A stretch of DNA of 64,000 nt, from NCBI GenBank assembly GCA_018826295.1, contig JAHJZX010000008.1, forward strand, positions 1 to 64,000, written 5' to 3'. The notes under the pieces were generated by a model. It worked only from the letters and a program-made list of their open reading frames with translations, did not search any database and had not been told where the DNA came from. Positions within the stretch are counted from its first letter, which is position 1; every line of letters starts with the position of its first letter. Made by a program: the position numbers and the translations under genes. Below, in pieces: positions 1 to 64,000 of this stretch. The stretch is from Gammaproteobacteria bacterium. GTDB taxonomy: Bacteria; Pseudomonadota; Gammaproteobacteria; Enterobacterales; Alteromonadaceae.

Positions 1-114
1 CAACGGTGTAAATTCGATTGTTGCGCCGGTTTCTAAGTCTAGTTTTTCTAGACGTAGAGTTTGACCTTCCGTCACACGGTGCTGTTTGCCACCACTTTGG
101 AAAACCGCGTACAT
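1..114 (-). CDS. rplU: 50S ribosomal protein L21, N-terminal part (runs off the left edge)
   Basis: The minus strand from the ATG at 112-114 reads [20 protein letters not shown], followed by [16 protein letters not shown]. This is the conserved start of ribosomal protein L21, a 23S rRNA-binding protein of the large subunit. Only 38 codons are in the window. It is divergent from ispB, the usual rplU-rpmA/ispB arrangement in gammaproteobacteria. The 210 bp between the two starts must hold both promoters. Confidence 0.93.
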
Positions 115-324
115 AGTTAACTCCGTACAAAGCACGCCATCGCTTGATTAAGGGGCGTGTTAATTCAATTCACAGGGCGCGAATTGTACGCAATTTCCCC
201 TACCCCCGCAAGTAGTAATATAAAAAAGATCATTGATACCAGAAAAGGATCCGGTTTTGCTTTGGGCCGAGCCCTGCCTTGGTGTAGAATTAGCGCCATT
301 CTAAGGTTTAAGCAGTTGTTTTTC

Positions 325-1296
325 ATGACGCTCGAACAGATCCAACAGCTATCCTCTGAGGATATGACCGCTGTTAATCAACATATTTTTTCGCAGCTAA
401 ACTCTGATGTGGCGCTAATTAATCAATTAGGCATCTATATAGTCAACAGCGGTGGCAAGCGTTTACGCCCTCTGCTGGCCGTATTAGCCGCTAGGGCATT
501 AGGCTATCAGGGCAATGCCCATATTACTGTAGCCGCTATTGTCGAGTTTATTCATACCTCAACCCTGTTGCACGATGACGTGGTTGATGAGTCAACACTG
601 CGCCGTGGCAAACAAACTGCCAATGCGGTGTTTGGCAATCAGGCCAGTGTATTAGTCGGCGACTTTCTATATAGCCGGTCATTTCAAATGATGGTATCGC
701 TGGACGATATGCGCATTATGCATATATTGGCCGACGCCACTAATATCATCGCTGAAGGTGAAGTATTACAGCTGATGAATGTTAATGATGCTGACACCAC
801 CGAGCAAAGCTATATGCAGGTTATTTACTGCAAAACCGCCAAACTGTTCGAAGCTGCCACACAATTAGCCGCTATTATTGCCAAACAACCTGAAGCTGTC
901 GTGAACAGCATGAAGCTGTACGGTATGCATTTAGGCACTGCCTTCCAACTGATAGATGATGTGTTGGATTATCAGGCTGACGCCACTGAACTTGGCAAAA
1001 ATATCGGTGATGATCTGGCAGAAGGCAAGCCAACACTGCCGTTAATCCATGCCCTGAAGCACGGAACTGCAGCGCAACAGGCACTGATCCGCGAAGCGAT
1101 AGAACAAGGAAATGGCATGGCACAGCTTGATGCTATTATGGCGGCATTGCATGAAACCAATGCCTTTGGTTACACCAGACAACTGGCCGAAGCTGAGGCA
1201 GAAAAAGCACGCCAGGCGCTGGCGGCCGTACCTGAGTCTGACTACAAACAAGCACTGCTGGCACTGGCTGATATAGCGGTATCGCGGCGCCACTAA
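325..1296 (+). CDS. ispB: Octaprenyl diphosphate synthase
   Basis: Trans-polyprenyl synthase that extends farnesyl diphosphate with isopentenyl units to make the side chain of ubiquinone and menaquinone. Both aspartate-rich motifs are visible: LLHDDVVDE (about residue 81) and LIDDVLDY (about 208). GGKRLRP near residue 43 is the substrate-binding motif. The frame is open upstream to 157, but homologues begin at MTLEQI, so the ATG at 325 is chosen. This gives 323 residues, the normal length. It lies divergent to rplU and converges on mdh through a shared terminator. Confidence 0.96.
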   Translation: MTLEQIQQLSSEDMTAVNQHIFSQLNSDVALINQLGIYIVNSGGKRLRPLLAVLAARALGYQGNAHITVAAIVEFIHTSTLLHDDVVDESTLRRGKQTANAVFGNQASVLVGDFLYSRSFQMMVSLDDMRIMHILADATNIIAEGEVLQLMNVNDADTTEQSYMQVIYCKTAKLFEAATQLAAIIAKQPEAVVNSMKLYGMHLGTAFQLIDDVLDYQADATELGKNIGDDLAEGKPTLPLIHALKHGTAAQQALIREAIEQGNGMAQLDAIMAALHETNAFGYTRQLAEAEAEKARQALAAVPESDYKQALLALADIAVSRRH

Positions 1297-1314
1297 AGAC
1301 GGCTATCTTAGCTA

Positions 1315-1343
1315 ACAAAAAAGGCGCCGCAGCGCCTTTTTTA
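1315..1343. terminator. Bidirectional intrinsic terminator between ispB and mdh
   Basis: An A-run, the stem GGCGC/GCGCC around a short CGCA loop, and a T-run lie between the converging ends of ispB (+) and mdh (-). The A and T tracts flank the stem symmetrically, so the hairpin should work in both directions. Confidence 0.85.
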
Positions 1344-1357
1344 ATGTGCCAAATAAC

Positions 1358-2296
1358 TTAGTTATTCTTCACAAATTCTTCGCCCAAAGTGATATCGGCT
1401 TTTAACGTGCCCAGCATATCATTCATGGCTTTTTGCTCATAAGCACTTAAAGTACCAATTGGCAGTAATGCTTCTACGCCATTTTTACCCAAAGTAATGG
1501 GCTGAGCAAAGAAACGCGCATGCTCGCCATTGCCTTCAACGTAAGCATATTCAGTTACTGCTTCACCTTGCAGACCTTTGATCAGTGAAATACAAAAACG
1601 TGCAGCAGCCTGGCCCATAGACAGTGTTGCAGACCCGCCACCGGCTTTAGCTTCCACAACTTCAGTACCGGCATTCTGGATACGGTGTGTTAAAGATGCA
1701 ACTTCTTCATCAGAGAAACTGACACCAGCAACCTGAGACAGTAATGGCAGTATAGTGGTACCACTATGGCCACCAATTACCGGCACTGCCACCTCTGTCG
1801 GGTTTTTACCTTTTAACTCACCCACAAAAGTTTCAGCACGGATCACATCCAGTGTTGTTACACCAAATAAGCGGCGCGGATCATAAGTACCGGCTTTCTT
1901 AAATACATCAGCCGCAATGGCTACAGTAGTGTTCACCGGATTGGTAATAATACCGACCAGCGCTTTTGGACACTGTTGTACAATCGCCTCGGCTAAGGTT
2001 TTTACTACGCCGGCATTAATATTAAACAGATCTGAACGATCCATGCCCGGCTTGCGCGGCATACCGGCTGGGATCATAACAATATCAGCACCTACTAAGG
2101 CTTTATTCAGATCTTCTTTACCAAAACCTGTTACTTTCACAGCTGTCGGGATATGGCTCAAGTCTACCGCAACACCCGGTGTAACAGGTGCCAGATCATA
2201 CAGCGCTAAATCCGTGCCCGCAGGTAAATCTAATTTCAGCAATAACGATAATGCCTGGCCAATACCACCGGCGGCACCTAAAACGGCAACTTTCAT
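1358..2296 (-). CDS. mdh: NAD-dependent malate dehydrogenase
   Basis: Oxidises malate to oxaloacetate in the TCA cycle. The protein of 312 residues starts [16 protein letters not shown], the Rossmann NAD-binding loop. It carries the substrate-binding [10 protein letters not shown] loop near residue 80 and the catalytic region GGHSG near 175. A ribosome-binding site AAGGGAG precedes the ATG by about 7 bases. It is divergent from argR, a pairing conserved in Escherichia, Vibrio and Shewanella. Length and motifs are ordinary. Confidence 0.97.
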
Positions 2297-2484
2297 GATT
2301 ATCTCCCTTGAGGACGTTTGAATAAAAGCGCGCCAACAATACTGAAACCGCGCCGAAAATACAAATAGCTTAAGCCTAAAGTCTAAGCATTTTAGCGAAT
2401 TTTAGTGTACTTTACTGCACTGAGTGTCAGACGCATTCAACTTTGCTAACATAACCCGACAGACTAACAAAATAAGAGCCAGGC

Positions 2485-2952
2485 ATGACTAAGCAAGCCA
2501 AACAGGAAGCGTTAATTCAGGCGTTTAAAGCACTGTTAAAAACCGAAAATTTCGGCTCCCAAGGCGAAATTGTTGACGCCTTAAAACACGAAGGCTTTGA
2601 TAACATCAGCCAGTCTAAAGTATCACGCATGTTAAGCAAGTACGGCGCGGTACGCACCCGCAATGCCAAGCAAGAAATGGTATATACCTTACCACCAGAG
2701 CTGGGCGTACCGACCACTAAAAGCCCGCTGCGCCAGTTAGTACTGGATATTGAGCACAACGACGTGATGATTATTATCCGCACCAGCCCGGGAGCAGCAC
2801 AACTGATTGCCCGCTTGCTGGACTCTGTAGGCAAAGCAGAAGGTGTACTTGGCACCATCGCCGGTGATGATACTATTTTTATCGCACCGCAAAGCGTGAA
2901 AAACATCAACTTTACACTGCAAAAGGTCACTGAGTTATTTGAAAAGGTCTGA
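2485..2952 (+). CDS. argR: Arginine repressor
   Basis: Arginine-responsive hexameric repressor of arginine biosynthesis genes, 155 residues. The N-terminal winged helix-turn-helix contains [10 protein letters not shown] and SQSKVSRML (about residues 24-48). The C-terminal oligomerisation and arginine-binding domain has [11 protein letters not shown] and [10 protein letters not shown], whose adjacent aspartates bind arginine. It is divergent from mdh and converges closely on the peroxidase-like gene. No clear ARG box was found in the 188-bp gap with mdh. Confidence 0.96.
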
Positions 2953-2960
2953 ACGCAGTT

Positions 2961-3881
2961 TCAGTTCTTTGCTGACAGCTCCAAAAAACTGATAGAAGGC
3001 GCGAAAAATGCTGCCGTTAATTCTATCCGGTGGTAATTAAGTAGCAAATCATGGCCGCGGCTGTCAGCAGACATACCGCATCGATAGCTTAGCTGGCGAT
3101 GCAATGCCTGCGCTGAGGCGGCGTAAGCCAATTGTATCAAACCTTGCTGTTTTACCTGATAACTTGGCATATTTTGCATTAGAACCTCAGGCGCATTCAG
3201 ATCCGGCTGCATCATCAGCCGGTGACTATCCGGTAATATCCTATTTTCTTCCAGCGGCCGGGCACTGACTTTGTCGTAGCCCATAATATCTTCCTGCTCG
3301 GCTAAACTAAGCTGATGCCAACTGACGTGATCAAACACCAACTGTTGCAGGTACATATAACTACCACCGGCAAACACCGGCTGTTCAGTTGCATCAATCA
3401 GACTTACCTGTCTGCGGTTACGTGCCTTAGGGTTCCAGGGTACATCAATAAAGCCGGTCAGGTTTCTACCATCCAGATAGCGGCAACCTTGCAGCTGATC
3501 CTGTATCTCAACGTGGCTGTCCAGCATTTGCAGCACCTGCTGGCAGCTAATAATATTGACGTCTAACCGGTCCGAGCGGATTTGGATCAGAATATCCACC
3601 GGTACCGCGGCTAACTCTATATCTGCAGCTGACAGTTCAGGCAACATGCTTAAGCCAACGGGCCGGGCGCCCGGATATAGCAAATCCCAATAGTTGCTAC
3701 CAATTGCCACGACTCCGCTAAGCTGTGCTTCGGAAAAATGTTCAGCCAAACGGTCAAATAATAGCGGCAAACGTGCCAGTTTACTGCGTAGTAATCGCTC
3801 ATGCCCCTCGTGCGCATTCAGCAACAAATAACTGCCATGCAAATTCGCTTCAGCGCAAACACCCAATTGTTCCCGGGCCAT
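2961..3881 (-). CDS. Dyp-type peroxidase family protein, degenerate (YfeX-like)
   Basis: The 306 residues follow YfeX-type dye-decolorising peroxidases along their length: VVAIGSNYWDLL, DILIQIRSDRLDVN, DLQ-to-GFID block, AGGSYMYLQQ, DSHR and AAFFAPS. The proximal haem histidine seems kept (DSHR, about residue 216) and the distal aspartate is kept in GFIDVPWNP. The usual GFVDGTENP motif is altered, with the glycine after Asp replaced by valine. The distal arginine of the VRQSLPYG block appears to be methionine (VLMQNMPSY). Family membership is clear; peroxidase activity is doubtful. Tail to tail with argR, 8 bp apart. Confidence 0.8.
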   Translation of the reverse strand: MAREQLGVCAEANLHGSYLLLNAHEGHERLLRSKLARLPLLFDRLAEHFSEAQLSGVVAIGSNYWDLLYPGARPVGLSMLPELSAADIELAAVPVDILIQIRSDRLDVNIISCQQVLQMLDSHVEIQDQLQGCRYLDGRNLTGFIDVPWNPKARNRRQVSLIDATEQPVFAGGSYMYLQQLVFDHVSWHQLSLAEQEDIMGYDKVSARPLEENRILPDSHRLMMQPDLNAPEVLMQNMPSYQVKQQGLIQLAYAASAQALHRQLSYRCGMSADSRGHDLLLNYHRIELTAAFFAPSISFLELSAKN

Positions 3882-3947
3882 ATTCTTCCTTTTACTCCGT
3901 TCTGCTACAGCGGCAGTAAGATAATGCTCCGTTTGAGCTGCTTCAGT

Positions 3948-3965
3948 TGTGAGATATATCTCACA
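3948..3965. promoter_or_regulatory. GacA/UvrY-type upstream activating palindrome for csrB
   Basis: TGTGAGATATATCTCACA is a perfect 18-bp palindrome of the form known for GacA/UvrY response-regulator boxes (TGTAAG...CTTACA type). Its centre is about 185 bp before the proposed start of the CsrB-like RNA. In enterobacteria the UvrY site of csrB is also far upstream. The function is inferred from sequence form and position. Confidence 0.72.
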
Positions 3966-4120
3966 AACAAGTAAGTTTAAACGCTATTTGTGCGTTGCAC
4001 TACAACACAAAATAATCAGTAACCATTTGATAATATACACAATTAACGAGACTTTCGTCGCTTTACAATAATATTACACCAGGCTTTTTTCGTAAAAGCC
4101 ATGCCGCATTCAGATAACTC

Positions 4121-4130
4121 AGTACATAAT
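4121..4130 (+). promoter_or_regulatory. Probable -10 region of the csrB-like RNA
   Basis: AGTACATAAT contains CATAAT, close to TATAAT, and lies about 10 bases before the first hairpin of the RNA. No good -35 hexamer stands out, which fits an activator-dependent promoter. The exact start is not determined. Confidence 0.4.
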
Positions 4131-4140
4131 TACCTTGTCG

Positions 4141-4464
4141 GCACAAAGACGCTCTGACAGGAAAGCAGAGCACAACGCAGGATGCGGTGCAAGCTAGGAT
4201 AGCACAAGGACGATGGCACGACACGTTCAGGATGAACAGCAGGAAACTGTCACTTCACAGGCGCTGAAGTATATAGGGAAGTAGTAAGGAACCTCACAGG
4301 ATGTGAGCGCGTTGTCAGGACGACAATGCAAAGGAACTCAGGACAGGCCAGGACGCCTTTAGGAACACTCCGGGATGGAGCCAGGGATGAAAAGCGACGG
4401 ATAGCTTCGACAGGATGACGAAACAGGACCTTAGGTGGCCGCGCAGTTTGCGGCCTACCTTCTT
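4141..4464 (+). ncRNA. csrB: CsrB-type regulatory RNA that sequesters CsrA
   Basis: A 680-bp gap holds serial short hairpins showing GGA in the loop. AGGA occurs about 15 times (for example 4159, 4179, 4196, 4207, 4229, 4241, 4287, 4298, 4317, 4332, 4340, 4350, 4361, 4412, 4425). The CsrB heptamer CAGGATG is exact at 4178, 4228, 4297 and 4411. Clear stem-loops include GTTC-AGGAT-GAAC, CTCA-CAGGATG-TGAG and TTGTC-AGGA-CGACAA. The 3' end is a GC-rich hairpin (4433-4460, one bulge) followed by TCTT. Length near 325 nt fits CsrB. Its role would be to titrate the translational regulator CsrA under Gac/Bar-Uvr control. Reverse-strand reading frames here are chance. Confidence 0.88.
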
Positions 4465-4563
4465 CCCCCCACAGCCTTTGCTGTTCATTAACGGTTATCC
4501 GTGCATCAATTTTCAATTGCCGCTACACTAGGTTCGAGTTGTTCAGAAGGAGCCTGATCTATT

Positions 4564-7350
4564 ATGCGTTGCCTCGGAAAAGATGCGCTTTACTTCATTT
4601 GTTTATTTGCTCCGGCAGTGAGCTTAGCCGGCCCCAACGAAGATTTTGAAAAGGCGATTCAGGCATTTAATCAAACTGAAGCCAATGCTGCTTACATTCA
4701 CCTGAAAAATGTTCTGCAACAAGCGCCAGAGCATATCCCAGCCAAAGTTCTGATGGGCAAAGTACTGCTAAACAAAGGCTATTTCAACGAAGCGATCACC
4801 GAATTCGAAGAGGCATTGGACAACAACGCCGACATAGCGTCGATGCTTGAAGAGTTAGCCACCGCCTATTTATTCGCCGGTAAAAATGAACAAGTGCTTA
4901 GCTTGGGGCAACGTTACCAATTAGCACCAGCGCAACGCTTTGACTGGCATCTGTTATCGGCAGCTGCACAATTGAATATGGGTAATATTGACGCTGCTGA
5001 AGCCCAGTACACCGCAGCCAGTAAACTGCAAAGTGAATCTCTGCGTCTGCTGAACAGCAAAGCCGCACTTCGTTTAAAACAGCGCAATTACGACGAAGCC
5101 AATGATTTAATTACACAGGCGCTAAATATTGATGCCGCTAATCCGCAGAGCCTGCAATTGCGGGCAGAATGGTTACAACTAAACGGCAACGCCGCCGCTG
5201 CTCAGCAATTTTATGAACAAGCCACTGAGCTAAGCCCACAAGATCCCTTGCTGCGCCGGGCACTATTGCGCAACTATGTCAGCCAGCAAAAACTTGATTT
5301 AGCTGAGCAGACCATTCAGCATATCCTGCAATTTACACCTGATGATCCTTACGCACTGTTGCTCGCAGCCTGGTTGTCGGCCATCAAACCGCAAGCCGCT
5401 GCCGCAGAAAATAGCGGCAAGCAACTAAGCGATTTACTGTGGAAAATGTCACGGCAACAGATAGAAGCTCAACCTTCCCGGCTCTATAGTCGCGCGCTGC
5501 TGTCCTATGTAGAAGGCAGCTATGAAAAGGCCCGCAGTGACCTGCATGCCTATTTACCGTTAGCACCAGCCGATTTAAACGCTGTGGCGATTTTGGCGCG
5601 GATCTACATGCGGCAAAATGATGTTAATGCCGCCATACAGCTGCTAGAACAACATCTGAGCCACCTCAACGCCATGCCTGAGCTGGCGCAGTTGTTAACC
5701 ACATTGTACATAACGACTAATAAAACCAATAAAGCAGAACAACTTATCGCCTCTTTACGCCTGCAGTATCCTGACAATGCTGAGTTTGCTGTATTGCATG
5801 CTGCGGTACTGAAAAAACTGACGCAAAACCCACAGGCACAACAACTGATTAAGCAGTTTGAGCAGCAACATGGGGCCTCTTTACTTATTACCACTAACCA
5901 GGCTTTATTTGCGCTGGAAAGTGGCGACTTTGATACTGCATTGACTCTAGCCAATCAACTGCTGCAACAGGCACCGCAAAACAGTGGCTATCTTAACTTC
6001 AAAGCAGCGGTACTAATAAAGCTGCAACAAGCAGACGCCGCCAAAGTGCTGTTGCAACAGATACTGCAACAGGAGCCCGGTCATTTGGCTGCACAGTTCA
6101 ATCTGGCACAGATAGCACTATCTGAACAAAATAATGAAAACGCTATTGCACTGCTGGAACCGGTAGTGAAGGCAAACCAAAGCTACAAACCGGCACCGAC
6201 CTTACTGGCATTGGCCTACATCAGAAGTGGACGCCTATCAGACGCCGAAACACTACTGTTAGATACCACAGCTGTAGTACCGTACCCGCCAGCTGACAGC
6301 ATGTTATTTGACCTGTATATGCAACAACAAAAATACCAGGACGCTTTATCTATAGTTGATAAGGGCCTGGAGCGTAAATTTTTGCACGAACCCTTGCTGT
6401 GGAAAAAAGCCCAGTTGTTAAAACTGCTATCGCGCAATGACGAAGCCATTTATCAGACCGAATTACTGCAAAGCTTGGTGCAGGATGACGCAGATAAGCT
6501 GCTGCGCCTGGCGTTACTGCAACGTGAACTGGGAAACAGCAGCGCTTCCGAGCAAAGTTTACTTGCCGCGCAGCAAAGCAATGCAAAATCCAGACTTATT
6601 CAGTTAGAGCTGGTGAATCATTACCTGTTAACCGAGCAACCACTACAGGCTGAAAAATGGTTACGCCGGCTGCAGCCTTATGCCGCAACAGATGCCAATA
6701 TTACTATGTTAAGCGCTGATCTGGCGCTGCTAAACAAAGATACCAACAAGGCAGTGTTATTGTTTAAGCAAGCTTTACGGCTCGATCCGGCTTTCCAACT
6801 GGTGTGGGTAAAGCTGTATCAATTGGCCAAAAACGGTGTTGACGCCAAGGGTTTCAGCTTGCTGGCGCAAGACAACTTAAGAGAAAACAAGGATTTTAAC
6901 TGGCTACGCCGGCTTCTGGCCGAGCATTTTGTCAATCAGCAACAAGCTACGGAAGCGATACAGCAGTATGAAATTCTGTTAGCGGCAGGTGCTTATACCG
7001 ATGATGTTGCTGTACACAATAACCTGGCGAATCTGTACCTGCCAACCGATGCTAAAACAGCGCTTAGTTATGCAGAAACAGCAGTTAAGCTTGCGCCGAA
7101 GCATGCTGCTGCATTGGACACCTATGGCTGGATCCTGACTAAAACCGGTAGCTATCAACAAGCGCTGGCGGTACTACGCCAGGCAAATACACTGGATGCA
7201 GCAGAGCCGGCAACCCGTTTTCACCTGGCCTACACGCTGGCGCAGTTGCAGCGCAAAGATGAAGCGAAAACCATACTGCGGCAACTGCTTGCTGATACAG
7301 CAACCTTCAGCGAAAAAAATGCTGCCGAGGCACTATTGCAGCAACTTTAA
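4564..7350 (+). CDS. Large periplasmic/secreted TPR-repeat protein, PrsT type
   Basis: A 928-residue protein with an N-terminal signal peptide (hydrophobic YFICLFAPAVSLAG, cleavage about residue 23) followed almost wholly by tetratricopeptide repeats. Examples are AYIHLKNVLQQAPEHIPAKV near residue 42 and the last repeats AALDTYGWILTKTG and FHLAYTLAQL near 845-895. Length, signal and opening segment match the TPR protein PrsT associated with PEP-CTERM/exosortase systems. No exosortase or PEP-CTERM protein is in the window, so the role is open. The AGAAGGAG ribosome-binding site ends about 12 bases before the ATG. It begins about 100 bp after the csrB-like RNA and is probably transcribed separately. 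Confidence 0.8.
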   Translation: MRCLGKDALYFICLFAPAVSLAGPNEDFEKAIQAFNQTEANAAYIHLKNVLQQAPEHIPAKVLMGKVLLNKGYFNEAITEFEEALDNNADIASMLEELATAYLFAGKNEQVLSLGQRYQLAPAQRFDWHLLSAAAQLNMGNIDAAEAQYTAASKLQSESLRLLNSKAALRLKQRNYDEANDLITQALNIDAANPQSLQLRAEWLQLNGNAAAAQQFYEQATELSPQDPLLRRALLRNYVSQQKLDLAEQTIQHILQFTPDDPYALLLAAWLSAIKPQAAAAENSGKQLSDLLWKMSRQQIEAQPSRLYSRALLSYVEGSYEKARSDLHAYLPLAPADLNAVAILARIYMRQNDVNAAIQLLEQHLSHLNAMPELAQLLTTLYITTNKTNKAEQLIASLRLQYPDNAEFAVLHAAVLKKLTQNPQAQQLIKQFEQQHGASLLITTNQALFALESGDFDTALTLANQLLQQAPQNSGYLNFKAAVLIKLQQADAAKVLLQQILQQEPGHLAAQFNLAQIALSEQNNENAIALLEPVVKANQSYKPAPTLLALAYIRSGRLSDAETLLLDTTAVVPYPPADSMLFDLYMQQQKYQDALSIVDKGLERKFLHEPLLWKKAQLLKLLSRNDEAIYQTELLQSLVQDDADKLLRLALLQRELGNSSASEQSLLAAQQSNAKSRLIQLELVNHYLLTEQPLQAEKWLRRLQPYAATDANITMLSADLALLNKDTNKAVLLFKQALRLDPAFQLVWVKLYQLAKNGVDAKGFSLLAQDNLRENKDFNWLRRLLAEHFVNQQQATEAIQQYEILLAAGAYTDDVAVHNNLANLYLPTDAKTALSYAETAVKLAPKHAAALDTYGWILTKTGSYQQALAVLRQANTLDAAEPATRFHLAYTLAQLQRKDEAKTILRQLLADTATFSEKNAAEALLQQL

Positions 7351-7369
7351 TATCGCCGACTGCAGCTGA

Positions 7370-7795
7370 TTAATCTAAACGACGCTGGTACGGTGTAAAA
7401 TCCGGCACTTCACGCTGATAATCCTGCTGATACAGTCTGGAATGGACAATAAAATCAGCGGTAGCCTGGTTACAGGCTACCGGGATATTCCACACTACCG
7501 CTAAGCGGATCAGTGCCTTCACGTCCGGATCATGTGGCTGAGATGACAGCGGGTCCCAGAAAAATACCAGCCAGTCAATTTTTTGCTCGGCAATCATAGC
7601 GCCTATTTGCTGATCACCGCCCAGCGGGCCGCTGGCCAGGCACAAGACCTGTTGCTGTAATGCATCAGCAACGAGTTTGCCGGTCGTGCCGGTAGCCACC
7701 AGTTGTTTATCTGCAAAAAATGCCTTATGCGCCACTACCCAACTTAACAACGCTTGCTTTTTACCATCATGGGCGACCAGGGCGATCGTTTTCAT
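7370..7795 (-). CDS. mgsA: Methylglyoxal synthase
   Basis: Converts dihydroxyacetone phosphate to methylglyoxal and phosphate, a bypass of lower glycolysis. The 141 residues begin MKTIALVAHDGKKQ (phosphate site with conserved HD and K). They include ATGTTGKL (phosphate-binding) and GPLGGDQQIG, whose Asp is the catalytic base. WDPLSSQPHDPDVKAL and WNIPVACNQATADF near the C terminus are also typical. AGGAG lies upstream of the ATG. It is convergent with the TPR gene, with only 19 bp between them. Confidence 0.97.
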   Translation of the reverse strand: MKTIALVAHDGKKQALLSWVVAHKAFFADKQLVATGTTGKLVADALQQQVLCLASGPLGGDQQIGAMIAEQKIDWLVFFWDPLSSQPHDPDVKALIRLAVVWNIPVACNQATADFIVHSRLYQQDYQREVPDFTPYQRRLD

Positions 7796-7832
7796 CTGGC
7801 TGTGCTCCTGTAATAAAGGTCCAGCTTAACGC

Positions 7833-7858
7833 GAAAAAAAAGCCCTGCATAGCAGGGC
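7833..7858 (-). terminator. Intrinsic terminator downstream of ilvC
   Basis: Read on the minus strand, the stem GCCCTGC/GCAGGGC with a three-base loop is followed by an uninterrupted run of eight T. It lies between ilvC and mgsA and should end the ilvC transcript. Confidence 0.82.
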
Positions 7859-7899
7859 AAAACAACCAAGGTCCACGTATAACATCATTATTGGTCAGT

Positions 7900-7929
7900 T
7901 CACTTAAGTGCTTCTGGCGCCTTAAGTGA
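7900..7929. repeat. Inverted repeat just downstream of ilvC
   Basis: TCACTTAAG and CTTAAGTGA are 9-bp inverted arms separated by 12 bases, 25 bp after the ilvC stop. No T-run follows. It may be an mRNA 3'-end stabilising hairpin or part of a compound terminator with the stem at 7833-7858. Confidence 0.5.
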
Positions 7930-7953
7930 GCTATAACCACATCATTCTTTCGG

Positions 7954-9435
7954 TTATTGCGTCGATTCCACTATGCGTTTCATCGCTGTCATATAACCAC
8001 GTAATTTTTTACCGACCGTCTCTACCGGATGCTGACGGATAGCTTCGTTAACTGCGATCAGCTTCAGGTTATCGACACCATTGCTGCCGCTGCTACCCTT
8101 GCCGATGTATTCGCTGCTCAGGCCGTTCACTATGTCTGTTAACAAAGGTACGGCAGCATGCGAAAACAGATAGTTGCCATATTCTGCGGTATCGGAAATT
8201 ACCACATTCATCTCATACAAGCGTTTACGCGCTATCGTATTGGCAATTAAGGGTGTTTCATGCAACGACTCATAGTATGCTGACTCAGCAACGATGCCGG
8301 CATCTACCATGGTTTCAAATGCCAGTTCAACACCGGCTTTCACCATAGCGACTAACAGCAAGCCGCGGTCAAAATAGTCTTGCTCGGCAATTTTTTCATC
8401 CGACACCGGTGCCTGCTCAAAACCGCTGCTGCGGGTTTGCTCACGCCAGTGCAGCAGATTTTTATCATCATTGGCCCAATCTGCCATCATAGTGCGGGAA
8501 AACTCGCCGCTGATGATGTCGTCCATATGTTTTTCAAATAATGGCCGCAGTGTGGTTTTAAGCTGTTCGGCAAGATCAAATGCTTTGATCTTGGCCGGGT
8601 TGCTTAAGCGGTCCATCATATTGGTAATGCCGCCATGTTTCAGCGCTTCCGTTACGGTTTCCCAACCGTACTGGATTAACTTGGCGGCATAGCCCGGTTC
8701 GGTGCCATCAGCAACCATTTTATCAAACGCCAATATGGCTCCGGTTTGTAGCATGCCACACAGGATAGTCTGCTCACCCATCAGATCGGATTTTACTTCC
8801 GCCACAAAAGATGACTGCAGCACACCAGCCCGATCTCCCCCCGTTGCCGACGCATAAGCTTTGGCAATGTCTAAGCCTTGTCCTTTGGGATCGTTTTCCG
8901 GGTGTACCGCAATTAATGTCGGTACCCCAAATCCTCTTTTATATTCTTCCCGCACTTCTGTACCCGGGCATTTTGGTGCCACCATCACGACAGTGATGTC
9001 GGGCCGGATCTGCTTACCTTCTTCAACAATATTAAAGCCATGTGAATAAGCCAGGGTAGCGCCCTGCTTCATCAGTGGCATAACGGCATCAACCACACTG
9101 CTATGTTGTTTATCCGGCGTCAGGTTTAGTACTAAATCAGCGCTCGGGATCAATTCTTCATAGGTGCCAACGGTAAAACCATTGCTACTGGCTTTTTGAA
9201 ATGACGCACGTTTTTCAGCAATAGCTTCGGCACGTAAGGCGTAGCTGATGTTTAAGCCCGAGTCACGCATATTCAGGCCCTGGTTTAAACCCTGAGCACC
9301 ACAGCCGACAATAACGATGTTCCAACCTTTTAATAGCTCACAACCGTTGGCAAACTCGGCTTTGTCCATAAAACGACATTGGGCTAATTGGCCCAACTGC
9401 TGGCGTAAATTTAATGTATTAAAGTAATTTGTCAT
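7954..9435 (-). CDS. ilvC: Ketol-acid reductoisomerase, long (class II) form
   Basis: NADPH- and Mg-dependent enzyme of isoleucine/valine biosynthesis that isomerises and reduces acetolactate or acetohydroxybutyrate. The 493 residues match the duplicated class II form of enteric bacteria, not the 330-residue class I form. The Rossmann motif [17 protein letters not shown] is near residue 44. SHGFN and [11 protein letters not shown] precede the metal-binding knotted domain ([15 protein letters not shown], about residue 213). It is divergent from its likely activator ilvY. Confidence 0.97.
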
Positions 9436-9598
9436 GCTGCATCTCTGAATTTGTTTTAACCGCCCTGCACTGTTGGCAGAGCCTAAGCAGTAGTCATTGC
9501 CTGCTTTAATGTCTTAATACTAGCTACTGATATTAATTGCGTGAAGTGATATATTTACAACTCTGTATTTCATTTTTTGAAATAGATGTGGATTAGCT
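9436..9598. promoter_or_regulatory. ilvC-ilvY divergent control region
   Basis: The 163-bp gap between the divergent starts is the expected place for the IlvY operators that activate ilvC in response to acetolactate in enteric bacteria. It contains AT-rich stretches such as TAATACTAGCTACTGATATTA, but no exact operator was assigned. Confidence 0.45.
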
Positions 9599-10483
9599 AT
9601 GGATATTCGTAGTGCCCAGTTGTTTCAGCATCTGGCCAGTAGTTTAAATTTCAGTAAAACCAGTGAGCAAATGTATGTTAGCGCGCCTACCTTAACCCGG
9701 GTGATCCAGCGACTGGAGCAAGAGCTGGGCGCGGAGTTGTTTTTCCGTGATAAAAGGTCCGTCAGGTTAACTCCTGCCGGCCAGCGCTTTGCCGGCTTTG
9801 TTCGCAACTGGCTGGATGAATGGCACCAGTTGCAGATAGACTTACAACTGGCCAGTGCTGAACTGAGCGGTGAAATTCGCCTGTTTTGCACTGTTACCGC
9901 CAGTTATAGCCATTTACCGGCGATTTTGGATCGTTTCCGCCTGAGTTGCCCGAAAGCAGAGATCAAGCTGACCACCGGTGATGCTGCCTCAGCCATTGAA
10001 AAAGTGCGATTGGATGAAGTCGATATTGCCCTTGCGGCCCATCCAGCCTACCTGCCGGCTAATCTGGCGTTTCGCAGTATTGCCAATTTGCCTGTAATGC
10101 TGATAGCCCCAACAATACCTTGTAAAGTTAACGACTTACTTCAGCAACAGCCTATACCCTGGCACAAGATCCCACTGATTATGCCTGAGCATGGCCCGGC
10201 GCGCAGCCGCTTCGACCGTTGGTTACAAGATATGGCAATATCGCCACAGGTAGTGGCAAAAGTTGATGGGCACGAGGCTATGGTATCAATGGTGGCTTTA
10301 GGTACCGGCGTAGCGTTAGTCGCTGATGCGGTGGTCAGTAACAGTCCGGTGAAAGATCGTGTCCGCACCCTGAAGCTGGACTACCGCTTTGAACCTTTTG
10401 ACCTTGGTGTCTGTATGCTGAATAAGCGGCTGCACGAGCCGCTTATCAAAGCATTCTGGCAATTGGCCACAGCAAAAAACTAG
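9599..10483 (+). CDS. ilvY: LysR-family activator of ilvC
   Basis: A 294-residue LysR-type regulator. The N-terminal helix-turn-helix contains FSKTSEQMYVSAPTLTRVIQRLE (given here as FSKTSEQMYVS then APTLTRVIQ) and the following ELFFRDKRSVRLTPAG wing. The C-terminal periplasmic-binding-like effector domain follows. Serine-alanine-proline-threonine-leucine-threonine-arginine in the recognition helix and the position divergent to ilvC identify it as IlvY. It should sense acetolactate substrates and activate ilvC. Confidence 0.92.
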   Translation: MDIRSAQLFQHLASSLNFSKTSEQMYVSAPTLTRVIQRLEQELGAELFFRDKRSVRLTPAGQRFAGFVRNWLDEWHQLQIDLQLASAELSGEIRLFCTVTASYSHLPAILDRFRLSCPKAEIKLTTGDAASAIEKVRLDEVDIALAAHPAYLPANLAFRSIANLPVMLIAPTIPCKVNDLLQQQPIPWHKIPLIMPEHGPARSRFDRWLQDMAISPQVVAKVDGHEAMVSMVALGTGVALVADAVVSNSPVKDRVRTLKLDYRFEPFDLGVCMLNKRLHEPLIKAFWQLATAKN

Positions 10484-10508
10484 GGCCGAAGCCAGCTGCC
10501 CGGTTGAG

Positions 10509-10928
10509 CTATTTGACCACTTTCAAATGTGAAACTTTTTTCGTCTTCGGCGGTGTTGGTGGCTCAGGCTCGTCGTCCAACGCCTCGGCATATAGCTCAG
10601 CGTCATCCTCTTCTTCTTCCAGAGTAAACACTGTGCCGGCACCGTTTTCGCGGGCATATATTGCCAACACCGCTTGCACAGGTATGTACAGCGCAAAAGG
10701 CTGGCCACCAAAACGGGCATTAAAAGTCACCGCATCATTGCCCAGCTGCAGGTTTCCTACGGCAGAGGGGTTAATGTTTAGTACTATCTGGCCATTTTGC
10801 ACAAATTGCACCGGTACCTTAACCTTCGGGAAAGTGGCGTCAACAACTAAGTAAGGTGTACCCTCGTTGTCAACAATCCATTCATAAAACGCCCTGAGTA
10901 AATAAGGGCGGTTTGGCGTCATCTTCAT
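10509..10928 (-). CDS. sspB: ClpXP protease specificity-enhancing factor
   Basis: Adaptor that brings ssrA-tagged proteins and RseA fragments to ClpXP. The 139 residues begin MKMTPNRPYLLRAFYEWIVD, the conserved SspB core. FNARFGGQ near residue 70 belongs to the tag-binding groove. An acidic and proline-rich linker (EEEEDDAELYAEALDDEPEP) leads to a C-terminal VSHLKVVK tail that docks on the ClpX zinc domain. Its ATG overlaps the sspA stop by one base (TAATG), so the two are translationally coupled. Confidence 0.96.
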   Translation of the reverse strand: MKMTPNRPYLLRAFYEWIVDNEGTPYLVVDATFPKVKVPVQFVQNGQIVLNINPSAVGNLQLGNDAVTFNARFGGQPFALYIPVQAVLAIYARENGAGTVFTLEEEEDDAELYAEALDDEPEPPTPPKTKKVSHLKVVK

Positions 10929-11566
10929 TACAGCTTCATTCCGCGGCGGATTTCACGCTCTGCATCACTTAACGATGCCTGAAATGCGTCCCGATCAAAG
11001 ATACGTGTCATATAGTTTTTCAGCTCTTTGCTACCCGGGCCGCTCAGCTCTATATTCAATTGCGGCAAGCGCCACAATAATGCAGCCATATAGCAGTCAA
11101 CCAGGCCGAACTCTTCACTCATAAAAAACGGCGCTTCGTTAAATAATGGTGCTATTGATAACAAACCTTCTTTCAGCTCTTGCCGCGCAGCAGCTGCCTG
11201 GTCATCACCACGCAAAATACTGCCTGCCAGGCGGTACCAGTCGTGTTCAATGCGGTACATCATCAAGCGTGCCTGACCACGGGCTACAGGATAAACCGGC
11301 ATCAGCGGCGGATGCGGAAAACGCTCGTCCAGGTATTCCATAATAATGTTGGCCTGATACAGTGCCAGTTCGCGATCCAACAAAGTTGGCAGGCTGCCGT
11401 ATGGGTTCACTTCATACAGATCTTCCGGCAGGTTGTCCTGCGTCACTTGCAGTATATCGACTGTTACGCCTTTTTCAGCCAGTACGATACGTACCTGATG
11501 GCTGAACATATCATCAGCAGCTGAGAACAGTGTCATCACTGGACGTTTGTTGGCAGTAATCGCCAT
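10928..11566 (-). CDS. sspA: Stringent starvation protein A
   Basis: A glutathione-transferase-fold protein that binds RNA polymerase and affects starvation and acid-stress transcription. The 212 residues start with MAITANKRPVMTLFSAADD. The thioredoxin-like N-terminal domain has NPYGSLPTLLDRELALYQ; the helical C-terminal domain carries the surface PHPPLMPVYPVARGQAR region. It forms an operon with sspB downstream and follows petABC, the order seen in pseudomonads and related bacteria. Confidence 0.95.
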   Translation of the reverse strand: MAITANKRPVMTLFSAADDMFSHQVRIVLAEKGVTVDILQVTQDNLPEDLYEVNPYGSLPTLLDRELALYQANIIMEYLDERFPHPPLMPVYPVARGQARLMMYRIEHDWYRLAGSILRGDDQAAAARQELKEGLLSIAPLFNEAPFFMSEEFGLVDCYMAALLWRLPQLNIELSGPGSKELKNYMTRIFDRDAFQASLSDAEREIRRGMKL

Positions 11567-11640
11567 GTTTTCCTCCGGAAAATTTAAAACGGCAAAGGGG
11601 CGCTAAGGCCCCTGTAAACATAACTAGTTGAAATAACTAA

Positions 11641-12378
11641 TTAATGTACATCTCTCCAATATTCTTTCTTCAGCAGGTAAGCTAAAACGAAGAATATCAG
11701 TAAAAACACCAGCACTTTAACGCCAAGCGCATGGGCTTCCAGTTTGGTAGGCTCACCAACGTATTCCAGATAGTTTACCAGATCTGCCACGGCGCGATCA
11801 TACTCTTCGCTGTTCATTTCGCCGCTGCCGTCGGTTTTTATACCAACATAGACCTGTTTTGCCTCACCATCTACCAGACGGGTTTCGTAGGCTTTGTAAG
11901 GTTTGCCCTGCAGCTCCTGCAGTACATGCGGCATACCTACCATTGGAAACACATCATTATTTACGCCAAAAGGGCGTGACGGGTCAGCATAAAAACTACG
12001 CAAATAAGTGTATAACCAGTCCGGGCCGCGCACGCGTGCCACGTTGGTTAGATCTGGCGGGGTAGCACCAAACCATTTTTCACCGCTTTTAGCAGACATG
12101 CTGTTAGTAATATGGTCACCGACTTTTTCACCGGTAAACATTAAATTCGCCATCCCTACATCTTCCGGAATATCCAAATCGCGGAACGTACGGATATAAC
12201 GTTGATACTGCATTTGGTGGCAACCCAGACAATAGTTCTGAAACAGCTTGGCACCATTTTGTAATGACACCTTGTCAGTCAGATCAATAGGCGCTTTGTC
12301 CAAGGGGACCGCCGGGCCAGCTGCCATCGCCAGTGACGATGCTAATAATGCTGCAGCAGACAATAACTTTTTCATCAT
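11641..12378 (-). CDS. petC: Ubiquinol-cytochrome c reductase, cytochrome c1 subunit
   Basis: Cytochrome c1 of the bc1 complex, 245 residues. It has a signal peptide (KKLLSAAALLASSLAMAAG), a single haem c site CLGCHQ near residue 51, and a C-terminal anchor (VLVFLLIFFVLAYLLKKEYW). The PMVGMPHVL segment probably supplies the sixth (Met) ligand. It accepts electrons from the Rieske protein and passes them to soluble cytochromes. The start codon overlaps the petB stop, showing coupled translation. Confidence 0.96.
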   Translation of the reverse strand: MMKKLLSAAALLASSLAMAAGPAVPLDKAPIDLTDKVSLQNGAKLFQNYCLGCHQMQYQRYIRTFRDLDIPEDVGMANLMFTGEKVGDHITNSMSAKSGEKWFGATPPDLTNVARVRGPDWLYTYLRSFYADPSRPFGVNNDVFPMVGMPHVLQELQGKPYKAYETRLVDGEAKQVYVGIKTDGSGEMNSEEYDRAVADLVNYLEYVGEPTKLEAHALGVKVLVFLLIFFVLAYLLKKEYWRDVH

Positions 12379-13652
12379 TAGGTTAACCTCACTGGCAGTG
12401 GTTTAGTCGCTTCATTTTTACTGTAGAAGAACAGCAGCACGAAGAAACCGAAATAGGTAAATGAGAACGTCTGTGACAGTAAAGTGTAGGTCGGTGTTGC
12501 CGGCAGTACGCCCAACACACCCAACGCTACAAAGCTAACACAGAAATTAACCAGGTTTATTTTGTGCAGGCTGCTACGGTAACGCACTGAGCGCACCTTG
12601 CCACGATCTAACCAAGGCAGCAGTGCCAATGCCAGAATTGCAGCAAACATCGCTACGGCACCCATAAATGGATGCGGAATAGCGCGCAAAATCGCATAGA
12701 AAGGCGTGAAATACCACACTGGTGCAATGTGCGCAGGCGTTTTCAACGGGTTTGCCGGCTCAAAGTTAGGTGGTTCAAGGAAGAAACCGCCACCTTCCGG
12801 GAAGAAGAAAATAACCCAGGCAAATACCAGTAGGAAACCGGCTACACCAACCATATCCTTCACCGTGTAGTAAGGGTGAAATGGTATCGCATCGACAATT
12901 ATCTTCTTACCACCACGAGTAAAGTACTGATGGAAAGTGAACTTCTTATCAGCCTCAGTTTGCTCAACAGTACCGTCGTTGTCTTTTTTAATTTCAATGC
13001 CGTCCGGATTGTTCGAGCCGACTTCGTGCAGTGCCATAATATGCAGGAACACCAGGATAACCAGCACCAACGGCAGAGCAATGACGTGCAGCGCAAAGAA
13101 ACGGTTTAATGTAGCACCGGAGATAACGTAGTCACCGCGGATCCACAGCGTTAAATCTTCACCGATAAACGGGATAGTACCGAAAATACCGATAATAACC
13201 TGGGCACCCCAGAATGACATCTGGCCCCACGGCAATAAATAGCCCATAAAGGCTTCGGCCATCAGTACCAGGAAAATTAACATACCGAAAATCCACAACA
13301 GCTCACGTGGTTTTTGGTAAGAGCCGTACATCATGCCACGCAGCATGTGTAGGTACACTACTACGAAGAATGCCGACGCACCGGTAGAGTGCATATAACG
13401 CAACAGCCAACCGTAATCAACATCACGCATGATGTACTCAACAGAAGCAAAAGCACCATCAGCAGAAGGCACATAGTTCATCGTTAACCAGATACCGGTC
13501 AGGATCTGGTTAACCAGCACTAACATGGCCAGTGAGCCAAAAAAGTACCAGAAGTTAAAGTTTTTTGGTGCCGGATACTGCATAACATGGAGGTTCATTT
13601 TCTCCATGAAGGGTAAACGGTATTCAATCCAACTCATCAGATTTTTAAACAT
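12378..13652 (-). CDS. petB: Ubiquinol-cytochrome c reductase, cytochrome b subunit
   Basis: Integral membrane cytochrome b, 424 residues with about eight membrane helices. Two b haems are held by paired histidines: YMHSTGASAFFVVVYLHM in helix B and FFALHVIALPLVLVILVFLH in helix D. The Qo-site signature appears as PPNFEPANPLKTPAHIAPVWYF, with the usual PEWY position reading as PVWY. Its ends overlap petA and petC by one base each, so petABC is one tightly coupled operon. Confidence 0.96.
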   Translation of the reverse strand: MFKNLMSWIEYRLPFMEKMNLHVMQYPAPKNFNFWYFFGSLAMLVLVNQILTGIWLTMNYVPSADGAFASVEYIMRDVDYGWLLRYMHSTGASAFFVVVYLHMLRGMMYGSYQKPRELLWIFGMLIFLVLMAEAFMGYLLPWGQMSFWGAQVIIGIFGTIPFIGEDLTLWIRGDYVISGATLNRFFALHVIALPLVLVILVFLHIMALHEVGSNNPDGIEIKKDNDGTVEQTEADKKFTFHQYFTRGGKKIIVDAIPFHPYYTVKDMVGVAGFLLVFAWVIFFFPEGGGFFLEPPNFEPANPLKTPAHIAPVWYFTPFYAILRAIPHPFMGAVAMFAAILALALLPWLDRGKVRSVRYRSSLHKINLVNFCVSFVALGVLGVLPATPTYTLLSQTFSFTYFGFFVLLFFYSKNEATKPLPVRLT

Positions 13653-14242
13653 CAGACAGTCCCCTCATCTTCACCAATTACGATGGTATTGTCGTCAACG
13701 TACATATACGGAGGGATTTGCAGATTGGACGGCGCCGGCACACTTTGGAAAACCCGGCCGGCCATATCAAACTTAGAGCCGTGGCATGGACAGAAGAAAC
13801 CAGAACTGACGCCCTCAACCTGCGCTGAAAAATCATCAGGCAGATAACTGGGTGAGCAACCGAGGTGGGTACAGATACCTACAGCAACAAAAATTTCAGG
13901 CTTTTTAGAGCGATGACGATTTTGTGCATAGGCGGGTTGTTGCGGTACCACTGATTCAGGATCACGTAATTTATCTTCGTGATTCGCCAGAGCTTCCAGC
14001 ATGGCCTGTGGCCGTTTTACAATCCATACCGGCTTACCACGCCACTCTACCCGGATTAACTGGCCCGGCTCAAGTTTACTGATATCGGCACTGACCGCAG
14101 CACCGGCTTGCTTGGCCTTTTCACTGGGGTTCCATGACGCGATAAAAGGCACGGCAGCTCCGACGGCACCAACACCCCCCACTACTGAGGTAGCAATGGT
14201 CAGGAAGCGGCGGCGACCTTGATCTACAGGCGCATTGCTCAT
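13652..14242 (-). CDS. petA: Ubiquinol-cytochrome c reductase, Rieske iron-sulfur subunit
   Basis: Carries the 2Fe-2S cluster of the bc1 complex; 196 residues. The N terminus has a twin-arginine-type signal anchor (QGRRRFLTIATSVVGGVGAVG). Cluster ligands are in box 1, CTHLGC near residue 127, and box 2, CPCHGS near 150. An insertion between them contains DDFSAQVEGVSSGFF. It is the first gene of petABC. A 245-bp gap separates it from rpsI upstream and contains the rpsI terminator. Confidence 0.96.
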   Translation of the reverse strand: MSNAPVDQGRRRFLTIATSVVGGVGAVGAAVPFIASWNPSEKAKQAGAAVSADISKLEPGQLIRVEWRGKPVWIVKRPQAMLEALANHEDKLRDPESVVPQQPAYAQNRHRSKKPEIFVAVGICTHLGCSPSYLPDDFSAQVEGVSSGFFCPCHGSKFDMAGRVFQSVPAPSNLQIPPYMYVDDNTIVIGEDEGTV

Positions 14243-14441
14243 CCACTTGTCTCCACGTTAACGCTTAAACTGAAGTTTAAGCGGCTGAATTTCAGCAATT
14301 ATTATAAATTGAAAAAATAACGCCGATCATAATGAAAAGCCCTGCTTTACACAAGGATTAAGGCGCACTGAATAGCTATTATCTTACAGCTTGGCGCTGT
14401 ATTGCCCGTTAGCACAGACACCAGGTTGTAAATTGCAGACA

Positions 14442-14470
14442 TAAAAAAGCCCGGCAATAATAGCCGGGCT
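14442..14470 (-). terminator. Intrinsic terminator after rpsI
   Basis: On the minus strand, AGCCCGGC/GCCGGGCT with a seven-base AT-rich loop is followed by six T. It lies 18 bp downstream of the rpsI stop and separates the ribosomal operon from petABC. Confidence 0.88.
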
Positions 14471-14487
14471 CTTGCACAACAAAACGA

Positions 14488-14880
14488 TTAACGTTTTGAG
14501 TACTGTGGACGTTTACGTGCTTTACGCAGACCCACTTTCTTACGTTCAACCTGACGCGCATCACGTGTCACGAAGCCTGCTTTACGCAGCGCCGGACGCA
14601 GTGATTCGTCAAATTCCATCAGTGCACGGGTAATACCGTGACGGATAGCACCGGCTTGACCGCTGATACCACCACCTTTAACAGTGATGTACAGGTCGAA
14701 TTTCTCAACCATATCAACCAGCTCTAATGGCTGACGCACTACCATGCAGGCAGTTTCGCGACCGAAATATTCTTTCAGACCACGCTGATTAACAACGATG
14801 TTGCCTGAACCGGCTTTTAAGAAAACGCGGGCCGTTGAGCTTTTACGACGACCAGTTCCGTAATATTGATTCTGTGCCAT
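14488..14880 (-). CDS. rpsI: 30S ribosomal protein S9
   Basis: Small-subunit protein whose basic C-terminal tail reaches the P-site tRNA. The 130 residues include [16 protein letters not shown] at the N terminus, [15 protein letters not shown] near residue 68 and the tail [11 protein letters not shown], the universal S9 ending. It lies 12 bp after rplM and is cotranscribed with it. Confidence 0.98.
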
Positions 14881-14892
14881 GTTATGCTCCGA

Positions 14893-15321
14893 TTAAATAT
14901 CTAATACTTGCGGTTGCTGAGCAGCATGCTGATGCTCGGCGCCGGCGTAAACTTTCAACTTACGGAACATAGCGCGGCCCAGTGGACCCTTTGGTAACAT
15001 GCCTTTAATAGCAAGTTCCAGAACCATTTCTGGTTTCTTCGCGATCAGTTTCTCGAAGCTGATTTCCTTGATACCACCAGGGAAGCCAGTGTGAGAATAA
15101 TACATCTTGTTCTGTGCTTTGTTGCCGGTAACAGCCACTTTCTCAGCGTTAACAACGATGATGTAATCACCGGTGTCTACGTGTGGCGTGTACTCTGGCT
15201 TGTGCTTGCCACGTAAACGGGCAGCGATTTCTGTTGCGATACGGCCCAGCGTTTTACCTGTCGCATCAACAACGTACCAGTCGCGTGTTACGCTTTCTGG
15301 CTTAGCAGTAAAAGTTTTCAT
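14893..15321 (-). CDS. rplM: 50S ribosomal protein L13
   Basis: Early-assembling large-subunit protein, 142 residues, normal length. It begins [20 protein letters not shown] and contains [18 protein letters not shown] and the conserved [10 protein letters not shown] block near residue 82. It is the first gene of the rplM-rpsI operon. In Escherichia coli L13 represses its own operon through the mRNA leader; a leader of suitable length is present here. Confidence 0.98.
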
Positions 15322-15463
15322 TCATTCTATCCAAAATAACTTAGTTACACCTGACACCGTGCGGGCTAATGCAGCGGATGTCGTTAGCGTACCCCTTCGA
15401 GCACAAAAACTACCGGGCTAACGGTAGCAACAGGCTGTAACGTTGGCCGGGCGCGGATTATAT
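15322..15463 (-). promoter_or_regulatory. rplM promoter and untranslated leader
   Basis: A perfect minus-strand -10 hexamer TATAAT lies at 15458-15463 in an AT-rich stretch, giving a leader of about 130 nt. The leader holds a short hairpin CTACCG-TTAGCC-CGGTAG (15410-15427). Such leaders carry L13 autoregulation in other gammaproteobacteria. The regulatory role here is inference, and no good -35 was seen. Confidence 0.45.
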
Positions 15464-15523
15464 ATTAACCAATTATAAAAATCAGCCTTAAAATGCAAAA
15501 TTTATCTGTCACGGCAAAAAAAT

Positions 15524-16615
15524 TTACGGCAAATGCGGTTTCGCCAGATAATCATGCGATTGCATTTCCTGCAGCCGGCTGATGCAACGCTTAAATTCAA
15601 AGCTCAGGATGCCTTCGCTGTACAGTAATTCCAGCTTAACCTCAGCAGAAATAATCAGCTTGACGCTGCGCTCATAAAACTCATCAACCAGAGCAATAAA
15701 GCGCCGTGCCACATCGTCATTATGTCGCCCCATAGGTTTAACGCCGGACAACAGCACGGTATGGTACAACCGGCTCAGTTCCATATAATCGTATTGGCTG
15801 CGGGCACTCTCACATAATTGGCCAAAATCAAACCAAACAACGCCGTCGGCCTCATGCCGGGCCATAATTTGTCGGTTGGCTACGTCTATTGCCGTATTCT
15901 GCTGACGCGGCTCCGACGACAAAGCATTAAAATAATTCTGCAGGTTGGTATCCGCCTGCTGATCGAGCGGAAAATGATATATCTCGGCCTGCTCGAGTGT
16001 ACGTAGCCGGTAGTCAATGCCACTATCCACATTAACAATGCGGCTATGTTGTTTAATCAACTCAATTGCCGGTAAAAAACGGGCGCGTTGTAAACCGTTA
16101 CGATACAAGCCATCCGGCTCGATATTTGACGTTGCCACCAGCGTAATACCGCGGGCAAACAGCGCTTGCATTAAGGTACCCAATATCATCGCATCAGTGA
16201 TGTCAGAAACAAAAAACTCATCAAAACAGAGGATGTCGGTCTCTTGCTTAAAGCTATCGGCAACCTTTTCCAGCGGGTTACTCACGCCCTTCAGCAGTTT
16301 TAACTCTTCATGTACCCGGTGCATAAAACGGTGAAAGTGAATGCGCATTTTACGGCTTGTTGGCAGGCATTCGTAAAAGGTATCCACTAAATAGGTTTTG
16401 CCACGGCCAACACCGCCCCAAAAGTACAGCCCCTGCAATGGCTTAGCTTGGGTTGACTTACCAAATAAGCGGCTGATAACAGACGGTTTATCGTCCTTTT
16501 TTGCCACAAAATCATCATACAGCCGCTGCAACTGACTAACAGCAAACGCCTGGGCCGCATCCTGATGAAAGTCAGAGCGGGTTAAATCTTGCTGATATTT
16601 TTCTATCGGAGTCAT
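15524..16615 (-). CDS. zapE: Cell-division ATPase of the AFG1 family
   Basis: P-loop ATPase that binds FtsZ and modulates Z-ring constriction; 363 residues. Walker A is GGVGRGKTYLVD near residue 67 and Walker B is ILCFDEFFVSD near 128. VATSNIEPDGLYRNGLQRARFLPAI is the typical sensor region (quoted in part: VATSNIEPDGLY). It is divergent from zapG, as in Escherichia coli, where the pair lies beside rplM and degQS. Confidence 0.94.
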   Translation of the reverse strand: MTPIEKYQQDLTRSDFHQDAAQAFAVSQLQRLYDDFVAKKDDKPSVISRLFGKSTQAKPLQGLYFWGGVGRGKTYLVDTFYECLPTSRKMRIHFHRFMHRVHEELKLLKGVSNPLEKVADSFKQETDILCFDEFFVSDITDAMILGTLMQALFARGITLVATSNIEPDGLYRNGLQRARFLPAIELIKQHSRIVNVDSGIDYRLRTLEQAEIYHFPLDQQADTNLQNYFNALSSEPRQQNTAIDVANRQIMARHEADGVVWFDFGQLCESARSQYDYMELSRLYHTVLLSGVKPMGRHNDDVARRFIALVDEFYERSVKLIISAEVKLELLYSEGILSFEFKRCISRLQEMQSHDYLAKPHLP

Positions 16616-16738
16616 TTTTAATTACTTGAAAGCCGGCACCATAAACCCTAAATAACAGCGATAATAGTAACATGCCTTACCACTGCCGATAAGAAGTTAG
16701 GTTACACTGTCGATAGAAATTGCCCTGCAGGAGTTGTT

Positions 16739-17194
16739 ATGGAATATCTTTACATTGTTATGTGGTTAGTTATCGGTCTGGTCGTCGGCGCTGTGAGTGC
16801 CCGTTTGCTGACACTGAAGCAGTTAAACCGCAACAAACTGAAGCTTGAGCTGGAAAATAGCCAGGCGCAGTTAGCTAAGTATCGCCACGATGTGTCAACT
16901 CATCTGGAAACCACTAATCAGCTGATGACGCAATTGCAGGACAATTACGCCCGCATCGCCCGGCATATAGCCGATTCCCGCATGCAGTTGGTTGAGCAGC
17001 CAACAGAGTCGGTAAAACAAGATCTGAACTACCTGTCTGGCGATACTGCGGCCTATATCCGTCAATCATTGCATCAGATTGATGAAAAACGCCGGGTGTA
17101 CTCAGAGGCCGAGGCTGAAAAACAGCCGCTGGATTATTCCGGACAGGCCAGCGGTTTGATCAAAGAATACCGGCACAGCAAAGCCGACAAATAA
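16739..17194 (+). CDS. zapG: Inner-membrane division/envelope protein, YhcB (DUF1043) family
   Basis: A 151-residue protein with one N-terminal transmembrane helix (YIVMWLVIGLVVGAVSARLL). A long amphipathic coiled coil follows (about residues 30-85, LELENSQAQLAKYRHDVSTH), then a polar tail. This is the layout of YhcB/ZapG, which links cell division and envelope growth. It lies between zapE and degQ, its standard location. GGAG precedes the ATG. Confidence 0.9.
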   Translation: MEYLYIVMWLVIGLVVGAVSARLLTLKQLNRNKLKLELENSQAQLAKYRHDVSTHLETTNQLMTQLQDNYARIARHIADSRMQLVEQPTESVKQDLNYLSGDTAAYIRQSLHQIDEKRRVYSEAEAEKQPLDYSGQASGLIKEYRHSKADK

Positions 17195-17282
17195 TTTGTT
17201 ACATATCACGAAAACTACATGCTGAACTTTTTCTGTTAATACACGTTCTTAGTCGCATATCGCAAAAGGAGACTATTACGCT

Positions 17283-18632
17283 ATGAATATGAAATTGTCA
17301 TTGCTTGGAGCTGCCGTTGCTACCAGTCTGATGTTGACAACAGCTGCGCCGGCGCACGCCAGGATCCCGTTTTTTTCTGCCGAACAGGAAATGCCCAGCC
17401 TGGCACCGATGCTGGAGCAGGCCACACCGGCGGTAGTGCATATCTCTGTAGAAGGTAGCCGCGAGATCCGCCAGCGCCTGCCCGAAGCATTCCGCTATTT
17501 CTTTGGCCAGCGTGGTCAGGGGGAATACCGGGAAGAGCGGCCTTTTAAAGGTTTGGGATCTGGCGTGGTAATAGACGCCGCTAAAGGTTATATCGTTACC
17601 AATAATCACGTTATTCAGGACGCTAACAATATCGAAGTACGGCTCAAAGATGGCCGGACGTTTAAGGCCAAAAAGCTTGGCGCTGATCCAGAAAGTGATA
17701 TCGCTCTGCTGCAAATAGAAGCCAAAAATCTTACCGCTATCCCGCTGGCAGATTCAGATAAACTGCGGGTTGGTGACTTTGCGATTGCCATTGGTAACCC
17801 CTTTGGTTTAGAGCAAACCGTAACCTCCGGTATTGTCAGTGCGCTGGGACGCGGCGGGCTTGGCATCGAAGGCTTTGAAGACTTTATCCAGACTGACGCT
17901 GCAATAAACAGCGGTAACTCGGGTGGCGCTCTGGTGAATATGCGTGGCGAGCTCATTGGTATTAATACCGCCATTCTCGGCCCCAACGGCGGTAATATCG
18001 GTATCGGCTTCGCTATTCCAGCCAATATGATGAAAAACCTGGCCGACCAAATCATCGAGCATGGCGAAATTCGTCGTGGCAGTTTAGGTATACGCGGTCA
18101 GGATGTCACTTCAGATCTGACAGAAGCCATGAACCTGAAAGTCAGCCGGGGTGCCTTTGTCAATGAAGTCGTACCCGACAGTGCGGCAGAAAGCGCCGGG
18201 CTAAAATCCGGTGATGTGATTATCAGCATGAACGGCAACAAAATCAGTGCCTTCGGCGAGTTGCGTGCCAAAGTTGCAACACTGGGTGCCGGCCGCAAAG
18301 CAGAATTGGGCATACTGCGTGACGGTAAAGAGCGCACAGTTACCGTTACACTGCAAGAAGTTAGCAGTGGCCAAGTGGCAGCAAGTCAGATGCACCCGAT
18401 GCTGGAGGGTGCTGAACTGGCTAATGGTGACGGTGGCGTAAAAGTCGGTGCAGTAGAAAATAACTCCGCCGCGGCTCAAATTGGCTTGGTTGAAGGCGAT
18501 GTTATTGTCGGCGTGAACCGGCAACGCATCAGCAATGTGGCTGATTTGCGCAAAGCGTTGGATAACCGCAGCGGTGTAGCAGCACTTAATATTCAGCGCG
18601 GCAACACTAACCTGTATATATTGATCCGCTAA
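17283..18632 (+). CDS. degQ: Periplasmic serine endoprotease of the HtrA family
   Basis: Signal-peptide HtrA protease and chaperone, 449 residues. The signal ends after APAHA (residue about 26). The trypsin-like domain has the catalytic triad His in TNNHVIQ (about 109), Asp in ESDIALL (about 139) and Ser in NSGNSGGAL (about 213). Two PDZ domains follow, about residues 260-350 and 370-449. Length and the degS neighbour favour DegQ over DegP. AAAAGGAG lies before the ATG. Confidence 0.93.
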   Translation: MNMKLSLLGAAVATSLMLTTAAPAHARIPFFSAEQEMPSLAPMLEQATPAVVHISVEGSREIRQRLPEAFRYFFGQRGQGEYREERPFKGLGSGVVIDAAKGYIVTNNHVIQDANNIEVRLKDGRTFKAKKLGADPESDIALLQIEAKNLTAIPLADSDKLRVGDFAIAIGNPFGLEQTVTSGIVSALGRGGLGIEGFEDFIQTDAAINSGNSGGALVNMRGELIGINTAILGPNGGNIGIGFAIPANMMKNLADQIIEHGEIRRGSLGIRGQDVTSDLTEAMNLKVSRGAFVNEVVPDSAAESAGLKSGDVIISMNGNKISAFGELRAKVATLGAGRKAELGILRDGKERTVTVTLQEVSSGQVAASQMHPMLEGAELANGDGGVKVGAVENNSAAAQIGLVEGDVIVGVNRQRISNVADLRKALDNRSGVAALNIQRGNTNLYILIR

Positions 18633-18636
18633 CCCT

Positions 18637-18671
18637 GGCTAGCCAGCAGTAGCAACCTATTGCTGGCTAGA
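18637..18671. repeat. Hairpin between degQ and degS
   Basis: CTAGCCAGCA and TGCTGGCTAG are 10-bp inverted arms around a loop of about 11 bases, directly after the degQ stop. There is no T-run, so it may attenuate or protect mRNA rather than terminate. Confidence 0.5.
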
Positions 18672-18721
18672 TATTAGTGTTATGCTATTGTCATCTGAAA
18701 CTGACCAATCCAGCGAATTTC

Positions 18722-19804
18722 GTGGCTAAATTTCTGTCGTTCTTGCTTAAAAGTGTCGCCTATGGTTTGGCACTGGCCTTTGTACTGATGCTGCTCTTTC
18801 CCTCACTGAGACAGGCGACATTCCCCTTTCAGACAAGTTTTAACACCACACAGGATGATGTGCCGGTAAGTTATGCCAAAGCGGTACGGCGTGCTGCGCC
18901 TGCTGTAGTCAACGTATACACCCGCAGTACCCTGGTCGACCCCCGCTCACTGCGGCCCAGAACCATAGAACGGCAGGAGCTTGGCTCTGGTGTTGTAATG
19001 AGTGCGCAGGGCTACATCCTGACTAATTATCATGTTGTATACGGCGCCGACTATATAGAGGTTGCACTGCAGGACGGTCGCACACTGGAAGCGGTATTAA
19101 TAGGTCAGGATGAAATTAGCGATTTAGCTGTGCTGTATGTACAAGCCGACAATCTGCCGGTGATCCCACAAGATTTGCAGCTGGAGCCACAGGTAGGCGA
19201 TGTGGTACTGGCAATTGGTAACCCACTTAATCTGGGACAAACCATAACCCAGGGTATCATCAGTGCAGCCGGGAATACCGGCCTGAGTTCACGCGGTTAC
19301 CCCGACTTTATGCGCATGGACGCCGCTATCAACCGCGGTAATTCTGGTGGTGCCCTGGTAAATAGCAACGGTACCCTTATTGGTATTAACGCTGCAGCTT
19401 TTCAGGTTGAAAACCAGGATATTCAGGGTATTTTCTTTGCTGTCCCTTATAAACTGGCCATCAATGTCATGGAAAAACTGATTAAGCAAGGTCGGGTAAG
19501 CCGCAGTCACCTTGGCGTAACCGGCGATGCAGTGATAAATGCAGCTGGCGAACCTTTGCTGTCATCCGGCCAACGGCTGTATGGTTTCAGTGTTACGGCG
19601 ATTAACGCTAACGGACCGGCGGCGGAGGCTGGGCTACAAATTGGTGATATTGTGCTTGAGGTAGACGGCAAGCGTTTTGAAAGTATTCAGCAGGCGCTGA
19701 ATATGATTGCTGAGGCCCCGCCAAATTCGGCCCTACCGCTAACGGTAGACCGCGCCGGCCAGCGCCTGATTATAAATACAATAGTACGGGAGTTACGCCG
19801 TTAA
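18722..19804 (+). CDS. degS: Membrane-anchored site-1 protease that triggers the sigma-E response
   Basis: Cleaves the anti-sigma factor RseA when its PDZ domain senses unfolded porins. An N-terminal helix (SVAYGLALAFVLMLLFPSL) anchors it in the inner membrane. The triad is His in LTNYHVVY, Asp in ISDLAVLY and Ser in NRGNSGGAL. One PDZ domain lies at the C terminus. The frame is open from a GTG at 18677, but homologues begin VAKFLSFLLKSVAYGL, so the GTG at 18722 is preferred (360 residues). Neither start has a strong ribosome-binding site. Confidence 0.88.
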   Translation: MAKFLSFLLKSVAYGLALAFVLMLLFPSLRQATFPFQTSFNTTQDDVPVSYAKAVRRAAPAVVNVYTRSTLVDPRSLRPRTIERQELGSGVVMSAQGYILTNYHVVYGADYIEVALQDGRTLEAVLIGQDEISDLAVLYVQADNLPVIPQDLQLEPQVGDVVLAIGNPLNLGQTITQGIISAAGNTGLSSRGYPDFMRMDAAINRGNSGGALVNSNGTLIGINAAAFQVENQDIQGIFFAVPYKLAINVMEKLIKQGRVSRSHLGVTGDAVINAAGEPLLSSGQRLYGFSVTAINANGPAAEAGLQIGDIVLEVDGKRFESIQQALNMIAEAPPNSALPLTVDRAGQRLIINTIVRELRR

Positions 19805-19830
19805 CTAACAGCGTCACAACCGTGCATAAA

Positions 19831-21106
<1,276 letters not shown>

Positions 21107-21364
21107 CTACATCGGGGGGTTAAGGAGTTTCTCTCTACGCCATTGCTGTGGTGTAAAGGTCTTAATACTGACAGCATGAATAGAACCATCAGCAATGGCT
21201 GCCATCAGTGGCGCATAAATCATTTGTTGTTGTTTTACCCGGCTTACGCCGTCAAAACAATCGCCCACCGCTAAAACAGCATAATGCGAACCTTCAGCAG
21301 TCACTCTGACTTCGCTTAACTGTAGTTGCTCGGTAAGTAACTGCTCAATCTGACTGATATCCAA
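21107..21364 (-). CDS. ibaG: BolA-family protein IbaG (YrbA)
   Basis: An 85-residue BolA-like protein that partners monothiol glutaredoxin in iron-sulfur handling and acid response. The fold signature VRVTAEGSHYAVLAVGDCFDG and the cysteine after GD (residue about 36) are visible. So is the conserved histidine-containing segment IHAVSIKTFTPQQW. It lies between mlaB and murA, the conserved order in gammaproteobacteria. Confidence 0.93.
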   Translation of the reverse strand: MDISQIEQLLTEQLQLSEVRVTAEGSHYAVLAVGDCFDGVSRVKQQQMIYAPLMAAIADGSIHAVSIKTFTPQQWRREKLLNPPM

Positions 21365-21373
21365 AGTGAAACC

Positions 21374-21673
21374 TTAATCGCTAATCGGTAAAAGCGGCCT
21401 GACCGCAGTAACATCGGCCAATGATAACAGTTGTTTTGGCACATTACATAGCGCTATTGTCAAACCTTGCTGTTTTGCCACAGCCAATTGCTGCAACAGC
21501 CAGGCAAGCCCGGCGGTGTCGATGTTCTCCAGCGCCGCTAAGTCAAACTGCAAAGCGCCAGAGCCAGCATTTAATAACGCAAAGGGTGAATACAGCATTA
21601 ACGTATCACGGTTTAAAGTACCGGTAAAACGCAAACTGTCTGCCTGGCGTTCGATCTGCAGCGTTACCGTCAC
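21374..21673 (-). CDS. mlaB: Mla transporter STAS-domain subunit
   Basis: A 99-residue cytoplasmic STAS protein that stabilises the MlaF ATPase in the MlaFEDB complex. LAALENIDTAGLAWLLQQLAVAK (in part: ENIDTAGLAWLL) is the conserved STAS helix, with the usual Asp-Thr-Ala-Gly loop. Its start overlaps the mlaC stop by four bases. Confidence 0.9.
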   Translation of the reverse strand: MTVTLQIERQADSLRFTGTLNRDTLMLYSPFALLNAGSGALQFDLAALENIDTAGLAWLLQQLAVAKQQGLTIALCNVPKQLLSLADVTAVRPLLPISD

Positions 21674-22317
21674 TGCGCCTCCGGCTTAGAAATAGGTGCC
21701 TTAGCTTTTTCCAGCAGGATCTGGGTAACATTATTCAGGCCCTGTTGGCGGATCAGGTTACCAAATTCCGCACGTTTACTGTCCAGCAAAGAGATACCTT
21801 CTGCCACCATATCAAACACCAGCCAGTTTTCACTGTCACGGCCACGGCGCAGCTTAAATTCAATATTAATATCAGGCTTACCCGGGTCAATCACACGGGT
21901 TTTTATGGTAATAATTTTCTGATTATCTATCGCCCGGGCAGGTTCAATAATCACCTTTTGATCGCTGTATTGCGTAAATACACCGGCGTAAGTTGAGATC
22001 ATATAACCCTGAAACGCATCGACAAAGGCCAACAATTCCTCACGTGGCGTATTCTTTAAATCTGCACTGGTACCAATTACCCGCAATGCGGCATAGCGGC
22101 TGTCAATGTAAGGCACGAGTTCTTCGTTAACAATTTGCCGTAATACTTCCGGGTCGGCGACAATTTTTTGCTGATCACGGGCAATGCGGCTAAAAGTATT
22201 ATCGGCCACTATTTCCATCATTTTATAGGGATCACTATAAGTTGGCGTATCCGCTGCTTGCGCCGTTACAGCACTTACAGCCATTACGGCTGACATTAGC
22301 ATGGCATAGAATTTCAT
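21670..22317 (-). CDS. mlaC: Periplasmic phospholipid-binding protein of the Mla pathway
   Basis: Soluble carrier that shuttles phospholipids between the outer-membrane MlaA complex and MlaFEDB. The 215 residues have a signal peptide (MKFYAMLMSAVMAVSAVTAQA). The mature Tol-Ttg2 fold includes the VPYIDSRYAALRVIG and LLAFVDAFQGYMISTYAG blocks. It lies 3 bp after mlaD. Confidence 0.94.
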   Translation of the reverse strand: MKFYAMLMSAVMAVSAVTAQAADTPTYSDPYKMMEIVADNTFSRIARDQQKIVADPEVLRQIVNEELVPYIDSRYAALRVIGTSADLKNTPREELLAFVDAFQGYMISTYAGVFTQYSDQKVIIEPARAIDNQKIITIKTRVIDPGKPDINIEFKLRRGRDSENWLVFDMVAEGISLLDSKRAEFGNLIRQQGLNNVTQILLEKAKAPISKPEAQ

Positions 22318-22320
22318 TTA

Positions 22321-22785
22321 TCAGTTTCCACGGTTAAATAAGAATTGGCCAATCAACTCTTCTAGCACCAGAGCTGACTTCGTGTCTTCGATGTAGTCAC
22401 CATTCGCCAGAATATCAACGGTCTCATCGATAAAACCCGGCTGTAATCCCAGATATTGCTCACCTAATAGACCTGAAGTTAGAATTGCCAGGCTGCTGGT
22501 TTCCGGGAAGTTATTGTAATTCTGGTTTATTTCTAACGTGACTATCGGCGTATAGTACGTTGTATCAAGCGCTATAGCCGTTACCCGCCCAACCACTACA
22601 CCGCCTACTTTCACTGGCGAGCGTACTTTTAAGCCACCTATATTTTCAAATTTGGCATGCAACTGATAAGTTTCACTGCCGCCACCCAGGCCACTATTGG
22701 CTACTTTTAACGACAACATCAAAAATGCTGCCACAGCCAAAACGATAAAAGCGCCAACCAATATTTCAATTTTCCGCGTGGTCAT
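22321..22785 (-). CDS. mlaD: Mla MCE-domain membrane protein
   Basis: Hexameric inner-membrane-anchored MCE protein that forms the lipid channel of MlaFEDB. The start MTTRKIEILVGAFIVLAVAAF matches homologues, with one transmembrane helix. The MCE domain holds FENIGGLKVRSPVKVGGVVVG. The frame continues to a TTG at 22797, but the ATG at 22785, just after the mlaE stop, is better and gives 154 residues. Confidence 0.94.
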   Translation of the reverse strand: MTTRKIEILVGAFIVLAVAAFLMLSLKVANSGLGGGSETYQLHAKFENIGGLKVRSPVKVGGVVVGRVTAIALDTTYYTPIVTLEINQNYNNFPETSSLAILTSGLLGEQYLGLQPGFIDETVDILANGDYIEDTKSALVLEELIGQFLFNRGN

Positions 22786-22786
22786 A

Positions 22787-23569
22787 TTATCCACCAAACA
22801 TTAATGCTGTTAAAACAAAGTCAAAGCCCAATACGGCTAATGATGCAGTCACCACAGTTTGTGTGGTCGCTGTGCTGATGCCTTCAGATGTCGGTACCGC
22901 ATCATAGCCCTTATGCAGAGCAATCCAAATCACGATCAGTGCAAATACTGCACTCTTAATGACACCATTTATTACATCTTCATACAGGTCAACATTTGCT
23001 TGCATCGCCGACCAGTAGCCGCCACCGTCAACACCCAGCCAGTCAACCCCCACCAGATGACCACCCAAAATACCGACAGCGGTAAATATTAATGCCAGCA
23101 ACGGCAAGCTGATCACACCAGCCCAAAATCGCGGCGCAATAATGCGCCGTAGCGGGTCTACCGCCATCATTTCCATGCTGGATAATTGCTCTGTTGCTTT
23201 CATCAACCCTATTTCTGCTGTTAAAGCACTGCCAGCGCGACCGGCAAACAACAATGCAGCGACTACCGGGCCCAACTCACGCAGCAAGCTTAGTGCGACC
23301 AGTGGGCCGAGCATTTGTTCAGCGCCAAATTTCACCAGCACGGTGTAGCCCTGCAACGCCAGTACCATGCCGATAAATAAGCCTGATACCAGGATTATCA
23401 ATAACGACATCACACCAACAACATACAGCTGCTTGATCAACAAGGGTAAGCCGCGGCGCAGATCGGGTTTTCCTAACAGGGCACCAAATAACATAATACC
23501 GGCACGGCCAAAGCCAGTAACGGTACTGATGGTTGTTGCACCGAGTTTTTGCAATTTATCCGTTATCAC
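22787..23569 (-). CDS. mlaE: Mla ABC transporter permease
   Basis: Integral membrane permease, 260 residues with about five to six helices. Conserved MlaE segments are [21 protein letters not shown] and [23 protein letters not shown], the permease motif facing the ATPase. It sits between mlaF and mlaD with a 4-base overlap with mlaF. Confidence 0.95.
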
Positions 23570-24369
23570 GGTACCAGCTCCATCAGTTCATCGGCATACG
23601 GAGCCGCTTTAAAATGAAACGGCACAGCACCATCGGCCTCACCTTGCAAAAATTGCTGCACCAAAGGCGAAGGGCTAGCCCGTAACTCGTCTGGCGTACC
23701 CTGGCCTATTACGGTTTGCTCTGCCACAACATAGACGTAATCGGCAATACTCATTACCTCGGTAACATCATGCGACACCACGACTGAAGTCAAACCAAGT
23801 GCATTGTTCAAGGAACGAATCAAGCGGACAATCACGCCCATTGATATCGGATCCTGTCCGGCAAACGGCTCGTCATACAATATCAGTTCAGGGTCCAGCG
23901 CTATGGCGCGGGCCAGGGCGGCACGCCGTGCCATGCCACCTGACAACTCGGCCGGCATTAGATCACGGGCACCACGCAAACCCACCGCTTCGAGTTTCAT
24001 TAATACCATCAGACGAATTAAAGACTCAGGTAACCGGGTATGCTCGCGGATCGGAAAAGCCACATTGTCAAATACCGACATCTCGGTAAACAGCGCGCCG
24101 CTTTGAAATAACATGCTCATCCGTTTACGCAACTGATAAAGCACCGAACGCGACAACGCCGGCACGTCCTGCCCGGCAACAAAAATATGTCCCTGATCCG
24201 GTTTAAGCTGTCCGCCGATTAAGCGCAGCAAGGTCGTTTTACCTATGCCACTCGGGCCCATAATGGCCGTCACTTTACCGCGCTGAAACTGCATATTCAG
24301 GTCGCGGTAAATAGTTCTGTCGCCGCGTTTAAACGTCAGGTGCTGAATATCCACTAGTATATCTGTCAA
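23566..24369 (-). CDS. mlaF: Mla ABC transporter ATPase
   Basis: ATPase of the Mla phospholipid transporter, 267 residues. Walker A is [13 protein letters not shown] near residue 38, the signature is [18 protein letters not shown] near 143, and Walker B is [13 protein letters not shown]. The D-loop and switch VVSHDVTEV follow. It is the first gene of the operon; its promoter should lie in the 252-bp gap shared with yrbG. Confidence 0.96.
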
Positions 24370-24621
24370 ATTTCCATTCTCCGCCTGTTAGCTGGCGTTG
24401 CCTGATTCCCCGCGCAATATACATACAACCTTGTATGTTTTCAATGCACCAGCGACAAAGTTGTTTTATTGTAAACGCCTGAGCGACTAAAGTCGTTACA
24501 AAAAATCGTAACAAACTGTGCAAAAAATCAGACGAAGGGTAAAAACGCAGCTTTTTTTGCAATTGTTGGCGATAAGCAGGAAAATACGCCTGTTTTCAAT
24601 TGGCTTACGAGGATTTTAGCC
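24370..24621. promoter_or_regulatory. Divergent region between mlaF and yrbG
   Basis: This 252-bp gap must carry the promoters of two long operons: mla-ibaG-murA (-) and yrbG-kdsD onward (+). It is AT-rich near 24530-24600. No operator was recognised. Confidence 0.4.
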
Positions 24622-25599
24622 TTGTCCGATCTGCTACTAGCTGGCATTTTTGTTATCGTTGGTCTGATCCTGCTTATTTGGAGCGCAGATCGTTTCGTCT
24701 ATGGCGCTTCCTCTTTAGCCCGTACTCTTGGCATTTCGCCAATGATTGTCGGGCTTACAATTGTGGCTATGGGCTCTTCTGCGCCAGAAATGCTGGTCTC
24801 GTCCAGCGCCGCCTGGCAGGGTTATATTGATACCTCGGTTGGCAATGCGCTGGGATCAAATATTATCAATGTCTTACTGGTTATTGGTGCAGCAGCCCTG
24901 CTTAAACCCATTGCCGTTTCGTCCATTACGCTTAAACGCGAATACCCGTTACTGATTATTTTTAGCCTGCTCGGCGCCTGGTTTATCTCAGACAGCAGCT
25001 TAACCCGCACTGAAGGCATAATTTTACTTGCTGCCTTCGCTGGCTTTATTGTGTTGCTAATCTATCTGGCCCGGCACACTGACAACAATGATCCGCTAAT
25101 CGCCGAAATTGATGCTGAAATGCCGCAGCCGACCTCTAAAGCCCGTAGTATATTGTGGCTGGTGGCCGGGCTGATACTGCTACTGGCCAGTTCGCAGTTA
25201 CTGGTACATGGCGCTATTACCATAGCCCGCATAGCCGGTGTCAGTGATTTAATTATTGGCCTGACGATTATCGCTATCGGTACCAGTCTGCCGGAGCTTG
25301 CAGCCAGCGTGATAGGCATTATTAAAGGCGAAGACGATTTAGCGCTGGGTAATATTATCGGCTCAAATATCTTTAATATTCTGGCAGTGCTGGGTTTAGG
25401 TGCCGTAATTGGCCCGGGAATGCTCGATCCGGCAGCCGCAGGGCGTGATATCTACGTTATGCTTGGTGCCACCGTACTGATGTTGTTAATGTCAGCGCGT
25501 CTGGGACGGGTGCAACGGATAAACCGATACGAAGGCGCCTTGCTGCTAGCCGGCTTTGTCGGCTATCAATATCTGTTATTTCAGTCGGTTACAATTTAA
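24622..25599 (+). CDS. yrbG: Calcium/sodium antiporter, YrbG family
   Basis: CaCA-superfamily exchanger, 325 residues with about ten membrane helices in two inverted repeats. The alpha-repeat motifs are GLTIVAMGSSAPEMLVS (about residue 45) and GLTIIAIGTSLPELAAS (about 215), each followed by an NALGSNIIN / NIIGSNIFN box that binds the ions. The start is a TTG with a GAGGA ribosome-binding site 8 bases upstream. It is the conserved first gene before kdsD. Confidence 0.92.
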   Translation: MSDLLLAGIFVIVGLILLIWSADRFVYGASSLARTLGISPMIVGLTIVAMGSSAPEMLVSSSAAWQGYIDTSVGNALGSNIINVLLVIGAAALLKPIAVSSITLKREYPLLIIFSLLGAWFISDSSLTRTEGIILLAAFAGFIVLLIYLARHTDNNDPLIAEIDAEMPQPTSKARSILWLVAGLILLLASSQLLVHGAITIARIAGVSDLIIGLTIIAIGTSLPELAASVIGIIKGEDDLALGNIIGSNIFNILAVLGLGAVIGPGMLDPAAAGRDIYVMLGATVLMLLMSARLGRVQRINRYEGALLLAGFVGYQYLLFQSVTI

Positions 25600-25617
25600 G
25601 CAGTTAAGGACGATACA

Positions 25618-26583
25618 ATGGTTGATTTTCGCTTGCGTGCCGCAGAAGTGCTAAAAATAGAAGCCACTGCCGTCGCACAGCTGGCGCAATACCTGAACGA
25701 TGACTTTAATCTGGCTTGCCAGTTAATTTTTGCCAGCAAAGGCAAAACTATTGTCACCGGTATGGGTAAGTCTGGCCACATCGGCAGTAAAATCGCTGCC
25801 ACTTTGGCATCAACCGGCACACCGGCATTTTTTGTTCATCCTGGTGAAGCCAGCCATGGTGATCTGGGCATGTTGTCGGTAGACGATGTTGTTATCGCCA
25901 TTTCTAATTCTGGCGAAACAGCTGAAGTCTTAACAATAGTGCCGTTAATTAAACGGTTAGGCATTAAGTTAATAAGCATGACCGGCAATCCCGCTTCAAC
26001 GCTGGCCAAGCTGGCTGATGCCCATCTTTGCGTGAAAGTTGAGCAGGAAGCCTGCCCACTTGGCCTGGCGCCCACCGCCAGCACTACCGCGACACTGGCG
26101 ATGGGCGACGCTGTTGCCGTTGCATTGCTTGAAGCTCGCGGCTTCTCCGCAGAAGATTTTGCCCTGTCGCACCCTGGTGGCAGCCTGGGCCGTAAACTAC
26201 TGTTACGGCTTGATGATGTGATGCATCGTGATGAACAGGTGCCAGTGGTAAACCAGCTTGCCAGCATTAAAGATGCCCTGCTGGAAATATCAAAAAAAGG
26301 TCTTGGCATGACCGCGGTGGTAGACGACAGTGGTGCACTAAGCGGTATTTTTACCGATGGCGATCTGCGTCGCATCCTGGATCAACGTTTTGATATTCAC
26401 AGCAACAGCATTGCCGAAGTCATGACACGCAATTGCATCACGGCACACGGCCAAATGTTAGCCGCCGAAGCACTGCAGATCATGCAGCAGAAAAAAATTA
26501 ATGGCCTGATTATTGTTGATGACAGTAACCAGCCGGTTGGTGCAATGAACATGCACGACCTGCTGCGAGCCGGAGTACTGTAA
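25618..26583 (+). CDS. kdsD: Arabinose-5-phosphate isomerase
   Basis: Interconverts ribulose 5-phosphate and arabinose 5-phosphate for Kdo synthesis. The 321 residues hold an N-terminal SIS domain (GMGKSGHIGSKIAATLASTG, ISNSGETAEVL). Two C-terminal CBS domains follow (about residues 205-321, DVMHRDEQVPVV and EVMTRNCITA). The stop is immediately followed by the kdsC start. Confidence 0.96.
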   Translation: MVDFRLRAAEVLKIEATAVAQLAQYLNDDFNLACQLIFASKGKTIVTGMGKSGHIGSKIAATLASTGTPAFFVHPGEASHGDLGMLSVDDVVIAISNSGETAEVLTIVPLIKRLGIKLISMTGNPASTLAKLADAHLCVKVEQEACPLGLAPTASTTATLAMGDAVAVALLEARGFSAEDFALSHPGGSLGRKLLLRLDDVMHRDEQVPVVNQLASIKDALLEISKKGLGMTAVVDDSGALSGIFTDGDLRRILDQRFDIHSNSIAEVMTRNCITAHGQMLAAEALQIMQQKKINGLIIVDDSNQPVGAMNMHDLLRAGVL

Positions 26584-27138
26584 ATGTCATTGTTTAACCA
26601 ACTGTATCAAACCGTGTCAGACGAAGTGTTGCAAAGCGCCAGCCGCATACGGCTGCTAATTTGCGATATTGATGGGGTATTTTCCGATGGTCGCATTTAC
26701 CTTGGCAACAATGGCGAAGAGCTAAAAGCATTTCACACCCGCGATGGCTACGGGATTAAAGCCGTGCGGCAAGCCGGCATAGAAGTGGCGGTAATAACAG
26801 GCCGGCGCTCTGCCATAGTACAAAAACGTATGACAGCGCTAACGGTAAGCCACATCTATCAGGGGCAGGAAAACAAAGTTGCCGCCTTTAACGAACTCTT
26901 AGGCAAACTGCAACTTAATGCCAAAGACGTTGCCTATATCGGCGATGACCTGGCAGATTGGGCAGTTATGCAACATTGTGGCTTAGCTGTCGCGGTGAAA
27001 GATGCCCACCCCTACCTGGTGCGCCAGGCTGGCTACATAACCAGCTTGCCGGGCGGATACGGTGCCGTCAGAGAGTTATGCGATTTATTGCTGATAAGCC
27101 AACAGCAATTTGGCCTGTTTGATGGAAGCAGCACATGA
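26584..27138 (+). CDS. kdsC: Kdo-8-phosphate phosphatase
   Basis: HAD-family phosphatase making free Kdo for lipopolysaccharide. The 184 residues have the catalytic motif CDIDGVFSDG near residue 28, VITGRRSAIV (motif 2, with Thr) and IGDDLADWAVM (metal-binding aspartates). Its stop overlaps the lptC start by four bases. Confidence 0.95.
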   Translation: MSLFNQLYQTVSDEVLQSASRIRLLICDIDGVFSDGRIYLGNNGEELKAFHTRDGYGIKAVRQAGIEVAVITGRRSAIVQKRMTALTVSHIYQGQENKVAAFNELLGKLQLNAKDVAYIGDDLADWAVMQHCGLAVAVKDAHPYLVRQAGYITSLPGGYGAVRELCDLLLISQQQFGLFDGSST

Positions 27139-27689
27139 GAAAACTTCTGTTACCCGTGGTGTTATTGCTGGCTAGCATTGCGGGCTATCTATGGTTTAAC
27201 CCGCAAAATGACGAAGCGGCGCTGCAAACCGATCAGGAACTGCTACCCGATTACATCGCACTCAATATTACCCGGCGGCTCTACAACACTGACGGTTATC
27301 AGGCTGATGTCGTCAGTGCGCGACGGCTGGAACATTTTGAACAGCTTGGTTTTATGCAATTTGAAAAGCCGGTGTATACCCTGTATAACGAACAACATCA
27401 GCCCGACTGGCAAGCCAGCAGTGAATATGCCGTCTGGTTTGTGCAGGACAAAGTCATCCTCGAACAACACGTGCAGATTAAAAGTTTATCGCAGGAGCAG
27501 CTGTTTGACAGCTTAGAAACAGAGAGTCTGGAAATGTTATTCCCGGACAACCGGTTGCAAAATAACCTGCCGGTATTAATTTCAGGAAAAGGCTTTGAAA
27601 TTAAAGGCGTAGGAATTAATGCTGATTTAATCAATCGCTCATTTAAATTGTTGCAACACCATGAAACGGTATACCTAAATGAACAATAA
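27135..27689 (+). CDS. lptC: Lipopolysaccharide transport protein LptC
   Basis: Bitopic inner-membrane protein that passes lipopolysaccharide from LptB2FG to LptA. The 184 residues have one N-terminal helix (LLLPVVLLLASIAGYLW) and a periplasmic beta-jellyroll containing the usual LESLEMLFPDNRLQNN-type block. Start and end overlap both neighbours, typical of this operon. Confidence 0.93.
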   Translation: MRKLLLPVVLLLASIAGYLWFNPQNDEAALQTDQELLPDYIALNITRRLYNTDGYQADVVSARRLEHFEQLGFMQFEKPVYTLYNEQHQPDWQASSEYAVWFVQDKVILEQHVQIKSLSQEQLFDSLETESLEMLFPDNRLQNNLPVLISGKGFEIKGVGINADLINRSFKLLQHHETVYLNEQ

Positions 27690-28167
27690 ATTTCTATATG
27701 CGCTGCTGGCGTTAATGCTTCAATCTGCTGCAATAGCTGCCCCGGACTTTGCAAAGCAAATCGAAATAAGTGCCGACAACTTATTATCACAAAAAGGCAA
27801 TGTGGCGACATACAGTGAGAATGTCATTATCACGCAGGGTGCAATTCGTATACATGCCGATGCGCTGGAAATAGACATCAGTGCAGGTAAAGGCAAAGAA
27901 GTATACAGTGTCAGCGGCAGCCCGGTGAAATACAGCCAACAGCTGGAAGACGGCAAAGTCGTTAATGCCTTCGCCAGTGAAATGCGCTACGAACCAGCCA
28001 ACCGCACTCTGATGCTGAACGGCGATGCTGAACTGGCGCAAAGCGGCAGCGTGGTTAAAGCCTCAGCGATAAAATACAATGTAGAAACCCAGGAAATTAA
28101 TGCCGTCAGCGACAGTTCGCGACGGGTAACCACCATTATTACCCCTGAGGAAGACAAACAACCATGA
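27679..28167 (+). CDS. lptA: Lipopolysaccharide transport periplasmic protein LptA
   Basis: Periplasmic bridge protein for lipopolysaccharide, 162 residues. A signal peptide ([17 protein letters not shown]) precedes the jellyroll OstA-like domain with [27 protein letters not shown] (in part) and [18 protein letters not shown]. It overlaps lptC by 11 bases and lptB by four. Confidence 0.94.
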
Positions 28168-28886
28168 AGTTAGTCGCCTCGCACCTGGCCAAAAGCTACA
28201 AAGGCCGGCAAGTTGTTAAAGATGTCAGTCTGGAAGTCAACGCCGGGCAAATCGTTGGGCTTTTAGGCCCTAACGGTGCAGGTAAAACGACCACGTTCTA
28301 CATGATTGTTGGCCTGGTACCCAGTGACAAGGGCCAGATCACGCTAAACAATCAGGATATCACGTTCGACCCGATACACACGCGGGCACGCCAGGGTATC
28401 GGCTATCTGCCGCAGGAAAGCTCGATTTTCCGCAAACTTACCGTGCATGAAAATTTACTGGCGATATTACAGACCCGTAAAGATTTAAGCCGTACCAGGC
28501 GCGAAGAAATCGCCGACGATCTGTTAGAAGAGTTTCATATTGGCCACATAAAATACAGCCTCGGCATGAGCCTGTCAGGTGGTGAACGCCGGCGCGTAGA
28601 AATTGCCCGCGCGCTGGCCGCCAACCCGGCGTTTATACTACTGGATGAGCCTTTCGCCGGTGTCGATCCTATCTCGGTACTCGATATTAAAAAAATAATT
28701 CAGCATCTGTGCCAACGCGGCATTGGTGTGCTCATTACCGACCATAATGTCCGCGAAACCCTTGATGTCTGCGAAATTGCCTACATTGTTAGCCATGGCG
28801 AGCTGATAGCTTCCGGTGCACCACAGGAAGTTCTGGCAAATCAGAAAGTAAGGGATGTATACCTTGGCGAGCAATTCAGGCTATAG
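28164..28886 (+). CDS. lptB: Lipopolysaccharide export ATPase
   Basis: Cytoplasmic ATPase that powers lipopolysaccharide extraction with LptFG. The 240 residues have Walker [14 protein letters not shown] (about residue 36), signature [15 protein letters not shown] (about 138) and Walker [14 protein letters not shown]. The Q-loop is [12 protein letters not shown]. It directly precedes rpoN. Confidence 0.97.
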
Positions 28887-28932
28887 TTAGCAAAAACCTG
28901 CCCGCGCTAAATCAGGAGCACAGTAGAAGTAG

Positions 28933-30423
28933 ATGAAGCCCTCTTTGCAACTTCGCTTAGGACAGCAACTTACTATGACACCCCAGCTGCAGCAGGCAAT
29001 CCGCCTGTTACAGTTGTCGACCATAGAATTGCAACAGGAAATTCAGGACGCGCTGGATGCGAACCCTTTGCTGGAAGCTGAAGATGAGTACGACAGCTTT
29101 GATGCTGAACCAGCGAGCGCCGCAGAGTTACAACACAGCACAACGGACAACCAGGCTGACAGTCACTCTGATGATCAAGCCGAGCCGGCAGAGCCCGATA
29201 GCAGTGAATCGATGTCTGAGCAGAATATCAGCGAAGATCTGCCGCTGGACAACAACTGGGATGATTTAGTCAGTGCGGCGCCAGTCAGCGCCGGTAATGC
29301 TGCCGGCGATGACGATAGCCTGTATCAGGGCGAAACCAGTGAAACCCTGCGTGACTATCTGCGCTGGCAGATGCAGCTGACACCTTTTTCAGAAACCGAC
29401 CGGGCTATTGCAGAAATTATTATTGAAGCGATAGATGACAATGGTCTGCTTACCATCAGTTGTGAGGAAATTCTTGAATCGCTGGGCCTGGTTGACGTTG
29501 AAGCTGACGAAGTAGAAGCCGTCATCAAACGCATCCAACTGTTTGATCCAGTCGGCGTGGGTGCCCGCTCTGTGCAGGAGTGCCTGTTAGTACAATTACG
29601 CCAGTTTAGCCCTGATACGCCATTTTTAGCTGCCGCGCAAAGCCTGATCCGCGATCACACAGAACTTTTAGCTAACCGCGACTTTCGTTCTTTAATGCGG
29701 GTGACTAAACTGAAAGAGGATGAGCTGAAAGAAGTGATGCGGCTTATTCATTCACTGAATCCGCGCCCCGGCGCTGATGTGATCCGGGAAGAGCAGCAGT
29801 ACGTGATCCCAGATGTCAGCGTGATGAAAGTAAAAGGCCGCTGGCAGGTCGAGTTAAACCCGGACGCCATGCCCAAAGTGCGGATAAACCAACAATATGC
29901 GGCAATGTCACGCACGGCTAAAAGCAGTGCTGACAGCCAGTTTATCCGTTCTCATTTGCAGGAGGCAAAATGGTTTTTAAAGAGTCTGGAGAGCCGCAAC
30001 GAAACCCTGTTAAAAGTAACCAACTGCATCGTGCAACAGCAGCAAGCTTTTTTTGAACATGGTGAAGAGGCCATGAAACCTATGGTGCTGAATGACGTAG
30101 CCGAAATGGTTGGCATGCATGAATCAACCATTTCCAGGGTAACAACGCAAAAATATATGCATACGCCCAGGGGTATTTTTGAACTTAAGTTCTTTTTTTC
30201 CAGTCACGTTAGTACAGAAAGCGGTGGCGAATGCTCGTCTACCGCAATAAGGGCCTTTATCAAGAAATTAGTGGCGGCGGAGAATCCGGCCAAACCGCTC
30301 AGTGACAGCAAAATGGCCGACATTCTGCTGGAGCAAGGTATCAACGTAGCGCGGCGTACTATTGCCAAGTACCGCGAATCCCTGTTTATACCGCCGTCAA
30401 ATCAACGCAAGACCTTGCTGTAA
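28933..30423 (+). CDS. rpoN: RNA polymerase sigma-54 factor
   Basis: Alternative sigma factor that needs AAA+ activators; 496 residues. Region I is [20 protein letters not shown] at the N terminus. An acidic region II spans about residues 50-120. The core-binding domain contains [15 protein letters not shown]. The DNA-binding part ends with the RpoN box [10 protein letters not shown] near residue 480. It follows lptB and precedes hpf, the standard order. Confidence 0.97.
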
Positions 30424-30449
30424 ATAAGCCTAAAAGAAGGAATATGTCT

Positions 30450-30737
30450 ATGCAAATCAATCTTACCGGTCGCCATGTTGAAATTACCACAGCCTTAAGA
30501 GAATACGTTGACAGCAAATTTGCCAAACTGGAACGGCATTTCGATCATATAAATAATGTACATGTGATCCTAAACGTGGAAAAATTAAAGCAGATTGCTG
30601 AGGCCAAGCTGCATTTAAATGGCGGCGAAGTATTTGCAGTCTCTGAAGATGAAAATATGTATGCTGCGATTGACCAGCTGATTGATAAACTGGATCGCCA
30701 GGTAATCAAGCATAAAGAGAAAATTTCCCGACACTGA
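30450..30737 (+). CDS. hpf: Ribosome hibernation promoting factor
   Basis: Small protein that promotes 100S ribosome dimers in stationary phase. The start at the second ATG (MQINLTGRHVEIT) gives 95 residues, the same as the Escherichia coli protein. It also places AAGAAGGA about 8 bases upstream; the first ATG at 30444 would be too close. HLNGGEVFAVSEDENMYAAI and a C-terminal basic IKHKEKISRH are family features. Confidence 0.95.
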   Translation: MQINLTGRHVEITTALREYVDSKFAKLERHFDHINNVHVILNVEKLKQIAEAKLHLNGGEVFAVSEDENMYAAIDQLIDKLDRQVIKHKEKISRH

Positions 30738-30744
30738 TTTGGCC

Positions 30745-31218
30745 ATGATGAATTTAAGCTCAATGCTTGCCGAGAACTGCACTAAAAGTGCAGTTCTTTT
30801 TAACAGCAAAAAACGCATACTGGAATATATTGCCGAACTGGCGCACCAGCAATTACCTGATATTGCCGAGTACAGCATATTAGAAGCCTTGACGACCCGC
30901 GAAAAGCTGGGGTCAACCGGGATTGGTGGCGGTATCGCTATACCGCACGGCAAGCTGAAAAATGTAACCGAGCCGAAACTGGTATTTGTTGTCAGTAAAG
31001 AAACTATTCCGTTTGACGCTATCGACAACCAGCCGGTGGATATCTTCTGCGCTATTTTAATTCCGGAACAGCAATGTCAGGCGCACCTGAGCACGCTGGC
31101 CGCTATTGCCCGGCTGCTTAGCCAGAAAGAGCTGACCAAAAAAATCCGCCACGCCGAAACTAACCAGCAGTTATACCAATTACTACTGGATTACAGCACT
31201 ATGGACAGCAGCACATGA
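30745..31218 (+). CDS. ptsN: Nitrogen-PTS EIIA protein
   Basis: Phosphoacceptor of the nitrogen phosphotransferase system, regulating potassium uptake and other targets. The active-site histidine is in GGGIAIPHGKLKNV (about residue 70). LTTREKLGSTGIGGG precedes it. The frame opens at a TTG (30739); ATGs follow at 30745 and 30748, and 30745 is used (157 residues). It overlaps rapZ by four bases. Confidence 0.94.
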   Translation: MMNLSSMLAENCTKSAVLFNSKKRILEYIAELAHQQLPDIAEYSILEALTTREKLGSTGIGGGIAIPHGKLKNVTEPKLVFVVSKETIPFDAIDNQPVDIFCAILIPEQQCQAHLSTLAAIARLLSQKELTKKIRHAETNQQLYQLLLDYSTMDSST

Positions 31219-32075
31219 AATTACTGGTAGTCAGTGGTCGCTCCGGCTCCGGCAAATCTGTTGCCTTAAGGGTAATGGAAGACCTCGGCTACTACTGTGT
31301 TGACAATATTCCGGTCAACTTGCTGCCGACTCTGGCTACCACAGTGATGGGGCAGTATGAGCGTGTCGCCGTTAGCATTGATGTGCGAAACCTGCCACAA
31401 GATCCTGATGAACTGGCCGAAATTTTGTCTTATCTGCCACGCAAGCTTGAGCTGACCATATTATATCTGGACGCCGATCATGCCAGTTTAATTAAACGCT
31501 TTAGCGAAACCCGGCGTTTGCATCCGCTGTCACACCAGGCAATGTCTCTGGACGAAGCTATATCGCGCGAGCAACAACTGCTGGATCCCATCTCCAGCCG
31601 CGCAGATCTGTATATCGACACCACAGATTTAAACGTGCACCAACTAGCCGAGCAGCTGCGCGAACGCATCCTGGGCCAAAAAAGCGGTCGGCTGGTGATT
31701 TTATTTGAATCTTTTGGCTTTAAATATGGCATCCCCAAAGATGCCGACTTTGTGTTTGACGCCCGCTTTTTACCTAACCCACACTGGGAACCGGATTTAA
31801 AACCGCTTAGCGGCCTGGACCAACCGGTAAAAGACTATCTGGCCGCACAGCCGGTAGTGGCCAAATACATTTGGCATATCAACAGCTTCATCAGCAGCTG
31901 GTTACCGCATTTGGAGCGTAATAACCGCAGCTACCTGACTATCGCCATTGGCTGCACCGGAGGCCAGCATCGCTCTGTCTATATGGTTGAGAGCCTGGCC
32001 GAGAGCTACCGTAATACACGTGAAGATGTGCAGCTGCGCCACCGCGAGCTGGCACGGCATCATCAAAAGAGCTAA
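31215..32075 (+). CDS. rapZ: RNase adapter protein RapZ
   Basis: In enteric bacteria RapZ binds the small RNA GlmZ, brings it to RNase E, and senses glucosamine 6-phosphate. The 286 residues have an N-terminal P-loop (VSGRSGSGKSVALRVMED). The C-terminal RNA-binding region has SFGFKYGIPKDADFVFDARFLPNP (in part) and IAIGCTGGQHRSVYMVE. It lies in the usual ptsN-rapZ-npr order. Confidence 0.96.
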   Translation: MKLLVVSGRSGSGKSVALRVMEDLGYYCVDNIPVNLLPTLATTVMGQYERVAVSIDVRNLPQDPDELAEILSYLPRKLELTILYLDADHASLIKRFSETRRLHPLSHQAMSLDEAISREQQLLDPISSRADLYIDTTDLNVHQLAEQLRERILGQKSGRLVILFESFGFKYGIPKDADFVFDARFLPNPHWEPDLKPLSGLDQPVKDYLAAQPVVAKYIWHINSFISSWLPHLERNNRSYLTIAIGCTGGQHRSVYMVESLAESYRNTREDVQLRHRELARHHQKS

Positions 32076-32081
32076 CTCAGC

Positions 32082-32366
32082 ATGAAATACTGCACTGATG
32101 TTACCATCGTAAACCAACTGGGATTACATGCCCGGGCAGCAACGAAACTGGCACAACTGTGTCAGCAGTTTAATGCCCGCATTGAACTGCATCAGGAAGG
32201 TAAAACAGCAGACGCCAGCAGTGTTTTAGCGCTGTTAATGCTGGCAAGCAGCAAAGGTAAAACACTGCAAGTGATTACTGAGGGCGACGATGGCGAGCAG
32301 GCTCTGCAGGCCGTTGCTACACTGATCCGCAACGGCTTTGACGAAGAGCAGCCGCGCTCAGGGTAA
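32082..32366 (+). CDS. ptsO: Nitrogen-PTS phosphocarrier NPr
   Basis: HPr-like phosphocarrier, 94 residues. The phosphorylatable histidine is in NQLGLHARAATKLAQ (about residue 16). The regulatory serine region is ASSVLALLMLASSKG. It ends the long yrbG-to-ptsO operon. Its 3' end overlaps the convergent mrpG 3' end by 9 bp, and no terminator fits between them. Confidence 0.94.
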   Translation: MKYCTDVTIVNQLGLHARAATKLAQLCQQFNARIELHQEGKTADASSVLALLMLASSKGKTLQVITEGDDGEQALQAVATLIRNGFDEEQPRSG

Positions 32367-32726
32367 CGGTTCCGGCCTGGCCTGTTTGCGCTTGTCAGCA
32401 GCTATATTGTCCCGGCCAAGGGTTTTATCAATGCTTTTTAGCTTATGATGCAAGGCGGTTTTTATCAGCATATGTGCGCTGATTGGTGCCGTGATCAGTA
32501 AGAAAATGGTAATCAACAGCTCATGCACACTGACGCCACCGCTTAAACTAAAATAGAAAATTGACCCAAGCAGTATGCCACCCATACCCAGCGTGGTAGC
32601 TTTAGTCGGGCCATGCAGGCGCATAAAAAAGTCCGGCATCCGGGTTAAGCCAATAGAGCCTATCAGCACAAAGCTGCCACCCAACAACAGAAAAAACGCT
32701 ACCGCCCACTCAATCCAATGCTGCAT
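32358..32726 (-). CDS. mrpG: Mrp-type Na+/H+ antiporter subunit G
   Basis: Small membrane subunit of the multi-subunit cation/proton antiporter; 122 residues with three helices. LTRMPDFFMRLHGPTKATTLGMGGILLGS (in part: RMPDFFMRLHGPTKATTLG) is the MrpG/PhaG signature. A basic polar tail follows (KSIDKTLGRDNIAADKRKQ). It is the last gene of the operon. Confidence 0.93.
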   Translation of the reverse strand: MQHWIEWAVAFFLLLGGSFVLIGSIGLTRMPDFFMRLHGPTKATTLGMGGILLGSIFYFSLSGGVSVHELLITIFLLITAPISAHMLIKTALHHKLKSIDKTLGRDNIAADKRKQARPEPLP

Positions 32727-32735
32727 CTTAGCCTC

Positions 32736-33005
32736 CTACTCGATAATATCGCCGCGTAATAAAAACTTACACACAGCTACGGTACTGACAAAGCCCAACA
32801 TCGCGATCAGCAAAGCCGCTTCAAAATACAATGGCGACCCCATCAACAGGCCGTATAAAATAATCAGCGCTATGCTGTTAATGTACATGGTATCCAGCGC
32901 CAGAATACGATCCGGCAGACTGGGGCCGCGCAGCAGTCGCCACAGGTTTAGCAGCAAGGCGATACTGATCATCACAAATACCGCCATTATTACCTTATCT
33001 AGCAT
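32736..33005 (-). CDS. mrpF: Mrp-type Na+/H+ antiporter subunit F
   Basis: An 89-residue protein with three membrane helices. The conserved RLLRGPSLPDRILALDTMY segment, with its buried aspartates, marks MrpF. It overlaps mrpE by 7 bp. Confidence 0.94.
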   Translation of the reverse strand: MLDKVIMAVFVMISIALLLNLWRLLRGPSLPDRILALDTMYINSIALIILYGLLMGSPLYFEAALLIAMLGFVSTVAVCKFLLRGDIIE

Positions 33006-33535
33006 TGGAATATCTCCTTCAGCGGCGCCTCATAACGCTGTTTAATTGAGTTAATCAACTCAGCCTCGTCAGTCAGATTCAATACATGGATTAGCAACCA
33101 GCGCTGCGGCATCGGTTCACCTTCAGCCAGGCTTTCCAATGCCGGATACACCTCCGCACTGACCGTGCCCGGTGTCATCGATACCGTACTGGCCAGAATA
33201 GTAATGGGTAATTCATGGTTTAAATCCAGTGGTACCCGGACAAAGGCAGGGTTAAGCCGGCGTTTTGGCCCCAATATCAGCACCGCCACCTGCGCATTGG
33301 CGGTAATGATGTCGCCAAACACCCGCAAAATGTAGCGCAGTGCCAGTACCGGCCGCTCAATAAGCGGCTGCGGATCACGAAAGCGCAATGTCAGTAACGG
33401 AATCACTACCGCCAACAGAGCACCAAAAAACAGATGTACCGCTTCCACGCTTTGGTTCAACAATAACCAAACCACAAACAGCAAGATGCTGCGATAAGGT
33501 GTCGGTAACCAGCGAAACTTTGGCGTTAGTCTCAT
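32999..33535 (-). CDS. mrpE: Mrp-type Na+/H+ antiporter subunit E
   Basis: A 178-residue subunit with N-terminal membrane helices and a cytoplasmic C-terminal half. FVRVPLDLNHELPITILASTVSMTPGTVSAE (in part: SMTPGTVSAEV) is the MrpE hallmark, and WLLIHVLNLTDEAEL follows. It is needed for full activity of the complex in characterised systems. Confidence 0.94.
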   Translation of the reverse strand: MRLTPKFRWLPTPYRSILLFVVWLLLNQSVEAVHLFFGALLAVVIPLLTLRFRDPQPLIERPVLALRYILRVFGDIITANAQVAVLILGPKRRLNPAFVRVPLDLNHELPITILASTVSMTPGTVSAEVYPALESLAEGEPMPQRWLLIHVLNLTDEAELINSIKQRYEAPLKEIFQC

Positions 33536-35055
33536 GGTGCACTCCCTGTATTACCTGGCGCAATAATAAGGTTCACCGCCGAGCTGACATCATGCAGCTG
33601 CATTGCCGCTTGTTGCGCCAGCTCTGTTAACGGGCCGGCAAAAATAACCAGTAACGGGCTGGCCGCCAATAGCCAGCACACGGCGAATATTTGCAACGGC
33701 TCGGCCTTTTCTGTGCCGCAATCATTGCCACTTACCCGCCAGAACAAACTACTGCCGGCACGGGATAAACCGACTATAACCATCAGACTGCTAAGCAGCA
33801 CCAGACTCCAAATCCACATTTGCTGCAGGGGTTGCTGAACAGCTTGTAGCAACATCAGCTTGCCGATAAAGCCAGACATAGGCGGCAGGCCAGCCACACT
33901 CAGTGCGGCCAGTACAAACATCACACCCAGTAACACCGGTTGCGCGACACGCCGTCCTGACACCAGCCGGTCGGCCGCTTTGCCGCGCTGACTGGCTATC
34001 AGGTCAGCCACTAAAAACAAGGCGCCGGTAACCAGCGTAGAGTGCACGGTGTAATACAGTGCCGCCGCAGCAGACTGCGGAGTGTTAAGTGCTACCAACG
34101 CGACCAGAGTACCGACAGATACCAACACCAGATTGGCGACTAAACGGCGAAAATCCGGGCTGGCCAGCACACCAACAGCACCCAGCGCTATAGTAGCCAG
34201 GCCGGCTATCAGTAGCCAGCTATCGGCGATACCGCTGAGCTCACCGGCTGTATCACCAAAAATCGTGGTATAAACCCGCAGTAGCGCGTATACGCCAATT
34301 TTTGTCATCACCGCAAACAATGCCGCCACGGGTGCCGACGCCGAGGCATAGGTCGCCGGCAACCAGAATTGCAGCGGTAATACCGCCGCTTTTAAGGCAA
34401 ACACTATCATTAACATTAAGCCGCCGGATTTCACCAGCATCAGATCCTGCTCTGGCAAGGCCGCCACTTTCAGTGCCATATCCGCTATATTCAACGTACC
34501 TAAGGTGCCGTACAGCACCGCCAGCGCAAACAAAAAGATGGCTGAGCCCGTCAGATTTAACACCACATAATGCACAGCGGCTTTGGTTTTGTTTTTACCG
34601 CCGGCATGAATTAACAGGGCGTACGACGCTATCAGCAGTACTTCAAAAAACACAAACAGGTTAAATAAATCACCGGTTAAGAAGGCACCGTTAATACCCA
34701 TCAACTGAAACTGAAATAACGGATGAAAGAACGAGCCTTTTTCGTCCTCACCAGCGCTACCGTAACAAATCGCCCCCAACGCCAGAAAAGACGTTAAGCA
34801 CACCAGTACCACCGACAATGTATCAGCGACCAGAATAATGCCAAACGGAGCCTGCCAGTTACCTATGGCATAGTGCAGTAAACCCTGTTGCTGCACCTGC
34901 ATTAACAGCACCACCGCCAGAACGAGCTGAATAGCGCTGGATATCATGCTGATCCAGCGCCGGCGCATTGGCGAATAGTGTACCGGCGGTAACATTATTA
35001 TGATGGCCGTTAGCATCGGCAGCAGTATTGGTGCCGTAATAAGATGCCACATCAA
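33532..35055 (-). CDS. mrpD: Mrp-type Na+/H+ antiporter subunit D
   Basis: A 507-residue proton-translocating subunit related to NuoM/NuoN of respiratory complex I, with about 14 helices. Essential-type residues are seen in NLFVFFEVLLIASYALLIH (Glu of helix 5). LKAAVLPLQFWLPATYASASAP carries the Lys/Pro pattern of helix 7. It overlaps mrpC and mrpE by four bases each. Confidence 0.95.
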   Translation of the reverse strand: MMWHLITAPILLPMLTAIIIMLPPVHYSPMRRRWISMISSAIQLVLAVVLLMQVQQQGLLHYAIGNWQAPFGIILVADTLSVVLVCLTSFLALGAICYGSAGEDEKGSFFHPLFQFQLMGINGAFLTGDLFNLFVFFEVLLIASYALLIHAGGKNKTKAAVHYVVLNLTGSAIFLFALAVLYGTLGTLNIADMALKVAALPEQDLMLVKSGGLMLMIVFALKAAVLPLQFWLPATYASASAPVAALFAVMTKIGVYALLRVYTTIFGDTAGELSGIADSWLLIAGLATIALGAVGVLASPDFRRLVANLVLVSVGTLVALVALNTPQSAAAALYYTVHSTLVTGALFLVADLIASQRGKAADRLVSGRRVAQPVLLGVMFVLAALSVAGLPPMSGFIGKLMLLQAVQQPLQQMWIWSLVLLSSLMVIVGLSRAGSSLFWRVSGNDCGTEKAEPLQIFAVCWLLAASPLLVIFAGPLTELAQQAAMQLHDVSSAVNLIIAPGNTGSAP

Positions 35056-35405
35056 CGACTCTCCTTCTTAAAGCTGTCTGCATCGGGTAGCTTACCGTCG
35101 ACATGGTCATTGCCCAGATCGGCCCGTGCCCGGATAGCCAAAATCACCAGAAACGCCGTCATGGCAAAACCAATTACAATGGCGGTTAACACCAGCGCTT
35201 GGGGCAAAGGGTCAGCATAATGCTCACTGGTGCCCAGCACGGCAGCACCGCGCAGCGTTAAACGGCCAGAAGTAAAAATAAATAAATTTACCGCATAAGA
35301 CAGCATCGTCAGCCCCAGCATTACCGGAAAGGTACGGCCACGCAACATCAGAAAAATGCCGCACGCGGTCAGAAAACCAATACAACAGGCAACCAGCGTT
35401 TCCAT
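35052..35405 (-). CDS. mrpC: Mrp-type Na+/H+ antiporter subunit C
   Basis: A 117-residue NuoK-like subunit with three helices. GLTMLSYAVNLFIFTSG and DPLPQALVLTAIVIGFAMTAF are the characteristic blocks; the PLPQALVLTAIVI motif is shared across MrpC proteins. Confidence 0.95.
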   Translation of the reverse strand: METLVACCIGFLTACGIFLMLRGRTFPVMLGLTMLSYAVNLFIFTSGRLTLRGAAVLGTSEHYADPLPQALVLTAIVIGFAMTAFLVILAIRARADLGNDHVDGKLPDADSFKKESR

Positions 35406-38200
35406 TAAATTGTCTCCTTATGTACCGGCCGGTGCGAGGTGGTCATCTTACCCAGGCTCGCCAGGATCAGTAAGGTCGAGCCCACTACTGTGACATAAAC
35501 CCCCAAATCAAAGGCTATAGCACTGGCCAGCTCAAGCTTGCCCAGCACAGGCACATCAAAATAATCGAACCAGGAGGTTAAAAATGGCCGGTTAAACAGC
35601 CAGCTGGCGGCGCCGGTTAGCAGAGCGATTAACAAGCCAACCGCGACAACCCGCTGATATTCAACATTCATCCGCGCTTTCACCCAATCTACGCCCTGAG
35701 CAATATATTGCAAAATAATGGCGACAGCAGTAACCAGGCCGGCAATAAAGCCACCGCCGGGTAAATTGTGGCCACGGAAAAAGATATATATCGATACCAT
35801 CACAGCCAGTGGCAGCAGGCTTTGCGACACAGTAGACAGTAACAAAGAATGCCGCTCCAGTGCCCAGGGCCGGCCATCGCCGTCACTGCTGGGTTTAAAC
35901 AGCGGGATCCGCGTCAGCAATTTAAAGATCCCCAACGAGGCAATACCCAGTACGGTAATTTCGCCCAGGGTATCAAAGCCACGGAAATCGACCAGAATAA
36001 CGTTCACCACATTAGTACCGCCACCTCCGGTTTTGGCATTAGCGATAAAGAAATCCGAAATCGAACTTAACGGCCGGGTCATCAGGGCATAGCTCAGGCT
36101 GCCAATCACCACGCCAACCATGCCGGCTATGCTGACATCACGCACCACACGCGACGCTTCAGATTGCTTTGGCGTTTTATGCGGCAGAAAAAACAGCGCC
36201 AGCATCAACAAAATAATGGTAACCACTTCTACCGACAGCTGGGTAAGCGCCAGATCCGGCGCAGAAAAGCGGGTAAAGGCAATAGAAACCATCAGCCCTA
36301 CCACTGAGATCATTAACAAGGCGACCACGCGTTTGCGGTGCCAAACCACAGTGGCAAAAGCGGCGATCAGCAGCATTAGCGCCCCGGTGACGTTAACCGC
36401 ATCTAGTGGCAATTCTTCTCTACCGCCCCACAACACCGCAAGATTAGTCAGAGGCGTACCAGCCAGTATCACAAAGCTTAGCAATACCAGGGTCATATAA
36501 CGCTGCAACGAGCCGTTATCAATAAAACCGTATAACCTGACGCAACGGGCGGCAAACTGCTTTACCAGCCGCTCAAAGCTGTTTAGCGCATCCATTTCCG
36601 GTAAGGTATTCTGAAAGTCAAACAAGTGTTTGCGGTTGACATAAATCAAGGTACCGCCGGCCAGCGCCAGCACACTCATGAGCAATGGCAGGTTTAAACC
36701 GTGCCAGATTGACAAGCTGTACTCTGGCACTTCACCCGCTAACACCGCCAGCGAGGCAGCATGCAGTAAATCGCCTATCAGATAGCCGGGAAAAATACCT
36801 ACCAAAATACACAGCGCCACTAGCACCTCTACCGGCACCCGCATATAGCGCGGCGGTTCATGTGGTGTCTTGGTCAGGCCTTTAGGCTGGCCATTAAAAA
36901 ACACATCATGAATAAAGCGCATCGAATAAGCGACAGAAAATACTGCCGCCACTGTTGCCAGCACCGGTATTACCCAGGAAATCGAGCCAAGCAGATGCTG
37001 GTGCAGCGTTTCGGCAAAAAACATCTCTTTCGATAAGAAGCCGTTCAGTAACGGCACCCCGGCCATTGCTGCTGCTGCCACCATCGCCAGCGTAGCGGTG
37101 ATCGGCATAAACTGCCACAAGCCATTCAGTTTGCGCATATCGCGCGAACCCGACTCATGGTCAATAATACCTGCGGCCATAAACAATGATGCTTTAAAGG
37201 TGGCATGATTAATAATATGAAACACCCCGGCTACCGCAGCCAAATCAGTGCCCATGCCAAACAGCAAGGTAATCAGCCCCAAATGGCTAATGGTGGAATA
37301 CGCCAGCAAGCCTTTTAAATCGTGTTTAAACAGCGCCAGATAGGCGCCAATTAACAAGGTTGCCAGGCCGGTGACACTGACCAGCACAAACCAGAGTTCG
37401 GTGCCGGACAACGCCGGATAAAACCGCGCTAATAGAAAAATACCCGCCTTTACCATGGTTGCCGAGTGTAAGTAAGCACTTACCGGCGTTGGTGCTGCCA
37501 TGGCATTGGGTAGCCAGAAATGAAACGGAAACTGTGCCGACTTGGTAAAACAACCCAGCAAAAACAACACCAGCAAAAGCGGATACAAGCTATGTTGCTG
37601 GATCAGCTCAGCACTGGCCAGTACCAGGTCCAGCTCATAACTGCCAACAATTTGCCCGGTCAGCAAAAATGCTGCCAGCAAGGCCAAACCACCGGCACCG
37701 GTAACAGTCAGTGCCATCCGCGCACCGCGACGGGCTTCGCTTTTGTGCCACCAGAAACTGATCAGCAAAAACGAGCTGACACTGGTTAGCTCCCAAAACA
37801 GCCACAGCTGCAGTAAATTGCCGGACAGTACTATGCCCAGCATAGCGGTCATAAACAGCATCAGATAGGCATAAAAACGCGCCATCGAATCGCGCTCAGA
37901 CAGGTAATAACGGGCGTACAGAATAATCAGCAGGCCAATGCCGAGGATCAAAAGCGCAAACAAAAAGGCCAGGCCATCAATGCGGATATGTAACTGCAAT
38001 CCCAGCACCGGGGCCCATTGCCGGACAAACTGCAGTGTTTCGCCCGCCAATAACGCCGGCGAGTGATACATTAACAACATCAGGGCAAAGGCCGGCGGTA
38101 AAGCCGTTGCCAGTGCGCAGGCGCTGCGGTTCCATTTGGCCGTCAGCAGCGGAACCAGAGTTCCTAACAGCGGCAGAAGTAATATCCACAGAAGTGTCAT
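35405..38200 (-). CDS. mrpA: Mrp-type Na+/H+ antiporter subunit A with fused B domain
   Basis: A 931-residue NuoL-like subunit and the largest part of the antiporter. The N-terminal two-thirds has the proton-channel helices ([43 protein letters not shown]). From about residue 770 the MrpB sequence follows ([21 protein letters not shown]). No separate mrpB exists, so this is a six-gene operon of the group 2 (Pha-like) type. AAGGAAA lies upstream of the ATG. The complex would support sodium and alkali tolerance. Confidence 0.95.
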
Positions 38201-38537
38201 AGCTGTCGCGTTTCCTTTTTAAAAAAGCAGACTGATTATTTTACAGCCCCTTTGCTACTACCTATTTAAGTTATTGATATCCATGGGCAGTTAGCTAAGC
38301 ATAGATGAAATCCAGCTGTTGTAACACAGAAGGGCAAAAATTCAGTTTGTCGCTGTTCATTGCCGCTAGTTATACCGTTATCCGCTGAAAAAGTCTATTG
38401 ATGCCGGCAGTGCCAAGCCTTGTACTGCCTTATTTTCAGCCTGTTTAACCGCAGTTTTGTCGCACTGCTACGCTGGTAATTTGGCCATAAAGCACATACA
38501 ACTAATAACAGGCTTGGGCAAAATCACAGGAGCCAGT
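38201..38537. promoter_or_regulatory. Divergent region between mrpA and fumC
   Basis: This 337-bp gap between divergent genes must hold both promoters. AT-rich tracts lie at 38220-38285. The fumC ribosome-binding site AGGAG (38528-38532) is clear. No operator, RNA or repeat was recognised. Confidence 0.4.
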
Positions 38538-39917
38538 ATGAACTACAGAACCGAACGCGACAGCATGGGCGAATTGCAGGTACCCGCAGAAGCACTGTAT
38601 CAGGCGCAAACTCAACGCGCCGTGCAAAATTTTCAGCTAAGTGGCCAGACGCTGCCGGCAGATTTTATCCGCGCACTGCTACATATAAAAAAAGCCGCTG
38701 CGGCCGCTAACCTGCAATTGGGTTTACTGGAAGCAGATATCAGTCAGGCTATCGCTCAGGCTGCCGATGCCCAGTTGGCCAGCACCGATATGCAACAATA
38801 CCCATTGGATATTTTTCAAACCGGCTCGGGTACCAGCAGTAATATGAATGTCAATGAAGTACTGGCCACGCTTGCCAGTCGCCAGCTTGGCCACAGTGTG
38901 CACCCGAATGACCATGTTAATCTGGGGCAAAGCAGTAACGATACGATCCCCAGTGCTATCCATGTCAGTACGGCTATCGCATTGCAGCAGCAATTAGTGC
39001 CGGCACTGCAGCATTTACAACGCATACTGCAAAGCAAGAACCAGCAAATTGGCCATATTGTTAAAACCGGCCGCACTCATTTAATGGATGCCATGCCAGT
39101 CAGTTTTGGCCAGGTGCTGGCTGGCTGGCAGGCCCAGCTCGCACAAGCTGAACAACATATACAACAGCAACAGCGGCAATTGCTGGCACTGGCGCAAGGC
39201 GGCACAGCAGTCGGCAGTGGCATTAATGCCGATCCGGGCTTTGCCGCAGCGTTCTGCCGGCAGCTGAGCGACAACACCGGCCTGGCGTTTCGCCCGGCAG
39301 ACAATTTCTTCAGCACTATCGGCTCGCAAGACACAGCGGTTGCTACTTCAGGTGCGCTGAAAGCCCTGGCGGTCAGCCTGATGAAAATAACTAATGATTT
39401 ACGCTGGATGAACTCAGGCCCGCTGGCCGGCCTGGGCGAAATAGAGCTGCCGGCATTGCAACCCGGTTCGTCGATTATGCCGGGCAAAGTCAACCCGGTG
39501 ATCCCGGAAGCGCTGGCGATGATCTGCGCTCAGGTGATTGGTAACGACAGCAGCATTACGCTGGCCGGCCAGTCGGGCAACTTTGAGCTGAATGTGATGC
39601 TGCCGCTGATTGCCAACAACTTACTGCAGAGTATTGCATTACTCGCCAATGGCTGCACGGCGCTGGCCGATCAGGCCATCAGCGGTTTTACGGTACGGGA
39701 AGATAATATCAGCAAGGCCCTGTCACGCAATCCAATCCTGGTTACCGCACTTAACCCGCTGATTGGCTATGCCAAGGCCGCCGAGATCGCCAAGCAGGCT
39801 TATCAGCAACAACGGCCGGTGCTGGAAGTGGCACTGGAGCACACCCACTACAGCCGCGCTGAGCTTGAGCAGCTGTTGGACCCGGCACGCCTGACTCAGG
39901 GCGGCAATGCCGGTTAG
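38538..39917 (+). CDS. fumC: Class II fumarate hydratase
   Basis: Oxygen-stable, iron-free fumarase of the TCA cycle, 459 residues. It has the superfamily signature GSSIMPGKVNPVIPE near residue 314, and the substrate-binding GSGTSSNMNVNEV near 95 and TGRTHLMDAMP near 180. The frame is open 81 bases upstream, but the ATG at 38538 has AGGAG and matches the family start MNYRTERDSMGELQVP. It ends 2 bp before the converging agaP stop. Confidence 0.95.
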   Translation: MNYRTERDSMGELQVPAEALYQAQTQRAVQNFQLSGQTLPADFIRALLHIKKAAAAANLQLGLLEADISQAIAQAADAQLASTDMQQYPLDIFQTGSGTSSNMNVNEVLATLASRQLGHSVHPNDHVNLGQSSNDTIPSAIHVSTAIALQQQLVPALQHLQRILQSKNQQIGHIVKTGRTHLMDAMPVSFGQVLAGWQAQLAQAEQHIQQQQRQLLALAQGGTAVGSGINADPGFAAAFCRQLSDNTGLAFRPADNFFSTIGSQDTAVATSGALKALAVSLMKITNDLRWMNSGPLAGLGEIELPALQPGSSIMPGKVNPVIPEALAMICAQVIGNDSSITLAGQSGNFELNVMLPLIANNLLQSIALLANGCTALADQAISGFTVREDNISKALSRNPILVTALNPLIGYAKAAEIAKQAYQQQRPVLEVALEHTHYSRAELEQLLDPARLTQGGNAG

Positions 39918-39919
39918 CC

Positions 39920-41233
39920 CTAACGCTGGATCTTGTGGCCTTTGACAGCGTAAAACAAAATCATGCCATAGCACGGCAACAGCAACCAATAGGCGTGCTG
40001 GCTGTCGCCACTTTCGGCCAGCCAGCCGTATAACAGCGGTAACACAGCACCACCGGCAATACCCATAATCAGCAAGGCGGACGCGGTAGCCGTAAGCCGC
40101 CCCAGCCCCTGCAGCGCCAGCGGCCATACCGCCGGCCACACCAGCGCATTGGCCAGCCCCAGTAATGCCAGATAAAGCACCGGATCCGGCACTGCCGGCG
40201 CTCCTGTCCAGCCAATAACAATTTGCGATAACTGCAGGCTGTCTGCCGGGCTTAGCAGCACGCCGCAGGTAAAGCCGATACCGCTCAATGCAGATAACAG
40301 CAAGGCTTGTTGCTGCGTTAGCCAGCGCGGGATCAGTAGTATGCCCAGCACATAGCCCAGCACCATAAAGGCCATGGTATAGGACGTCAGGCTGCCAAAA
40401 TGGCTGACACCCAGCCCCTGGCCAAATAAGCCGATGGTGTCGCCGGCAATCACTTCAACACCGACATAACAAAATAACGTCAGCATACCCAGCATCACCT
40501 GCGGATAACGCAGTACTGCACGCCAGTTGCTGCTTACTTCAGTCTGCGCTTCCAGCTGCAGTTCAGGCAGTGGCGACCACCAGACAAAGGCCATCAACCC
40601 CAGCAACACAGCCGTCATCAGCAAATAAGGCGTAATTAGCCGCTGCGATAACTCTGTCAGCATCAGTTGTAATTCGTCGCTGCTGAGCCGCGCCAGTGCT
40701 TCATTGCTGTATGCGTCCATGCCAGTCAGGATCCAGGCACTGAACAATAGCGGCACAATAAAGCCGGCCCCTTTGTTAACAATGCCCATACAGCTGATAC
40801 GCATAGCGGCACTTTCGCGCGGGCCAATACAAACAATGTAGGGGTTAGTGGCGGTTTGCAGTATCGTCAGTCCGGTGCCCAGCACAAATAACGCCAGTAA
40901 AAACAGGCTAAACTGCGTCGTTAACGCCGCCGGCACAAATAACACCGCACCGGCGCACATCACGGCCAGGCCAATCACCATGCTGTTTTTATAGCCAAAA
41001 CGCGTTAGCAAAGACGACATTGGCAGCGCCATGACAAAATAGGCAATGTAAAACACAAAGGCGACCAGCAATGCCTGAAACTCATTGAGCTGACAGGCTA
41101 TTTTTAAAAACGGGATCAAGGCACCGTTTAGCCAGGTGACAAAGCCAAAAACAAAAAACAAAATGCCGATCAGCAGCATAGGCAATAAGCTACTGCGTTC
41201 AGGTAGCGCTTGTTCCGATAGACGTTCTGACAT
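39920..41233 (-). CDS. Sugar permease of the FucP/NagP major-facilitator family, probable GalNAc importer
   Basis: A 437-residue MFS transporter with about 12 helices. FGFVTWLNGALIPFLKIACQLNEFQALLV (in part: FVTWLNGALIPFLKIACQL) and LQTATNPYIVCIGPRESAAMR are signatures of FucP/GluP/NagP. Being last in a minus-strand operon with GalNAc-type enzymes, it is probably the inner-membrane GalNAc carrier (AgaP type). Substrate is inferred from neighbours only. Confidence 0.85.
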   Translation of the reverse strand: MSERLSEQALPERSSLLPMLLIGILFFVFGFVTWLNGALIPFLKIACQLNEFQALLVAFVFYIAYFVMALPMSSLLTRFGYKNSMVIGLAVMCAGAVLFVPAALTTQFSLFLLALFVLGTGLTILQTATNPYIVCIGPRESAAMRISCMGIVNKGAGFIVPLLFSAWILTGMDAYSNEALARLSSDELQLMLTELSQRLITPYLLMTAVLLGLMAFVWWSPLPELQLEAQTEVSSNWRAVLRYPQVMLGMLTLFCYVGVEVIAGDTIGLFGQGLGVSHFGSLTSYTMAFMVLGYVLGILLIPRWLTQQQALLLSALSGIGFTCGVLLSPADSLQLSQIVIGWTGAPAVPDPVLYLALLGLANALVWPAVWPLALQGLGRLTATASALLIMGIAGGAVLPLLYGWLAESGDSQHAYWLLLPCYGMILFYAVKGHKIQR

Positions 41234-41263
41234 CAGTGTTCCCCGTGTTTTGCGCTGTTGCGC

Positions 41264-42403
41264 TTATTGTATGTGGCCGGCTATCCAGCAGGCCTGTACT
41301 TTGCCGTCGTCATTTAACCAGACCAAATCGGCGCTTAAGCCTTCGGCAATAGCGCCGCGCACAGCCGATTGGCCAATAAAAGCCGCCGGCGTGCTGCTGG
41401 CCATTTGCACCGCAGCAACCAGGCCGGCATCCAGGTCACTGGCGGCATAGTGCACCGCACTGGCCATATCCAGCACAGAACCCGCCAATGAGCCCTGGGC
41501 ATTAGTCAGTTTCATGCCGCTGCGCCGCACGACGCCATCAAAAAAAGCAAACTCGTGCTGGTCGGTGCCCACCGGTGACATTGCATCGGTTACCAGCATT
41601 AACCGCGTTACGCCTTTGGCATTAAGCGCTATGTGCGCCGCCAGCGGGTGCAAATGCTCGCCGTCTAAAATAATGCCGCAGTAAGCACGGCTGTCGGCCA
41701 GGGCACACCCCACCATGCCCGGCTCGCGCGACGTTAACGCCGACATACCGTTATATAAATGGGTAAAGCCGCTGGCGCCGGCATCCAATGCCGCCATAAC
41801 AGTGTCTGCCGTCGCATTGGAATGGCCCAGACTAACCAGTACACCACTTTGCACCAGCTGAGTGATCTGCGACGGGCTGATACATTCCGGCGCTACCGTC
41901 AGCAGCCGTACTCCCAGATCCGTGCGCTGATACAATGCCAGCTCAGCATCAGTCAGCCCGCGTAAATACTGCTGTGGATGACACCCACGTTTTGGCGTGG
42001 ATAAATGCGGCCCTTCAAAATGAATGCCGATAATGCCCGGCACGGCTTGCTGTATTGCCTGCGCCACAGCCCCGGCAGCGCGGTGCATCACCTCAATGTC
42101 ATCAGTAATCACCGTCGGCAGCATGGCGGTTGTGCCAAAGCGGGCATGCGCCTGCATCATTTGCTGCAATGCCGCCAGCGTCGGCTGCTGATTAAACAAC
42201 ACCCCGCCACCGCCATTGACCTGGATATCAATAAAGCCCGGCAGCAGCACACCGCTAGTCAGACGCTGCAGTGGCACGCCTGGCGGTGGCTGATCGCTGA
42301 TTTGGCGGATAATGCCATCTTGCAGCAGCAGATATTTATGGTGTTGTAATTCGCCATGCAGCAGCACAGTAGCGGCGTACAGACACAAAGCTTCAGCTGA
42401 CAT
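41264..42403 (-). CDS. N-acetylgalactosamine/glucosamine-6-phosphate deacetylase
   Basis: Amidohydrolase of the NagA/AgaA family, 379 residues. Motifs are GFIDIQVNGGGG (about 58), the metal-binding Glu in HFEGPHLS, histidines in SLGHSNA and THLYNGMS, and catalytic Asp in LVTDAMSPVG. The frame extends 57 codons further, but MSAEALC at 42403 is the likely start because it overlaps the kinase stop by only 11 bp. With AgaS and AgaZ next to it, GalNAc-6-P is the likelier substrate (AgaAII type), giving galactosamine-6-P and acetate. Confidence 0.88.
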   Translation of the reverse strand: MSAEALCLYAATVLLHGELQHHKYLLLQDGIIRQISDQPPPGVPLQRLTSGVLLPGFIDIQVNGGGGVLFNQQPTLAALQQMMQAHARFGTTAMLPTVITDDIEVMHRAAGAVAQAIQQAVPGIIGIHFEGPHLSTPKRGCHPQQYLRGLTDAELALYQRTDLGVRLLTVAPECISPSQITQLVQSGVLVSLGHSNATADTVMAALDAGASGFTHLYNGMSALTSREPGMVGCALADSRAYCGIILDGEHLHPLAAHIALNAKGVTRLMLVTDAMSPVGTDQHEFAFFDGVVRRSGMKLTNAQGSLAGSVLDMASAVHYAASDLDAGLVAAVQMASSTPAAFIGQSAVRGAIAEGLSADLVWLNDDGKVQACWIAGHIQ

Positions 42404-43322
42404 ATTGTTGTCCTGTAAATAAAGCCCGGCCCAGCAGCGCTGCGCCGCGCACGCCACTGCCAGCACCAAATTCTGCCCGGGCAAACTGTGGTAAGCGGGC
42501 GCCCTGAAATAAATGCCGCGCCGTGGCTTCAGGCAACGCCTGCAGCAGCTCGGGAATATCTGACAAACCGCCACCCAGCACGATAATATCCGGGTCTAAG
42601 GTTAAAATCTGCGCCGCCATCACACTGCCCAGCGCACTGATATAACAGGCAAAGGTGGCTAGCGCCGCCGGCTCTGCCTGGCGGTACGCGTCCAGCCACT
42701 GATAGGTGTCTACTTGTGGCCGGCCACTAAAATGCTGGTATAACCTGGCCAGGCCGCTGCCGGAGACATAAGGCTCGGCGCAACCGAGCAGGCCACAGCC
42801 ACAGCGAAACAACGGCAAGGTAAACTGCTGCACTACTGCAGCCGCCAGCCCCTGATGGCCAAATTCGCCGGCCAGCATAGACGCGCCCTGATACAACTGG
42901 CCATCCAGACAAAAGCCACCACCGGCACCGGTGCCAACAATAGCACCAAACACCCGTCGCTGGCCTTTCCCTGCGCCCAACAGCGCCTCGGACAGCGCAA
43001 AACAGCGACAGTCATTGCCTATAGCAACCGGGCGCTGCAACCGCTGTGTCAGCGCCGCCGCCACCGGCTGATTAGTCAGGCAAGGCACATTACTGGATAA
43101 CACTGTGCCATCAGAGCGGATCACACCCGGTAAGGCAATGCCTACCGTGCCGTTGTTACCGTTTAGCTGATCAGCTTGCTCAACCTGCGCCACTACCGCT
43201 TGCAAAAAACCGGCATAGTCGCTGGTTGGCGTTGCCAGCCGCCAGCTTTGCAGCGGCTGCATGTCAGCAGCAAATACCGTCAGCGCGATTTTGGTGCCAC
43301 CTATATCCAAGCCGTAATGCAT
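42393..43322 (-). CDS. ROK-family N-acetylhexosamine kinase (probable AgaK)
   Basis: A 309-residue sugar kinase of the ROK family. The ATP-binding DIGGTKIAL is at the N terminus. IGNDCRCFALSE holds the catalytic aspartate, and GEFGHQGL is the sugar-contacting EFGH motif. The zinc site is CGCGLLGCAE. In a permease-kinase-deacetylase pathway it phosphorylates free GalNAc to GalNAc-6-P. GlcNAc kinase activity cannot be excluded. Confidence 0.86.
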   Translation of the reverse strand: MHYGLDIGGTKIALTVFAADMQPLQSWRLATPTSDYAGFLQAVVAQVEQADQLNGNNGTVGIALPGVIRSDGTVLSSNVPCLTNQPVAAALTQRLQRPVAIGNDCRCFALSEALLGAGKGQRRVFGAIVGTGAGGGFCLDGQLYQGASMLAGEFGHQGLAAAVVQQFTLPLFRCGCGLLGCAEPYVSGSGLARLYQHFSGRPQVDTYQWLDAYRQAEPAALATFACYISALGSVMAAQILTLDPDIIVLGGGLSDIPELLQALPEATARHLFQGARLPQFARAEFGAGSGVRGAALLGRALFTGQQYVS

Positions 43323-43325
43323 CAG

Positions 43326-44477
43326 TTACTCCGTAAAAGGATACAGCCTGACACCCTGCACCACACGGTTTACCTGGCCGCCGGGGCAAGGGTTATCCGG
43401 TGATACGTTCAGTTGCAACGCTTTGTAAAACGCCAGCGCCTGACACCAGAGTACAAAGGGTAAGCCCAGCCAGACATCGGCCAGTGCCGTGCCCGCCGCC
43501 AGCTGTTGCTGCGCCAGCACATCTATCGCCAGCGCCTGTTTATCCTGTTGCAGTTCACGTAGTAAATCCAGATCGTACTGCTGGCTGTAGCGGTCTGACG
43601 ACTGCAATAACAAAATTTGCGTGCTGCTGTTTACCAGCGATTTCGGGCCATGGCGAAACCCCAGTGGCGTCTCAAAGCTGCTCAGTACCTGGCCGGCTGT
43701 CAGTTCCAGATATTTTAGTGCCGCCTCCTGCGCTATAGCTTTGAGCGGGCCGGCCCCTAAAAACACCATCCGCTGGCAAGGCTGTAAAGCCTGGGCACGG
43801 ATCTGATCAAGCCGTGTATCCAGTATCTGCTGCGCCAGCGCGATACTGCCGCTCAGTGCCTGTTGGTCGGGCGCAAACGTCAGTAACGTAGCCAGATACA
43901 TGCAGCTGAAACTGCTGGTCATGGCAAAGCTTTGGTCATGCGCCGCATCCGGCATTAAATACAGCAGGCTGTTGGCCGGATGCTGCTGCGCATATTGCGC
44001 CAGCTTACCTGCTGCATTACAGCTGATCAGCAGATGCCGGCAGTCTGGTAACAACTGGTCAGCCAGCTGCACCGCAGCAACACTTTCCGGGCTATTGCCC
44101 GACCGGCCGTAAGACACCAGCAAAGTTGGCTGCTTACTGCCTAAGTACAGCTGCGGATGACTGACGATATCAGTGGTGCTGATAGCCACTGCCCGTTGCC
44201 CTGCCAGCGGCAGTTGATGCTGAATATGCGCTGCCAGCGCTTCACCAATGTAGGCGGAGGTGCCGGCGCCGGTAAAAATAATACGTAGCTGCGGCTGGGC
44301 CAGCAGTGGCGCCAACCAGCTGGCTAGCTCAGTTGCAAAACTGCGGTGTTGCTGCGCCAGTTGCTGCCATAGGCGTGGCTGCTGGCAAATCTCGCGCGCC
44401 GTCCAGGTAGCTCCGGCGCGGTCTAATTGCGCCGGGTCGGCTAATAGCTGTGCATCCGGCAAATCAGTGGCTAACAT
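43326..44477 (-). CDS. agaS: AgaS-type galactosamine-6-phosphate deaminase/isomerase
   Basis: A 383-residue protein with two SIS domains. IIFTGAGTSAYIGEALA and LVSYGRSGNSPESVAAV in the first domain and LGAGPLKAIAQEAALKYLELTAG in the second (in part: ALKYLELTAGQV) are typical of AgaS. It converts galactosamine-6-P to tagatose-6-P and ammonia. Its start overlaps the agaZ end by 14 bp. Confidence 0.9.
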   Translation of the reverse strand: MLATDLPDAQLLADPAQLDRAGATWTAREICQQPRLWQQLAQQHRSFATELASWLAPLLAQPQLRIIFTGAGTSAYIGEALAAHIQHQLPLAGQRAVAISTTDIVSHPQLYLGSKQPTLLVSYGRSGNSPESVAAVQLADQLLPDCRHLLISCNAAGKLAQYAQQHPANSLLYLMPDAAHDQSFAMTSSFSCMYLATLLTFAPDQQALSGSIALAQQILDTRLDQIRAQALQPCQRMVFLGAGPLKAIAQEAALKYLELTAGQVLSSFETPLGFRHGPKSLVNSSTQILLLQSSDRYSQQYDLDLLRELQQDKQALAIDVLAQQQLAAGTALADVWLGLPFVLWCQALAFYKALQLNVSPDNPCPGGQVNRVVQGVRLYPFTE

Positions 44478-45795
44478 CAGCGTCAGCTCCTTGTGTCTTA
44501 GTCATGCCACAGGCATTGGCGTAATGCGCCAGCACCTGGTCTATTTTATCCAGCAATAAGGCTTCGCCATTATTGTCCAGAGTGCCGCGTAACACCGCCT
44601 GATACTGCAGCGGCAAATACTGGCTGAGTAACGGCAGCGGTAACGGCCGGTTTAAATTGCTTAGCAAGCGGCTAACCGCCTGTTGCAATGCAGTGTGTGG
44701 CCAGTAATACCGAATACGATCACTAAAGCTGTACAGCAGCTGCCAGCCCTGCTCGGTACTGTCAGTATAAAAGCTGTGCCAATAACCGGGTTGCTGCTGC
44801 ATCAGCGCCGTACACTGTGCCGCTAAACCAGAGCACTCAGCCGCCGGCAACAGCAAGCTTTCAATATGTGCCAGAGCCAGCAGTGCTTCGCGCAGCGCAA
44901 AGGTCAGTTGCGGCCCGACCTTTAAAATAGCAAAGTGGCCGCTTACTAAGCCGCTATAGCCTTCAGGTAACTGATAGTCGGTAGAATGCGCCTCAAATAC
45001 CAGTTGTGGCTGCTGCGCAATATAACCGCTTAGCGCGGCTGCAGCATCGGGGTTAAATAACTGCAGCTTGCTGTTATCAAATTCCACCCCAGGTTGTACC
45101 ACCAGCGCCAGCACTTTTTGCCAAACGTCATCTGCAAGGCCGGCGGCTAAAAACGCCTGGCGGTGGCTTAGTAATGTCTGCTCAACCGCTGCCACCGGCG
45201 TCACGGTTAAATCGTGTTCCAGCTCGGTTACGCCGCCAGGGGCCGGCACTTCTGTGCCAATGACATAACACAGTTGTTGCCCCGGCGCACAATGTTGCTC
45301 GGCTACCTGACACAGCCGGGCCGCGCGCGAGGCAATCAGTTCATCGCTTAGCTGCGCCGGGTCATCCGCACAGCGCATACTGGTATCAAGATGAATTTTA
45401 CAAAAGCCAGCCTTAACATAAGCGGCGATTAATTGTTCGGCTTGCGCCATGGCCGCCGCACTGCTCTGTTTACACCACACTACCGGGCCCAGATGGTCGC
45501 CGCCGAAAATCAGCTGCCGCGCACTGACGCCTTCAGCTTCAGCCAATTCTGACACATAGCGGATAAAATCTGCCGGTTGCATGCCGGTATAACCACCATA
45601 CTGGTTAACCTGGTTAGCAGTGGCTTCAACTAACAATAGAGACTTATCTGAGCGCGCCCGGCGCAGTGCTGCTTTTAGCACCAACGGCTGGGCCGAACAC
45701 ACCGAATAAATGCCCCGCTGCGCTCCGGCTTTGTTGGCCTGTAGCACAGCGCGCAGCGCTGACACGGCAGCAGCGGACGAATTTAACACCGACAC
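44464..45795 (-). CDS. agaZ: AgaZ/GatZ-family tagatose-1,6-bisphosphate aldolase subunit
   Basis: A 443-residue GatZ/KbaZ-family protein. IYSVCSAQPLVLKAALRRA, EATANQVNQYGGYTGM and LIFGGDHLGPVVW are diagnostic. In Escherichia coli GatZ/KbaZ supports a catalytic GatY/KbaY subunit; no such partner lies here, and AgaZ is thought to act alone in Shewanella-type GalNAc pathways. The start is GTG with GGAGG just upstream. Confidence 0.88.
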   Translation of the reverse strand: MSVLNSSAAAVSALRAVLQANKAGAQRGIYSVCSAQPLVLKAALRRARSDKSLLLVEATANQVNQYGGYTGMQPADFIRYVSELAEAEGVSARQLIFGGDHLGPVVWCKQSSAAAMAQAEQLIAAYVKAGFCKIHLDTSMRCADDPAQLSDELIASRAARLCQVAEQHCAPGQQLCYVIGTEVPAPGGVTELEHDLTVTPVAAVEQTLLSHRQAFLAAGLADDVWQKVLALVVQPGVEFDNSKLQLFNPDAAAALSGYIAQQPQLVFEAHSTDYQLPEGYSGLVSGHFAILKVGPQLTFALREALLALAHIESLLLPAAECSGLAAQCTALMQQQPGYWHSFYTDSTEQGWQLLYSFSDRIRYYWPHTALQQAVSRLLSNLNRPLPLPLLSQYLPLQYQAVLRGTLDNNGEALLLDKIDQVLAHYANACGMTKTQGADADVSH

Positions 45796-45804
45796 AGCGC
45801 CTCC

Positions 45805-47175
45805 TTAACCCACTATGCCCAGTGGTTTGCCGGTTTGCCAGGCGCCACGGCTAAAATCCGGGAAGTCTTTCGCATTACTGCGATCGGCTACCGACGCTAC
45901 CGATAACGGCAATACCGCCGACCAGGCCGCACCGTCGTACACATCCTGATCCAGTGGCTCGGCGTTGCGCAGACAATAAATCATCCGCCAGCACATTAAA
46001 AAGTCCATGCCACCATGGCCGCCGTTTGTTTCAGCTTCTTTGCCCATGCGTAACCATAACGGGTGGTCATATTTTGCGTACCACTTGGTCATATCCTCGT
46101 CCCAGTGGTGATAATTGCCACTGCCACCTTGTTCCAGCGCGATACGATTAGGGAAACCGGCAAACACGCCGTTGGTGCCCTGGATCAGGTTATGCCGGCT
46201 GTAGGGCCGTGGTGTCGTCGTGTCGTGCTGGATCATAATGCTGCGACCCTGCACCGTTTTAATAATGCTGGTATTGATATCACCATGAATATACTTAAGC
46301 TGGTTGCGCGGATGATCAGCGGCAAATTCACGCTTGGCATAGGCTTGCCGGCCCAGCGCCGGCGAACTGACCGAGGTTAAATAGTCAAAGCGGTCACCAC
46401 GGTTAATGTTCATGTACTGCGCTACCGGCCCCAGACCATGGGTCGGGTACATATTACCGTTCAGTTTGGTATGAAAATGCGTGCGCCAGGAACCGGTTTT
46501 ACGCTCGGTTTCTTTCATCTGCCAGCGCAATTCGTGAATATAGGCCGCTTCGCCGTGCAGCAGCTCGCCAAACAGGCCCTGCCGTACCATATTCAGCACC
46601 ATCAATTCATCACGGCCGTAGTTGACGTTTTCCATCATCATGCAATTGCGTTGCGTGGCTTCAGCGGTATCAACCAGATCCCACATTTCTTCCAACGTCA
46701 GTGCCATCGGCACTTCAACAAAGGCGTGCTTACCGGCCAGCATGGCATCTTTTGCCATTGGGTGGTGCCACTGCCAGGGGGTAGCAATAACGACGATATC
46801 AACATCGTCGCGGCTTAACAGCTCACGGTAGCCGTGTTCACCCTTGTTATAATACGCCGGGGTATCGCGGCCATAACGGCTAACAATGTCTTTAGCGCGT
46901 TTTAGTACTTTAGCGTCCGGATCACAAATAGCCGTAATGCGGGTACCGGCAATTTTACTGAAATGATGCACAAAACCTGAGCCGCGCTCACCAACACCTA
47001 TCAGGCCTACTCTTACCTCGTGCATTGGCGGCACCACCAGCCCCATCACCGATTTACCCTTTGCCTTGGGTATAAAACCGGTATCAGCCCCGTTACTGGC
47101 GCACGACGCCAGCGCCCCCAGGGCTGCGGTGGCCATTGATGCTTTTAAAAATGAACGACGGTTTAAGCCTGACAT
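45805..47175 (-). CDS. Tat-exported GH109 family lipoprotein, probable alpha-N-acetylgalactosaminidase
   Basis: A 456-residue protein with the Tat signal [18 protein letters not shown] ending in the lipobox LASC, so a lipid-anchored product is likely. The NAD-binding Rossmann part has [16 protein letters not shown] and [19 protein letters not shown] (the last in part). Family GH109 features are [27 protein letters not shown] and [22 protein letters not shown]109 removes terminal alpha-GalNAc through an NAD-dependent redox-elimination route. Cytoplasmic dehydrogenase function is unlikely given the signal. Confidence 0.88.
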
Positions 47176-47187
47176 ACCAATCCCCTG

Positions 47188-47973
47188 TTACAAGTTTGTT
47201 TTATCTATCAGGTGTAATTGCACACCCTGTTTGGTTAATTCTTCGGCATAGTGCTCTGGTATACCGCTGTCGGTTACCAGTGTGTGGATCGCCCGGCTGG
47301 CACAAATTACATGAAACGCCTGCTGCTCAAATTTGGACGAATCTGTTACCACAATGATCTCGTTGGCTATTTCACACATCAGCCGGTTTAAACTGGCTTC
47401 TTTCTCAAAATGGGTGGTTAAACCGGCACGTAAATCAAAGCCGTCCACCCCCAACACCAACTTGTTAAAGTTGTAATCACGCAAACTTTTCTCTGCCACG
47501 CTGCCATAAAATGACATCGACTTTTTCCGCAGCAGGCCGCCGGTTAACATCACTTCGACGTCTTCTGACTGCGCCAGCTCCATGGCGATATTCAGGCCAT
47601 TGGTCATGACTATCAGGTCGCGACGCTGGCCTAAATTGGCTGCCACCTGCTGGGTGGTGGTGCCCGAATCGAGGATCACTCTGTCGCCATCATGAATTAG
47701 CGCAGCCACCGCCTGGCCCAACTGCTGCTTTAATGCCGAGTAACAATGCCGTTTTTCTTTCAGTGACAGCTCGCGGCTTAGCTCACTGTTAATCAGCGCA
47801 CCACCGCGGGAGCGAACCAGCAGTTTTTTCTGATCCAGCACCGCCAAATCACTGCGAATGGTGACCTCCGACACCGCAAAATGCTGCGCCAGTTGTTTTA
47901 CCGCCACCTTGCCCTGTTGTTGCGTCAGCCGGACAATTTCCTGCTGCCGTTCAATGGTGTTTAACATGTCCAT
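47188..47973 (-). CDS. agaR: DeoR-family transcriptional regulator, AgaR type
   Basis: A 261-residue repressor. The N-terminal helix-turn-helix is LAQHFAVSEVTIRSDLAVLD. The DeoR sugar-phosphate sensor domain holds ILDSGTTTQQVA, TGGLLRKKSMSFYG and VVTDSSKF, close to Escherichia coli AgaR throughout. Start chosen at MDMLNTIERQQEIV; the longer frame to 48033 runs into the operator repeats. It lies at the head of the minus operon and should bind the CTTTC repeats just upstream. Confidence 0.9.
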   Translation of the reverse strand: MDMLNTIERQQEIVRLTQQQGKVAVKQLAQHFAVSEVTIRSDLAVLDQKKLLVRSRGGALINSELSRELSLKEKRHCYSALKQQLGQAVAALIHDGDRVILDSGTTTQQVAANLGQRRDLIVMTNGLNIAMELAQSEDVEVMLTGGLLRKKSMSFYGSVAEKSLRDYNFNKLVLGVDGFDLRAGLTTHFEKEASLNRLMCEIANEIIVVTDSSKFEQQAFHVICASRAIHTLVTDSGIPEHYAEELTKQGVQLHLIDKTNL

Positions 47974-47990
47974 GCAATTTTCCGTCAGTT

Positions 47991-48251
47991 TGCTTTCACT
48001 GTGCCGAACATACCATGTGGCTTTAGCTTTCAAAAGCTTTCGAAAGCAGTATTCGCTCTACCCCAGGGCAGTCAGCCCTGCTAACACAGGCTGTTCGTCG
48101 CTTTCGCCTGGCTGACATCACTTTCACTTTACCTTAGCATGCCGCATTTCGAAATCAAATAAAAGTTTTTTTTCACTTCGCTGTTGATCATTGTCTATTT
48201 TTAGCGCTATAAGTAAATACAAGAAAGCAAGCAACCCTTCATTTGCTTTCG
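47991..48251. promoter_or_regulatory. Cluster of CTTTC-type repeats, probable AgaR operators
   Basis: Between the divergent agaR and receptor genes, CTTTC(A/G) occurs at 47993, 48027, 48037, 48101, 48121 and 48246. GCTTTC is repeated twice in direct and once in inverted orientation within 48026-48047, and ATTTCGAAAT at 48146-48155 is a palindrome. Repeated TTTC half-sites are the known form of AgaR operators. The placement suggests one regulator controls both the catabolic operon and the receptor. Confidence 0.68.
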
Positions 48252-48302
48252 ATTAAAAATAAAAATGGCAATAGCCGTACTAACAGCAATAGCGGGGGAA
48301 CA

Positions 48303-51107
48303 ATGAACAGCATCACAGCAAAACCAGCCATACTCAGCCTGGCCATCAGCCTGGCACTTAGCGCTCAGGTCAGCGCCGAGCAGCAAGGCGACACCAGCAC
48401 TGAACAGGAAGTTGAGTACATCCAGGTATCAGGCATCCGCAGCAGCATTAAAGAATCGTTATTTCAAAAGCAAAACGCCACCAGCGTGGTTGATCTGGTG
48501 GTGGCGGACGATATTGGTAAGTTTCCGGATGAAAATCTGGCCGAAGCACTGCAGCGTATTCCCGGCATTACCATTACCCGCAATGGCGGCGAGGGCCAAA
48601 ATATACTGGTGCGCGGTTTAGGTGGCGGCTATAACGTTACCACGCTGAATGGCCGTAAACTGGCGTCTGAATTTGCCGGCCGCGATTTTAACTTCGACAC
48701 CATCGCTTCTGAGCTGGTAAACGTACTTAAGGTATATAAATCTCCGCAAGCCCAGTTGCCGGAAGGCGGCATTGGCGCCGTTATTGATATTGCAACCCGT
48801 AAGCCGCTGCAACTGGACGGCCGCACTATAGCGGCCTCGGTCAAGGGTATTTATGAATCCCGCACTGAAGATGTGCACCCGCATGCGTCGCTGATTATCG
48901 GTGATAAAACGGCAGACAGCAGCTTTGGCGCGCTGCTTTCTGCCGTTTATTCACGTAAAACCCTGCGCGCCGATACCTACTCGGCATCCGGCTTTTTTGA
49001 CGAAGATGAAGGCTGGGGTGTCGACAGCGCCGGCGTACCGGTAGATCACAACAATAACGGCGTAATTGATGACAATGAAACCTATGCCTCTAAAATCCCC
49101 AGCTATATGTACTTTGCCAATGCGCAGGATATCCGCGAACGCTTAGGCGCTACCCTGGCACTGCAATGGCGCCCGACCGACCAGCTGGATTTAAATTTCG
49201 ATGCGCTGTATTCACGCTACAACACCGACGGTAACCGTTATCAAATAGGCTTTGTTAATTACGATGAAGACTGGACACCCGGCACGCCGTTGTTTAGCGA
49301 CGCCGAGTTTGACGACTTAAACCGGGTAATAAAAATGCGCCAGACCGGCGAAAATACCATGGTAGAACTGCTGAATATCAGCAGCCCGCGTAAAACCGAT
49401 ACCTATCAGCTGGGGTTTAATGCGCTGTATCAGCTAACCCCGCAGTGGTCAGTTACGCTGGATGCTGCCTTGTCGGAAGCGAAAAACCAAAACGCCGGCG
49501 ATAACCGTTTTATTGTCGCCCGTGGCTTTGTCGATGCTATCGATATCGATTACAGCACTGGCCATAAGTTGCCTGATGTGACGATAAGCCCCGGCCTGAC
49601 GGCACAGCAGGACTATGGCGCGCACTACAGTTATAACTCTGGCACCGGCGTCGATGACAAAATCACCGATTTGAAGCTACTAACCAATTATGTGCCGCTG
49701 GAGGGTATCGTCAGTAAAATTGATGCCGGCCTACACTATGTGAAACAAACCAAAAGCCAGAGCCAGTTTGCCTCTGCCAACCCCAGCCAGTTTAGCCGCG
49801 GCGGCTTTTACCTGACGCGCGACGGCTATAGTTTCGATAACAGCAGTGTGTTTAGCAAAGGCGAGTTTGAACTGTTCAAAATTCCGGCTGATGTATTTGT
49901 ACCGGCCAATTTTGATAACTTTCTTGACGGTGAAAACAGCACGTCACCGGCGCCCTGGCCCAGTTTTGACTACGACAAACTGTTGGCCTATTACCGCAGC
50001 CTGAATGCCGAAGCCGCCGACAAAAGCATCGTCGCGGTACAAAACCGCGCCGGCAGCTATCAGGTAGCAGAAGAAGTCAGCACCGCTTTTATTGAGCTTA
50101 CTATAGAGCAGGAGATGTTTGGCTTGCCATATATGTTAAATTTTGGCCTGCGCGCCAGCCAAACTGACGTGACTTCCAGCGGCTTTGGCTACGACTTAAG
50201 TAAAGTACAGCTGGATGGGCAGGGACAACCCATCAACAACGACTGGCGTCAGGTGCTGCCGGTCAGCTACAGCGACAGCTACCGCAATGTGCTGCCCAGT
50301 ATTAACTTTAAACTTAACCTGGCTGATAACTTATTACTGCGCCTTTCTGCTGCCGACGTACTGAGCCGGCCGGGGCTGTACTACCTGCGCTCCTGGGCGG
50401 CGCCTAATTTCACCAGCCGTGAGCAGGGCTTACCGACGCTGGCAATGGGTAACCCCGGCGTGAAGCCGGAAGAAGCGCGGCAGGCAGATCTGACACTGGA
50501 GTGGTACTACGGTGACAGCAGCGCCTTAAGCGGTGGTATCTTTGTCAAAGATATCAAGTCTTTTGTCACTGAGGGTAAATTTGCCGCCAATGTGGCTGGT
50601 ACCCAATACCTGGTCACCACCTCGGTAAATGGCGACCATGGCGCCAGCGTAACGGGTTATGAAATGGCCTGGCAACAATCGTTGCAGGACTGGTTGCCCG
50701 AGCCGTTTAACGGTCTGGGTTTCCAGCTTAACTATACCTATGTTGACAGCAGCTATGATGAGCCGGCGCTAAAAGCCAAAGATCTGCCGTTTCAGGGCAT
50801 GTCAGAAAACTCCTACAACGCCGTGCTTTACTACGAGCAATATGGCGTACAGGCCCGTTTAGCCTATAACTGGCGCTCTAAGTTTGTCACTAACCCGGAA
50901 GATTGGGGCGGCGCATCCTGGATAGCCGACTACGGCCAGCTGGATGCCAGTTTCAGCTATGACATTATGCCCAAACTTACGCTGTTTGTTGAAGCCACCA
51001 ACCTGACCAACAGCCGCTACTGGGGTTATGTAAAACGCGAAGATCAGGTGAACTATCTGGAGCGGTTTGGCACTCAGCTGGCATTGGGCATCCGCGGTAG
51101 CTTCTAA
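48303..51107 (+). CDS. TonB-dependent outer-membrane receptor, probable GalNAc-glycan uptake
   Basis: A 934-residue TonB-dependent transporter. After a signal peptide (LAISLALSAQVSAEQQ) comes VEYIQVSGIRSSIKESLFQK (TonB-box region). The plug has ADDIGKFPDENLAEALQRIPG and GQNILVRGLGGGYNVTTLNG. A 22-strand barrel ends in LGIRGSF with a terminal phenylalanine. This plug type is common among receptors in carbohydrate-use loci. It is divergent from agaR and shares its operator region, so its ligand is probably GalNAc or a GalNAc oligosaccharide. Confidence 0.9.
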   Translation: MNSITAKPAILSLAISLALSAQVSAEQQGDTSTEQEVEYIQVSGIRSSIKESLFQKQNATSVVDLVVADDIGKFPDENLAEALQRIPGITITRNGGEGQNILVRGLGGGYNVTTLNGRKLASEFAGRDFNFDTIASELVNVLKVYKSPQAQLPEGGIGAVIDIATRKPLQLDGRTIAASVKGIYESRTEDVHPHASLIIGDKTADSSFGALLSAVYSRKTLRADTYSASGFFDEDEGWGVDSAGVPVDHNNNGVIDDNETYASKIPSYMYFANAQDIRERLGATLALQWRPTDQLDLNFDALYSRYNTDGNRYQIGFVNYDEDWTPGTPLFSDAEFDDLNRVIKMRQTGENTMVELLNISSPRKTDTYQLGFNALYQLTPQWSVTLDAALSEAKNQNAGDNRFIVARGFVDAIDIDYSTGHKLPDVTISPGLTAQQDYGAHYSYNSGTGVDDKITDLKLLTNYVPLEGIVSKIDAGLHYVKQTKSQSQFASANPSQFSRGGFYLTRDGYSFDNSSVFSKGEFELFKIPADVFVPANFDNFLDGENSTSPAPWPSFDYDKLLAYYRSLNAEAADKSIVAVQNRAGSYQVAEEVSTAFIELTIEQEMFGLPYMLNFGLRASQTDVTSSGFGYDLSKVQLDGQGQPINNDWRQVLPVSYSDSYRNVLPSINFKLNLADNLLLRLSAADVLSRPGLYYLRSWAAPNFTSREQGLPTLAMGNPGVKPEEARQADLTLEWYYGDSSALSGGIFVKDIKSFVTEGKFAANVAGTQYLVTTSVNGDHGASVTGYEMAWQQSLQDWLPEPFNGLGFQLNYTYVDSSYDEPALKAKDLPFQGMSENSYNAVLYYEQYGVQARLAYNWRSKFVTNPEDWGGASWIADYGQLDASFSYDIMPKLTLFVEATNLTNSRYWGYVKREDQVNYLERFGTQLALGIRGSF

Positions 51108-51122
51108 CATACCCACCCTGGC

Positions 51123-51164
51123 TATTTGAACCATCAGCCCCGCAGCGGGCTTTTGGTTCAAATA
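51123..51164. terminator. Long hairpin downstream of the receptor gene
   Basis: TATTTGAACC and GGTTCAAATA are inverted outer arms; AGCCC and GGGCT form an inner stem around CGCAGC. A short T-run follows the inner stem. It starts 16 bp after the receptor stop and should end or protect that transcript. Confidence 0.7.
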
Positions 51165-51410
51165 CGAACATTCTGCTGAAAAACGGCCTGATTTTAACCA
51201 TACTACTTGCTGCACGCTAATGCTTTGCGCCATAACTAGGCTGGCAGCAAGCAAACTTTGCCGTAGTGCGCAGAAAAAATGCCACCGGTAGACAAAACTG
51301 CAACACCCCCGCTGCGTTATAAAAATAATTATTTAAAATCAACAGGGTGCCTAGTCTGGTTAAGTTATGCAGTACCACCGGCAGCACCCCTAGCAAAGGG
51401 TAGCTACAGC
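51165..51410. promoter_or_regulatory. Upstream region of the PL1 lyase gene
   Basis: The gap after the hairpin contains an AT-rich block near 51317-51337 with TTATAAAAATAATTATTTAA, a plausible -10 area. AAAGGG lies about 10 bases before the chosen ATG. No CTTTC repeat of the agaR type was found here. The gene may be separately controlled or read through from the receptor. Confidence 0.4.
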
Positions 51411-53390
51411 ATGTTTAATAAAACTCTTCTGGCAGTGTTACTGGGCAGCAGCGTGTTGCTAGGTTGCAACAGCAACAATGACGAGCCGACACTGCAGCCG
51501 GACACCGGCACTGAAACCCCGGCACCACAACCCGATACCAGCGTCATTAACCTGACCGATTTAGACACCGTATACGGCTATGCCAGCGAAAACGGCGGCA
51601 CCAGCGGCGGCAGTGGTGAAAACAAGGTTGAAGTGACGGTTTGCACCGGCGAAGAAATGATCAGTGCCATTAAAAATAAAGACCCGCAGCGGCCGCTGAC
51701 TATCTGGGTAAATGGCAGCATTAGCCTGCAAAATGCCAAAGATACGCGTATCGATATTAAAGATGTGTCAGACATTTCTATTATTGGCCTGGGTACTCAG
51801 GGCGAAATGGCCGGCATTGGCTTTAACATAGTGCGCGCCAACAATATCATTATCCGTAACCTGCGTATTCATCATGTGCGGGCTAATCAGGGCGCACCCG
51901 GCGACGGTATCAGCATCGAAGGGCCGGTGCGTAATATCTGGATCGATCACAATGAGATTTACAACAGCCTGACGGTAAACGACCCGACGCTGACCGAAGA
52001 TCAGGTAAAAGACTATTACGACGGCCTGGTCGACGCCAAAGGTGACGCCCAGTTTATTACTATTTCGTTTAATAAATTCCACCACAGCTGGAAAACCTCG
52101 CTGGTGGGCTCATCCGACAGCGATAACTTTGACCGCACGCTAACCTACCACCACAACCACTGGTATAACGTTAATTCGCGCCTGCCGTTATTTCGCTTTG
52201 GTAAAGGCCATATCTACAATAACTTTTACGACGGTGCGCTGGAAAGCGGCATTAACAGCCGCATGGGTGCAGTGATCCGCATCGAGCATAACCATTTTGC
52301 TGATATGAAAAACCCGGTGATGTCGCTATACAGCCAGGAAGTCGGTTTCTGGCAGCTGATAGACAATATCTTTGACAATGTCAGCTGGCAGGACAGCCCG
52401 GCCGATGGCGTCGTCGCCGGTGAAAACGCCCAGTCTACCGGCGAGCTGAGCGTCCCTTACGACTACAGCGCCAGCCTGTTGCCGGTGCACAACGTTAAAG
52501 CCACAGTGCTGGCTTATGCCGGTGTTGGGGTTATCGATACCCCTCCCAGCCCGGGGCTGTGCGCACCACCGCCGCCGCCGGAGCCAGAGCCGGTAGAGCC
52601 CGAGCCGGTGCCGGTCGATCCGGTCGAGCCGCCAACCAGCGTAAACTGGGGCAGTTATGACGCCAGCCTGCAACCCTTTGCTGCCAATGCGGTAACCTTG
52701 CCAGATGGCAGCCAAACCGCCTTTGCCGCACAACAAAGTGGCGGCGTTGATGAACCTAACCTGTTTAGCGCCAACGGTGATGGCACTGTCACCTTTGACA
52801 GCACCGCCAGCGGAGCCGATCGCAGCCGCGCCAAAATGGACAATGTGGTAGCCGCCGATGGCGTGTATCCGAAATCCTTTACCCTGCTAATGGGCATTAA
52901 AGGCAATGCCGGCGGCAACCGGGTGCTGGAAACCGAAATTGCACTGGGCGACAGCGCGGCCACCTCACCTACCAGCCGGCTGAAAATTGTGTTTCGTAAT
53001 GACGGTAATAATTCCGGCGTACAGCTGGAAAATGCCAACAATGGCTCTTCCATTACCGCCGGCAAAGGCAACGAGCCCGATCCACTGGATATGAGCCAGT
53101 TCCGGGTGTACCACTTTACCCTGGTACTGACCTCGCCAACCACAGGTAACGTGGCGCTGTATGTTGCCGGCAACAATAGCCCCTTGTTGCAACTGGACGG
53201 CGTTACTATGCGCCCGGCCAGCAACAATACCGACAATTACCTGCAAATTGGTGACGCCGGCGGCAGCAGTTATCTGGCCGATATTGACTGGCTGTTGTGG
53301 ACCGACGCCGCAGCTTATACGCCCGACATGCTAAAAGGCTTGTTACCGGCCGGTATTGGCGATATCAGCGGTTATGAAGCCCAGCCTTAA
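51411..53390 (+). CDS. Polysaccharide lyase family 1 (pectate-lyase-like) lipoprotein with C-terminal accessory domain
   Basis: A 659-residue lipoprotein: signal FNKTLLAVLLGSSVLLGC with lipobox VLLGC. The right-handed beta-helix PL1 domain (about residues 45-375) has DGISIEGPVRNIWIDHNEIY (calcium region), KFHHSWKTSLVGSSDSD and NSRLPLFRFGKGHIYNNFY. The R-L-P-L-x-R arginine matches the catalytic Arg of pectate lyases. A Pro/Glu/Val-rich linker (about 385-405) leads to a C-terminal domain of about 240 residues that looks like a concanavalin-type sandwich. The upstream 44 codons of open frame lack a signal, so the ATG at 51411 is used. Confidence 0.85.
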   Translation: MFNKTLLAVLLGSSVLLGCNSNNDEPTLQPDTGTETPAPQPDTSVINLTDLDTVYGYASENGGTSGGSGENKVEVTVCTGEEMISAIKNKDPQRPLTIWVNGSISLQNAKDTRIDIKDVSDISIIGLGTQGEMAGIGFNIVRANNIIIRNLRIHHVRANQGAPGDGISIEGPVRNIWIDHNEIYNSLTVNDPTLTEDQVKDYYDGLVDAKGDAQFITISFNKFHHSWKTSLVGSSDSDNFDRTLTYHHNHWYNVNSRLPLFRFGKGHIYNNFYDGALESGINSRMGAVIRIEHNHFADMKNPVMSLYSQEVGFWQLIDNIFDNVSWQDSPADGVVAGENAQSTGELSVPYDYSASLLPVHNVKATVLAYAGVGVIDTPPSPGLCAPPPPPEPEPVEPEPVPVDPVEPPTSVNWGSYDASLQPFAANAVTLPDGSQTAFAAQQSGGVDEPNLFSANGDGTVTFDSTASGADRSRAKMDNVVAADGVYPKSFTLLMGIKGNAGGNRVLETEIALGDSAATSPTSRLKIVFRNDGNNSGVQLENANNGSSITAGKGNEPDPLDMSQFRVYHFTLVLTSPTTGNVALYVAGNNSPLLQLDGVTMRPASNNTDNYLQIGDAGGSSYLADIDWLLWTDAAAYTPDMLKGLLPAGIGDISGYEAQP

Positions 53391-53401
53391 GTGGCTAAAC
53401 G

Positions 53402-53430
53402 CCCCGCCGGATTCCGCCGGCGGGGTTTTA
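53402..53430 (+). terminator. Intrinsic terminator after the PL1 lyase gene
   Basis: CCCCGCCGG/CCGGCGGGG with a six-base loop is followed by TTTTA, 12 bp after the stop. It ends the lyase transcript before the amidohydrolase. Confidence 0.88.
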
Positions 53431-53471
53431 TTGCTATAGTTGCTGGCAAAACCAAACCGGGACAATACCTT

Positions 53472-55151
53472 ATGTTGCGCTTTGCCAGTTTAGCTTGTGC
53501 GTTATTTACCAGCAGCCTGATTACCGGCAGCCTGTTTACCAACAGTGTTAACGCCGCCCCCGTTGTACTGTCAGATATCAAAGGCTATGGCTTTGACACA
53601 GCGCGTCAGCTGCAGCACTTCAGTGTGCTGGTATTTGACGACGCCAGCGGCAAAGTCCTGGCCCGTGGCGATGCTGCACTGTTAAAGCAGTATCCACAGG
53701 CGAAACAGCTTAGCGGCAAGGGTAAAACGGTGCTGCCGGGCTTAATTGACGGCCATGGCCACGTGCTGGGGTTGGGGCAGTATTTAGCGGTAGCCGAGCT
53801 GCGCGGCAGTGACAGCGAGCAAGATGCAGTAAACCGGGTTGCACAGTTTGCCAAGGCCAATAAAGACGCGCCCTGGATTATCGGCCGCGGCTGGAACCAG
53901 GTATTGTGGCCGGATAAACAATTTCCAACCACGGCCTTACTCGATGAAGCCATCAGCGACAAACCGGTATACCTGAAACGTATCGACGCCCATGCCGGCT
54001 GGGCCAACAGCAAAGCGTTGGCACTGGCCGGCATCACCCGCGAGACATTAGATCCGGCCGGCGGCGAAATTATCCGCGACAGCAAAGGCAACCCGACCGG
54101 GGTGCTGATAGACAATGCCATGACGTTGGTAGAGCAACATATCCCCGAGCCGGACGAAAACGACACACTGCGCGCCCTTAACGTCGCCTTTACCCACTTG
54201 CTGGCGCTGGGCATTACCAGCGTACATGACGCCGGCGTAGATACCAGCACCGTTAAGCTGTTTCAGCAACTGGCGGCAGAGCACAAACTGCCACTGCGTA
54301 TTTACCCTATGCTATCGGCGCGTGACCCGCAGCTGCCACAGTGGCTGGCACAGGGCATTGTTGATGATCCGACAGATTATCTCGATATCCGCTCGGTTAA
54401 AATCTACGGCGATGGCGCCCTGGGTAGCCGTGGTGCAGCCCTTATCGAGCCCTACAGCGATCAGCCCGCGCAAAAAGGCCTGCTGGTTACCCAACCAGAC
54501 CAGCTAACACAAATTATGCAGCTAACCATTGATGCCGGTTTTCAAACCAATGTGCATGCGATAGGTGATTTAGCCAACCGTTTAGTGCTGGACCGCTTTG
54601 AGCAATTAGTGCCGGCGGATAAGCGCGCCGCCAGCCGCCATCGCATAGAGCATGCGCAAATTGTCTCGCCCAAAGACATCCCACGTTTTGCCAAACTGCA
54701 TGTATTACCGGCAATGCAGGCCGTGCATGCTACTTCAGATAAAAACATGGCCGGCGACCGCTTAGGCGTAGCCCGCCTGCGTGGTGCCTATGCCTGGCGC
54801 AGCTTTATCGATCAAGGCAGCATTATTGTCGGCGGCTCAGATTTTCCGGTCGAGCTGGCCAACGCCTTTCACGGTATTCATGCCTCTGTTACCCGGCAAG
54901 ATCATAACAACCAACCCGAGGGCGGCTGGCTGCCAGAGCAAAAACTCAGCTTAACCGAAGCGCTGCGCTCGTTTACCGTAGACGCCGCCTACGGCGCCTT
55001 TCAGGAAACCAGCATGGGCACACTGGCACCGGGCAGCTGGGCTGACTTTATCCTTGTCGATCGCGACATTTATCAGATCCCGCCACAGCAGCTGTGGCAG
55101 GTAGAAGTAGAACAAACCTTCGTTAACGGTAAGCAGGTATTCGTCAAATGA
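53472..55151 (+). CDS. Exported amidohydrolase, YtcJ-like (amidohydrolase 3) family
   Basis: A 559-residue protein with a signal peptide (LRFASLACALFTSSLITGS..., cleavage after NA near residue 27). VLPGLIDGHGHVLGLGQ carries the first metal-binding HxH. KIYGDGALGSRGAAL, FQTNVHAIGDLANR, SRHRIEHAQIV and VGGSDFPVE are the remaining motifs. YtcJ-type enzymes hydrolyse varied amides and imines, so the substrate is unknown. Start chosen at 53472 because the upstream frame includes the terminator. It overlaps the next gene by four bases. Confidence 0.88.
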   Translation: MLRFASLACALFTSSLITGSLFTNSVNAAPVVLSDIKGYGFDTARQLQHFSVLVFDDASGKVLARGDAALLKQYPQAKQLSGKGKTVLPGLIDGHGHVLGLGQYLAVAELRGSDSEQDAVNRVAQFAKANKDAPWIIGRGWNQVLWPDKQFPTTALLDEAISDKPVYLKRIDAHAGWANSKALALAGITRETLDPAGGEIIRDSKGNPTGVLIDNAMTLVEQHIPEPDENDTLRALNVAFTHLLALGITSVHDAGVDTSTVKLFQQLAAEHKLPLRIYPMLSARDPQLPQWLAQGIVDDPTDYLDIRSVKIYGDGALGSRGAALIEPYSDQPAQKGLLVTQPDQLTQIMQLTIDAGFQTNVHAIGDLANRLVLDRFEQLVPADKRAASRHRIEHAQIVSPKDIPRFAKLHVLPAMQAVHATSDKNMAGDRLGVARLRGAYAWRSFIDQGSIIVGGSDFPVELANAFHGIHASVTRQDHNNQPEGGWLPEQKLSLTEALRSFTVDAAYGAFQETSMGTLAPGSWADFILVDRDIYQIPPQQLWQVEVEQTFVNGKQVFVK

Positions 55152-55894
55152 TCAGCCAGAAATGGAGCAAGTTAATCCGCTCCTTGCAGCAAAAGAAGTA
55201 CCGTAAAGCCGAACAGCAGTTTTTTGTTGAAGGCGAAAAAGCGGTGTTAGAACTGCTGGCCTCTACCTGGCAGGTTGATGCGGTGTTCGCCACAGAAAAG
55301 TTCTTGCAGCACTATCCGCAGCAGCTAAAAGCCGCCGCACTGGTGCAACAATGCAGCGCCGATGAGCTGGTAAAGGTAGGCACCTTTGCCAGTAACGACG
55401 CGGCACTGGCAGTAGTAAAAATGCCACCTCACAGCGATTTTGTGCCGCATAGCCACGGCTTTGTGCTGGTGCTGGATCAAATTAACGACCCGGGTAATCT
55501 CGGCACCATTATCCGCATTGCCGACTGGTACGGCATTAAGCATATTGTCTGCTCACCAGACACCGCCGATTGCTATAACCCCAAGGTAATCGCCGCCGCC
55601 AAAGGCTCGTTTTTGCGGGTGCAGCTGCATTACCAGGCCCTGCAGCCGCTGCTGGCACACAGCACAGTGCCGGTGTACGGCGCTTATTTAGGTGGCGAGT
55701 CGGTGCATCAGCTGCAACTTAGCCAAGCCGGTGGTTTTATCGTGCTGGGTAACGAAGCCAATGGTATCAGCAGCGATTTAGAGCAGGTTATCAGCCGCAA
55801 AATCACCATACCGGCCTTTGGTGAGGCAGAGTCACTCAATGTCGGCATCGCCGCAGCAGTGATCTGCGATAATTTGCTAAGGCTTAGTCAGTAG
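55148..55894 (+). CDS. SpoU/TrmH-family RNA 2'-O-methyltransferase
   Basis: A 248-residue SPOUT methyltransferase with an N-terminal substrate-binding domain (FFVEGEKAVLELLA). The three family motifs are visible: NDPGNLGTIIRIADWYG (about 117), FIVLGNEANGIS (about 197) and IPAFGEAESLNVGIAAAV (about 220). The target is a ribosomal or transfer RNA ribose; the exact site is not assignable. It is the last core gene before the accessory region. Confidence 0.92.
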   Translation: MISQKWSKLIRSLQQKKYRKAEQQFFVEGEKAVLELLASTWQVDAVFATEKFLQHYPQQLKAAALVQQCSADELVKVGTFASNDAALAVVKMPPHSDFVPHSHGFVLVLDQINDPGNLGTIIRIADWYGIKHIVCSPDTADCYNPKVIAAAKGSFLRVQLHYQALQPLLAHSTVPVYGAYLGGESVHQLQLSQAGGFIVLGNEANGISSDLEQVISRKITIPAFGEAESLNVGIAAAVICDNLLRLSQ

Positions 55895-55922
55895 TGCTAG
55901 CGGCGTAAACACTAATGGCAGC

Positions 55923-55954
55923 CTGGCCGCTAAAGCGGCCGGAAGAGCGGTTTT
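55923..55954 (+). terminator. Possible terminator after the RNA methyltransferase
   Basis: CTGGCCGC/GCGGCCGG with a TAAA loop lies about 30 bp after the stop. The T-run comes only after an interposed GAAGAGCGG, so its strength is doubtful. Confidence 0.45.
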
Positions 55955-56109
55955 ACCTATTGACTCCGGGAAGGCTCATATGTGTTAGCTGCCTACACTT
56001 GAGTTGGATATAGACGTGAGTTGCAGCGAAATGGCGAAAAATAAAATGTTGATTGTGTAGTGGTAGCGTAGCGACCGCCACATAAGCAAGCAACGGAACA
56101 GCTGTCAAT

Positions 56110-56634
56110 TTAACCGCCTTGCGAACCATTACCTGCATACCTAAGCCAGGTAGTGCCAAGAACTATAGACTCGAATTTGATTCCTTTTTCAGTAATGTCC
56201 ATTTCATAAGGTGGATCAACTTCTACACTTGAAATCATATCTCCGGCCTGAGAATAGAGAAAGCACTCTAGCTCTCCTGTTTCTAATACGTAATTTTGGT
56301 GATTCCCCAGGCCCCAGAAAAGGCAAACATTATTCGTGCCTAAGACCTTGCTAGTTTTGGTGCAAACCCGAGCGCTAATAGAACCGCAACCAATAAACAA
56401 CACACCAGTTTCCGGCACATATAGAATTTCTTGCGAAACTCCCACAGGACGGGCATCCCAAAATACATAAATAGTCAGATAATCGTTAAAGAGAATGGTA
56501 GATATGGTGTTGTTATCTGCACTATCAGACTCGATAAACAGCTCTTTATCTCGACACCAACTTGGGTCTGAACATTCTTCATGTCCGATCTTGATTTCCG
56601 CATCATGAATTGTGATTTTGCTCGATATGATCAT
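56110..56634 (-). CDS. Hypothetical protein, integron-cassette type
   Basis: A 174-residue protein with no signal or membrane segment. I do not recognise the family. It is rich in beta-type sequence (LTIYVFWDARPVGVSQEILY, GVLFIGCGSISARV) and contains several cysteines. It is AT-richer than the core genes and starts the run of minus-strand small genes. The stop is in GTTAAAT, which fits a cassette core box GTTRRRY, but no complete attC was seen downstream. Confidence 0.7.
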   Translation of the reverse strand: MIISSKITIHDAEIKIGHEECSDPSWCRDKELFIESDSADNNTISTILFNDYLTIYVFWDARPVGVSQEILYVPETGVLFIGCGSISARVCTKTSKVLGTNNVCLFWGLGNHQNYVLETGELECFLYSQAGDMISSVEVDPPYEMDITEKGIKFESIVLGTTWLRYAGNGSQGG

Positions 56635-56720
56635 GGGTAACTCGGTTATGTTGCTTCTGCTTCATCAGTGTTAAATTCCAAATATCCTAAGTTTCGGCCA
56701 AGTGGATTTCCATTTTACTT

Positions 56721-56788
56721 CAGGGTCACAATTTGGTCTTGCCTTTTGCGAACCATCTTAAAAGTCAAAAAGCAAAACCTGTCCCTGA
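56721..56788. repeat. REP/REPIN-like imperfect inverted repeat, copy 1
   Basis: CAGGGTCACAATTTGGTCTTGCC then TTTTG (left arm) and AAAGTCAAAAAGCAAAACCTGTCCCTG (right arm) are imperfect inverted copies. The right arm in reverse reads CAGGGACAGGTTTTGCTTTTTG. The core GGTCTTGC..TTTTG is shared with the tandem repeats at 59251-59338, so these are dispersed members of one family. Confidence 0.65.
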
Positions 56789-56818
56789 CGGCTGTTTCCG
56801 GCAAAAAATTAGTTTGTT

Positions 56819-56852
56819 AGGGCGATTGTTCAAAAAGGTCGCCCTTTTTTTA
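56819..56852 (+). terminator. Plus-strand terminator-like hairpin overlapping the next cassette gene
   Basis: AGGGCGA/TCGCCCT around a 13-base loop is followed by seven T on the plus strand. It overlaps the last codons of the minus-strand gene ending at 56830. It would stop plus-strand transcription, although no plus-strand gene lies close upstream. Confidence 0.55.
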
Positions 56853-57255
56853 AAATATATTTTGAATAAGGTTCATAAGGTTGGCTTACTCCGTTATCTG
56901 GATACCACTGTGAATTAATATACGGCAGTGGATTCTGAACAATGTCTGTCCAAGAAGTGTTTGGGAAAATATTTATACACCAATGATCGCAGTCCCAAGT
57001 GCCATAAATTTTTTCATTTGGAAGCCATAGCAAAATAAAGTCGGGATCATACGCTACACAACTAGAGACTAGGTTAACAGCCGGGATTTCGTAAAACCCC
57101 TCTATGTTTTCATCTGCAGGTGAAAGCCAAATAACCCCTGTTTTGAGCTCTTCTAAGGAACAAAGCATAATTTTGTTTGGTTCAGCTTTTGAGTAATCAT
57201 AATTTAGCTGATTATTACCTGCCAAGAATGCTACTAAATCTTTCGGTATGTCCAT
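56830..57255 (-). CDS. Hypothetical protein, integron-cassette type
   Basis: A 141-residue protein, family not recognised. It is acidic and rich in aromatic residues (WDCDHWCINIFPNTSWTDIV), with a VSSCVAYDPDFILLWLPNE segment. It loosely recalls SMI1/KNR4-like immunity proteins, but not enough to assign. The C terminus (YILKKGRPF) lies in the hairpin at 56819-56852. The start lies 12 bp after a collapsed attC. Confidence 0.65.
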   Translation of the reverse strand: MDIPKDLVAFLAGNNQLNYDYSKAEPNKIMLCSLEELKTGVIWLSPADENIEGFYEIPAVNLVSSCVAYDPDFILLWLPNEKIYGTWDCDHWCINIFPNTSWTDIVQNPLPYINSQWYPDNGVSQPYEPYSKYILKKGRPF

Positions 57256-57265
57256 ATCCCTTTTT

Positions 57266-57310
57266 CACTCTAACGTCGCCGTGCCAGGCCTTGATAAACG
57301 CAGTTACTCC
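57266..57310 (-). repeat. Collapsed attC-like site
   Basis: On the minus strand GAGTAAC (first core box, containing the stop of the upstream gene) is followed by TGCGTTTATCAAGGCCTGGC, then GGCGACGTTAGAG. The left half CAAGGCCTGGCACGGCGAC is the kind normally mirrored in a long attC palindrome, but the mirror half is missing. It appears to be an internal deletion of an attC. Confidence 0.5.
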
Positions 57311-57540
57311 CAGCCAAGCTCGGAATAGGCTTTTTTGCCTTCGTCTGGGTAATCACTCCTGTACTCACCCCAGTCCATATACTCATAGTACTTGGTCATC
57401 GCCTCAAAGTGGCATGATGCTTCACATGTCCAGGCAAGCTTTGCTCGGGGCTCTAACAAGCTACGTGCACTATCACCATGAGGGCCAGCCAAACAAAATG
57501 TCTGCCCATCTTCATGCTCTATCCAAAGCTCGTGTTTCAT
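57304..57540 (-). CDS. Small hypothetical cassette protein (MKHELWIE... type)
   Basis: A 78-residue acidic soluble protein: MKHELWIEHEDGQTFCLAG, then SARSLLEPRAKLAWTCEASC and a Tyr/Glu/Trp-rich end (YYEYMDWGEYRSDYPDEG). I recall similar small proteins of unknown function in integron cassettes. A GTG three codons upstream is possible. The ATG lies 14 bp after the core box of the attC at 57554-57655, and its own stop lies in the next core box. Confidence 0.75.
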   Translation of the reverse strand: MKHELWIEHEDGQTFCLAGPHGDSARSLLEPRAKLAWTCEASCHFEAMTKYYEYMDWGEYRSDYPDEGKKAYSELGWE

Positions 57541-57553
57541 AATTTCCACATGC

Positions 57554-57655
57554 GTTTAACGCCTTGCACAGCAGCACTTTTGGAAGAGCCCGTTTGTGCT
57601 ATTAAGCACAAAAAGAGGCGATGGAAAAATGTCTGATGGTGCAACTTGTTAAGAA
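57554..57655 (-). repeat. Integron attC recombination site, intact-looking
   Basis: On the minus strand: first box TCTTAAC, spacer, TTGCAC arm, a central region, GTGCAA arm, and the core box GCGTTAAAC whose last seven bases match GTTRRRY exactly. Outer and inner boxes pair (TTAAC-TTGCAC against GTGCAA-GTTAA) as in folded attC sites. Length about 102 bp. It lies between the SIMPL gene and the 78-residue cassette gene in the expected polarity. Confidence 0.75.
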
Positions 57656-57657
57656 TT

Positions 57658-58353
57658 TTACTCGATTTCAAACTCAACATAGATGCTAGCTGATACCTCA
57701 ACAGGCTCTGGTTGAAAATTATATGGAATCTCATCACGGGGCGATGCTCTCATACCTGTAACGACTATCGCTTCAATATCTGATCTATTCCTAACTCTCT
57801 TCTCTCTTATACTATGAACTTTGCCGAGCTTTCCACCTAGATTCTCCACTAAGAAGGCTGCCTGTTTTTTTGCATCCTCAATAGCCGCCAACATTGCACT
57901 CCGCTCATACTTTTTCAAATCTTCGACTTCCGATTGAACCCTGCCTATTGAAGTAGCTCCATTTTCAACAAGCGTATCAATTACTTTACGATACAGTTTT
58001 ATATCTCTCAGCAGAACTTCCATATCTCTACCTACAACCGGCACATATCCCTTAGGACAGTCTTCACTATCATATTGATCATCCAAGTCAACAGTAAACG
58101 ACGGCGAAAAAATGTCTTTCTCATTAATCCCAATATCAATAAGGGAGCGTACAATTTCTGACGAAGTACGCTCCACTTTAGATTTCGCTTCTTTGATATC
58201 TCGATCAGATTGGTTGTAAACGGAGAAATCAATTCTAATCATTTCGGCTGGGTACTCAAAACTACCAGACCCTTCGATCGCAATTACTCTAGGGTCAGAA
58301 TAGGCGAATGCAGATGTTGCAGCCAAAAAAAGGAAAAGTATTATTTGTTTCAT
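57658..58353 (-). CDS. SIMPL-domain (DUF541) periplasmic protein
   Basis: A 231-residue protein with a signal peptide (KQIILFLFLAATSAFAYS). The SIMPL domain follows: VIAIEGSGSFEYPAEMIRIDF, SEIVRSLIDIGINEKDIFSP and AMLAAIEDAKKQAAFLVENLG. Its molecular role is unknown; related proteins are tied to oxidative stress or envelope signalling. It is AT-rich and bounded by attC-like sites on both sides, so it is a cassette gene, unusual in encoding an exported protein. Two cysteine-containing segments (SEDCPKGYVP) stand out. Confidence 0.82.
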   Translation of the reverse strand: MKQIILFLFLAATSAFAYSDPRVIAIEGSGSFEYPAEMIRIDFSVYNQSDRDIKEAKSKVERTSSEIVRSLIDIGINEKDIFSPSFTVDLDDQYDSEDCPKGYVPVVGRDMEVLLRDIKLYRKVIDTLVENGATSIGRVQSEVEDLKKYERSAMLAAIEDAKKQAAFLVENLGGKLGKVHSIREKRVRNRSDIEAIVVTGMRASPRDEIPYNFQPEPVEVSASIYVEFEIE

Positions 58354-58383
58354 TTAAACTCCGTTGTCGAAATTTATAGTGAT

Positions 58384-58470
58384 TCTTAACGCCCGCAACA
58401 AACGCGAGCAACTTGTTGGGGGAGGTTTCGTCGAGCGCCGAAGACGCGTTTTGCTAGCGTTTGTTATATC
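58384..58470 (-). repeat. Integron attC site, VCR-like
   Basis: The minus strand runs from GATATAACAAACGC to GCGGGCGTTAAGA. Both ends resemble Vibrio cholerae repeats (TATAACAAACGC... and ...GCGGGCGTTA). AACAAACGC and GCGTTTGTT can pair. The stop of the upstream lipoprotein gene (58464-58466) lies in the first box. The second box lies 30 bp before the SIMPL start. Confidence 0.75.
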
Positions 58471-58781
58471 GCAAAATACTGCGCGCAGGTATATGAGCTT
58501 GATTTCAAATCCATAGTTCGCCCTGACGGGAGCATAACTATTACTTTGTCTTTACTCGCAGACACAACTTTTATTCCTCTTGGAGTTATGTACTTATGTA
58601 GTTGTTCACAGCTTTTGACGAACATTATGTCTACGTGATCTCTAAACTCATCATCTTTTGAAACATTATTCAAAAGTGTCTTTTTGAGCTGCTTTTCTTG
58701 CTGACTCAACGTCGGAGAATAAGAAGATTGGCAACCAACTAAGAACAAAATAGCTATTACAGACAGAAGCCCAGACTTCAC
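58464..58781 (-). CDS. Small hypothetical lipoprotein, cassette gene
   Basis: The frame extends to 58871, but a GTG at 58781 is preceded by CAAGGAG at good spacing and starts a lipoprotein signal (MKSGLLSVIAILFLVGCQSS, lipobox FLVGC). The mature part is about 90 residues, polar, with two further cysteines and no recognised domain. Its stop lies in an attC first box. Confidence 0.65.
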   Translation of the reverse strand: MKSGLLSVIAILFLVGCQSSYSPTLSQQEKQLKKTLLNNVSKDDEFRDHVDIMFVKSCEQLHKYITPRGIKVVSASKDKVIVMLPSGRTMDLKSSSYTCAQYFAI

Positions 58782-58803
58782 ATTTCTCTCCTTGCGATTG
58801 TTC

Positions 58804-59046
58804 TTACCCATAAAAAGTAGACACTCGGTTATATTCTTCTGCTTGGCCATATGACGTTTTTGGATATTCAATTAACAAGTAAACTGCGACGACACTTATT
58901 GAAATACCAGCACTGACAGCAATCCATTTCACCATCTTAGTCAAGGAAGTTGCTGCGTATAATTTAAAGCCACAATACGCTCCAGATATTCCAGAAGTGA
59001 TCATCAATCCGATGACTATCCAAAAGAGCACTAAGTCACTACTCAT
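58804..59046 (-). CDS. Small two-helix membrane protein, hypothetical
   Basis: An 80-residue protein with two predicted membrane helices (LVLFWIVIGLMITSGISGAY and WIAVSAGISISVVAVYLLI) and a short polar tail. No family was recognised. It lies 22 bp from the lipoprotein gene without a visible attC between, so the pair could share one cassette. Confidence 0.6.
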   Translation of the reverse strand: MSSDLVLFWIVIGLMITSGISGAYCGFKLYAATSLTKMVKWIAVSAGISISVVAVYLLIEYPKTSYGQAEEYNRVSTFYG

Positions 59047-59059
59047 TTATTTTCAAGCT

Positions 59060-59122
59060 CCAGAAAATATGATGCCCCGCGCATGCGTCCGCAGTACGTG
59101 AGGCTGCTTGGCGTTGTTAGTT
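59060..59122 (-). repeat. Degenerate attC-like site
   Basis: On the minus strand AACTAACAACGCCAAGCAGC is an attC-like left end that contains the stop of the gene remnant at 59117-59250. The right end reads GCGGGGCATCAT where GCGTTAG would be expected, so the core box has decayed. An internal GCGCATGCG palindrome is present. Confidence 0.4.
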
Positions 59123-59250
59123 GTGATATTGCGGAACATTTAGCTTCACCATACCTGAGTGCTCTCTGTCAGCAAAGTAATTATGATTTTTGTGCGTAAT
59201 TGCGTTTATAGCAGCCCTTGCATCTTCAGATGATTCGCTGTTGCACCGTA
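59117..59250 (-). pseudogene. 3' remnant of a cassette gene cut by the tandem repeat
   Basis: An open minus-strand frame of about 44 codons ends in AITHKNHNYFADREHSGMVK then LNVPQYHN and a TAA inside an attC-like box. It has no start codon; the frame enters directly at the edge of the 44-bp tandem repeat at 59251. It looks like the tail of a gene whose 5' part was replaced by the repeat element. Family unknown. Confidence 0.45.
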
Positions 59251-59338
59251 ATGAGCTCGCAGGGTCAGGTCTTGCTTTTTGCCACTCCCTCCGAATGAGC
59301 TCGCAGGGTCAGGTCTTGCTTTTTGCCACTCCCTCCGA
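59251..59338. repeat. 44-bp perfect tandem duplication of a REP-like unit
   Basis: Two identical 44-bp units (59251-59294 and 59295-59338) start ATGAGCTCGCAGGGTCAGGT and end CACTCCCTCCGA. An inverted partial copy follows at 59339-59375 (GTCAAAAGACAAGACCCTCA). The arms GGTCTTGCTTTTTG and CAAAAGACAAGACC are inverted, giving a REPIN-like unit. The 346-bp gap 59047-59392 holds nothing else but the remnant and the attC-like site. Confidence 0.8.
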
Positions 59339-59392
59339 AAAAAGTCAAAAGACAAGACCCTCAGGGCCCTTCTTCAGATAAAACGGGTGGGC

Positions 59393-60034
59393 TTACTTCC
59401 TTAGCTCTTCCATATCTGCGATCAGCTCGGCTAATTTTTTAAACTGCTGACCGTAAATAATATTCAGATCGAAACGGTAAAGGGCGTCGGCTAATTTAGC
59501 TACGATGGCGGTTATTAAAACCACAGCGGTAATGATGTAAAAAGGTTGGCCAAATAGCGTGATATCGGTAGGGAATTTTTCAGCCAACAGGGCGATAATT
59601 TCACCACCGGCCTGGCTGTACATGCCTTGTACAGCCATACCCAGCACCAACATTGGATAGGCAATTTTGTAATAGCGGGCATATACCTCAATTGAGTTCT
59701 TCAGCCAGTGATGAAAACTTGTCAGATAGTCATAACTACTTTGTCCTTTTGACAGCTTAAACGACTTATTCAGCTCTTTTTTGGCAATCAGAATAAGTGG
59801 CAGCAACAGACAATTGATATATACCCCAAGCAATGGCGCGCCAATTAAACTCATCACTACAAGCGCAATGAAACCGCCTAACATGATGGCCTTAATATTT
59901 ACCGCAAACATACTCTGCAGTTTGTCGACGATGTTTTGTGACTTACGATTATATAAATCATTAATTTTAGGCACTGTGAGGTGAGAGTCATCCGCAAAAC
60001 CTTCTTTCCACATGCTTTCTATTGTTCTGTTCAT
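59393..60034 (-). CDS. Four-helix membrane protein partnered with the sigma factor, possible anti-sigma
   Basis: A 213-residue protein with a cytoplasmic N-terminal segment of about 50 residues and about four membrane helices (IMLGGFIALVVMSLIGAPLLG, VYINCLLLPLILIA, IAYPMLVLGMAVQGMY, FYIITAVVLITAIVAKL). A charged C-terminal tail (QFKKLAELIADMEELRK) follows. It begins 3 bp after the ECF sigma gene, so a regulatory membrane partner is likely. It lacks a recognisable zinc anti-sigma motif. Function is inferred from position only. Confidence 0.7.
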   Translation of the reverse strand: MNRTIESMWKEGFADDSHLTVPKINDLYNRKSQNIVDKLQSMFAVNIKAIMLGGFIALVVMSLIGAPLLGVYINCLLLPLILIAKKELNKSFKLSKGQSSYDYLTSFHHWLKNSIEVYARYYKIAYPMLVLGMAVQGMYSQAGGEIIALLAEKFPTDITLFGQPFYIITAVVLITAIVAKLADALYRFDLNIIYGQQFKKLAELIADMEELRK

Positions 60035-60037
60035 ACT

Positions 60038-60526
60038 TTATTGCTCCTGATGAATAAATTTATTCAGTTTGATTTTTATCCGCGTAATGCGAACACCAAT
60101 ATTGTTGATATTGCTGCCGAGTATGTCGGCGATGTCCTGATAGGGCTTTTCCTCCAGATACAACAAGATGATGGCCCGGTCGGTTTCGGATAAATGCTTA
60201 ATCGCATTGTACAATTGGTTAATCTCATCACTGGAAAATGCCCTGCTATCGTCAATCACTTCATCCGGTAACGTATCCGAGGCGATATGCTTATCACCGG
60301 TTTTGCTTTTCTTTAAATAGGTCAGGCATACGTTCAGCGAAACCCGGTACACCCAGGTTGACCACTCGCTCTGTTGATTAAAATTGTCTTTGCTACGCCA
60401 GATTTGCAGGCAAACCTCTTGATAGTAATCTTCAAAATCTTCCTGGCTATTGGTATAGGCCCGGCAAATTTTTATGATGATCCCGGCAAAAGGCAGAATC
60501 CATAACTGATAAAAATCGCTTCCCAT
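60038..60526 (-). CDS. ECF-type sigma-70 family RNA polymerase sigma factor
   Basis: A 162-residue sigma factor. Region 2 is seen in EDFEDYYQEVCLQIWRSKDN with STWVYRVSLNVCLTYLKKSK. Region 4 follows as LSETDRAIILLYLEEKPYQDIADILG (in part) with NINNIGVRITRIKIKLNKFI, the helix-turn-helix. The two are joined by an acidic linker. It is cotranscribed with the membrane protein downstream. Target promoters are unknown. Confidence 0.88.
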   Translation of the reverse strand: MGSDFYQLWILPFAGIIIKICRAYTNSQEDFEDYYQEVCLQIWRSKDNFNQQSEWSTWVYRVSLNVCLTYLKKSKTGDKHIASDTLPDEVIDDSRAFSSDEINQLYNAIKHLSETDRAIILLYLEEKPYQDIADILGSNINNIGVRITRIKIKLNKFIHQEQ

Positions 60527-60567
60527 TTACATCCTGCTAAGTAGTGAATTTGTTTAATTAGTGGCAA

Positions 60568-60708
60568 ATGGCAAAAGTTTATTACAGGGGGGAGAAATTT
60601 TTTATTTTTGATGACGATTATTTGCATTGCGCTTGCGAAAAAGGGGCGGAGACAATTAAAGACGACCCAGGCAAATTTTATGTATTTCAGCGCCTTGCAG
60701 GGATATGA
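60568..60708 (+). CDS. Possible 46-residue small protein
   Basis: An ATG at 60568 opens 46 codons: MAKVYYRGEKFFIFDDDYLH, then CACEKGAETIKDDPGKFYVF, then QRLAGI. The composition looks protein-like, with acidic clusters and two cysteines. No good ribosome-binding site is seen, and it stands alone on the plus strand. It could be a chance frame or a gene remnant. Confidence 0.28.
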   Translation: MAKVYYRGEKFFIFDDDYLHCACEKGAETIKDDPGKFYVFQRLAGI

Positions 60709-60734
60709 CGATTATTATCACCGCCCCCTCTTAT

Positions 60735-60808
60735 TTACCCCACAACCGCGAGTCATTGTTTGCCGGTCGCGCGCCCAGCGGGCGCGTTTTTGATCATGAT
60801 TGTTAGCT
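60735..60808 (-). repeat. Degenerate attC site downstream of the DinB gene
   Basis: The minus strand starts GCTAACAATCATGATCAAAA with the DinB stop inside the box. A central CGCGCCC/GGGCGCG stem and GACTCGCGGTTGTGG follow. The final core box reads GGTAAAT in place of GTTAAAT. The layout matches the sites at 58384-58470 and 63690-63772. Confidence 0.55.
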
Positions 60809-61306
60809 ACCTGAATGCGCTCTTCTTGTTGGCTCTGCTTCGTGTAAGTAACGGGTAAAGGTATCCTTCGGACGCTCCAGGCCATTTTCTGCTAACGCTC
60901 TTGAAGCCATGCCGCGATGATTACTGCCATGTGTCAGTAAATGCAACAAAATCTCTTCGACGCTAAGCTTGCCACAACCACCATCGATAAACCGGAAAGT
61001 CACATTACGTTTTAATTCGTCTGCCGTAACCGATTGGGTGAAATCAACAAGCCATGAGTCATGCTTATTCATTGTTTGTCGTAACTCAGATAATGAGGGG
61101 GTCTCGACCGTATTGTCACCTGTGTACTGCTCTGGCTCACCTAAAATGCGACTGATGAATAAGCTATCCACGACCGTGGTATGATTCAAAATCCGCACGA
61201 AAAATATGGCATCGTTTTCTGGTAACTGTAAAAACTGCTGTTCACCTAATTGAAGCAATTCGGCATTTGCCCACTTTTTATATTGAAACGCCTTAGCAAA
61301 CTGCAT
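60803..61306 (-). CDS. DinB/YfiT-family metal-binding protein
   Basis: A 167-residue four-helix-bundle protein. Metal-binding histidines fit RILNHTTVVDSLF and LLHLLTHGSNHRGMASRAL (the HxxxHR end). FAKAFQYKKWANAELLQL is the usual first helix. The frame continues to 61417, but the ATG at 61306 has GGAG six bases upstream. Such proteins include thiol-dependent transferases; the substrate is unknown. Its stop lies in an attC-like box, so it may be a cassette gene. Confidence 0.82.
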   Translation of the reverse strand: MQFAKAFQYKKWANAELLQLGEQQFLQLPENDAIFFVRILNHTTVVDSLFISRILGEPEQYTGDNTVETPSLSELRQTMNKHDSWLVDFTQSVTADELKRNVTFRFIDGGCGKLSVEEILLHLLTHGSNHRGMASRALAENGLERPKDTFTRYLHEAEPTRRAHSGS

Positions 61307-61397
61307 TCTGTCTCCGTGCTTCATTTTTTGAAATGATCTGAATTTTGACTGACACCTAACACCGCAATCACGTACTTGTCGCGTGCGGAGCATTGTT

Positions 61398-61868
61398 TTA
61401 CGATGGCAAGCCGTCACTGGCGAGTCTGCCGTACAATGCAGAATCAGAGACTATGCCATTAATTTCCCATCGCTGTCTTAGCAAACCCTCGCGATAAAAT
61501 CCTAGTTTTTCTAATGCTTTTGCTGAGGCGTAATTATTTGGGTCTATCTAGGCTTCAATTCGCCTTAAACCCAATGTAGCGAACCCATATTGGATCAAAG
61601 CTTCACCTGCTTCATTAATATAGCCTTTTCCCCAACCAGGCCGCCTCAAGCCAAAGCCTATCTCGGCCCGCTTTGAATCTTTGTCATAACTGAATAACAT
61701 GCACTTTCCGGCCAGTTCACCTGTAGATTTCAGATATGCACCAAGGACAAGTGATTCCTGGCGCAACATCGCACTGTTGCTGCTATCCACGAAATCATAA
61801 GCATCTTGAATCCCCATCCAGGACGCTGTATTCCAGTATCTCATCACCTTAAGATCAGAGAAGATGAT
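61398..61868 (-). pseudogene. GNAT acetyltransferase pseudogene (RimJ/RimL type), truncated and with an amber codon
   Basis: A minus-strand frame reads IIFSDLKVMRYWNTASW, then AEIGFGLRRPGWGKGYINEAG (acetyl-CoA site region, in part), GFATLGLRRIEA, an in-frame TAG at 61548-61550, then IDPNNYASAKALEKLGFYRE and a proper end. The stop is where homologues have Glu (RIEAEIDPNN), so GAG to TAG is likely. The 5' end is missing: the frame abuts the ggt stop at 61871 without a start or the first strand. A short product from the GTG at 61847 is possible but would lack the C-terminal part. Confidence 0.8.
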
Positions 61869-61870
61869 AG

Positions 61871-63610
61871 CTAATGTGCCGCTGCCACCCCATCACGACG
61901 GGAATCAGAACCGGCGACATAGCCTTTGGACGTTTTCATCACCGCTTGTCCGCCACCAAATACCAACCCTGGGTTATTGCCGTGAAAAAAGCCCTGTACA
62001 GTAGCCATAACCGGGTTTTGCGGCGCATGTCCAAGTGAATAGAGTTCATCCACTGTACTTTGTGGGATGCCTTGTTCAAAGCTCACGCTATTGCCTTGCC
62101 AATGGCGAAACCTCGGTGCGTCAATGGCTTCTTGTACATCCATGCCAAACTCCACCATATTCAGCAGCATTTGCACATGGGCCTGAGGCTGCTGCGGACC
62201 ACCGACAATACCAAAACTTAACCAGGGTTGTTGCTTACCCTGAGCATCGGCTTTAGTGACAAAACCAGGAATAATGGTATGAAATGGCTTCCTGCCGGGA
62301 GCAACGGTGTTGGCGCGGTCTGGTTGCAGCGACAAACCCACACCACGATTTTGTAACGCAAAACCGGTGCCCGGCACAACAACACCTGCGCCAAAAGGCC
62401 CGGCAATGCTGTTAATAAAAGACACCATATTGCCGTCTTTGTCTGCCACGCTTAAATAGGTGGTGTCGCTGGTGGTGAGGGAAGCTTCCGGCTCTGCTTG
62501 CTGCATGGCCTGTTCTGGCTTAATCAACGCACGTCGTTTCGCAATAACAGCATCGTCTAACAACTGTTCAGCTTGTATCTGCATAAATTCGGGGTCGCCG
62601 ACAAAATGTTCCAGGTCGGCATAAGCCAACTTTTTGGCTTCAATAAGATGGTGTAAATAGCTTGCTGAATTATGCTGCATTGCCTTCAAATCATAGGGCT
62701 CTAACATTTTCAGCATTTCAAGCGCTGCAATGCCCTGCCCATTTGGCGGTAACTCCCATAAACGATGTGCTTTATAGGACACTGACATCGGTTCTACCCA
62801 CTGCGCCTGATAATTGGCAAAGTCGCTTTGGGTTAAAAAGCCACCTAACTCCTGCACTCTTGCCGCAATTTTCTCACCCAGTTCACCACCATACAGCACC
62901 TTGGGCCCTTCTGCTGCGATCAGTTTCAGGGTGTTGGCATAGTCCGGGTTCACAAACCATTCGCCGGCAAGCGGCGTCCTGGCGCCATCCATTAAAAAGG
63001 TGCTTCTTGCCCCTTTGTCATAATTGATTTTGCTTTCAAACAGGCCCCACTCCTGCGCTGTTGTTTTAGAGATTGGGAAGCCGTTTTCTGCCAACGCAAT
63101 GGCTGGTGCCAATGCTTGCGCCAGACTGATTGTGCCATGGGTCTGCAACAACATTGCCCAGCCACTTAGCGCGCCGGGCAAGGTAATAGATTGTGCGCCC
63201 TCGTCTGGTACGCGATTGCGGCCCGCCAATTTGTCCAGCGTCATCAGCGCACCGGCATGGCCACTGCCATTAATACCTATCAGGCGCTGCTCAGACTCCA
63301 ACCACACCATAGCAAACATATCGCCGCCAATACCGGTCATATAAGGTTCCACTACGCTCAACACGGCCGCGGCGGTCACTGCAGCATCCACGGCGTTGCC
63401 ACCATTTTGCAGCACGGCCAAACCAGCCTGGCTGGCTAAAGGTTGGCTGGTCGCCACTACGCCATTCGGTGCATATACGGCTTTTTCTTTGAACTCTGTG
63501 ATTGGCGTGCCTAAGCCAGAGCGAAACGACAACCCCGCTACAAGCGATGCAATACCAATTACTGCAATGACGGCGAATGCCCATTTCAAAAAGCGGATAA
63601 TTCCATACAT
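61871..63610 (-). CDS. ggt: Gamma-glutamyltransferase-family protein
   Basis: A 579-residue Ntn-hydrolase precursor with an N-terminal membrane or signal helix (FAVIAVIGIASLVAGLSF). NGVVATSQPLASQAGLAVLQ and GGNAVDAAVTAAAVLSVVEPYMTGIGGDMF (in part) are the family start. Autocleavage should release a small subunit beginning at the Thr of SDTTYLSVADKDG (about residue 388). VGGPQQPQAHVQ holds the GG oxyanion loop. It hydrolyses or transfers gamma-glutamyl groups, for example from glutathione, in the periplasm. Core-like in base composition compared with the cassettes. Confidence 0.9.
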   Translation of the reverse strand: MYGIIRFLKWAFAVIAVIGIASLVAGLSFRSGLGTPITEFKEKAVYAPNGVVATSQPLASQAGLAVLQNGGNAVDAAVTAAAVLSVVEPYMTGIGGDMFAMVWLESEQRLIGINGSGHAGALMTLDKLAGRNRVPDEGAQSITLPGALSGWAMLLQTHGTISLAQALAPAIALAENGFPISKTTAQEWGLFESKINYDKGARSTFLMDGARTPLAGEWFVNPDYANTLKLIAAEGPKVLYGGELGEKIAARVQELGGFLTQSDFANYQAQWVEPMSVSYKAHRLWELPPNGQGIAALEMLKMLEPYDLKAMQHNSASYLHHLIEAKKLAYADLEHFVGDPEFMQIQAEQLLDDAVIAKRRALIKPEQAMQQAEPEASLTTSDTTYLSVADKDGNMVSFINSIAGPFGAGVVVPGTGFALQNRGVGLSLQPDRANTVAPGRKPFHTIIPGFVTKADAQGKQQPWLSFGIVGGPQQPQAHVQMLLNMVEFGMDVQEAIDAPRFRHWQGNSVSFEQGIPQSTVDELYSLGHAPQNPVMATVQGFFHGNNPGLVFGGGQAVMKTSKGYVAGSDSRRDGVAAAH

Positions 63611-63689
63611 AGATGTCTGCTACTCCTGTAATGTGTTTGTCGCCAGTACTTTAGATGTTATAGATAAAGTAGTCTCATGAGATTAAAGC

Positions 63690-63772
63690 TCGCTAAAGAC
63701 TGCCACACAGGCGAGCAACTTATTGCAAATCGAGCGCCCAAAGGGCGCGTTTTTTGATGCGATTGTTAGGCG
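63690..63772 (-). repeat. attC-like site, first box intact and core box decayed
   Basis: The minus strand starts GCCTAAC, an exact RYYYAAC box holding the stop of the right-edge gene. CAATCGCATCAAAAAACGCG follows, then the GCGCCC/GGGCGC stem and GCAATAAGTTGCTCGCC. The last box reads TTTAGC in place of a proper GTTRRRY. Its layout and several segments (GCGAGCAACTT) are shared with the site at 58384-58470. Confidence 0.6.
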
Positions 63773-64000
63773 CCTACATCACGCCCCTCATTTTTGAAAG
63801 GAACTTGTACGGTAATTGACTTATGCGGTAGCGCATTATTTATTGCTGACATTAAGCCGGCAAATTCCTCTTCCGCAGACGTGTCAAATCCCGAATCACT
63901 ATTTTGAAATAAAACAACCTCGATTACTTTTTTGTCTTGATGATTATTGAGCATTAGCGTAATTGTTCTTTCTAAATCAAGGATATAAGTTTTATTATTC
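63766..64000 (-). CDS. Hypothetical protein, C-terminal part (runs off the right edge)
   Basis: The frame is open from the right edge: NNKTYILDLERTITLMLNNH, then QDKKVIEVVLFQNSDSGFDT and a C terminus VQVPFKNEGRDVGA. An internal ATG at 63954 exists, but coding-like sequence continues upstream of it, so the true start is outside the window. Family not recognised. The stop lies in an attC first box, as for the other cassette genes. Confidence 0.6.
   Translation of the reverse strand, partial: NNKTYILDLERTITLMLNNHQDKKVIEVVLFQNSDSGFDTSAEEEFAGLMSAINNALPHKSITVQVPFKNEGRDVGA

Follow-up and report, generated by a model that had tools for sequence, protein, structure and literature searches.

Introduction

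The amount of free CsrA, which is described as regulating metabolism and lifestyle globally (PMC11882849), is set by CsrB-type RNAs. CsrB of Escherichia coli (Rfam family RF00018), encoded at yqcC-syd, is a GGA-rich array of hairpins, and the account of its control region in PMC4682653 places the UvrY box TGTGAGAGATCTCTTACA with its centre at −183/−182, a putative IHF site between this box and the promoter, and a second, promoter-proximal site to which UvrY crosslinks. A second RNA of the same functional class, CsrC (RF00084), is encoded in the order spf-yihA (engB)-csrC-yihI. The two RNAs described for Shewanella oneidensis, CsrB1 and CsrB2, are AGGA-rich, have a UvrY/GacA box upstream and depend on BarA/UvrY for their expression; their predicted lengths are 420 and 421 nt, and they share one locus, with a transposase gene between them (PMC3171408). 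In Pseudoalteromonas fuliginea, Pf1, Pf2 and Pf3 carry 25, 21 and 9 GGA triplets, respectively; EMSA shows CsrA binding for Pf2 and Pf3, and the authors report no significant match of Pf1 and Pf2 beyond Pseudoalteromonas (PMC11882849). In the literature searched, we found no work on CsrB or Csr RNAs of Rheinheimera.

Here we describe a predicted CsrB-type, CsrA-sequestering small RNA on the plus strand (4137..4465) of a 64,000-nucleotide stretch of gammaproteobacterial DNA, the whole of which is referred to below as the window. With both of its ends predicted, the RNA is ~329 nt long and has 20 GGA triplets, against 369 nt and 22 GGA for E. coli CsrB, which it resembles in being a GGA-rich hairpin array, in starting with GTCG and in having an 18-nt UvrY palindrome almost equally far from its start. 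It differs from E. coli CsrB in its neighbors, lying beside dyp and argR rather than at yqcC-syd, and in its score far below the Rfam cut-off, its weak U-tract and its lack of excess global folding stability. The S. oneidensis RNAs are likewise AGGA-rich with an upstream UvrY/GacA box, whereas the window locus has one copy, of ~329 nt. Pf1, Pf2 and Pf3 are also GGA-rich Csr RNAs. E. coli CsrC belongs to the same functional class as the window RNA but is encoded at another locus.

GGA motifs and gene context

The gap that contains the RNA (3882-4563) lies between a minus-strand gene for a Dyp-type peroxidase and a gene for a 928-amino-acid TPR protein (4564-7350), which scores over the cut-off of the NCBIfam PrsT model (XrtA/PEP-CTERM; 342 versus 312 bits). 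The argR and mdh genes are on the far side of dyp, away from the gap. It is the 3′ half of the gap, 4141-4464, that is packed with GGA on the plus strand. The first-pass annotation had put the number of AGGA motifs there at about 15 and that of CAGGATG heptamers at four, and both figures were correct: exact counts on the plus strand gave 15 AGGA, 20 GGA, 10 CAGGA and 4 CAGGATG, and no AGGA was found on the reverse strand of 4141-4464. In 2000 dinucleotide-preserving shuffles of this stretch, the mean was 3.5 for AGGA (maximum, 9), 10.2 for GGA (maximum, 18) and 0.05 for CAGGATG (maximum, 1), and the observed counts of these three motifs were attained in none of them. The runner-up 324-nt stretch in the window outside the locus held 5 AGGA on the plus strand and 3 on the minus strand.

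Among the trinucleotides present at least three times in the window RNA, GGA is the best conserved, its occurrences being retained in a mean of 10.65 of 14 relatives, compared with 6.3 over all such trinucleotides. The individual triplets range widely, however. Two of the 20 (at 4242 and 4333) are present in none of the 14 relatives, and a further five (at 4180, 4208, 4288, 4351 and 4362) are retained in just 5 to 8 of them.

Promoter and upstream control region

A predicted −10 hexamer, CATAAT, is located at 4125..4130 on the plus strand, and CATAAT, GATAAT or CATACT occupies the same position in all 30 of the genus loci compared. Because of this position and the conserved 5′ end of the RNA, which is mostly GTCAACGGA in the aligned loci and GTCGGCAC in the window, we placed the start of the RNA at ~4137. 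No good match to a −35 element was found upstream of CATAAT in the window, which is consistent with an activator-dependent promoter. A generic promoter scan returned two weak sites (1.2 expected by chance), and the conserved −10 hexamer was not among them.

Farther upstream, at 3948..3965 on the plus strand, is the UvrY/GacA binding box TGTGAGATATATCTCACA, a perfect 18-nt palindrome with its centre at about −180 from the predicted start, for which 0.01 occurrences would be expected by chance in the window. Measured from the predicted start, the box centre falls between −178 and −180 in 29 of the 30 genus loci, a count that includes L033, whose one-base variant was added to the pattern; the remaining locus, L041, has none. 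The box is part of the same unit as the RNA gene, and the boundary is corrected to that effect: the start of the extent first proposed (4141-4464) has moved to ~4137, and the upstream box has been added.

Between the box and the promoter, as in E. coli csrB, there is a possible IHF site, TATCAAATGGTTA, at 4020..4032 on the minus strand. It is suggestive only. The IHF consensus pattern that we applied matches 7 times in the window against 2.8 expected and reaches at least 7 matches in 4 of 100 shuffles. With a looser pattern, an IHF-like site was seen at −116/−117 in 11 of the 30 genus loci, so the site is loosely conserved. Nearer the promoter lies a conserved upstream element, TTTACAATAATATTACA (4062..4078, plus strand; about −75 to −59 of the predicted start), in which two TTACA half-sites are about one helical turn apart. 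In 25 of the 30 genus loci, the corresponding TTACAA...TATTAC pattern occurs between −80 and −65. This element is perhaps a second UvrY contact.

Secondary structure and terminator

In the minimum-energy fold of 4137-4465, hairpin loops hold 9 of the 20 GGA triplets; the same test on E. coli CsrB gave 9 of 22. The unpaired fraction was 0.69 for G residues within GGA and 0.27 for the other G residues of the window RNA, the values for E. coli CsrB being 0.81 and 0.28. The energy of the whole-RNA fold was not exceptional in comparison with shuffles (z of −0.36 and −0.53 in two runs, against −4.24 for E. coli CsrB), and global fold energy thus speaks against the label "strongly folded RNA."

Comparative evidence for the structure is clearer than that from fold energy. 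We analyzed 15 of the 30 genus sequences, of ~325 to 333 nt; 13 longer ones and two without a recognized terminator were dropped, and the genus genome G006 was never included. The RNAalifold structure of these 15 sequences has 74 pairs, 22 of them with two-sided changes, compared with 5.8 in shuffles, and none of 500 shuffles gave as high a number, although the structure was derived from the very alignment tested, which favors it. Over the same 15 sequences, 97.3% of the cells were paired in this structure, against 33 to 52% when the partners were slid. The loop-presenting hairpins proposed at the outset accord with the minimum-energy fold, with its 9 triplets in hairpin loops, and with covariation of the hairpins.

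The RNA is predicted to end in a terminator-like stem-loop with a weak U-tract at 4432..4465 on the plus strand. Its stem, GGCCGC/GCGGCC at 4437-4455, lies within a longer stem that forms helix 13 of the covariation structure, in which 99.4% of the cells are paired over the 15 sequences and 8 of the 11 pairs are invariant. A terminator-like stem had been claimed for this position, and the stem is indeed present and conserved, but its U-tract (ACCTTCTTCCCC) is poor and a consensus terminator scan of 3850-4620 found no terminator.

Rfam matches and distribution among genomes

At gathering cut-offs, a search of the entire window with 4227 Rfam families returned no match. In E-value mode, RF00018 matched 4274-4467 with 38.7 bits, against a gathering score of 71, and E = 4.7e-9 for a stretch of 751 bases. 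The Infernal search that had been proposed as a check thus fails at the curated cut-off and succeeds by E-value, for the genome-wide value is E = 6.8e-9; the only other match of the model up to E = 10 has E = 0.63 and covers only its last part. RF00084 had no match up to E = 10 at the window locus or at the second RNA described below. Matches of RF00018 and RF00084 at C6:33834-33868 and of RF00084 at C61:15096 were dropped, as they are confined to the final portion of the models.

Over 60 genomes, that of the window included, RF00018 matched in 45 at E ≤ 0.001 and exceeded its cut-off in 9; among 14 control genomes, only E. coli had a match at this E-value. Exactly one match was found in 30 of the 31 genus genomes (that of the window and 29 of its 30 relatives), and none of these reached 71 bits, the best being 50.1. 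The genus genome without a match, G006, was found by inspection to have the box, promoter and RNA as well, which brings the RNA to 31 of 31; G006 and the rest were searched with stricter filters. Outside the genus, RF00018 matched in 2 of 5 genomes from other genera of the family and in 13 of 24 from other families of the order. A pattern of 23 bases taken from the RNA matched 20 named genome records, 11 of Rheinheimera, 8 of Arsukibacterium and 1 of an unclassified gammaproteobacterial MAG, and the genus of comparison is the Rheinheimera/Arsukibacterium group.

Six of the 30 genus loci (L026, L028, L033, L038, L041 and L045) carry a longer RNA with a different arrangement, 435 to 532 nt between its predicted ends. 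As judged from such predictions, CsrB length and GGA layout vary within the genus. Elsewhere in the order, one genome (G043, locus L008) has five clustered CsrB matches and another (G036, locus L010) has six, some of them overlapping. CsrB copy number varies strongly within the order.

The genome of the window encodes one CsrA over the cut-off, a UvrY that is 62% identical to that of E. coli and is followed, as in E. coli, by uvrC and pgsA, and a full-length BarA adjoining rlmD. In a search for CsrD, the best match in this genome was partial, with 26% identity, and was one of 35 GGDEF/EAL-type matches.

A second Csr-like RNA at engB-yihI

The genome has another copy of the same 18-nt UvrY box at C40:95425-95442. 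Downstream of it lie 307 nt with 9 GGA triplets (L062:2111-2417), closed by a terminator whose U-tract is good. The order of the locus is engB-cytochrome c-[second RNA]-methyltransferase-yihI, with the cytochrome c and methyltransferase genes assigned by Pfam and with engB and YihI 66% and 33% identical, respectively, to their E. coli counterparts. A Spot 42-like RNA lies on the far side of engB (L062:67-186; 60.7 bits, cut-off 80) and is likely another subthreshold small RNA. The second RNA therefore lies between engB and yihI, as E. coli csrC does, and engB has a Spot 42-like RNA on its other side, but two additional genes separate engB from yihI at this locus.

All 18 of the relatives' loci that were fetched, which had been chosen by box similarity with 13 other box places left out, share these four genes and have 7 to 9 GGA triplets and a box centre at −175.5 to −177.5 of the predicted start. 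DNA comparison finds the second RNA in all 31 genus genomes (only part of it in some); outside the genus, 2 of 29 genomes gave a short match of 32 to 37 bases. In an alignment of 17 of 19 sequences (L122 and L123 were excluded), 11 of 39 pairs showed two-sided changes, compared with 5.3 in shuffles, and one of the five measures of pair change (further pair types) was not above shuffles (101 of 500). Both RF00018 and RF00084 miss the second RNA, and a full Rfam E-value scan of its locus returned no Csr family at E ≤ 0.5. Because these models miss it, its possible orthology to E. coli csrC is argued from position and type. The first-pass annotation had cast the window RNA as a main titrator of CsrA; it is predicted to be a titrator, but the genome has a second UvrY-boxed, Csr-like RNA, and we therefore describe it as one of at least two.

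Other candidate boxes were rejected. A third perfect box of the form TGTRAG-N6-CTYACA (C48:60955-60972; L063) has no GGA cluster after it and lies inside a 513-amino-acid ORF with an MCP signalling domain. A box of another type in genome G013 (L135) is accompanied neither by the genes nor by a GGA cluster (2 GGA in 450 nt). Eleven one-mismatch boxes in the genome, viewed in 3-kb loci, have no GGA cluster (at most 3 AGGA per 300 nt). Since the one-mismatch pattern is no commoner than chance would give (14 sites, and likewise 14 for a reversed control), such sites were not counted as boxes.

Discussion

The window RNA almost certainly has a gene of its own, activated by UvrY, and belongs to the CsrB/RsmZ kind of small RNA, with its transcription and its binding by UvrY and CsrA predicted from the features described above. 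Sequence, covariation, promoter architecture, gene complement and conservation all bear out the CsrB-type reading given to this stretch from the start. The mechanism is a known one and the RNA is a new member of the class, falling below the curated RF00018 threshold throughout the genus.

The TPR (PrsT-like) gene might instead have the RNA as a long 5′ leader on which CsrA acts in cis, as the two are on the same strand and the TPR start codon is ~100 nt 3′ of the stem. This is very unlikely. The TPR gene is preceded by the stem-loop terminator candidate, and a relative of it was detected in only 5 of the 29 genus loci fetched by means of the RNA (29 of the 30 relatives). The next of the window's genes to be detected was instead that for methylglyoxal synthase, on the opposite strand, in 8 of the 29 loci, and in 16 neither was found in the ~3 kb fetched. 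Relatives of mdh, argR and dyp, by comparison, flank the RNA in all 29. With a TPR relative detected in so few loci, the RNA is retained independently of the TPR gene. The weak folding energy of the whole RNA and the poor U-tract of its terminator-like stem could also be taken as signs of a decayed CsrB relic whose function has passed to the second RNA. We give that idea a very slim chance, since covariation, invariant GGA columns, and a box and −10 hexamer at fixed spacing across the genus all run counter to decay, and the supposed replacement is the poorer in GGA, with 9 triplets against 20.

That the stretch is a protein-coding gene, for example, the 88-amino-acid reverse-strand ORF at 4250-4516, has a negligible probability. 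The first-pass annotation had anticipated that a false reverse-strand gene might be called here, and this ORF exists; at E ≤ 1 it matches nothing in Pfam. In the relatives, too, the reverse strand has stop-free runs, of 35 to 109 codons, as would be expected opposite a GGA-rich strand, but the longest of them varies threefold in length over the first 330 nt of the 30 genus loci, with frames unaligned, and the pattern of change follows the RNA pairs. The lack of a Pfam match to the listed ORF and the varying stop-free lengths, which were compared without codon-level alignment, mark the stretch as noncoding.

For the small RNA gene that we favor, expression, CsrA binding and phenotype would be those expected from E. 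coli, Shewanella (PMC3171408) and Pseudoalteromonas (PMC11882849). The BarA kinase would give rise to phosphorylated UvrY, which would occupy the 18-bp palindrome at −180 and switch on the weak promoter, possibly helped by IHF-induced DNA bending. The ~329-nt RNA would then offer its many GGA triplets, several of them in hairpin loops, to CsrA dimers, and the CsrA so bound would be withdrawn from its mRNA targets. By analogy with other species, the outputs may include motility, biofilm formation and carbon storage.

On balance, it seems probable that the Rheinheimera/Arsukibacterium group has a complete two-RNA Csr system that is invisible to cut-off-based annotation. Such a system would consist of a fast-evolving CsrB (~324 to 532 nt by predicted ends) in a lineage-specific place and of the second RNA at spf-engB-yihI, a positional and possibly true csrC orthologue missed by both models. 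If so, the csrC locus would be older than the split of the two lineages, and a UvrY-box scan of the genome would have found what covariance models missed. As none of the 31 genus genomes reaches the Rfam cut-off, annotation by cut-off leaves the Csr switch blank. The conserved pairs of box and RNA offer a direct handle on the Csr system of Rheinheimera/Arsukibacterium and a basis for widening the family model.
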